Shown here: positions 1-30,151 of the stretch, one piece after another
Numbering within the stretch: the stretch's first letter is position 1
How the letters are laid out: every line of letters starts with the position of its first letter
Source: Burkholderiales bacterium
GTDB taxonomy: Bacteria; Pseudomonadota; Gammaproteobacteria; Burkholderiales; Burkholderiaceae
Direction of reading: 5' to 3'
Length of the DNA stretch: 30,151 nt
NCBI GenBank assembly: GCA_947371645.1
Contig: CANBQJ010000021.1
Location: 1-30,151, forward strand
The notes under the pieces: model-generated
Told to the model about the DNA's origin: nothing
The model's database searches: none
The model's input: only the letters and a program-made list of their open reading frames with translations
Program-made: the position numbers and the translations under genes

Positions 1-183
1 CCCCTGGCCGCCAAGAGTCGCTACCGCCAGGCCGATGCTGCCTGCGAGGTTGCCGCAGCCGATGCGCACGCCATCGCGCTGCGGTTTGCCGATGCCCAAT
101 GGGCCGTGACGCCGGGCCAGTCGGCCGTGCTCTACCAGGGCGACGTCTGCCTGGGTGGCGGCGTGATCGACAGCGCCGCCTGA
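1..183 (+). CDS. mnmA: tRNA-specific 2-thiouridylase MnmA, C-terminal end (partial)
   Basis: The frame is open from the first base and stops at TGA 181-183, giving the last 60 residues. The tail contains [16 protein letters not shown] followed by CLGGGVI, which matches the C-terminal beta-barrel of MnmA/TrmU (typical form AVTPGQ-AVLYDGD-CLGGG-I). MnmA is the cytoplasmic ATP-dependent enzyme that 2-thiolates the wobble uridine of Lys, Glu and Gln tRNAs, taking sulfur from a relay protein. The catalytic PP-loop and cysteines lie outside the window, so function is assigned from this tail only. It is cut by the window edge rather than visibly broken. Confidence 0.85.
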
Positions 184-336
184 CGCCAACGGCCCAACGC
201 GCGCTCAAGTTGCGAGCGCTCGTGCCGATGGAGAACACACTGCGGTGACGGCAAAGGGGCCCCGCGGGCCTCTTGACCTGGTACACCGCCCACATACCCA
301 TGTGGCGAACCAGTTCAACCCAGAGGGATCACCGTC

Positions 337-1905
337 ATGCTTTCATCTTTGCGCATTGCGCCGCGCCTGCGCCTGCTGTGTGGCAGCCTCATGCTGATCA
401 TGACCTTCGCGCTGGGCACCGCGCAATGGCGGCTGCAATCCAGCACCAGCGAGGCGGCCACCAGCCAGGCCCGCCTGGCGGCACTGGCCCAGGCCAGCGA
501 CCACGCCCGCGCCGCCCAGGTGAGCTTCAAGGTTCAGGTTCAGGAATGGAAGAACCTGCTGTTGCGCGGGGGCCAACCTGAAGCTTTCGAGAAATACCGC
601 AAGGCCTTCGTCGAGCAGGGGGACAAGGTGCAAACCCACCTGGACGCCCTGCGCACCAGCAGCCACGCCATGGGCCTGCCCGAGCAGGACGTGCAGCAGG
701 CGCAAACGGCGCTCAAGCAGCTCACCGCCACCTACCTGGACAAGCTGAGCGCCTTTGACCCCCAGCAACCCGATGCCAGCGCGCACCAGGTGGACGCCAG
801 CGTCAAGGGCCAGGACCGTGCGCCCACGCAGGCGCTGGACGCCATCGTGGCCCGCGTGCTCAAGGACTTGAACCAGGAGGCGCAGGAGGGCCAGGCCCTG
901 ATGGCGCGCAACGCCAGCTCTGGCCTGACCTGGGCCCTGGTCACGCTGCTGGTCGGCCTGACCCTGAGCATGGGCTTGAGCCAGCCGGTGGTGCGCAGCA
1001 TCACGCTGCCTTTGGCGCAGGCCGTGGCCTGGTCACAGGAGGTGGCCAAGGGGCGGCTTCAGCGTCAGCAACACCTCACCCACAGCCATGACGAGATCGG
1101 CCAGCTGATGGGCAGCCTTCAGACCATGGTGAGCAGCCTGCATGGCGTGGTCTCGCAGGTGCGGCAGTCGGCCGATTCGGTGGCGCACGCGGCCATGGAC
1201 ATCGAGGCCAGCAACAGCGACCTGTCCTCCCGCACCGAACACCAGGCGTCGACCATGCAGCAATCGGCCGCGACCATCGAGCAGCTGTCTGACGACGTGC
1301 AGCGCAGCGAGGGGCACGCCCAGGTGGCGCAAGGGCTGGCGCAGTCCGCCTCCAGCCAGGCGCAGCGGGGCGGCAGCGAGGTGCACGAGGTGGTGCTGAC
1401 CATGGACGAGATCCAGCGCAGCGCCGGCAAGATCGCCGACATCATCGGCACCATCGACGGCATCGCCTTCCAGACCAACATCCTGGCACTCAATGCGGCC
1501 GTGGAAGCGGCGCGCGCCGGTGAGCAGGGCCGTGGCTTTGCCGTGGTGGCGGCCGAGGTGCGCACGCTGGCGCAGCGCAGCGCCAACGCCGCGCGCGAGA
1601 TCAAGACCTTGATCCACACCAGCCAGGGCTGCGTGGAGCGGGGTGGCCAGCTGGTGCACAGCGCCGGCAAGACCATCGGCGAAGCGGTTCAGGCGGTGGC
1701 GCAGTTGCAGCAGGCGGTGGAGTCCATCACGGCTTCGTCGTCGCAGCAGGCCCATGGCATCCGCGAGGTCAACCAGGCCATCGGCCAGTTCGACCGCACC
1801 ATGCAGCAAAACGCCGCGCAGGTGGAAGAGGCCGCCGCCGCCGCCATGTCGCTCAAGCAGCAGGCGCAGACCCTGAAGACGGCGGTGGCGTTTTTCGAGG
1901 TGTGA
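337..1905 (+). CDS. Methyl-accepting chemotaxis protein
   Basis: Inner-membrane chemoreceptor of 522 residues. TM1 spans about residues 9-30, a mainly helical periplasmic domain (four-helix-bundle type, about 31-193) follows, TM2 is about 195-215, then a HAMP linker (about 216-268) and a long cytoplasmic signalling coiled coil. The highly conserved hairpin tip is present ([20 protein letters not shown], then [18 protein letters not shown]), which binds CheA and CheW. No C-terminal NWETF-like pentapeptide for CheR tethering is seen; the protein ends in VAFFEV. The ATG has a good ribosome site (AGAGGGA, 6 bases upstream). No che genes are nearby, so it is an orphan receptor; the ligand cannot be read from the sequence. 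Confidence 0.95.
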
Positions 1906-1922
1906 TCCAATGCCGATCGCCC

Positions 1923-2393
1923 ATGCTCACACCCACGCCTGCACCCGACACCCCCATCGCCATCCTGGACACCAACGCCTTGCTGGACTGGCGGGTGTTC
2001 AAGGACCCGGCCGCTTCACCGCTGGCCGCCGCGCTGCAAGCCGGCCAGTTGCGCTGGCTGGCCACCCCCGCCATGCAGACCGAATGGCAGCAGGTGTGGC
2101 CGCGCAGCGCCTTTGCCCGCTGGCAACCTGACCCGGCGCTGACCACGACCGTCTACCCGATGGCCGAGATGGTGGACGAGCCCCCGCGCGGCCCCTACCG
2201 CTGCAAAGACCCGGACGACCAGGTCTTCATCGACCTGGCCCTGCACGTGGGGGCGCACTGGCTGTTCACGAAGGACGCCGCGCTGCTGAAGATCGCCGGG
2301 CGGGCGAAGCGCACGCATGGCCTGCACATCCTGAGCCTGCAAAACTGGGTGGCCCTGCACGGGGCAGCGCTCAGGCTGCCGCGCGGGACCTGA
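1923..2393 (+). CDS. PIN-domain protein, putative toxin-antitoxin toxin family
   Basis: PIN-domain ribonuclease fold protein of 156 residues from the ATG chosen. Conserved acidic residues are visible: ILDTNALLDW near the N-terminus, a mid-protein Glu in QTEWQQVW, and KDPDDQVFIDLA followed by WLFTKDAALL near the C-terminus. This spacing fits the COG1569-type family annotated as toxin component of a TA system, which would cleave RNA using Mg2+. A GTG at 1902, overlapping the chemoreceptor stop (GTGA), is an alternative start adding seven residues; neither start has a clear ribosome site. No small antitoxin gene lies next to it, so a toxin role is not supported by context. The 3' end overlaps the convergent gene by 23 bp. 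Confidence 0.8.
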   Translation: MLTPTPAPDTPIAILDTNALLDWRVFKDPAASPLAAALQAGQLRWLATPAMQTEWQQVWPRSAFARWQPDPALTTTVYPMAEMVDEPPRGPYRCKDPDDQVFIDLALHVGAHWLFTKDAALLKIAGRAKRTHGLHILSLQNWVALHGAALRLPRGT

Positions 2394-3882
2394 GCGGGTC
2401 CAGCGGGGCGTGTGGATCCTGTGGGGCCAGTTCACCCAGCGCCTGCGCCACCTCGGCGATCGCCCCGGCCCAGTCGCCCCGGTGGCCCTGCCTGAACAGG
2501 CGCATCACACCGGGGTACCAGGGCGAATCGGCCCGGTCTTCCAGCCAGCGCCAATCGGTCTTCCAGTGCGGCAGCATGACCCACACAGGCCGCCCCAGGG
2601 CGCCGGCCAGGTGGGCGTAGGCGGTGTCCACGGTGATGAGCAGGTCGATGTCTTGCAAGGCGCTGGCCACCTGCGCAAAGTCAAGCAACGGCGGGCCTGG
2701 CTCGGCGGCCAAGGCAGCGGCCGTCATGCCCGCCGAGGCATCTTGCCAACCGGGCTGCGATGCGGCCGGCCCCAGGTGCTCTTCGGGCTGGAGGTTCACC
2801 AGCCTCAGCCCAAGCCGCTGCGCCGCCTGGCACACGGGCAGCAGGCTGTGCACGTGGGGCAAAGAGCGTTCGGCATCGTTCTCATGGCGGGCGCTGCCAT
2901 GCCAGACCAGGCCGATGGTGAAGGGTCGGGCCGGCGCCTTGGGTGCGGCAGGTGCCTGCAGGTAGGGCAGGTCGGCGGGCCAGTCACCTTCGTCGCCACA
3001 CAACCAGGGCAGGCTCATCAAGGGCGCCCAGAGCTCGGGCGACTGGGCGTGAGCCTGATCCTGGTCTTGCGGGCCAGCGGCACCGGGCAGCGGCCCGTCC
3101 AGCGACCACAGCGGGCCCACGCCAGGCTGGCCCTTCAGCAAGGGGATGAGCGGCGGCTGCACCATCCAGGCCACCTCGCCGGCGCCCAGGGCCTGCAGGC
3201 GCGAGCGGTAGCGCCAGAAGTGGATGAGGTCGCCATGGCCCGCATCATTGACGATGAGCAGGCGCCGTCCCGCCAGGGGCTCGCCAGCCCAGCGTGGCCA
3301 GGGCAGTTGCCGGCTCAAGGCCTTGGACGTGGCGCGAGCCTCCAGGCAGGCCCAGCCCTCGGCCCAGCGGCCCTGGCGCAGGCACAGGTAAGCCAGGTTG
3401 AAGCGGGCGCCGTCGTGGGTGGCGTCCAGCTGCAAGGCGTGGCGCAGGCAGGCCTCGGCGTCGGCGTCCCGGCGCAGGCAGGTCAGCAAGGCCCCCAGAG
3501 ATGACCACACGCCGGGCACATGAGGCTGCAGGCGCGCGGCCTCTTGCAGGCAGCGCTCGGCGCGGGCAGGCGCATCGGGCTCCGGGCGGTTCATCCACCA
3601 CTGGCCCAGGTGCAGGTGCGGGGCGTACAGGCCGGGGTCCAGTGCAATGGCCTGCTCACACGCCAGGCGGGCAGCGCCGGCAGCCCCGAGGTCGTCCAGC
3701 ACCAGCCCCAAGTTGGACCAGGCGGGCGCGCACACCATGTGGCCCGCGGGCGCCACGCGCAGAAGGTCCTCGAAGGCCGCCCTGGCCTGGGGCAACTTGC
3801 CCTGTGCCTGCAGCACGCAAGCTTGCTCGAAGCCCGACAGCAGCTCGGCGGGGGTGAGGTCGGGGATGGCCAGGTCCAGCAT
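2371..3882 (-). CDS. TPR protein with glycosyltransferase-9-like C-terminal domain
   Basis: 503 residues. The N-terminal half (about 10-190) is a run of tetratricopeptide repeats, seen in segments such as AWSNLGLVLDDLGAAGAARL and ARFNLAYLCLRQGRWAEGW. The C-terminal half (about 205-490) resembles the ADP-heptose:LPS heptosyltransferase fold: RLLIVNDAGHGDLIHFWRY at its start and LLITVDTAYAHLAGALGRP followed by VWVMLPHWKTDWRW near its end. Such TPR-GT fusions are common in Burkholderiales and often sit in glycosylation or flagellin modification loci, but no such partner is visible here. Substrate unknown. A candidate for cytoplasmic protein or glycan transfer; the fold assignment is firmer than the activity. 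Confidence 0.85.
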   Translation of the reverse strand: MLDLAIPDLTPAELLSGFEQACVLQAQGKLPQARAAFEDLLRVAPAGHMVCAPAWSNLGLVLDDLGAAGAARLACEQAIALDPGLYAPHLHLGQWWMNRPEPDAPARAERCLQEAARLQPHVPGVWSSLGALLTCLRRDADAEACLRHALQLDATHDGARFNLAYLCLRQGRWAEGWACLEARATSKALSRQLPWPRWAGEPLAGRRLLIVNDAGHGDLIHFWRYRSRLQALGAGEVAWMVQPPLIPLLKGQPGVGPLWSLDGPLPGAAGPQDQDQAHAQSPELWAPLMSLPWLCGDEGDWPADLPYLQAPAAPKAPARPFTIGLVWHGSARHENDAERSLPHVHSLLPVCQAAQRLGLRLVNLQPEEHLGPAASQPGWQDASAGMTAAALAAEPGPPLLDFAQVASALQDIDLLITVDTAYAHLAGALGRPVWVMLPHWKTDWRWLEDRADSPWYPGVMRLFRQGHRGDWAGAIAEVAQALGELAPQDPHAPLDPLRSRAAA

Positions 3883-3965
3883 GGCTTCAGCTTAGGGCCT
3901 GGCCAGCGGGCGGCCAAGCCCCGGCATCGGCCCATCACAGGGGCGAAAAGGGCATACTTCTGCCC

Positions 3966-4616
3966 ATGCACCTGCGCCTGACATCGAAGCGGTATTTCAC
4001 GTGGTGGCGGCCCGCGGCCACCCTGGCCCTGCTTGCAGCCGTCCTGGCGGGTTGTGCCGGCCTGCTGGGCCCGCGCACCATCGAGGTCTCGCGCGACGAC
4101 ATCCTGGGCAAGCTCAGGCAGAAGTTCCCCATCACGCGGCAGGTGCTGGGCTACCTGGACATCACCGCCAGCAACCCCACGCTGGCCATGCTGCCGCAAA
4201 GCAACCGCGTGTCCACCCAGGTGGACCTGAAGCTGGACGACACCATGTTCCACAAGGCCCACCAGGGCTTTGTGGCCGCCAGCTTCGGCCTGCGTTATGA
4301 GCCCCGAGACCTGACCATCCGCCTCGACCAGGTCACGCTGGACGAGGTCTCGCTGCCCACCCTCTCGCCGGTCTTTCTGGACTCGCTCAAGCGCCTGGGC
4401 AACCAGGTGGCCCGCGACGTGCTGCAAGGCTTTGTGGTGCGCCAGCTCAAGCCCGAAGACCTGCACCAGGCCGACCGCCTGGGCTATGAGGTGAGCGCCT
4501 TGCGCGTCACGGCCACCGGCCTGGCCGTGGACCTGGTGCCCAAGAAACCAGCCACCGCCAGCTCGCCCTCGGATGCCCTCAACGCCGCCGCCTCCCCTGC
4601 CCTCGCCACCCCATGA
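3966..4616 (+). CDS. DUF1439 lipoprotein (YceB-like)
   Basis: 216 residues with a lipoprotein signal: positively charged start, hydrophobic stretch and lipobox LAGC with Cys near residue 30, so it should be lipidated and exported. The mature part has the DUF1439 pattern: a conserved start IEVSRDDILGKLRQKFP, a middle VSTQVDLKLDD segment, and a C-terminal helix near LKRLGNQVARDVLQGF. The family (E. coli YceB is the best known member) is a periplasmic or outer-membrane-facing lipoprotein with a tubular lipid-binding-like fold; its role is unknown. It overlaps the next gene by four bases (ATGA), so the two are probably translated together. The last 20 residues are low-complexity Ala/Pro/Ser. Confidence 0.88.
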   Translation: MHLRLTSKRYFTWWRPAATLALLAAVLAGCAGLLGPRTIEVSRDDILGKLRQKFPITRQVLGYLDITASNPTLAMLPQSNRVSTQVDLKLDDTMFHKAHQGFVAASFGLRYEPRDLTIRLDQVTLDEVSLPTLSPVFLDSLKRLGNQVARDVLQGFVVRQLKPEDLHQADRLGYEVSALRVTATGLAVDLVPKKPATASSPSDALNAAASPALATP

Positions 4617-5599
4617 GCCTGTTCAACGCCGATTCCCTCAACGCCTGGGTCCACGCCTTCATCCAGGGCATCCCGTATGCCGCTGCATCCGGCATGCAAC
4701 CCGCCGTCATCGACCAGGGCAAGGCCAGCCTGCTGCTGCCCGCCCGCGACACCTGGACGGGCGACGCCGAGCGCGGCCTCATCCACCCCGGTTGCCTGAG
4801 CGTGCTGGCCGACACCGCCTGCGGCCTGGCCGTGGGCACCGCGATGGAGACCATGGAGCCCTTTGCCACGCTGGACCTGCGCATGGACTACCTGCGCCCT
4901 GCCCTGGCCAATCAGAACCTGCTGTGCACGGCACATTGCCACCGGCTGTCGCGCTCGGTGGCTTTTGTGCGCGGCGAACTCACTCAGCCCGGCCAGAGCG
5001 AGCCCGTGGCCACGGTCAACGCCACCTTCATGCGCGCCACGGCCAACACGCGCCGCACGGACCTGGTCGGCAAGCCCACTGCCGCTGCCACACCGGACGC
5101 CGCGCCCACACCCTCCCAGGCCGCGGCCAGCCTGGTGTCGCCGGCCAGCATCGAGCCCAGCCAGGTCTTCACCAGCCGGGCCGCCGACGTGCCCGAGAGC
5201 CTGGCCCTGCCGCCAGGCCGCTCCCCCTACGTCGATTTCCTCAACATCCACCTGCAGCCCCAGGTGGACGCGGGCCCGGTCTTTCGCCTGCCCTTCAAGC
5301 ACGAGCTGATCGGCAACCCGCTGCTGCCCGCGCTGCACGGCGGCGTGCTGGCCGGCCTGGGCGAGACGGCCATGATCCTGCACCTGATCGCCACCAACCC
5401 CAGCATGCAGGGCGTGCCGCGGGGGGTGGACTTCGCCATCGCCTACATGCGCTCGGCCAAGCCGGTGGACACCTTCGTGCAGTGCAGCACCGTGCGCCAG
5501 GGCAACCGCGTGGCGCTGGTGCAGGTCAACATCTGGCAGGACGACCCGCAGCGGCCGGTGGCGCAGGCGCGCGGGCATTGCCTGATGCCGCGCGACTGA
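4613..5599 (+). CDS. Double-hotdog thioesterase (PaaI-like family)
   Basis: 328 residues with two hotdog domains. The N-terminal one (about 20-145) carries the PaaI-type signature LIHPGCLSVLADTACGLAVG and the strand TLDLRMDYLRPA. The C-terminal one (about 200-325) has the parallel segment PLLPALHGGVLAGLGETAMI and VDFAIAYMRSAKPVDTF. The segment between them is Ala/Pro-rich. Members of this family hydrolyse acyl-CoA thioesters in the cytoplasm; the acyl substrate cannot be read from the sequence. The start ATG overlaps the stop of the DUF1439 gene, implying translational coupling, although the functional link between an exported lipoprotein and a thioesterase is unclear. Confidence 0.85.
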   Translation: MSLFNADSLNAWVHAFIQGIPYAAASGMQPAVIDQGKASLLLPARDTWTGDAERGLIHPGCLSVLADTACGLAVGTAMETMEPFATLDLRMDYLRPALANQNLLCTAHCHRLSRSVAFVRGELTQPGQSEPVATVNATFMRATANTRRTDLVGKPTAAATPDAAPTPSQAAASLVSPASIEPSQVFTSRAADVPESLALPPGRSPYVDFLNIHLQPQVDAGPVFRLPFKHELIGNPLLPALHGGVLAGLGETAMILHLIATNPSMQGVPRGVDFAIAYMRSAKPVDTFVQCSTVRQGNRVALVQVNIWQDDPQRPVAQARGHCLMPRD

Positions 5600-5626
5600 A
5601 GCGGCTCAGCGCGCCAACGTGGCCAC

Positions 5627-6634
5627 TCACAGTCCCCGTGCGGCGATGTCCGCACGCAAGGCCTGCAACACCTCGTCGTATGACACGGTGGGCCGCCAGC
5701 CCAGGGCGCGCGCCTTGGCCGTGGGGAAGTGGCTGTCCCAGGCGATGAGGTTGAGCGCCTCGCGCGTCACGGGCGGGCGCTGGCCTGGCCAGCATCGGCG
5801 CCACACGGGCTCGGCCACACTGGCGCCCGCATAGGCCAGCGCACGGGGGATGGAGCGGGGCGCCCGCACCCCCATCAGCGCGGCCAGGTCATGGAAATAG
5901 CGCCGCCAGCTCACGGGCAGCTCGTCTTCGATGTTGTAGACCTGGCCCCAGGCCTGAGGCGACTGCGCGGCCAGCAGCAAAAAGGCCGCCACGTTGTCGA
6001 CGGCGGTCAGCGCGGCATGGCCCTGGCCACCGCCCACCAGCGCCGGCAGGCCCTGACGCAAGGCTCGCGCGGCGTCCAGCAGCCAGGGACCTGAGCCCGG
6101 CCCCACGATGTTGGCCGGGCGCACAACGCAGACCTCGCCCCCCTCCGCCAGAAAGCGCAGGGCCAGCTTTTCCTGGCCCTGCTTGGCGCGGCCATAGGGG
6201 CCCTGGGCCACACCCCAGGGGGTGTCTTCCGCGCAGGGCCCGCGCTGGATGGCGTCGCCATAGGCACAGATGCTGGTGGTCAGCACCACCTGGGCGTGGT
6301 GGCGCGCAGCCGCCTGAAACACGTGCGCGGTGCCGCCCACGGTCACGCGCGCATGCTGCGCATCGGTGCCCGCATCGCCCACCAGGGCCGCCAGGTGAAA
6401 GACCTGCTGGCAGCCCTGCACGGCCGCCTCCACGTCAGCAGGGTGGGTGATGTCGCCACGCAGCAGTTGCACGCGCCCTGGCATGTGCGGGGCCCACCCG
6501 GGCGGCACGGCCTCATGGGGCAGGGCCAGCACGCGCACTGGCCAGGGGGTGCGCTGCAAGATCAGCTGCACCAGGGCCTGGCCCAGGAAGCCGCAGCCCC
6601 CGGTGACCAGCACGGTGTGATCGGCAGGGTTCAT
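5627..6634 (-). CDS. NAD-dependent epimerase/dehydratase family protein
   Basis: 335 residues from ATG 6634. The extended SDR Rossmann motif is at the N-terminus (VLVTGGCGFLGQAL), followed by a cofactor-binding acidic region (LLRGDITHPADVEAA), the VFHLAALVG strand, and the catalytic region PYGRAKQGQEKLAL with the Tyr-x-x-x-Lys pair. PANIVGPG matches the substrate-side loop of the family, which acts on nucleotide sugars, sterols or flavonoid-like alcohols. The reading frame stays open 450 bases further upstream, but that part is antisense to the SDR gene and lacks any family signal, so I start at the methionine directly before the Rossmann motif. It sits 14 bp after the SDR gene and is almost certainly co-transcribed with it. 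Confidence 0.88.
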   Translation of the reverse strand: MNPADHTVLVTGGCGFLGQALVQLILQRTPWPVRVLALPHEAVPPGWAPHMPGRVQLLRGDITHPADVEAAVQGCQQVFHLAALVGDAGTDAQHARVTVGGTAHVFQAAARHHAQVVLTTSICAYGDAIQRGPCAEDTPWGVAQGPYGRAKQGQEKLALRFLAEGGEVCVVRPANIVGPGSGPWLLDAARALRQGLPALVGGGQGHAALTAVDNVAAFLLLAAQSPQAWGQVYNIEDELPVSWRRYFHDLAALMGVRAPRSIPRALAYAGASVAEPVWRRCWPGQRPPVTREALNLIAWDSHFPTAKARALGWRPTVSYDEVLQALRADIAARGL

Positions 6635-6648
6635 GTGCACCCGCCCGC

Positions 6649-7440
6649 TCACAAACCCGCCATGCGCGCCGTCACCAGGCGGTTCATGGCATCGGGCGAG
6701 AGCTTGGACAGCAGGTAGAACAAGCGGGTCTGCCAGCCCACGGGGGTGTGCACCGGCATGCGCGCAACGGGCATCTGCGCCAGGCGCCAGAGGGCGGCGG
6801 CCACGTCGTCGGCCGTGAGGCGCACGCCCAGGGCCTGCACCGTCTTCATCTTGCTGACCTCCTGGGTGACCATGGCCGTCTGCACGAAAAGGGGCATCAC
6901 GTCGGCCACACCTATGCCATGGCGGCGCCACTCGATGTTGAGCGACTCGGTGAGGCTGCGCACCGCGGCCTTGCTGGCCGCGTAGGTCGACAGCATGGGC
7001 TGGCCATACAACGCCGAGGCCGAGCACAGGTTGAGCACGCGGGCGCCCGGTGTCTGGCGCAGGTAGGGAAAGGCCAGGTGGCAACCGTTGACCACGCCCT
7101 GCAGGTTCACGCCGATCAGCCGCTGGTGGCGCGCCAGCTCCGCCTCTTCAAAAGGGCTGGTGACGGCGATGCCGGCGTTGTTGACCAGCACGTCCAGCCG
7201 CCCGCCGGCCGCCACGTGGAAGGCCGCCAGCTGGCGGGACCAGTCTTCCGCGCTGCTGACGTCCAGCCGCCCGGCGTGGCCCGGCACCCCCAGCGCCTGC
7301 TGCGCGGCCCGCACCCCTGCCTCGTCGACGTCGTAGCTGCCGACAAACCAGCCTGCACGCGCAAAGCGCTGCGCCACGGCCCGGCCAATGCCGGCCGCCG
7401 CCCCGGTGATGAAGATGCTGGGCGTGGTTGAGGTGTGCAT
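6649..7440 (-). CDS. SDR family oxidoreductase
   Basis: Classical short-chain dehydrogenase/reductase of 263 residues. Visible motifs: nucleotide-binding TGAAAGIGRAVAQRFA (about 12-27), the VNNAGI strand near residue 86, catalytic Ser in LCSASALYGQPM, and the Tyr-Ala-Ala-Ser-Lys active site followed by AAVRSLTES. The Asp in GSYDVDEAGV after the second strand suggests NAD(H) preference. It leads an operon with the epimerase-like gene 14 bp downstream. Substrate unknown; families of this type often reduce or oxidise steroid-like or fatty alcohols. Confidence 0.9.
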   Translation of the reverse strand: MHTSTTPSIFITGAAAGIGRAVAQRFARAGWFVGSYDVDEAGVRAAQQALGVPGHAGRLDVSSAEDWSRQLAAFHVAAGGRLDVLVNNAGIAVTSPFEEAELARHQRLIGVNLQGVVNGCHLAFPYLRQTPGARVLNLCSASALYGQPMLSTYAASKAAVRSLTESLNIEWRRHGIGVADVMPLFVQTAMVTQEVSKMKTVQALGVRLTADDVAAALWRLAQMPVARMPVHTPVGWQTRLFYLLSKLSPDAMNRLVTARMAGL

Positions 7441-7543
7441 CGGAGCTCCTGAGTTGGCACCGCAGCATAGCCATCACGGCCAGGCGCGTCTTGACCGTCA
7501 GGGCCGTCGGTTTGACATTTTCATCCGCGCTGGTCGATGGGGC

Positions 7544-9235
7544 TCAAGCCTCTTCGGTGCGGCTCATGGCGCTGTGGTGATAGCCGTTGGGCGTCTCGCC
7601 ACGCTGGGCGTCGAACCAGTCGGCCACGGCCTGGCGCTGGTCGGGCGTGTAGTGCAGACCCAGCTTGCTGCGCCGCCACAGCACGTCTTCGGCCGTTTGC
7701 GCCCACTCGTGGCGCTTGAGGTAGTAGAGCTCCAGCTCGTAGAGGTCGGGGGCCACCTCCAGGCCCAGGTCCTGGCGTGAGGACACGCCTTCAATGAGCC
7801 GCAGCACCCGGCTGCCATAGGCGCGCGTCCAGCGCCGCATCAGCCCCAAGTCCATCCAGGGGTGGCGTTTGCGCAGGCGCTGCTGGAACAAGGCCAGGTC
7901 GGCCACGGGGTTCTCGGGCTCGTCGACCAGCTCGTCAAGGTTGCCGCCGGGCAGGGTGGCATCGGCCGTCCAGGGGTGGCGCTCGTCGCCCAGCAGGCGG
8001 CCCACCTCGTCGGCAGCCTGCTGCGCCAGCACGCGGAAGGTGGTGATCTTGCCGCCCCACACCGTCAGCCAGGGCGCGGGCTTGGACTGCACCTGCAGGC
8101 GGTAGTCGCGCGTCACCGCCGAGGCCTTGCCGCTGGCGTCGTCCAGCAGGGGCCGCACGCCGGCAAAACGCCAGACCACGTCGCCAGGCTCCACCGAGCG
8201 GCGCAGGTAGCGACTCACCTCCTGGCAGAGGTAGTAGACCTCTTCGGGGTCGACCTCGACCTCCCCGACCGGGCCCTTGTGCTCGACATCGGTGGTGCCG
8301 ATGAGCGTGAAGTTGCGCTCGTAGGGGATGGCGAAGACGATGCGCCCGTCGCGGCCCTGGAAGATGTAGGCGTGCTCGTGGGGGAACAGGCGCGGCACCA
8401 CGATGTGGCTGCCCTTGACCAGCCGCAGCTGCGGTTCGGCGGCGCGCTTGGCGCCGTCGCGAGACACGTGATGGCGCTGGGTGCCCTTGATCAAGGCGGG
8501 CTTGTCGCCCATCACCTCGCGCAGCATGTGCTCGGCCCAGGGGCCGGCGGCGTTGACCACCAGCTTGGCCTGCACGGTCAGGCGGTGCACGCTCTGGCCG
8601 CTGTGGGCGTCGCGCTGGGTCAGGCCCACGCGCCAGCCGCCCGCATGCACCTGCATGCGCTCGCAGCGCGTGCGGGTGAGCACCTGGCAGCCTTGCTCGG
8701 CCGCGTCCAGGGCACACAGGGCCACGAGGCGGGCGTCGTCCACCCAGCCGTCCGAATAGACAAAACCCCTGGTCCACTGCGGCTTCAAAGGCCGGCCCAG
8801 CTCGCTTTGCTGCAGCGACACCGTTTCGCAGCCGGGCAAAAACTCGCGCGGCGCCAGGTTGTCGTAGAACCACAGCCCCAGGCGGATCATCCAGGCCGGG
8901 CGCATGCCGGCGTCGTGCGGCAGCACAAAGCGCAGCGGCCACATGATGTGCGGGGCCGAGCGCAGCAGCAGCTCGCGCTCCATCAGGGCCTTGCGCACCA
9001 GGCTGAACTCGCCGTGCTCCAGGTAACGCAGGCCGCCGTGGATGAGTTTGGTGGACGCCGAAGACGTGTGGCTGGCCAGGTCGTCTTGCTCGCAGAGCAG
9101 CACGCGCCAGCCGCGGCCGGCCAGGTCGCGCGCGATGCCGGTGCCATTGATGCCACCGCCCACCACGAGCACGTCGCAGTGGAAATCCGCCTCACGGGTG
9201 GCGTCGTCGCTGGGCAAATCGGGCTCAGGCAGCAA
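7544..9235 (-). CDS. glpD: Aerobic glycerol-3-phosphate dehydrogenase
   Basis: FAD-dependent enzyme oxidising glycerol-3-phosphate to dihydroxyacetone phosphate at the inner membrane and passing electrons to quinone. The FAD-binding motif DVLVVGGGINGTGIARDLAG is near the N-terminus, then STKLIHGGLRYLEHGEFSLV, the conserved GTTDVEHKGPVGEVEV, GVRPLLDD and WGGKITTFRVLAQQAAD; the C-terminal domain is the usual DAO_C helical region. Length about 563. There is no ATG near the N-terminus: frames allow TTG at 9256 or TTG at 9235, and only the latter has a strong ribosome site (GGAGGA at 9243-9248, seven bases away), so I start there. Divergent from glpR, which should repress it. Confidence 0.95.
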   Translation of the reverse strand: MLPEPDLPSDDATREADFHCDVLVVGGGINGTGIARDLAGRGWRVLLCEQDDLASHTSSASTKLIHGGLRYLEHGEFSLVRKALMERELLLRSAPHIMWPLRFVLPHDAGMRPAWMIRLGLWFYDNLAPREFLPGCETVSLQQSELGRPLKPQWTRGFVYSDGWVDDARLVALCALDAAEQGCQVLTRTRCERMQVHAGGWRVGLTQRDAHSGQSVHRLTVQAKLVVNAAGPWAEHMLREVMGDKPALIKGTQRHHVSRDGAKRAAEPQLRLVKGSHIVVPRLFPHEHAYIFQGRDGRIVFAIPYERNFTLIGTTDVEHKGPVGEVEVDPEEVYYLCQEVSRYLRRSVEPGDVVWRFAGVRPLLDDASGKASAVTRDYRLQVQSKPAPWLTVWGGKITTFRVLAQQAADEVGRLLGDERHPWTADATLPGGNLDELVDEPENPVADLALFQQRLRKRHPWMDLGLMRRWTRAYGSRVLRLIEGVSSRQDLGLEVAPDLYELELYYLKRHEWAQTAEDVLWRRSKLGLHYTPDQRQAVADWFDAQRGETPNGYHHSAMSRTEEA

Positions 9236-9301
9236 GCAGGGGTCCTCCGGCGGCAATCATCGTGTGTTGTACGTCATCTGCACGCTGCGGGATGCGCGCG
9301 T

Positions 9302-9335
9302 ATCCAATTCTTTTGTGTTGGATTATCTTCGGATA
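9302..9335. promoter_or_regulatory. Candidate GlpR operators in the glpD-glpR divergent region
   Basis: This AT-rich patch in a GC-rich neighbourhood holds two palindromes. ATCCAA (9302-9307) and TTGGAT (9318-9323) are a perfect 6-bp inverted repeat with a 10-base spacer; TATC-TTCG-GATA (9324-9335) is a perfect short palindrome with a central TTCG, reminiscent of the TTCG-containing half-sites bound by GlpR of the DeoR family. Their position between glpD and glpR suggests control of both by the glpR product. Assignment is inference from position and symmetry. Confidence 0.45.
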
Positions 9336-9374
9336 CCCTGCACGCGTTCGCGTTTTGAACCCCGGAGCCTTCGC

Positions 9375-10157
9375 ATGCCCCCTGCCGTCAACTGGAGCCC
9401 CAACCCCCGCCAACAGGCCCTGCTGGACGAGGTGCGGGCGCGTGGCGCCGTCTCTGTGGAACGCCTGGCACAGCGCCTGGACGTGACCATGCAGACCGTG
9501 CGCCGCGACGTCCAGCGCCTGGCCGACGCCGGCTTGCTGGCGCGCTTTCACGGCGGGGTGAGCCTGCCGCGCGAGCCCATGAAGGTGGCCGCCTGGAAAG
9601 AACGCCAGGCCCTGCGCGCCGACGCCAAGGCCCGCATTGCCCGCTCGGTGGCGGCGGCGGTGCCCCACGGCAGCACGCTGATGCTGGGCATCGGCACCAC
9701 CGTCGAGGCCGTGGCCCGCGAGCTGCTGGGCAAGACGGGCCTGCGCGTCATCACCCACAACCTGCACGTGGCCCAGTTGCTCAATGAACACACCGACTGC
9801 AAGGTGCACGTGGCCGGCGGCATGCTGCGCGCCCGCGACTCCGCCCTCGAAGGCGACAGCACCGTGGCCTTCCTGAAGCAGTTCAAGGTGGACATCAGCA
9901 TCCTGAGCACCGTGGGCATCGACCCCGACGGCACCCTGCGCGACCGCGACCTGCGTGAACTCGCCGTGGCCCAGTCCATGGTGGAGCAAGCCCGCGAGAC
10001 CTGGCTGGTGGCCGACGTGAGCAAGTTCAGCGCGGGCGAGCTGGCGGCGGTGGGGCACCTGAAGAACCTCAAGCGCCTGTTCACCGATGCGCTGCCGCCA
10101 TCGCCCTACCCGGTGATGCTGCAGGAATGGGAAGTCGGGTTGACGATCGCGGGCTGA
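9375..10157 (+). CDS. glpR: DeoR-family transcriptional regulator, glycerol-3-phosphate repressor
   Basis: 260 residues. An N-terminal DeoR winged helix-turn-helix is clear (QQALLDEVRARGAVSVERLA, then TMQTVRRDVQRLADAGLLAR and FHGGVSLP), followed by the DeoR C-terminal sugar-phosphate-sensing domain (GSTLMLGIGTTVEAVARELL, CKVHVAGGMLRARDSALEGD, ISILSTVGIDPDGTLRDRDL). Position next to divergent glpD supports the GlpR name: it would repress glp genes until glycerol-3-phosphate binds. The start ATG has GGAG at 9364-9367; the frame stays open 333 bases upstream, but that part is antisense to glpD and is not used. The 3' end meets the convergent esterase gene. Confidence 0.9.
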   Translation: MPPAVNWSPNPRQQALLDEVRARGAVSVERLAQRLDVTMQTVRRDVQRLADAGLLARFHGGVSLPREPMKVAAWKERQALRADAKARIARSVAAAVPHGSTLMLGIGTTVEAVARELLGKTGLRVITHNLHVAQLLNEHTDCKVHVAGGMLRARDSALEGDSTVAFLKQFKVDISILSTVGIDPDGTLRDRDLRELAVAQSMVEQARETWLVADVSKFSAGELAAVGHLKNLKRLFTDALPPSPYPVMLQEWEVGLTIAG

Positions 10158-10169
10158 GGGCTGGCCCGC

Positions 10170-10796
10170 TCACGTCACCAGCCGCTGAACGGCATCGACC
10201 ACCCGCGCGTCGATGCCATGCGCAAGGCCTGCAAAACGGTCGAGCGTCACGGCGGCACCGATGGCTTGCAGGCTGGCCTGCGCGTCAAGGGCCAGGCCCA
10301 AGGGCATCACCGGGTCCTGCTCGCCGTGAAGGAGGTGCACCGGCGTGTGGGCAGGCGCCTGCCGCGGGGTTTGCGCAAAGCGGCCGGCGATGGCGATCAC
10401 GCGCCCCGCTGGCGACACCGCTTGCTGCGTTGCCTCCAGCGCCATGATCGCGCCTTGCGAGAAGCCGATCAGCGTGGTGCGCTCGGGGCCAATTCGGGCT
10501 TGCTGCTGCCACCGGGCCACGGTGCGCAAGAAGGCGGGCATCGCGGCCTCCACGCGTGCCGGGCGATTGGCCTCGGTGACGCCGCGCACTGAAAACCACT
10601 GCCATCCGGCACCGAGGTCAGATGGCTCCGGTGAACGCACGCTGACCACCCATGCGCCCGGCCGTTGCGAGGCCAGGGCGCGTGCCAGCGGCAGCATGTC
10701 TTCGGCACGCGAGCCCACGCCGTGAAACAGCAGCAGCAGTTCCGCGAGAGCGGTGTCGGAGGCCAGCGCTTGCTGGACGATGATGTCGTCGTTCAT
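10170..10796 (-). CDS. ypfH: Esterase of the YpfH type (alpha/beta hydrolase)
   Basis: 208 residues. Similar over its length to E. coli YpfH as I remember it: ELLLLFHGVGSRAEDMLPLA at the start, VVSVRSPEPSDLGAGWQWFS, then VRGVTEANRPARVEAAMPAF, the nucleophile elbow GFSQGAIMALEA with the catalytic Ser, LLHGEQDPVMPLGLALDAQ with the Asp region and a C-terminal GLAHGID carrying the His. It is a cytoplasmic carboxylesterase with short-chain ester activity; its natural substrate is not known. Start at ATG 10796; the frame is open 66 codons further upstream without any family signal. Convergent with glpR; the hairpin GCGGGC/GCCCGC at 10149-10169 lies at the junction. Confidence 0.82.
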   Translation of the reverse strand: MNDDIIVQQALASDTALAELLLLFHGVGSRAEDMLPLARALASQRPGAWVVSVRSPEPSDLGAGWQWFSVRGVTEANRPARVEAAMPAFLRTVARWQQQARIGPERTTLIGFSQGAIMALEATQQAVSPAGRVIAIAGRFAQTPRQAPAHTPVHLLHGEQDPVMPLGLALDAQASLQAIGAAVTLDRFAGLAHGIDARVVDAVQRLVT

Positions 10797-11124
10797 GTGT
10801 CGCACCTTGCCCGATTCGTTGCCTGCTGGCCAGCTTACCTGGCGCCCAGGCCAAGCTGGTTCATGGTGCGTCTTGATCTCGATGTCGGGTGCGAACACGA
10901 ACATCGCTTTCAGGTCGTCGATGTGCTTGTCGGTGCCGCGCGACCTGCGCATGGCCCCGTCCAGGGGACAGCTTGGGCTGCGTGCCATCCCCATACGGGG
11001 TCATCGGCGCGTGCCTTACAGTTGGCGGGTGCCCCGCACGTCAAGCTTGGCACGAAAACGGCCGTGCACGGCGACCAGGCTCGTGGTGCACGGGTCGACA
11101 CACTTCAATCACAGAGAGGACCCC
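10797..11124. other. Intergenic region between ypfH and the PEP-CTERM gene
   Basis: About 330 bases separating divergent genes. I see no RNA gene, no convincing sigma-70 promoter and no strong palindrome. The reading frame of both flanking genes happens to stay open across most of it, which reflects high GC content rather than coding: the translated extensions contain no recognisable domain. It presumably carries both promoters. Confidence 0.4.
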
Positions 11125-11796
11125 ATGACCATCAAACCCCGCCTTCGTCACGGCCTGATCGCTGCGCTGGCCTGCGCCCTGCCCTGCGCCTGGCCCAGCC
11201 TGGGCCACGCTGCCCCGGTGGTGCTCAACGTCCCCCTGCTGGCCTCGTCCGGGCAGGCGGCAAACATCCAAGCCGCCTCCATCAACTTCCAGCTCGTCGG
11301 CCTGGAGAACCCGGGCAACACTTCCGGCTCCATTGACTACGTACAAGCCTCGGCTGTCGACGGCTGGTCGGTGCCAGGTGTCGGGTACCAAAGCACTTCG
11401 GCGCGATCGCCCCAGTCGCCCTACAGCACCACCTCGTCCTACCAGGCCACATTCCTGTTCAGCGGGGCCGATGTGGCCAACCAACAGCTGTGGTTCGGCA
11501 ACAGCGGCAGCTTCCTGCCTCCCCTGTCGCTGGTGGACCAGACCACCGGTGCCACCATCGCCCTGGGCGCGCAAACCTGCGCCACCAATTGCGGCAAGTA
11601 CCCGTATTACGTGCAGGCACTGGGCGCCTATCTCAACGCCACCGACACCTACAAGCTGACGATGACCGGCTTCGGGGCGGTCACCCTGACAGCGGGCGTG
11701 CCTGAGCCGGCCACGTGGCAGCTGATGCTGCTGGCGCCCTGCCTGATGGTGGGCCTGCGTCGCCTCAACAGGCGGCGGCTGGCCGTTCAAGCCTGA
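11125..11796 (+). CDS. PEP-CTERM sorting-domain exported protein
   Basis: 223 residues. An N-terminal Sec signal peptide (about 1-30, ending near LGHAAP) leads into a Ser/Thr/Gly-rich extracellular-looking beta domain with no named family that I recognise. The C-terminus has the PEP-CTERM tripartite signal: VPEPATWQLM, then a hydrophobic helix (LLAPCLMVGL) and an Arg-rich tail (RRLNRRRLA). PEP-CTERM proteins are processed by exosortase EpsH/XrtA-type enzymes and linked to exopolysaccharide. No exosortase is in this window. Two Cys residues (TCATNCG) could form a disulfide. The start has a strong ribosome site, GAGAGGA at 11114-11120. The following gene starts on the next base after the stop. 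Confidence 0.85.
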   Translation: MTIKPRLRHGLIAALACALPCAWPSLGHAAPVVLNVPLLASSGQAANIQAASINFQLVGLENPGNTSGSIDYVQASAVDGWSVPGVGYQSTSARSPQSPYSTTSSYQATFLFSGADVANQQLWFGNSGSFLPPLSLVDQTTGATIALGAQTCATNCGKYPYYVQALGAYLNATDTYKLTMTGFGAVTLTAGVPEPATWQLMLLAPCLMVGLRRLNRRRLAVQA

Positions 11797-12831
11797 ATGG
11801 CCCAACCCACACCCCAAGCCGTCCGCGGCTGGCTGCACCGGGCGGCGCGCAAAGCCGCCGGCCTGGTGCTGACCCTGTGCGTGCTGTTGGGTCTGATCCT
11901 GGGCCTGGCCATCGCCCTGGGCGGCCCTGGCCAGCCCCAGCCCATGGCCAGCATCAACACCCCCTTCAAGGACGTGAACTTTGCCGACCTGCCCCAGCCC
12001 CGCACCTACACCGCGGCAGATGGCAAGGCCCTGAGCTACCGCCTCTACCCCGCCACCGGCCCGCGCCAGGGCGCGGTGGTGCTGGTGCATGGCTCGTCGG
12101 CCAGCGGTGCCAGCATGCACGTGCTGGCCAAGGGCCTGCGCGACGCCGGCTACGACGCCTACACGCTGGACATCCGCGGCCACGGCCTGTCTGGCCCGCA
12201 TGGCGACATCGCCTACATCGGCCAGCTGGACGACGACCTGCGCGCCTTCATGCAAACGGTGCAGCCTGCGCGCCCCAACACCCTGCTGGGCTTTTCTTCA
12301 GGCGGTGGCTTTGCGTTGCGCGTGGCCTCCAGCACACAGCAGTCGCTGTTTGACAGCTACCTCTTGCTGTCGCCCTTCCTGGGTCACCAGGCCCCCACCT
12401 ACAAGCCCGATGCATCCGGCTGGGCCAAGGTGGGCGTGCCGCGCGTGGCCGCCCTCAGCGTGCTCAACCAGATGGGCGTGCATGCGTTCAACAAGCTGAC
12501 CGTCATCCGCTATGCCCTGGATGCCCGGGCGCAAAAGGTGCTGACGCCCAGCTATTCCTTCAACCTGCTGAGCAACTTCGGTCCGCCGGAAGACCTGCCG
12601 CAGGCCATCGCCCGCGTGCAATGCCCGGTGGCGGTGCTGGTGGGCAGCGATGACGAGCTGTTCGCCGCCACGCAGTTCGCGCCCACCTTCCGCGCTGCCG
12701 GCGCCCACTGGCCGGTGCAGCTGGTGCCGGGGCTGTCTCACATCACGCTGACCTTGCAGCCTGCAGGCATCGCGGCGGTGGTCAGGCAGCTGCGTGCACA
12801 AGCCCTGGCCGCCCAAGGAAGTCCCGGGTGA
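11797..12831 (+). CDS. Membrane-anchored alpha/beta hydrolase
   Basis: 344 residues. One N-terminal transmembrane segment (about 24-46, LVLTLCVLLGLILGLAIALG) anchors an alpha/beta hydrolase domain. Motifs: oxyanion region VVLVHGSSASGASMHVLAK, DIRGHGLSGPHGD, nucleophile elbow GFSSGGGFALRVA with catalytic Ser, VLVGSDDELF with the acid, and a C-terminal GLSHITL with the His. It resembles the serine aminopeptidase S33/lysophospholipase-like hydrolases; substrate unknown. The ATG follows directly on the TGA of the PEP-CTERM gene with no spacer, so translational coupling is likely and a shared envelope role is possible. Confidence 0.85.
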   Translation: MAQPTPQAVRGWLHRAARKAAGLVLTLCVLLGLILGLAIALGGPGQPQPMASINTPFKDVNFADLPQPRTYTAADGKALSYRLYPATGPRQGAVVLVHGSSASGASMHVLAKGLRDAGYDAYTLDIRGHGLSGPHGDIAYIGQLDDDLRAFMQTVQPARPNTLLGFSSGGGFALRVASSTQQSLFDSYLLLSPFLGHQAPTYKPDASGWAKVGVPRVAALSVLNQMGVHAFNKLTVIRYALDARAQKVLTPSYSFNLLSNFGPPEDLPQAIARVQCPVAVLVGSDDELFAATQFAPTFRAAGAHWPVQLVPGLSHITLTLQPAGIAAVVRQLRAQALAAQGSPG

Positions 12832-12887
12832 GGCAGGCGCCGGGTTCCCCTTAACCTTGGGGCCTTGTCCAGCCAGATCACCCCGCC

Positions 12888-14414
<1,527 letters not shown>

Positions 14415-14427
14415 AGCGGCGTGAGCC

Positions 14428-14447
14428 CCCCCCTACCCGCAGGGGGG
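14428..14447 (+). terminator. Candidate hairpin terminator after glpK
   Basis: CCCCCCT (14428-14434) pairs perfectly with AGGGGGG (14441-14447) around a six-base loop, 13 bases after the glpK stop. The stem is very GC-rich, but no T-tract follows (GTGGTGG comes next), so it is a weaker terminator candidate than those in the peptide cluster. Confidence 0.45.
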
Positions 14448-14594
14448 TGGTGGCTAACCTGCTCCCAAACCCCCGCAGGTTCACGCTTGAAGGGCCGCGC
14501 AGGAGGCCGGCGGCGGCCGTTCGTGAACGAATGCACAAGCGCCTTTCGTCAAGCAAAATTCCCCACAAATGCTGTGGCTTTGAATATCCCATTC

Positions 14595-14611
14595 GGGGAA
14601 TGATGTTCCCC
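14595..14611. promoter_or_regulatory. Palindrome GGGGAA-TGATG-TTCCCC upstream of the peptide genes
   Basis: A perfect 6-bp inverted repeat with a five-base centre, 149 bases before the first peptide start. The half-site TTCCCC also occurs at 14559-14564. The whole 14448-14759 stretch is AT-richer than its surroundings and has no gene; I expect the peptide promoter within it, but no -35/-10 pair stands out. It could be an operator or a 5' RNA hairpin. Confidence 0.35.
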
Positions 14612-14759
14612 CTTTCCCGCATTCAAATGGAAATCAAGGCGCTTGGGTAATTTCCCGGTGCTCATGAAATATCCCTGCCTCGTACATTGAAGTCACTGAA
14701 ACGCAAAACACAAAACGCGATTCAGACGACACATCAACCGACCCCGCAAAGGATAGATC

Positions 14760-14939
14760 ATGCGCACACTGCAAACCCAAGAAGTCAAGTCTGTTGCCGG
14801 CGCCGGCATCATCACCTCCACCCTGAGCACAGGCGTCAAGGCTGGCTCGGCCCTGGTGAATGGCGTGGCCACCGCAGGCACCATCGTCGCCAAACCCCTG
14901 GTGAGCGCGGGCATCAAGGTCATCAAGTTTCTGATCTGA
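14760..14939 (+). CDS. Peptide 1: microcin-like precursor with 15-residue leader, glycine-zipper core
   Basis: 59 codons with a strong ribosome site (AAAGGA 14748-14753, six-base spacer). The start MRTLQTQEVKSVAGA aligns residue by residue with the microcin V leader as I remember it (MRTLTLNELDSVSGG): Arg2, Thr3, Leu4, Glu8, Ser11, Val12 and Gly14 coincide, with Ala replacing the final Gly, as in some class II microcins. Cleavage after residue 15 by the C39 peptidase encoded downstream would release a 44-residue cationic hydrophobic peptide rich in Gly/Ala/Val/Ile, with G25-xxx-G29 and further spaced glycines and ending KVIKFLI. Not recognised as a named peptide. 75% identical to peptide 2 (44 of 59 by my alignment). 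It could be a bacteriocin or another secreted factor. Confidence 0.82.
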   Translation: MRTLQTQEVKSVAGAGIITSTLSTGVKAGSALVNGVATAGTIVAKPLVSAGIKVIKFLI

Positions 14940-15175
14940 ATCCGTCAAACAATGCACCGCAACTGGTTAGCCATATATATCGACCAACAGGTTAACCAGC
15001 CATTTCAGGTGACCGTATTGTCCCCGCCCCTTGTTTGAATGTTTCGGCGGGAATTCAGGTTTCACCCTGATCAATACCTTGACCAGCCCGATTTAAAGTG
15101 AATTCACTGAATCGCAGCAAACAAGAACAAGCGGTTCAGTGTTCACATACCAACCCAGTCTGAAAAGGAAAAATC
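14940..15175. promoter_or_regulatory. Peptide 1-2 intergenic region with inverted repeats
   Basis: 236 bases with no gene. CTGGTTA (14963-14969) and TAACCAG (14993-14999) form a 7-bp inverted repeat around an AT-rich centre containing ATATATAT, a plausible regulator site or promoter core. CCCGCC (15023-15028) pairs with GGCGGG (15046-15051) around a 17-base loop without a following T-tract, so termination there is doubtful. Peptide 2 may have its own promoter here or be read through from peptide 1. Confidence 0.4.
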
Positions 15176-15355
15176 ATGCGCCAACTCCAAGCTCAAGAAG
15201 TCAAGTCTGTTGCCGGTGCCGGCATCCTCACCTCCACCCTGGTCACCGGCTACAACGCTGGCGCCGCCCTGGTGGGTGGCCTGGCCTCGGCTGGCACCAT
15301 CGTGGCCAAGCCCCTGGTGAGCCTGGGCACCGCCGTGTTCAAGATCCTGATCTGA
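15176..15355 (+). CDS. Peptide 2: microcin-like precursor, paralog of peptide 1
   Basis: 59 codons; ribosome site AAAGGA at 15164-15169 with six-base spacer, the same layout as peptide 1. Leader MRQLQAQEVKSVAGA, predicted cut after Ala15; core of 44 residues beginning GILTSTL, with G25-xxx-G29, G35-xxxx-G40 and a C-terminal FKILI. Leader and the segment AGTIVAKPLVS are the most conserved parts relative to peptide 1; substitutions are mostly conservative, a pattern of a functional tandem duplicate rather than decay. Only one Lys pair remains in the core, so it is less basic than peptide 1; the two could work as a two-peptide pair. A strong terminator follows 48 bases after the stop. Confidence 0.82.
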   Translation: MRQLQAQEVKSVAGAGILTSTLVTGYNAGAALVGGLASAGTIVAKPLVSLGTAVFKILI

Positions 15356-15403
15356 ACGACCAGGTGAGCTTCGCGCGGCACCCTGCCGCATGAACCCAGA
15401 CAG

Positions 15404-15442
15404 CCCGATGCCCGGTGAGCCTCACGGTTCATCGGGTTTTTT
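15404..15442 (+). terminator. Rho-independent terminator after peptide 2
   Basis: CCCGATG (15404-15410) pairs perfectly with CATCGGG (15430-15436), an inner GTGAG/CTCAC stem extends the fold, and TTTTTT follows (15437-15442). A textbook intrinsic terminator closing the peptide 1-2 unit. Confidence 0.88.
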
Positions 15443-15513
15443 CATGGCACCGGCTCGCACCAAGGGTTTGCCTGCGGCTCCACAAGTAACGACACGCATC
15501 CAACGTCGCCAGT

Positions 15514-15612
15514 TCACCCATGACAGGCACGTCAAGGCGCCCTTTGGGTGAGCCATGACACCTTGCCAAATGTCGCTTTAACGACAATCTCCAGCGGACG
15601 CACCCTGCGTCC
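15514..15612. promoter_or_regulatory. Regulatory-looking region upstream of peptide 3
   Basis: Between the terminator and peptide 3. TCACCCA (15514-15520) and TGGGTGA (15545-15551) form a 7-bp inverted repeat, and GGACGC (15596-15601) with GCGTCC (15607-15612) forms a perfect hairpin around ACCCT, 42 bases before the peptide 3 start, in what would be its 5' untranslated region. Since a terminator precedes it, a promoter for peptides 3-4 must lie here; its exact hexamers are not clear to me. Confidence 0.4.
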
Positions 15613-15653
15613 AGTCGGTGCACCGCAACGACTCAACACATGGAGAGACTGCA

Positions 15654-15842
15654 ATGCGTACGCTCAACACCCAAGAAATCCAATCCGTCCAAGGCGCTGG
15701 CTGGTTCGCCGACCTGCTGGCCAAGATCGGCAAGACCAACGTGAACGTGGCCGTGGTGGCCAAGCCCGAAGGCTCGACCAACGTGACCGTCACCAACAAC
15801 CTGACGGACGTGCTGGTCAATGTGATCTGGGGCAAGAAGTAA
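15654..15842 (+). CDS. Peptide 3: microcin-leader peptide with Val/Asn-rich core
   Basis: 62 codons. The ribosome site GGAGAG (15642-15647, six-base spacer) fixes the start although the frame is open 12 codons further upstream. Leader MRTLNTQEIQSVQGA is again of the 15-residue microcin V type. The predicted 47-residue core starts GWFADLLAKIGKTN and then becomes an alternating polar/hydrophobic pattern (NVNVAVVA, TNVTVTNN, VLVNVIW), ending GKK. This suggests a short amphipathic helix followed by beta strands, unlike the glycine-zipper peptides 1, 2 and 5. Function unknown; a partner peptide, immunity-like or fibre-forming role is conceivable. Peptide 4 starts eight bases after its stop. Confidence 0.75.
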   Translation: MRTLNTQEIQSVQGAGWFADLLAKIGKTNVNVAVVAKPEGSTNVTVTNNLTDVLVNVIWGKK

Positions 15843-15850
15843 TTCCCGCC

Positions 15851-16021
15851 ATGCGCACCCTGAACCCCCAAGATCTGGCTGCCGTGTCCGGCGGCAAGGC
15901 GGTCATCCAGGTGGACGTCAACGTGCCTGCACAATATGTGCACGTGAACCTCGTGACGGACACCAAGACCTACAAGCTGTTCAATTTCGACTGGAGCGGG
16001 CTCGTCAAAAGCGGGGCCTGA
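15851..16021 (+). CDS. Peptide 4: microcin-leader peptide with canonical Gly-Gly
   Basis: 56 codons. Leader MRTLNPQDLAAVSGG is the closest of the set to the canonical double-glycine microcin leader, ending in Gly14-Gly15. The 41-residue core is beta-prone and neutral to weakly acidic (IQVDVNVPAQYVHVNLVTD, then KTYKLFNFDWSGLVKSGA). Lacks a strong ribosome site of its own and begins only eight bases after peptide 3, so it is probably translated by coupling. The shared VNV/HVN motifs with peptide 3 suggest the two cores act together. A strong terminator follows. I recognise no homolog for the core. Confidence 0.75.
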   Translation: MRTLNPQDLAAVSGGKAVIQVDVNVPAQYVHVNLVTDTKTYKLFNFDWSGLVKSGA

Positions 16022-16053
16022 ACCAGCTCTGGCCATTTGCAGCCAGCCAGAAG

Positions 16054-16082
16054 GGCCTGACCGCACCGGTCGGGCCTTTTTT
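16054..16082 (+). terminator. Rho-independent terminator after peptide 4
   Basis: A 10-bp stem, GGCCTGACCG (16054-16063) with CGGTCGGGCC (16067-16076) including one G-U pair, a three-base loop, and TTTTTT (16077-16082). Very strong intrinsic terminator ending the peptide 3-4 unit. Confidence 0.93.
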
Positions 16083-16093
16083 CTGATTCAAAT

Positions 16094-16177
16094 GGGTTAG
16101 CCCATAACCTCCACGGGTGAGCGTGAAACCCCATTCCCGCAAGCCAGGGGAAATGAGGCCGCCTCCGTGCTCACCCG
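16094..16177. promoter_or_regulatory. Inverted repeats upstream of peptide 5
   Basis: ATGGG-TTAG-CCCAT (16092-16105 region) is a short perfect palindrome, and CGGGTGAGC (16114-16122) has its exact reverse complement GCTCACCCG at 16169-16177. A 9-bp inverted repeat of this quality just after a terminator and before the peptide 5 start is a good candidate for a looping operator or an RNA stem. The promoter of peptide 5 and possibly of the transporter genes should lie in 16083-16260. Confidence 0.4.
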
Positions 16178-16276
16178 ATATTCACCGTCCAGGCATGTGA
16201 CTACATTCAATTCACCGGGCCGCGAGTTCACATTCAAACCCCGCCCTGGCCCAGGGCAATGCGTGAAGGAATCCAC

Positions 16277-16456
16277 ATGCGTGCACGCCAGCCAGCCAGA
16301 CGGCCAGCTGAAATCAAACCGGTATACGGCGCGGGTCTGCTGACCTCGGCTGCGAAAATCGGCGCCATCGCCGGAGAGGCCGTCGTCGGTGGTGTGGTCG
16401 AGCTGGGCAAGGACACCGTCCGGCTGGGCGGCAAGGTCCTCTCTGTCCTGATTTGA
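16277..16456 (+). CDS. Peptide 5: glycine-zipper peptide with an unusual, longer leader
   Basis: 59 codons from ATG 16277, chosen because AAGGA (16266-16270) lies six bases upstream; an in-frame ATG at 16259 has no such site. Residues 12-19 (EIKPVYGA) match the end of the leader in peptides 1 and 2 (EVKSVAGA), but the first eleven are replaced by an Arg/Pro-rich stretch (MRARQPARRPA), so the leader would be 19 residues. The 40-residue core GLLTSAAKIGAIAG... carries a GxxxG, a GG pair and ends VLSVLI, homologous to the cores of peptides 1 and 2. It stands alone between two terminators, directly before the export genes. Confidence 0.75.
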   Translation: MRARQPARRPAEIKPVYGAGLLTSAAKIGAIAGEAVVGGVVELGKDTVRLGGKVLSVLI

Positions 16457-16499
16457 AGCCCCCTGGGCCGCCCCAGTCCCCGAACGCGTTGGGGGCACA

Positions 16500-16524
16500 T
16501 GTTCTTTGGTCCCTGTTCTTTGGT
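16500..16524 (+). repeat. Short tandem direct repeat, 14-bp period
   Basis: TGTTCTTTGGT occurs at 16500-16510 and 16514-16524 separated by CCC. It lies in a T-rich stretch downstream of peptide 5 and upstream of the terminator hairpin; origin probably slippage. Confidence 0.6.
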
Positions 16525-16559
16525 TTTTGATTTGTTTCGGTACGGCTTTTCCCCTTTTG

Positions 16560-16590
16560 CCCGGCGCTTTCGCGTCGGGTTTTCCTTTTT
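16560..16590 (+). terminator. Rho-independent terminator after peptide 5
   Basis: CCCGGCGC (16560-16567) pairs with GCGTCGGG (16572-16579) around TTTC, with one G-T pair, and is followed by TTTTCCTTTTT. It separates peptide 5 from the export genes, which then need their own promoter in 16591-16699 or depend on readthrough. Confidence 0.85.
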
Positions 16591-16659
16591 CGGGCCGCGC
16601 AATGCAGGCCGATAGAATCTGCTCGCGCCGCCAATCTGGTACCTGCGCGCACCGGACTG

Positions 16660-16685
16660 TTTTGTTGAGCCGCTTTTGTTGAGCC
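16660..16685 (+). repeat. Short tandem direct repeat before the channel gene
   Basis: TTTTGTTGAGCC occurs at 16660-16671 and 16674-16685, again a 14-bp period. It sits just upstream of the ribosome site of the TolC-like gene, where it could be a regulator half-site pair. It also creates in-frame TTG codons that could be mistaken for the start. Confidence 0.6.
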
Positions 16686-16699
16686 AATTTGGAGCCGTC

Positions 16700-18316
16700 G
16701 TGATCACCCGCCGCCCGCCACCCGCCGCCAGAGCGCAGCGCCCCACCCAGCACCTCGTGGGGGCCTTGGGCCGTCTGGCCCGGGCGTGTGCCTGGGTGTG
16801 CGCCTGCTCGTGCGGCATGGCACAGGCCTTCACGCTGACCACTGAATTGGGGCGCACCCCCAACTGGGCGACACCCGGCCAGAACCAGGCCGCGCAAGCT
16901 GCGGGCACGCCGCCCCTGCGGGTGTCGCCGCAACTGGGCGCTCCGCAGCCAACCAGCAGCCCCGCGAACTCAAGCCTGGCCACGCCCGCCAAGCCCTCCA
17001 CCCAGGCGCCCGCCGCCACAGCCATGCCCCTCGCCACACCAGGCCTGCTGGCCTGGCCAGAGCTGCTCGCCCGCATCGGCCAGTCTGCCGACTTGCGCGC
17101 CGCCCAGGCCGATGCCCAGGCCAGCACCGCCGTGAGCCGACAGCAATGGGCCAACGCCTGGATGCCACGCCTGGACGCATCGGCCAGCAGCAGCACGCAG
17201 AACCAGCGCTACAACGGCAACAGCTCGCAGACGCCCAGCTCTTCGGTGGCGCTCACCGCCACCCTGCCCCTGTGGCGCCCGGCCGAGCGTGCCGCAGCCG
17301 ATGCCCAGGCTGTCACCGCGCAGCAGGCGACCTGGCAGGCACGCAACCGCCAGGTGACGCTGGCGCAAGAGCTCAGCCAGGCCTGGCTGGACGCCGCCGA
17401 CGCCGCCGAGCAGCTGCGCCTCACCCAGGCCCACACCGAGCTGCTGGACACCCAGCTGCGCGCCAACGAGCGCCGCCTGCAATCGGGCCTGGGCACGGTG
17501 CTGGACCCGCTGGAAACGCGCACCCGCCTGGCCCAGGTGCAGGCCCAGGCCGACCAGCTGGCCTCGCGCCTGCGCAGCCAGGCGCTGACCATCGAGCGCC
17601 TGAGCGGCCCGGGCGCCGCCCTGCCGCTCGGCCTGCGTGCCAACACCGCCGCGCCTGCCGCCACGCCAGCCGCCAACTTGCCCCCACTGCCCGAAGCCCT
17701 CACCACCGCCACCGACCGCAACCCCGCCCTGCAAGACGCCCGCGCGGGCGCCCAGGCCGCCGATGAGGTCACCCGGGCGCGCGGTGCCGAAAGCTGGCAG
17801 CCCACCGTGGACGCCACCGCCAGCACCAGCCGCACCCGCCAGACCCAGCGCTTCGAAGGCGTCAGCGAGCAGCAGAACGTGCAGAGCCGTGCCGTGGGCG
17901 TGGCCCTGAACTGGCCTTTGCTCACGGGCGGCTACCAGTTGGAGCGCCAGCGCGAGGCCACCGCCTTGCTCACCGGCGCCCAGGCCCGGGTGGACAGCGC
18001 CCAACAGCGCCTTGACACCGGCCTGCGCGACGCCTACCAGCGCCTGGACCAGGCCGAGAACCGCCTGGCCCGCCTGCAGACCCTGGTGGACAGCGCCCAG
18101 GCCACGCAAGACGCCATCACCAAAGCCTGGGCCGCCGGCCTGCGCAGCAACACCGAACTGCTCAACAGCCAGCAGCAGCTCTTCGAGGCCAAGCTGGGCC
18201 TGGCCAGCGCACGCGTGGCCGCCATGCAGGCCACCGTCGACGCGCTGGCCCTGCTGGACTGGCTGGACGCCGACCACATCGCCCCGCTGATGGGCCAGTT
18301 CGACCTGGGCTCCTGA
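16700..18316 (+). CDS. TolC-family outer membrane channel of the peptide exporter
   Basis: 538 residues from GTG 16700, chosen for GGAG at 16691-16694; TTG 16676 would add eight residues. A basic start and hydrophobic stretch ending in GMAQA (about 42) form a signal peptide. After a Pro/Ala-rich linker the outer membrane efflux protein (OEP) domain appears twice, each half a long Ala/Gln/Leu-rich coiled hairpin plus a strand pair: SSSVALTATLPLWRPAERAA in the first and GVALNWPLLTGGYQLERQRE in the second, with SGLGTVLDPLETRTRLAQ and NTELLNSQQQLFEAKLGLA after the helices. It would form the outer membrane duct for the adaptor and ABC transporter next to it. A dedicated channel gene is notable, since microcin systems often borrow the housekeeping TolC. 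Confidence 0.92.
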   Translation: MITRRPPPAARAQRPTQHLVGALGRLARACAWVCACSCGMAQAFTLTTELGRTPNWATPGQNQAAQAAGTPPLRVSPQLGAPQPTSSPANSSLATPAKPSTQAPAATAMPLATPGLLAWPELLARIGQSADLRAAQADAQASTAVSRQQWANAWMPRLDASASSSTQNQRYNGNSSQTPSSSVALTATLPLWRPAERAAADAQAVTAQQATWQARNRQVTLAQELSQAWLDAADAAEQLRLTQAHTELLDTQLRANERRLQSGLGTVLDPLETRTRLAQVQAQADQLASRLRSQALTIERLSGPGAALPLGLRANTAAPAATPAANLPPLPEALTTATDRNPALQDARAGAQAADEVTRARGAESWQPTVDATASTSRTRQTQRFEGVSEQQNVQSRAVGVALNWPLLTGGYQLERQREATALLTGAQARVDSAQQRLDTGLRDAYQRLDQAENRLARLQTLVDSAQATQDAITKAWAAGLRSNTELLNSQQQLFEAKLGLASARVAAMQATVDALALLDWLDADHIAPLMGQFDLGS

Positions 18317-18370
18317 GCCACTCAGCACCCGCCCACGCCCTCGCCCGCACCCCTTGCCCCACACCGCACC

Positions 18371-19657
18371 ATGAGCGCCCCAGACGCCCCCCCAAACCAA
18401 GCCGATGAGGCCTCGTCGCTGTTCCGCCACGAGGTGCTGGCCGCGCGCACCGACACGGCCGCCGGCGCCACCATCACCATCCGCCCCGTGGGCGCTGCGC
18501 CGCTGACCTGGTTTGCCGCGGCCATGGCCGCCGCCGTCGTGCTGGTGCTCGTCTTCGGGCAGTACACCAAGAAAGAGCGCGTGCAAGGCGTGGTGCAGCC
18601 GCGTGACGGCGTGGCCATGGTGATGGCGCCAGAGGTGGGCGTGCTCAGCAAGCTGCTGGTCAAAGACGGGCAGGCCGTGCAGGCGGGCGACGTCATCGCC
18701 GAGCTGCGCAACGAGCGCTACACCGACACGGGCAACGCCCAAGGCACGATCGAGTCCAACCTGCAAGGGCAGGCCGAGCAGCTGCAGACGCAGGTCGAAG
18801 GCCAGGCCCAGGCCCACCAGGCGGCACTCGACGCGCTGGCCTCGCGCGTCCAGCGTGGCGAGCGCGACGTCAAGTCCCTGCGCGACGAGCTCTCGCTGCA
18901 AGGCCAACAAATTGCGTCCGCCCAGAAGCTGATGGACCAGATGCAGCCCCTGCTGGCCGAGCGCATCGTCTCGCAGCTGCAGTTCGAGCAGCAACGCCAG
19001 GTGGTGCTGGACCAGACCGCGCGCCGCCAAAGCCTGCAGCGCCAGTTGAGCGCCGCAGAGGCCGACCTGGCCCAGGCCCGCGACGAGCGCGCCCGCATCA
19101 CCGCCGAGCACCGCGTCAGCCGCGCCACCCTGAGCCGCGACCTGCTGACCCTGCAAAGCGAAACCGTCACCCGGCGCAGCAACCGCGTCACCTTGTTGAA
19201 GGCCTCGGTGGCCGGCACCGTCACCAGCCTCACGGCGGGCGTGGGCCAGACGGTCTCGCCCAACGCGGCACTCGCCGCCATCGTGCCCGCCGCATCGCCC
19301 ATGGAAGCGGTGCTCTACGTGCCCAGCACGGCCATGGGCTTCATCAGGCCAGGCCAGTCGGTGCGCGTGGCCTTCGATGCCTTCCCCTTCCAGCGCTTTG
19401 GCCAGTACCACGGCGTGGTCAGCACCGTGTCGCAAACCGATGTGGCCCTGCCGGCCAGCAGCCAGCAGGCGCAGCAACAAGACCGCCGCGCCGTCTTCAT
19501 GGTCCGCGTGACCCTGGACAGCCCCAGCGTGAAGGCCTATGGCACGCTGATCCCCCTGCGGCCTGGCCACACGCTCACCGCCGACATCGAGATCGACAGG
19601 CGCAGCCTGCTGAGCTGGATGTTCGACCCCCTCTTCGCCTTCAGCGGCAGGCTGTGA
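18371..19657 (+). CDS. HlyD/CvaA-family periplasmic adaptor of the peptide exporter
   Basis: 428 residues. A short cytoplasmic N-terminus, one transmembrane helix (about 50-68, FAAAMAAAVVLVLVFGQ), then the lipoyl-like half VMAPEVGVLSKLLVKDGQAV, a long coiled-coil hairpin (about 120-275, Gln/Arg/Ala-rich), the second lipoyl half ASVAGTVTSLTAGVGQTVSP, and a beta-barrel ending LRPGHTLTADIEIDRRSLLS. This order is that of type I secretion membrane fusion proteins; the LRPGHTLTADI-DRRSLL-W ending is typical of the CvaA branch that works with peptidase-containing transporters. It starts 54 bases after the channel gene, and its stop overlaps the start of the transporter gene (TGATG). Confidence 0.93.
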   Translation: MSAPDAPPNQADEASSLFRHEVLAARTDTAAGATITIRPVGAAPLTWFAAAMAAAVVLVLVFGQYTKKERVQGVVQPRDGVAMVMAPEVGVLSKLLVKDGQAVQAGDVIAELRNERYTDTGNAQGTIESNLQGQAEQLQTQVEGQAQAHQAALDALASRVQRGERDVKSLRDELSLQGQQIASAQKLMDQMQPLLAERIVSQLQFEQQRQVVLDQTARRQSLQRQLSAAEADLAQARDERARITAEHRVSRATLSRDLLTLQSETVTRRSNRVTLLKASVAGTVTSLTAGVGQTVSPNAALAAIVPAASPMEAVLYVPSTAMGFIRPGQSVRVAFDAFPFQRFGQYHGVVSTVSQTDVALPASSQQAQQQDRRAVFMVRVTLDSPSVKAYGTLIPLRPGHTLTADIEIDRRSLLSWMFDPLFAFSGRL

Positions 19658-21882
19658 TGAACACCCCCAACCTCCTCACCCTGTGGTCACGCCAGCGCGT
19701 GCCCATGATCCTGCAGTCCGAAGCGGCCGAATGCGGCCTGGCCTGCCTGGCCATGGTGGCCGGCACCCACGGCCTGGACACCGACCTGCTCACCTTGCGC
19801 CGCCGCTTCGAGATCTCTTCACGCGGTGCTTCGCTGGCCCGCCTGATGGAGATCGCCGAGCAGATCGGCTTTGGCAACCGCGCCGTGCGGCTTGAACTGG
19901 ACGAGCTGCCCCAGCTGCAAACGCCTTGCATCCTGCACTGGGACCTGAACCACTTCGTGGTGCTGACCAAGGCCGACGCGAACCGCATCACCATCCTCGA
20001 CCCGGCCAGCGGCGAGCTGTCGCTGACCATGAAGGAGGTCAGCCCCCACTTCACCGGTGTGGCGCTGGAGCTGGCCCCCGGCCCCAGCTTCAAGAAGGTG
20101 GTCGACAAGACCCCGTTCGACTGGCGCGTGCTCTTCGTGGGCCAAAGTGGCCTGTGGAAGGCCTTTGGCCAGATGGCCGTGCTGTCGCTGGTGCTCGAGG
20201 TGTTTGCCATCCTCATGCCCATGCTCAGCCAGTGGATCGTGGACGACGTGGTCGTCACCCGCGACACGCCGCTGCTCACCGTGCTGGCCGTGTCCACCTT
20301 CCTGCTGGGCATCATGTCGCTGGCCACGCGCATGCTGCGCGGCTGGATCGTGCTGGGCACCAGCCTGGCCTGGAAGCTGGCCAGCAGCACCAACGTCTTT
20401 CGCTACATGCTCAAGCTGCCCTTGAGCTACTTCGACAAGCGCCACACGGGCGATGTCATGTCGCGCTTCTCGTCTGTGGAACACATCCAGGACACGCTGA
20501 CCACCCACCTGGTTGAAGCCGTGCTGGACGGCGTCGTCAGCCTGGTGACGCTGGCGCTGATGTTCGCCTACAGCCCCAGCCTGGCGCTGATCGTGATGGG
20601 TGTGGCAGCGGTCTACATCGTGGTGCGCTTTGCCGTGTTCGGGCCTTACCGGCGCGCCGCCGAAGAGCTCATCGTGCGCCAGGCGCTGGCGCAAACCTTC
20701 TTGATGGAGACCTTGCGTGGCGTGAGCGCCATCAAGTTCTTCGCCAAGCCGGGCTGGCGCGTGGGCGGCTGGATGAACCAGCAGGCCTCGATGATCAATG
20801 CCCACGTCAAGCAAGAGCGCGTGAGCCTGCTCTACCAGGGGATCAACGGCAGCATCGGCGCCGCGGAGCAAGCCCTGGTGCTGTACCTGGCGGCCAAGAT
20901 GATCATCGCAGAGCAGTTCTCGATCGGCATGCTGGTGGCCTTCCTGGCCTACAAGGGCCAGTTCCTGCAGCGCGCCAGCGAGTTCATCGAACGCATCATC
21001 AACCTGCGCCTGCTGCGCCTGCAAGGCGACCGCCTGGCCGACATCGTGCTGAGCGAACCCGAGGCCCCATCGCCCCCGCAAGCACTGGAGCTGGCCAAGG
21101 CCAGCGACCCCACCGCGCCGATGAGCATTGAGCTGCGGGACGTCACCTTCCGCTACGCCACCGATGAGGCCCCCGTGCTCAACAAACTGAGCCTGACGCT
21201 GCGCACCGGCCAGGCCGTGGCCATCGTGGGGCCGTCGGGCTGCGGCAAGTCGACCTTGCTGAAGGTGCTCTCCGGCCAGGTGCAGCCCGAGAGCGGCGAG
21301 GTGCTGCTCAATGGCGTGCCCATCCAGCGCCTGGGCGCCGAGGCCTTCCGCACGGTGCTGGGCACGGTCTTCCAGGATGACCAGATGTTCTCGTGCAGCA
21401 TCTACGACAACATCGCCATGAACGACGTGGAGGCCACGCCCGAGAAGGTGGCCGCCGCCGCCCGCGCGGCCTGCGTGCACGAGGACATCGCCCGCATGCC
21501 CATGGGCTACCAGACCCTGGTGGGCAGCATGGGCGCCACCCTGTCAGGTGGGCAAAAGCAGCGCGTGCTGCTGGCGCGTGCGCTGTACAAGCAGCCGCGC
21601 TTTTTGCTGCTGGACGAATACACCAGCCACCTGGACTTCGGCACCGAGAAGCTGGTGCAGGACTCGATCAACGCCCTGGGCTGCGGCCGCTTCATCATCA
21701 CGCACCGTCAGCACTCGCTGAGCGAAGGCGATGTGGTCTACGTGCTGTGGAACGGCGAGCTGCTGCCGCTGGAAGAGTTCCAGCGGCGCATGGCCGAGCA
21801 GGAGGCCGCAGCAGCGGCCGCGCTGGAACTGCAGATGGCCGAACTGGCCAGCCTGGCCGGGCCAGACAGCGCTTCAACTTGA
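19657..21882 (+). CDS. Peptidase-containing ABC transporter (C39) for leader cleavage and export
   Basis: 741 residues. The N-terminal C39 cysteine peptidase (about 12-140) has all expected catalytic residues: Gln20 and Cys26 in QSEAAECGLAC, His99 in DLNHFVVL and Asp115 in ILDPASG, so it should cut after the Gly-Gly or Gly-Ala of the peptide leaders. About 160-450 is a six-helix ABC transmembrane domain, and the nucleotide-binding domain carries Walker A GPSGCGKST (about 525), the signature LSGGQKQR (about 629), Walker B LLLDE (about 651) and the switch His in ITHRQHS. The Walker B is followed by DEYTSHLD where most members have DEATS. This is the CvaB/PCAT architecture. A GTG at 19654 is an alternative start. 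Confidence 0.96.
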   Translation: MNTPNLLTLWSRQRVPMILQSEAAECGLACLAMVAGTHGLDTDLLTLRRRFEISSRGASLARLMEIAEQIGFGNRAVRLELDELPQLQTPCILHWDLNHFVVLTKADANRITILDPASGELSLTMKEVSPHFTGVALELAPGPSFKKVVDKTPFDWRVLFVGQSGLWKAFGQMAVLSLVLEVFAILMPMLSQWIVDDVVVTRDTPLLTVLAVSTFLLGIMSLATRMLRGWIVLGTSLAWKLASSTNVFRYMLKLPLSYFDKRHTGDVMSRFSSVEHIQDTLTTHLVEAVLDGVVSLVTLALMFAYSPSLALIVMGVAAVYIVVRFAVFGPYRRAAEELIVRQALAQTFLMETLRGVSAIKFFAKPGWRVGGWMNQQASMINAHVKQERVSLLYQGINGSIGAAEQALVLYLAAKMIIAEQFSIGMLVAFLAYKGQFLQRASEFIERIINLRLLRLQGDRLADIVLSEPEAPSPPQALELAKASDPTAPMSIELRDVTFRYATDEAPVLNKLSLTLRTGQAVAIVGPSGCGKSTLLKVLSGQVQPESGEVLLNGVPIQRLGAEAFRTVLGTVFQDDQMFSCSIYDNIAMNDVEATPEKVAAAARAACVHEDIARMPMGYQTLVGSMGATLSGGQKQRVLLARALYKQPRFLLLDEYTSHLDFGTEKLVQDSINALGCGRFIITHRQHSLSEGDVVYVLWNGELLPLEEFQRRMAEQEAAAAAALELQMAELASLAGPDSAST

Positions 21883-21896
21883 GCGAGGCAAGACCC

Positions 21897-22622
21897 GTGG
21901 TGCCGCCGATGGTGCAGATCCCCCGCATGCCCACGCCACCGGCGCTGGACGAGGCGCTGGTGCAAGCCCTGACCGCGCTGGTGTTCTTGCCGCCCGCAGA
22001 CCCGGCCAGCGCAGACGCCCTGCCCACGGGCGATGTGGCCTTCGTGTTTGGCGGCTGCCACCCTGCGCTGGCGCGTCAAGCCGCCGCGCTGTGGGCGGCC
22101 GGGCGCTGCGGCCACATCGTGGTAACGGGCGGCCACAACCCCCAGGCACCGCGCCATGCCGACTGGCCCCAGGCCGCCGTGCAGGGCCACGCCAGCGAAG
22201 CCCGGACCCTGGCCGCCTTGATGCGCGAAGCTGGTGTGCCCGCAGCCCACATCAGCGCAGAAGACCAGAGCCTCAACTCGCTGGAGAACGTGCGCATGGG
22301 GCTGCAGGCCCATGACTTCTCAGCCGTGCGCAGCCTGGTGATGGTGACCAAGGCCCACCTGGCCGGGCGGCACCTGCGCACCTTGCAGCGCCACATGCCC
22401 GCCAGCATGGTGCTGACGCACACGACGGTGGACGACGAAGGGCCCGCCGGCGAGCCCATGGGCCGCGACACCTGGCCCGGCCACGCCATGGGCCGCGCCA
22501 CCGTGTGGGGCGAGGCCTTGCGCATCGTGGCCTATGGCCGCCAGGGCGACCTGCTCATGCCCCAGGATGTACCGCAGGCCTTGTGGGCGGCCATGGAGGC
22601 TGCGGCTCAGCCAAGGGCCTGA
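21897..22622 (+). CDS. DUF218 (YdcF/ElyC-like) family protein
   Basis: About 241 residues. The DUF218 fold is recognised from DVAFVFGGCHPALARQAAAL, HIVVTGGHNP, EARTLAALMREAGVPAAHI with the following acidic SLNSLENVRMG, and VMVTKAHLAGRHLRTLQR. Relatives such as E. coli YdcF bind nucleotide-like ligands, and ElyC/SanA act in envelope integrity. No signal peptide or transmembrane helix, so this one looks cytoplasmic. It starts 14 bases after the exporter stop; GAGG at 21885-21888 supports GTG 21897 or 21900 rather than ATG 21909. Its place at the end of the exporter operon makes a role in producer physiology or self-protection possible but unproven. Confidence 0.78.
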   Translation: MVPPMVQIPRMPTPPALDEALVQALTALVFLPPADPASADALPTGDVAFVFGGCHPALARQAAALWAAGRCGHIVVTGGHNPQAPRHADWPQAAVQGHASEARTLAALMREAGVPAAHISAEDQSLNSLENVRMGLQAHDFSAVRSLVMVTKAHLAGRHLRTLQRHMPASMVLTHTTVDDEGPAGEPMGRDTWPGHAMGRATVWGEALRIVAYGRQGDLLMPQDVPQALWAAMEAAAQPRA

Positions 22623-22937
22623 CGCAAGTTGGCCCTGGCCTGTTGTAGCTGTACTCTGGCCTCACCTGCTGGTCGTACTCACGGAAGCGCACCGGATCCG
22701 CCCCCAGGATGGCCAGGTCGATGTCCACCAGCAACTGCTGGTCTGGCTCCAGGGGCATGACATCGTGGCGGGTGGCCATGATGAGGCCGCTCACCCGCTG
22801 TTGGACATCGCTGCTGGCGCCCGCCTGATGGAGCGCCCGCAGGGCCCAATCTGCGCTGAGGCTTTCGTTGTGCTTGCCGCGAAGGTCGTAGACGGCATCG
22901 TGAAACCAAAGCGCGATCTCCACCTCGCCCGGTCGGT
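22607..22937 (-). pseudogene. HD-superfamily metal-dependent phosphohydrolase remnant, truncated and internally deleted
   Basis: On the minus strand the frame ending near 22650 encodes GEVEIALWFHDAVYDLRGKH, NESLSADWALRAL, a second-helix ATRHD and DIDLAILGADP then EYDQQVRPEYSY, which match the COG4339-type HD hydrolases (WFHDAVYD carries the HD metal ligands). The protein should have about 40 more residues both before and after. Instead the N-terminal part is missing at about 22937, and after EYSY the frame shifts directly into QARANLRQALG and a stop (22607), which looks like the family C-terminus. So about 40 codons seem deleted. The stop overlaps the convergent DUF218 gene. I consider it dead. 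Confidence 0.7.
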
Positions 22938-23228
22938 GCAGCCCGCAGCCTCGATGACGCTTTCATTGCGAAAATTCGGCAGGCACTGAAGCCTGCCGAG
23001 CAGCGACTTGGCCCCCGCGGTCTCGCTGGGCACCAGCAGGCGTGCGGCATCACCCGTCATCACCCAGTACAGGTCGTCGGCAAAGGGGCCGAAGTCGGTG
23101 GTGAGGATGCTGACCTTGCGAAGCTGGTCCCAGCGGATGGATTCGGTCCAGCCATCGGGCAGGTGTCGGACGATGTGTTCATCGTCAAAGCTGACCTTGC
23201 CTTTGGCCTCTGCGTCGGCTTCACCCAC
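22791..23228 (-). CDS. Unnamed conserved small protein, 3' end lost by fusion into HD remnant
   Basis: From a possible GTG start at 23228 the frame reads KVSFDDEHIVRHLPDGWTES, then IRWDQLRKVSILTTDFGPFA, DDLYWVMTGDAARLLVP, and LLGRLQCLPNFRNESVIEAA. I remember this order (LPDG, TTD-GPF, a WV-G strand, RLQ-LP-F-NE-VI) from an unnamed family of about 100-130 residues in proteobacteria; function unknown. After GCTDRA the similarity ends and the frame runs antisense-like through the HD remnant to a stop at 22791, so the last residues of the true protein are replaced. There is no visible ribosome site and it is in frame with the preceding glycosyltransferase tail, so the start may also be lost. Confidence 0.5.
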   Translation of the reverse strand: MGEADAEAKGKVSFDDEHIVRHLPDGWTESIRWDQLRKVSILTTDFGPFADDLYWVMTGDAARLLVPSETAGAKSLLGRLQCLPNFRNESVIEAAGCTDRARWRSRFGFTMPSTTFAASTTKASAQIGPCGRSIRRAPAAMSNSG

Positions 23229-24202
23229 ATCCTCAGGCGCAGGCAATGACAGGCGCCGCTCGATCTCCGCACACAACTCCGCCGGGTCTTGCCGCTGCGC
23301 AAAGCGGCCGGCCACCTGCGCGCCGCACACGCGCATGTGAAGAAGGCACTGGCGTGCACATTGCCCGTGCCCGGGGTGAACACCACAGGCGGCTCACCCG
23401 CCGCCAGAAAGGCCTGCAGCTCAGGCGAGAAGCGGTCTGCGGGCTCGGCGTCAAACAGCTGGAAGTCGGCAGACAGCAAGGGCTGTGGCCAGTCCGGCAT
23501 GGCCGGGCCGAACCACGAGGGGAAGGCGGTGATCGTGAGGTCGGGCGCGGTCTCGACGTGAGACAGGAAGGACACCGTCACGGGCGGCAGCTTCAGGGCG
23601 CCGCGTGCGGCGTTGGTGTGGCCGATGCCCACCGGGTCGATCCAGCCCGACTCGGTGAAGCGCCACAACGCGCGGCGCCAGCTCATGGGTACCCAGCGCG
23701 GCACGGCGATGTCGCCAATGCGCATCGGGTCGTGGCAGGTGCGGATGGTGGACGGTGCCAGGTACACCGAGGCGATGCGACCAACCAGCCCACACTCACG
23801 GGCCATGGCGGCGCCGGGCACGGTGAAGGGGTGGGCGATGACGAAGGTGGCGGGATTGCTGGTGTCGGTGCCCACCACCGAGCGGATGGCCTCGTCGATC
23901 TGCAGCAGTTGATCCTTGTACTGCGCCAGGATGGCCGCGAAGCCCTTTCGCGGGTGCCAGATGTCCGGGTCTTCAATGAAGCGCAGGTAGTCTTCGTCGG
24001 TGCCCAGGCCCACGAAGGCCAGGCCCGAGCCCTTCAGCAGCCGCGCGTGGTAGGTGTTGGTGATGAAGGTGACCCGGCGGCCCATGGCCTGCAAGGCGTG
24101 CGCGATGCGCATGAAAGGGTGGATGTCACCGGTGGTGCCGCCACAGATGACGAGGTAGTGGGGGCGCGCTGCTGGCAGGTGCGGGAGTCCCTGGGGCTTC
24201 AT
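23229..24202 (-). pseudogene. Glycosyltransferase (GT1/MGT-like) remnant with internal deletion
   Basis: From ATG 24202, about 289 residues read as a nucleotide-sugar-dependent glycosyltransferase of the GT1 type: YLVICGGTTGDIHPFMRIAH, VTFITNTYHARLLKGSGLAF, WHPRKGF, AFPSWFGPAMPDWPQPLL and PPVVFTPGTGNVHASAFF. Directly after that, near 23336, the frame shifts into CGAQVAGRFAQRQDPAELCA then EIERRL, which resembles the C-terminal helix of the same family. The donor-binding stretch that should lie between (His-Gly-Gly-x-Gly-Thr and neighbours, roughly 100-130 residues) is missing. The enzyme cannot be active. The start overlaps the DUF2867 stop by four bases, so the two formed an operon. Confidence 0.75.
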
Positions 24203-24717
24203 GCTTGCGCTTTGATTCGCGACACCGTGGCCGGCGCGATGATTTTGTGGGCTGGCGCGACAAAGAACATGTACACGCGCCCCAAGGCATTGTGGACATG
24301 AACCACGGTGGACACGGACACCGCCGTCCCGCCTGGCTTGTCTTGCCGGGCGATGGACACCTTCACGTCCAGGTGCGCGTCGGTTTCGCCCAGGATCACC
24401 TCATCGGGGTGGATTTCAAGCAGCTTGAAAATGCCGGCCCGGTCACCAACCGCATAGGCCTGGGCGGTCTTGGCGCGGTCAATGGCACTCAACACACCCA
24501 TGGTCTTGAGGCCGAGCATCGCCACCACCTTGTTGCGCAGCTTCATCAAGGCGTCCACCCAGCGCGGCGTGCGGGAAACGACGGCCAGGTAGAGCTCCAG
24601 CGGGCTTCGGCCATCTGGTGGCAATTCGACCGTGTAGCAGTCGTAGAAATAGGCCGTTCGCAGGCTGTCGCGAAGCGCGCTGAACGACGGTACTTCGCAA
24701 GGCTGTGCTTTGGGCAT
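24199..24717 (-). CDS. DUF2867 domain protein
   Basis: 172 residues, intact. Family pattern: AYFYDCYTVELPPDGRSPLE then LYLAVVSRTPRWVDALMKLR, NKVVAMLGLKTMG, YAVGDRAGIFKLLEIHPDEV, ILGETDAHLDVKVSI, and VSTVVHVHNALGRVYMFFVA then PAHKIIAPA. DUF2867 proteins have a lipid- or ligand-binding-like fold and unknown function; some occur beside oxidoreductases. No signal peptide. The ATG has GAGG five bases upstream. It overlaps the glycosyltransferase remnant (ATGA) and seems to be the only intact gene of that old operon. Confidence 0.85.
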   Translation of the reverse strand: MPKAQPCEVPSFSALRDSLRTAYFYDCYTVELPPDGRSPLELYLAVVSRTPRWVDALMKLRNKVVAMLGLKTMGVLSAIDRAKTAQAYAVGDRAGIFKLLEIHPDEVILGETDAHLDVKVSIARQDKPGGTAVSVSTVVHVHNALGRVYMFFVAPAHKIIAPATVSRIKAQA

Positions 24718-24801
24718 GGGGGCCTCAGTTTGAAGGGCTGAACAGCTTGAAGACGGGGCCAACGCGCGGCCTGCCCGGCAGCCAGGTCAGGATGCAGCGG
24801 C

Positions 24802-25233
24802 TCACGGGGTGCCGCGCGGCTCCTGGTATGTGTAGTCGCCATTCATGTCGAAAGCGTCTCCTGTGTAATCAAACAGCCTGATGCTGACTTGCCTGCGTGC
24901 CCTGTCAATTTTCACGCTGCCCTTGTAGTCTTCGGTGATCAGGCCGATGTGCTCGCGCCGGGTTTGGCACATGCTCCCGATGTAGAACTGTCCGGGCCAG
25001 TATTCGTCGCTGGTTCCGATCAGCTTGACGCTGAGGCACGAGCCGCCGTACAGCCTTCGCGGCCCCTCGGGGGTCATGACCTTGGGGTAGACCTTGTTGA
25101 CGATGAAAATATCGCTGTCCACCCATGTCAATGAACTGGTGGTGCAGCCGCACAGCAGGCAGGCTGTGAACAGCCATGCAGCCCGGTGCGCGCCCATTCG
25201 CGTCAAACGTTGAAAATTGAACCAGATGCTCAT
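24802..25233 (-). CDS. Small lipoprotein of unknown function
   Basis: 143 residues. The N-terminus has a hydrophobic stretch and lipobox LLCGC (Cys about 31) following an Arg-rich segment, so it is probably an envelope lipoprotein. The mature part contains GGSCLSVKLIGTSDEYWPGQ and four Cys; the end is YTYQEPRGTP. No family recognised. ATG 25233 has AAGG close upstream; an internal ATG at 25197 (MGAHRAAW) would give a more typical short lipoprotein n-region but lacks a ribosome site. It starts 19 bases after the stop of the next lipoprotein gene upstream, so the two are probably one operon. Confidence 0.65.
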   Translation of the reverse strand: MSIWFNFQRLTRMGAHRAAWLFTACLLCGCTTSSLTWVDSDIFIVNKVYPKVMTPEGPRRLYGGSCLSVKLIGTSDEYWPGQFYIGSMCQTRREHIGLITEDYKGSVKIDRARRQVSIRLFDYTGDAFDMNGDYTYQEPRGTP

Positions 25234-25252
25234 GATGCCTTTGGTTTGGGCC

Positions 25253-25903
25253 TCAGCGCTGAGCCCATCCGGGTGTTTCCAGGTGGGCATTCAGCACCGG
25301 CCAGCCTTCCAGCATCGGGTATTTGTCAAAGATCATGGGGAGGTCACGGTCCGATTTGTCGGAAATCTCTGCGGTTCCTGATGCGGGGACATCCATGCCA
25401 AGCACATTCTTGCCCATGACCGTCTGGCCGTGCAGACTGCCCAGGTAAGTGATGGCCCCGGGCTTGACTGTGAACGGCAGCGGTTGCGGCGCGGCTGAAG
25501 GGGTGATGTCGCCATAGCCGCCAGGTGTCTGGACGAAGATGTCCCACGAGTGCAGCTCATACTCCCCCGGGTCCAGCGACATCGCGAAGACACGGCCACC
25601 TCTGTTTGGTGTATCCGGGAAATCTATGTTCCTGACCATGCCGGAGAAAATCAGGCCGCCACTGTTGGCCGAATGCGATTTGGCGGCAAGGCGCAGCGAC
25701 CCGTCGTCGCCGCTGCTGCCCTTCTTGCGGACATAGAACCAGGCGTTCATCGTTTGGGTCGATGCGGCATAGGTGATGGATGCGGACAGCACCCCCATGC
25801 TCTTGTTGTTGCCGTCAACCCTGGGCTCAAACCCGGGGATTTGAGAACATGCGGTGAGCGCAACCATGGCCGTTGCGACGATGGCCGTTTTGAACGTTTT
25901 CAT
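25253..25903 (-). CDS. Lipoprotein of unknown function
   Basis: 216 residues. A typical lipoprotein signal MKTFKTAIVATAMVALTAC is followed by a globular beta-rich part with segments such as MNAWFYVRKKGSS, GGLIFSGMVRNIDFPDTP, MSLDPGEYELHSWDIFVQTP and VKPGAITYLGSLHGQ. The LDPGEYELHSW and KPGAITYLG pattern resembles exported beta-sandwich proteins that carry a PEGA-like or DUF2846-like turn, but I would not assign a family. Followed after 19 bases by the second small lipoprotein gene. The start is the methionine of the signal peptide; the frame is open 40 codons further up without signal. Confidence 0.7.
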   Translation of the reverse strand: MKTFKTAIVATAMVALTACSQIPGFEPRVDGNNKSMGVLSASITYAASTQTMNAWFYVRKKGSSGDDGSLRLAAKSHSANSGGLIFSGMVRNIDFPDTPNRGGRVFAMSLDPGEYELHSWDIFVQTPGGYGDITPSAAPQPLPFTVKPGAITYLGSLHGQTVMGKNVLGMDVPASGTAEISDKSDRDLPMIFDKYPMLEGWPVLNAHLETPGWAQR

Positions 25904-26012
25904 GGTTGATGCTTTGTGTTGATTGAAGCCTGAGGACCGCGTTGAGCTACCTGTCCAAGCTGAACTGGCCGTTGGCAATGTCACGGACGCGCCTCTCGGA
26001 CACATTGGGCCA

Positions 26013-26459
26013 TCAATAAACATCGCGCAGATCCTGGTCTACCTGGCCGGCGATGATCTGGCTGTTTGCCTGGGCCTCCAGCATTGCACGTCGAATGCAG
26101 GGGCCAAGCTGTACAGGGCCAACAGTCGTTGAAAATCCGCCTATGCCGCCTTCGCGAACCAGGTATGCACTGCGATCAGGTGTTGTGACCAAGAAGGTGT
26201 AATTCATCCCATCGCTGACCCACGGGTTTGCAGGTGAGGCGACCACGTAGGCCGGGGTAAATGACGGGCTTGAATCCAATATTGGCGCGCTTTCGGCCGC
26301 AGCTTGCATGCAGTTGAGGGCCCATGCACTGGCCTTGATCGCACGCAGTTCAAACCGCGGCTCCAATGGCCCGAGTGAGGCGTTTTGGCCGCCTGCGGCC
26401 ACTGCGGCCCAGACAGCGCCGAGCAAACACATGAAGAGCAAAGGCATTGTTCTTTGCAT
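26013..26459 (-). CDS. Exported protein of unknown function
   Basis: 148 residues. A Sec signal peptide (MQRTMPLLFMCLLGAVWAAV, cleavage likely after AAG near 25) precedes a small domain with AWALNCMQAAAESAPILDSS, NYTFLVTTPDRSAYLVREGG and a Cys pair (NCM, PCIRRAMLEAQ) that could form a disulfide. No family recognised. GGGG sits six bases before the ATG, supporting the start. It follows a tiny hypothetical gene by 47 bases and precedes the two lipoproteins in the same direction. Confidence 0.62.
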   Translation of the reverse strand: MQRTMPLLFMCLLGAVWAAVAAGGQNASLGPLEPRFELRAIKASAWALNCMQAAAESAPILDSSPSFTPAYVVASPANPWVSDGMNYTFLVTTPDRSAYLVREGGIGGFSTTVGPVQLGPCIRRAMLEAQANSQIIAGQVDQDLRDVY

Positions 26460-26506
26460 GAAAAGCCCCCTATGGCATGCGCAAGCCGGGTACATGGCTT
26501 GATTGT

Positions 26507-26737
26507 TCACGTTTGCAGCGGCCCATGAATTCGCCGACCTGTTTGCATGCCCCGCCCCACCGCCCCCTCGACGTCCAGCAGATGAAAGAGGCTCAGGTAT
26601 GGCGTTGTCGCCAGACCCAGCGACTTCTCAAGCTCATCACCTGAAAGATGCAGAAGCCTCGTCATTTCAGTGACGTCACGCTGGGGCGTGTCGGAAACAT
26701 GGCGAAATGCCCCGATGAAACGCATCAAAGCCGCCAT
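26507..26737 (-). CDS. Small hypothetical protein, possibly a remnant
   Basis: 76 residues from ATG 26737: AALMRFIGAFRHVSDTPQRD, then VTEMTRLLHLSGDELEKSLG and a tail rich in Gly/Arg (GRGMQTGRRIHGPLQT). The helix pattern L-x-x-L-S-x-x-E-L-x-x-x-x-G is seen in several small helical families, but no name can be given. No ribosome site. The frame continues upstream only into the dispersed repeat at 26.76-26.95 kb, which suggests its natural 5' end may have been replaced. It is also possible that this is not expressed. Confidence 0.35.
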   Translation of the reverse strand: MAALMRFIGAFRHVSDTPQRDVTEMTRLLHLSGDELEKSLGLATTPYLSLFHLLDVEGAVGRGMQTGRRIHGPLQT

Positions 26738-26868
26738 GAGTGGCAAATGGCCAAACTGAGTTTCAGGCCTCAAAGCCGATGTCCGGCCATGGACGGCATT
26801 CGCCCGCAAGCGCCGCCAGCGCAAATGCCCGCCGAGCTCACCGGGCGCTGATCAAAGCCCAAGGTGCT

Positions 26869-26944
26869 GAATGAAGCATGTCCCTCCCAACCTGTGCAAA
26901 CGCTTGTTGCGGCAAGGCTACCCGAGCCCCTTGTGGCGGTCAAC
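26869..26944 (+). repeat. Dispersed repeat, copy A
   Basis: 76 bases about 80% identical to 29406-29481 without gaps: an identical 21-bp block beginning GAATGAAGCATGTCCC, a variable middle, an identical 19-bp block GCAAGGCTACCCGAGCCCC and an identical TGGCGGTCAAC. A shorter shared block, TTCAGGCCTCA, lies upstream in both copies (here 26762-26772). The region 26738-27061 contains no other feature I can support. Origin unknown. Confidence 0.8.
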
Positions 26945-27061
26945 TTCGCGGCATTCGCGTCGGTACCCCCAGCCCTGTTCGCGAGGCTCAGGCAGCTCTC
27001 AGCCGGCTAAGGGTGCAGCGGCCACCGCGAATGCGACACACCTCAAAGCTTGGCAGGGCGG

Positions 27062-27465
27062 TCAGTGGTCGACGGGGATTGGCGTACCCTCATCGAGGAT
27101 GTGAACCCACCACCGCATGGCTTTGGCGTCCATACCAAAATCCGCCACATGGCGCTTTCCGGCTTCCGCCAGGAAGGTACGCGTGATGTGGTCGGCGCTG
27201 TGCCCTGGCGAGTTCAACGAAATCGTGATCGCGTGAACGCCCGGCGCCAGCTCATACCGCTTCTTGAGGCCCATGGGCCTTTAGATGCCGTCCACGGCGT
27301 GAACCTCCGACCACGGCTGCCCCAAGCTCTCGTTGGGACCACAGGGATCGAACACGGCGATTGCAGCGCCCTCCACGCCGGTCAGCTTGGGGTCTCGGTG
27401 GTGGTGCTGCAGCCCGACAGCGCCAGTGCAGCGAGCACCAAGCCAAGTGAAGTGATGCGTTTCAA
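27062..27465 (-). pseudogene. Frameshifted lipoprotein gene
   Basis: Three frames in sequence make one protein. From TTG 27465: KRITSLGLVLAALALSGCST, a clear lipoprotein signal with lipobox LSGC, ending at a stop after ETPS. A second frame continues as KLTGVEGAAIAVFDPCGPNE and SLGQPWSEVHAVDGI to a stop, and a third continues GLKKRYELAPGVHAITISLN, then ITRTFLAEAGKRHVADFGMD and WWVHILDEGTPIPVDH. The PGVHAITISLN - FLAEAGK order is typical of small exported beta-sandwich lipoproteins. Two frameshifts and a non-ATG start indicate a pseudogene, unless sequencing errors are present. Confidence 0.65.
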
Positions 27466-27518
27466 CTTGGGTGAGGATGTCCTTGGGTTGTTTCACGCGC
27501 CGGTGCTGGGCGCAAATC

Positions 27519-27548
27519 GCATTTGCATTTGCATGTGCATTTGCATGT
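27519..27548 (+). repeat. Hexanucleotide tandem repeat (GCATKT)x5
   Basis: Five uninterrupted 6-bp units: GCATTT, GCATTT, GCATGT, GCATTT, GCATGT. It lies between the frameshifted lipoprotein and the Cys-rich protein gene, about 55 bases upstream of the former's start, where it could change promoter spacing if the copy number varies. Confidence 0.85.
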
Positions 27549-27602
27549 AGAAATTCCCGTGCCGGGTGCCAGGATGGCACATCCGGGGCGCCAACGCCCA
27601 GC

Positions 27603-28271
27603 TTAGGCATCCGCGCCCCTTCTCTGGAGTTTGTTGAACTCCCAGTAGCGATCCATGCTTTCAGGTGTGGGGTCTTCGGTCGGAAAGCATTCAACTTCCG
27701 CTTGAAGAAGCTGATCCTTGTAGCAATCGTGTTGAACCAAGCCACTGCTGCCCGGTTCGATACCGGAGACATTGAGCCAGACCCCACCGATCAACTTCGT
27801 CCCACCCTTGCCTTGCACACCAATGGAAAGGTAGGGAAGCCGCATATCGGACTCATTGGCAACCTCGAACATCGCGTCTCCGTTTGGCGCGAACCCGGTG
27901 TGGCGCCACCTGAATTGCTTGCGCGCAGCCACGATTTTCAATTGCTTCTCGGAGAACGGCTTGATTTGCTTTTTTGCGGGCGCCGTGCCGTCGTCGCCTG
28001 GCCATTTGCAATCACAGTTGCGCATCTGACCGCCACAGGCCGGGCACCGTTCTACGTCGCAGCCTGGAACATGGAGTTCACCTTTGATGACCGCACAATC
28101 GTGACACGCACCGTCGTTTGCGCCCCAGTCTCCTTCTTCATCACCGTAGCGAACCCGCGCCATCTCCTTGCCATTGGGATGACACGAAGTCAGGCCTTGT
28201 GCCTCCTGGATCTTCCTTGGCCACCCTTGAATGACTTGAACCCCCCGAAACTCAACCATTTTCTTGGCCAC
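27603..28271 (-). CDS. Cys-rich, zinc-ribbon-like hypothetical protein with C-terminal beta domain
   Basis: 222 residues from GTG 28271 (AAAGGGG six bases upstream; ATG 28259 is the alternative). The N-terminal part has the pattern VEFRG-VQVIQGWP-KIQEAQ, RVRYGDEEGDWGA and then seven Cys: C56-HD-C59, H67-VPG-C71-DVER-C76-PA-C79-GGQ and C86-D-C88, which suggests zinc binding. The C-terminal half (about 115-222) is different: LPYLSIGVQGKGGTKL, GGVWLNVSGIEPGSSG, QHDCYKDQLLQ and DRYWEFNKLQ, a beta-strand-rich module that I think also occurs as a separate protein. Both modules are unnamed to me. May be a composite gene; it does not show disruption. Confidence 0.65.
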   Translation of the reverse strand: MAKKMVEFRGVQVIQGWPRKIQEAQGLTSCHPNGKEMARVRYGDEEGDWGANDGACHDCAVIKGELHVPGCDVERCPACGGQMRNCDCKWPGDDGTAPAKKQIKPFSEKQLKIVAARKQFRWRHTGFAPNGDAMFEVANESDMRLPYLSIGVQGKGGTKLIGGVWLNVSGIEPGSSGLVQHDCYKDQLLQAEVECFPTEDPTPESMDRYWEFNKLQRRGADA

Positions 28272-28333
28272 ACGCAACCCCTTTTTTTGGATGCCTGAAC
28301 CCAGCTTACCCTGCATTCAGTCGCGCGCTGGAG

Positions 28334-28696
28334 CTACTGTGACATGCAACCCCAACCATCGGGCGTACCCCTCCACGAGCTGGCCAGTGACGACAGCTCG
28401 CGCTCCACTCTGGATATTGCCATGTGCGTGGGCACCAACTCCATTGAACACTCTGCGTCCCAACTTCTCTTCTCATCAAAGTATGAGACCTCAACAACAA
28501 AACCAAGCGCCTCTGCCTTGGACTGAAAGCCCTTGGCGTCTGGCTCGGACGGAAACAAAAAGGCAAAATTCACGCTCCTCTTCTTTGAGAGATCGTCCCC
28601 GCCCTTATGCATTTGCCACAAGACGTCGCCGTTCTCGTCATTTGGAAACAGCGACTTGTCTCTGCCGCGATTTCGCCACCATTGAACAACAGACAT
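28334..28696 (-). CDS. RraB-like (ribonuclease E inhibitor family) protein
   Basis: 120 residues. The core FPNDENGDVLWQMHKGGDDL then SKKRSVNFAFLFPSEPDAK, GFQSKAEALGFVVEVSYFD, and the tail SSLASSWRGTPDGWGC fit the RraB/DUF695-type domain, whose founding member binds and inhibits RNase E; many relatives in accessory DNA have unknown roles. The start ATG is preceded by AGGAGAGGT, a good ribosome site. It lies 62 bases upstream of the Cys-rich gene in the same direction. A genuine RNase E effect cannot be claimed from sequence. Confidence 0.75.
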   Translation of the reverse strand: MSVVQWWRNRGRDKSLFPNDENGDVLWQMHKGGDDLSKKRSVNFAFLFPSEPDAKGFQSKAEALGFVVEVSYFDEKRSWDAECSMELVPTHMAISRVERELSSLASSWRGTPDGWGCMSQ

Positions 28697-28744
28697 ACCT
28701 CTCCTGTGGGTCACATTCCAAGAGCAGCCGCACGCTTTCCTTGG

Positions 28745-28855
28745 AGGCCTGAATCAAAATTTAGCCGGCGCAGGAGGGCGGAGGCCCCCCCACTGGCCAT
28801 GAGAATGGCGAAGCCATGGCCGGCGCAGGCGTCCGTGTTGAACGACCTGTTGGGC
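28745..28855 (-). other. Possible recombination site (attC-like) between two small genes
   Basis: Reading the minus strand, GCCCAAC (28855-28849) starts 19 bases after the stop of the exported-protein gene and is followed by AGGTCGTTCAACACGGACGC, a hairpin GGCCATG/CATGGCC, twice TGCGCCGGC, and ends near GATTCAGGC. The RYYYAAC box and the GTTCAA arm resemble integron attC ends, but the far end shows no clear GTTRRRY box and the arms pair poorly. Low-confidence proposal. Confidence 0.25.
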
Positions 28856-28873
28856 ACTTGACGCGCTCGCTTC

Positions 28874-29224
28874 CTATTTGGCAGTCCACGATCGGTAACG
28901 GCAGTTCGGTGATGGCGGGAACGGCGCAGTGTCCTCGCCCGGCTCAACTTTATATTCGCTCTCTCCGTCGACTTTGCGACTCCGATAAATGAATCTCATG
29001 TAGTACCGCTTGCCAGAGATACCGCCAGCAAATTCGATTTTGCCGTCGTAGGCGGCATATCCGTTCCCATCCGTGTACGCATCACCGATCGTGATCCCAC
29101 GAAAATCTCCGCTGGGATGAAAACAACGGAGCAGTTCGGCTCCAAGATCCGCATTGTCCGCGCTTGCGGGGATTGACACGACGAAGAGCAAACCAGCGGT
29201 GAGCGCGACGGCAAAACTGTTCAT
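28874..29224 (-). CDS. Exported protein of unknown function
   Basis: 116 residues. A clear Sec signal peptide (MNSFAVALTAGLLFVVSIPA, cleavage after ASA near 22) leads to a small mature domain DNADLGAELLRCFHPSGDFR with two Cys, a central DAYTDGNGYAAYDGKIEFAG, ISGKRYYMRFIYRSRK and an end YKVEPGEDTAPFPPSPNC. Looks like a small periplasmic beta protein with one disulfide; no family recognised. ATG 29224 has GGA five to eight bases upstream. Base composition here is lower in GC than the rest of the window, in keeping with acquired DNA. Confidence 0.65.
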   Translation of the reverse strand: MNSFAVALTAGLLFVVSIPASADNADLGAELLRCFHPSGDFRGITIGDAYTDGNGYAAYDGKIEFAGGISGKRYYMRFIYRSRKVDGESEYKVEPGEDTAPFPPSPNCRYRSWTAK

Positions 29225-29405
29225 GGGATTCCAACCTTTTATGTTAAAAAACACTTCAGTGCCTGCTCAAATTACCAATCATCGAAGACATTTTTTTGAC
29301 CCGCAATCGGGACTCTGATGTCCAAGCGCCACTGGCAACCCGCCGCCTAACTGGAATTCAGGCCTCACAACCCATATCAGCCCGTCGGTCAAAGCAACAG
29401 ACGCC

Positions 29406-29481
29406 GAATGAAGCATGTCCCTCCCAGGTTATGCATACTTTGTTACACGCAAGGCTACCCGAGCCCCGTTTGGCGGTCAAC
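29406..29481 (+). repeat. Dispersed repeat, copy B
   Basis: Second copy of the 26869-26944 repeat, same orientation and same internal spacing. The upstream block TTCAGGCCTCA lies at 29357-29367, preceded by GCCTAAC (29345-29351); the distance between that block and the main repeat is 58 bases shorter than in copy A. The stretch 29225-29570 has no gene apart from this. Confidence 0.8.
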
Positions 29482-29570
29482 GTTGCGGTGCGTCCCCCAA
29501 CAGCCCACTCGTCCGCAACACCCCAATGCCCCCGCGCACCCATCACGTGCCCGCCCGCAGCCAACTCCTC

Positions 29571-29651
29571 TCATCCGCGGCCGTTCAACCGCAGCAGGGC
29601 ATCGCCCTCCAGGTCGGCGCTCAGTTGCAGTGAAATCAGGTTCTGGCTCAT
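29571..29651 (-). pseudogene. 26-codon relic with intact 5' end
   Basis: AGGAG five bases before ATG 29651 is one of the best ribosome sites in the region, and the protein begins MSQNLISLQLSADLEG, which resembles the N-terminus of an unnamed Burkholderiales family of about 150 residues as I remember it (M-S-x-N-L-I-S-L-x-L-T-A-D). After that the frame reads DALLRLNGRG and stops. Probably a gene whose body was deleted, with the break near the dispersed repeat copy B. Confidence 0.45.
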
Positions 29652-29743
29652 GGTTGCTCCTGTGTGTTGAGTGTGTGCATGAAGCGCAGCCCTTGCCTCG
29701 CTCCGGGGCAGCACCGTAGCCAACGCACCCTGCGGGGGAGCCC

Positions 29744-30151
29744 TCAGCTCAGGCCGTTCTCAAAGGCTGCCACCTCAACAACCTGCTCGCCGTCGTAACA
29801 CCTGAACTTGTCGCGGCCGTAACGAAAGCTGCCTGTCACGGTAGGGTAGGCCTGAAAGGTGGCCGGGTCGGCATCCGGCACGATGACGTGGGTGTGGTAC
29901 ACCCTTTGCCCGTCTGTGCTGTAGTGCCCGCCCACCCGGCGCCAGTCCGCGGGCCTGGCCTTGGGCAACGCGGCGCGGCCCCAGAACACATGGCGCGCGT
30001 CCAAGCCGAAGTTGAAGAACAGGGCCTGGAAGGTGAGCGGGTCGGCTTTGGTGACGTGCATGCCCTTGCCGCCACTGTCGCACCAGTACACGCGTGCGCG
30101 GTCTCGGGCGTAGCCGGTGTGCAGCAAAAGGAAGGGCACGGGGCCGCCGCC
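29744..30151 (-). CDS. DKNYY-repeat protein, 5' end outside the window
   Basis: The frame is open to the window edge, so only the last 135 or so residues are seen. They carry the DKNYY pattern of repeated units: LHTGYARDRARVYWCDSGGK, then ADPLTFQALFFNFGLDARHV FW, ADWRRVGGHYSTDGQRVYHT and ADPATFQAYPTVTGSFRYGR. Each unit has (Y/F)-x-x-D-x-x-x-V-(Y/F). The family is mostly exported or surface-associated and of unknown function. The complete gene and any signal peptide lie to the right of the window. Confidence 0.72.
   Translation of the reverse strand, partial: GGGPVPFLLLHTGYARDRARVYWCDSGGKGMHVTKADPLTFQALFFNFGLDARHVFWGRAALPKARPADWRRVGGHYSTDGQRVYHTHVIVPDADPATFQAYPTVTGSFRYGRDKFRCYDGEQVVEVAAFENGLS

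Follow-up and report, generated by a model that had tools for sequence, protein, structure and literature searches.

Class II microcins, such as microcins V, L and N, are defined in the available text of a 2022 survey by five parts, one of which is a cognate immunity protein; the same text describes knowledge of these peptides as confined to Enterobacteriaceae, and states that immunity is hard to spot in screens and that some microcins may do without it (PMC9746304). Their clusters often have no tolC gene, according to the accessible portion of another source (PMC13174018). The Cdz system of Caulobacter (CdzABCDI) exports small GxxxG peptides by means of ABC and HlyD genes, and in the available sections of its report the immunity protein has three predicted membrane helices and both peptides carry an extended GxxxGxxxG motif (PMC5380434). 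Double-glycine (GG) peptides that require a C39 transporter, such as EbfG1-4 with PteB of the cyanobacterium Synechococcus elongatus, act in biofilm formation in the text available from PMC4997328. The Nap island of Neisseria encodes a predicted C39 peptidase and three small GG peptides that are bacteriocin-like; the accessible text gives such peptides a role in autolysis with no antimicrobial activity detected, and describes the island as horizontally acquired and as carrying a LagC-like gene and one for a FapF-like channel (PMC11798529). Beta-proteobacterial terms, the term varying by paper, do not occur in the available portions of PMC9746304, PMC5380434 and PMC13174018. Among the matches listed in a search that mostly covered papers outside subscription, no title or abstract opening described the locus analysed here.

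The locus lies in a window (the whole stretch of DNA that was analysed) of 30,151 nucleotides from a Burkholderiales bacterium. It is of the known kind of C39-exported double-glycine peptides, with a C39 ABC transporter, an HlyD-type adaptor and a TolC-like channel encoded next to small ORFs that bear leaders. The complete exporter with its own TolC-like gene that the sequence-only reading had proposed was recovered as three consecutive genes on the forward strand. The TolC-like outer-membrane channel (16676..18316) matches Pfam OEP (E 3.2e-42) and scores under the cut-off of NCBIfam type_I_sec_TolC; its listed start is a TTG at 16676, and an in-frame GTG at 16700 is followed, as judged by eye, by a likely signal peptide. 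The HlyD/CvaA-type periplasmic adaptor (18371..19657) matches HlyD_3 (Pfam, 5.3e-16), and the peptidase-containing ABC transporter (19654..21882) matches Peptidase_C39, ABC_membrane and ABC_tran, each at a Pfam E value of 2e-34 or better. The residues Q20, C26, H99 and D115 claimed for the C39 peptidase are all present when numbered from the ATG at 19657; the alternative GTG start at 19654 given by the ORF tool lengthens the protein by one residue. The transporter scored 479.1 bits against NHLM_micro_ABC1 (cut-off 853.3), and by this score falls outside the NHLP/NHLM exporter-peptide systems.

Five small genes, p1 to p5, are located on the forward strand between a glycerol kinase gene (FGGY, Pfam; 12888..14414, forward strand), a neighbour outside the system, and the TolC-HlyD-ABC cassette (16676-21882), and their lengths of 59, 59, 62, 56 and 59 codons bear out the five ORFs that had been claimed. 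p1 (14760..14939) encodes 59 residues, with the leader MRTLQTQEVKSVAGA and a 44-residue core of net charge +4. p2 (15176..15355; 59 residues) is its tandem paralogue at 75% identity, and the two are contained in a 212-nt direct repeat that is 80% identical. p3 (15654..15842; 62 residues) has a 47-residue core, and p4 (15851..16021; 56 residues), which starts 8 bases 3' of p3, gave no match to it in pairwise BLASTP. p5 (16277..16456; 59 residues) has a p2-like core (44% identity to p2 over 55 residues) and a decayed leader, and its export is doubtful. The GC content at third codon positions was 0.78, 0.80, 0.86, 0.82 and 0.70 for p1 to p5, and a crude gene caller retained p1, p2, p3 and p5; p4 occupies the last part of a longer frame in the list. 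In scans of the window, no promoter-like site was found, the terminator-like sites numbered three (shuffle mean 3.0), and Rfam gave no match at gathering scores.

The sequence-only reading had assigned a 15-residue leader to four of the peptides and its last eight positions to the fifth, with maturation and secretion of all five through the neighbouring exporter. With a model whose training leaders came solely from other genomes, p1 to p4 scored 31.8, 29.6, 29.9 and 32.0 bits, and the window, dinucleotide-shuffled 60 times, gave at most 5.8 bits; p5 scored -2.2 bits. The claim therefore stands for p1 to p4, which carry the GG/GA leader of class II microcins and whose leader-guided cleavage and export are predicted from sequence; p5 lacks such a leader and is not a secured precursor. 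Because of this score, and because only its core ties p5 to p2, the cut proposed for it after residue 19 is guesswork. Judged from its core, p5 is a paralogue of p2 whose leader has decayed, and it is probably a copy in decay.

None of p1 to p5 exceeded a Pfam or NCBIfam cut-off; the best Pfam match was that of p1 to MccV (E 0.084, 13.9 bits, cut-off 27), and p2 to p5 had none. Relatives in the protein database numbered 10 for p1 and 3 for p3. The predicted structure of p1 is one long helix of low confidence (pLDDT 58), and a fold search from the predicted structures of p1 and of a related cargo peptide, IHK (pLDDT 57), was dropped as the models were too poor.

In terms of overall design, the locus resembles the class II microcins in its double-glycine leaders, in a C39 ABC transporter that keeps the catalytic Cys, His and Asp, and in an HlyD-type membrane fusion protein that accompanies a TolC channel. 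It differs from them in that the Aquabacterium-type locus has five small genes, a Burkholderiales host, a TolC-like gene within the cluster, no core above a Pfam or NCBIfam cut-off and no convincing immunity gene. With Cdz it shares small GxxxG peptides beside ABC and HlyD genes, and in neither were modification genes recognised. In contrast to Cdz, however, a single GxxxG was read from the sequences of each of p1, p2 and p5, the extended GxxxGxxxG is found in none of p1 to p5, and no CdzI-like gene was seen. Likened by description, EbfG1-4/PteB also comprises several peptides with a GG motif that depend on a C39 transporter; its host is a cyanobacterium and the role described for it is in biofilms. 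The Nap island is similar in its GG peptides and C39 peptidase, whereas the transporter described here is present in most genomes of its genus (26 of 42). Within the literature searched, the new elements are a transporter found across the genus whose cargo is swappable and scattered, the pairing of p3 with p4, a channel encoded within the cluster and the absence of any convincing immunity gene.

Immunity was scanned for with codon composition and hydropathy across all ORFs of at least 30 residues in 14380-16700, none of which is a convincing immunity gene. Nor was one seen at the three p1-type loci examined (the window, L112 and L150), and the ORFs shared among the cargo regions of eight loci were the peptides and other frames over the same DNA, and nothing else. 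Opposite p2, on the antisense strand, a non-hydrophobic frame (15250-15432) has a GC3 of 0.80. A 58-residue frame on the forward strand (16506-16682) has a hydrophobic stretch with a 19-residue mean of 1.89; it has a TTG start and the non-coding GC3 of 0.57, contains a terminator-like hairpin, overlaps the tolC start as listed and is unmatched in the seven other cargo regions. Only this frame and p2 exceeded a 19-residue mean of 1.6, and the frame is too short for three helices, so no ORF in 14380-16700 resembles the three-helix immunity protein of Cdz. A DUF218 gene (Pfam) follows the transporter, with no match at E <= 1e-10 in the 31 other loci compared, some of them reaching only a short way past the transporter. 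The result is the absence of a convincing gene, and not proof of missing immunity. Since the class II definition includes an immunity protein and no convincing one was seen, class II microcin status is not established from the sequence: of the microcin reading, the leaders of p1 to p4, the C39 ABC transporter, the adaptor and the TolC-like channel stood, and a convincing immunity gene did not appear.

The claim of a non-enterobacterial host held, as the closest exporters among the best 80 loci are mostly from Aquabacterium (Burkholderiales), and judged from sequence these are the nearest relatives (L001-L015 and L019, 74-80% ABC identity). A transporter match at E <= 1e-100 was found in 26 of 42 genomes of the genus to which L003 (Aquabacterium soli) belongs, of which G026 had only 44% identity and the match in G042 was broken by a contig end. 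A family sample of 399 genomes yielded 42 transporter matches at E <= 1e-190, 38 of them at 45-48% identity and four at 73-77%, each of the four being shared with the genus set. In the exporter tree, the window transporter falls within the main clade of loci with IHK cargo (support 98/97) and differs in cargo and site, while L114 and L116 carry the same IHK cargo and sit in another clade. These positions indicate that cargo, site and exporter are partly uncoupled.

Loss of the small ORFs from genomes that keep the transporter had been named as an outcome that would count against the five genes, and 25 exporter loci were assessed for it. The scan for leader ORFs covered 31 loci including the window, with a model built partly from the same leaders, so its hits are finds and not tests; the 25 leave out the window, the distant L016-L018, L120 at 44% identity, and L121, which is the place of L019. 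A leader ORF adjoins tolC in 22 of the 25 (one ORF in 21 loci, two in L019), is divergent from tolC in six of the 22, and is weak in L110 (10.8 bits). The three loci without one are L001 and L012, whose contigs begin at tolC, and L008, whose cargo gene is elsewhere in its genome. Grouped by eye, the cores of the 22 loci form approximately seven families: IHK and the related IHR (seven and four loci, five of them aligned), one shared by L002 and L009-L011 (four loci), one by L003 and L004, one by L013 and L117, p1-like cargo in L112, p3/p4 cargo in L019, and L110 as its own group. The exporter-side leader ORFs of relatives rarely belong to the families of p1 to p5. With five small genes the window is the richest of the genus loci seen; five precursors are not a unique feature, however, as an Aquimarina locus (L021) whose transporter is 44% identical has seven leader-like ORFs.

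L002, L010 and L019 likewise have a glycerol kinase gene ahead of the cargo, as does L182 when judged by eye. Eight loci, the window included, share this glp site, which was recognised by glpK or by a glpD/glpR pair identified by eye, and they hold five cargo types that appear unrelated. The best de novo motif upstream of several cargo genes, GGGTTAnCnCG at approximately 160-215 bases, is not claimed. It reached at least 12 bits in five of nine held-out cargo genes, four of which have upstream DNA homologous to training rows, and one held-out gene scored 3.4 bits (95% of the null, 9.9 bits); it was dropped because these results were mixed.

IHK is the commonest cargo family of the genus, with 33 database proteins (lowest identity 43%), and is absent from the window. 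Across the 21 pairs from seven IHK loci, the core is 91-98% identical, compared with 68-97% for the ABC transporter, 45-89% for HlyD and 36-80% for TolC. dN/dS, which gives rough values for such high-GC, 59-codon genes, was 0.05-0.30 for the IHK pairs, with synonymous differences up to 0.66, and 0.38-0.80 for six pairs of the faster-evolving p1-type cargo. A value for p4 came from ungapped rows and was left out of the comparison. In the IHR group, cargo (95-98%) and ABC transporter (97-99%) are similarly conserved, and in L010/L011 the cargo (86%) is less conserved than the ABC transporter (97%). By this comparison, IHK cargo that is better conserved than its own transporter and channel is the reverse of the microcin pattern, and it speaks against this family being in an arms race.

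Cargo genes also occur away from the exporter. IHK/IHR genes are present in 18 of the 42 genus genomes, several of them distant from the exporter, and in G040 (2.6 Mb) such a gene is present with no transporter at E <= 1e-100. p1-like genes were found in 2 of the 42; in G019 two copies encoding identical peptides stand in tandem, on another contig than the exporter. Together, these positions suggest that one exporter probably serves several cargo genes. p1-type genes are in tandem in the window and L150 and single in L112. p3-type genes occur in 7 of the 42 genomes at E <= 1e-3 (four match at the N-terminus only), and p3 is followed by a p4-type ORF in all four loci concerned (the window, G016, G001 and G019), the partner in G019 (L183) being judged by eye.

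With close to an even chance of being right, our preferred reading is that a dedicated type I exporter matures and secretes strain-specific small peptides, whose likeliest use is competition with close relatives. The C39 domain would bind the 15-residue leaders of p1 to p4 and cut after GA or GG, and the ABC-HlyD-TolC conduit would release cores of 44, 44, 47 and 41 residues. The cationic, GxxxG-bearing cores of p1 and p2 would probably be helical and membrane-active, and p3 and p4 may act as a pair. At the glp site the exporter would stay constant while cargo is swapped between species, and self-protection would not come from a recognisable neighbouring immunity gene. Such turnover makes competition the likeliest use, as for bacteriocins, and the pairing of genes (p1-type in the window and L150; p3/p4) points the same way, so an antibacterial use appears likeliest for p1 to p4. 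The single p1-type gene in L112, the conserved IHK cargo and the lack of a convincing immunity gene sit against it. A competing reading, less probable and nevertheless a serious contender because no convincing immunity gene is seen and a sister cargo is conserved, is that the exporter secretes non-toxic peptides, either a species signal or a surface or biofilm component as with EbfG1-4. Immunity would then be unneeded, in agreement with the scans of 14380-16700 and the eight cargo regions, and cargo differences would be species signatures; the strong conservation of the IHK core, the cargo genes elsewhere in the genomes, several of which one exporter may serve, and the biofilm and autolysis roles in the available texts cited above are consistent with it. 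However, the IHR cargo is only about as conserved as its ABC transporter and that of L010/L011 less so, the turnover at the glp site and the faster evolution of p1 are bacteriocin-like, and the conserved IHK family is absent from the window. A broader version, somewhat unlikely, is a genus-wide C39 exporter for a non-toxin repertoire of scattered cargo genes, with IHK as a signal or surface factor and p3/p4 as strain-specific additions. IHK would there be an ancient 46-residue peptide.

It is improbable that these are canonical class II microcins with an overlooked immunity gene, one that lies elsewhere, is a hidden small ORF or is p4 or p5 itself. The published difficulty of spotting immunity, which some microcins may lack, favours this reading; a published rule (at most 250 residues, three genes either side), as given in the available text of PMC9746304, would include DUF218; the frame at 16506-16682 is hydrophobic in part; and the toxin-like copy p5 has a poor leader. 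The composition, overlaps and isolation of that frame and the unmatched DUF218 gene speak against it. Competition and non-toxic export carry different meanings: either Gram-negative bacteriocins are extended to a design with unusual self-protection, or proteobacterial C39 export includes non-toxic peptides. The loci permit a clean test, as the exporter is the same, the cargo differs and the hosts are environmental (freshwater). For genome mining, a microcin should not be called merely from the presence of a double-glycine ORF next to a C39 transporter.

A special form of the non-toxic reading, in which the peptides serve fat or glycerol use as interface-active or nutrient-linked factors, is the least probable of those considered. 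In the window, an alpha/beta hydrolase gene lies 56 bases before glpK, which is followed by p1 (an esterase-glpK-p1 order), and GlpD, a carboxylesterase and an acyl-CoA thioesterase are encoded nearby. An acyl-CoA dehydrogenase gene lies within 4.5 kb of the cargo in four of the first seven contexts, against a chance expectation of at most about 4.3% per context (722 such genes in 170.4 Mb), with contexts and distances assigned by hand. However, the idea was derived from those same seven contexts, two of which may share ancestry, and none of five later contexts (the metH region, L171, L173, L183 and L184), judged by eye and with some stretches broken by contig ends, had such a gene within that distance. 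The lipid link was set aside as the main explanation and kept just as a weak rival because of the later contexts. Two further loci, L166 and L172, repeat one of the four acyl-CoA dehydrogenase contexts.

The 46-residue core of the IHK cargo, a family of double-glycine leader peptides found at other loci of the genus Aquabacterium, is nearly invariant across seven loci (L014, L015, L113–L116 and L118). The neighborhood of these genes recurs as well, with an acyl-CoA dehydrogenase gene close by and usually also a TetR gene, both at the seven loci and at L166 and L172. At L166 the IHK cargo occupies this same place, and the exporter lies on a different contig. A tandem of two p1-like genes with identical 59-aa products was observed at L150 (genome G019, about 8237–8760, reverse strand), where it adjoins a TetR gene, an acyl-CoA dehydrogenase gene and a FadJ-like gene. 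No exporter was seen on the stretch of L150 examined around this tandem.

The DNA upstream of the IHR cargo, a core family related to IHK, was compared by eye, and about 150 bases are common to the copies at other sites (L170, L171 and L174) and those at the exporter (L005, L006 and L111). The sequences look as if the IHR cargo and its promoter had moved as one unit. A GGGTTAnCnCG-like motif was also observed approximately 160–215 bases 5′ of the cargo start codon at L002, L009–L011, L013–L015, L019, L113, L115, L117 and L150, and held-out cargo genes gave a mixed outcome for this motif.

Between p5 and tolC, the window contains a frame of 58 aa (16506–16682, forward strand) that includes a hydrophobic stretch and, judged by its composition, is probably not a gene. 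No other immunity-like frame was seen.

Genome G016 carries two exporter loci, L112 and L121, with different cargo, and the search of the genus genomes flagged an in-frame TGA in the transporter match of each. At L021 (Aquimarina), the transporter is 44% identical to the window's ABC transporter, and the region 2–5 kb before its gene holds seven small ORFs whose leaders are double-glycine-like (14–29 bits). An additional leader ORF with a new core sequence was found beside a TetR gene at L184 (about 7883, reverse strand; genome G035); it shares a contig with the exporter, at a distance of about 250 kb.
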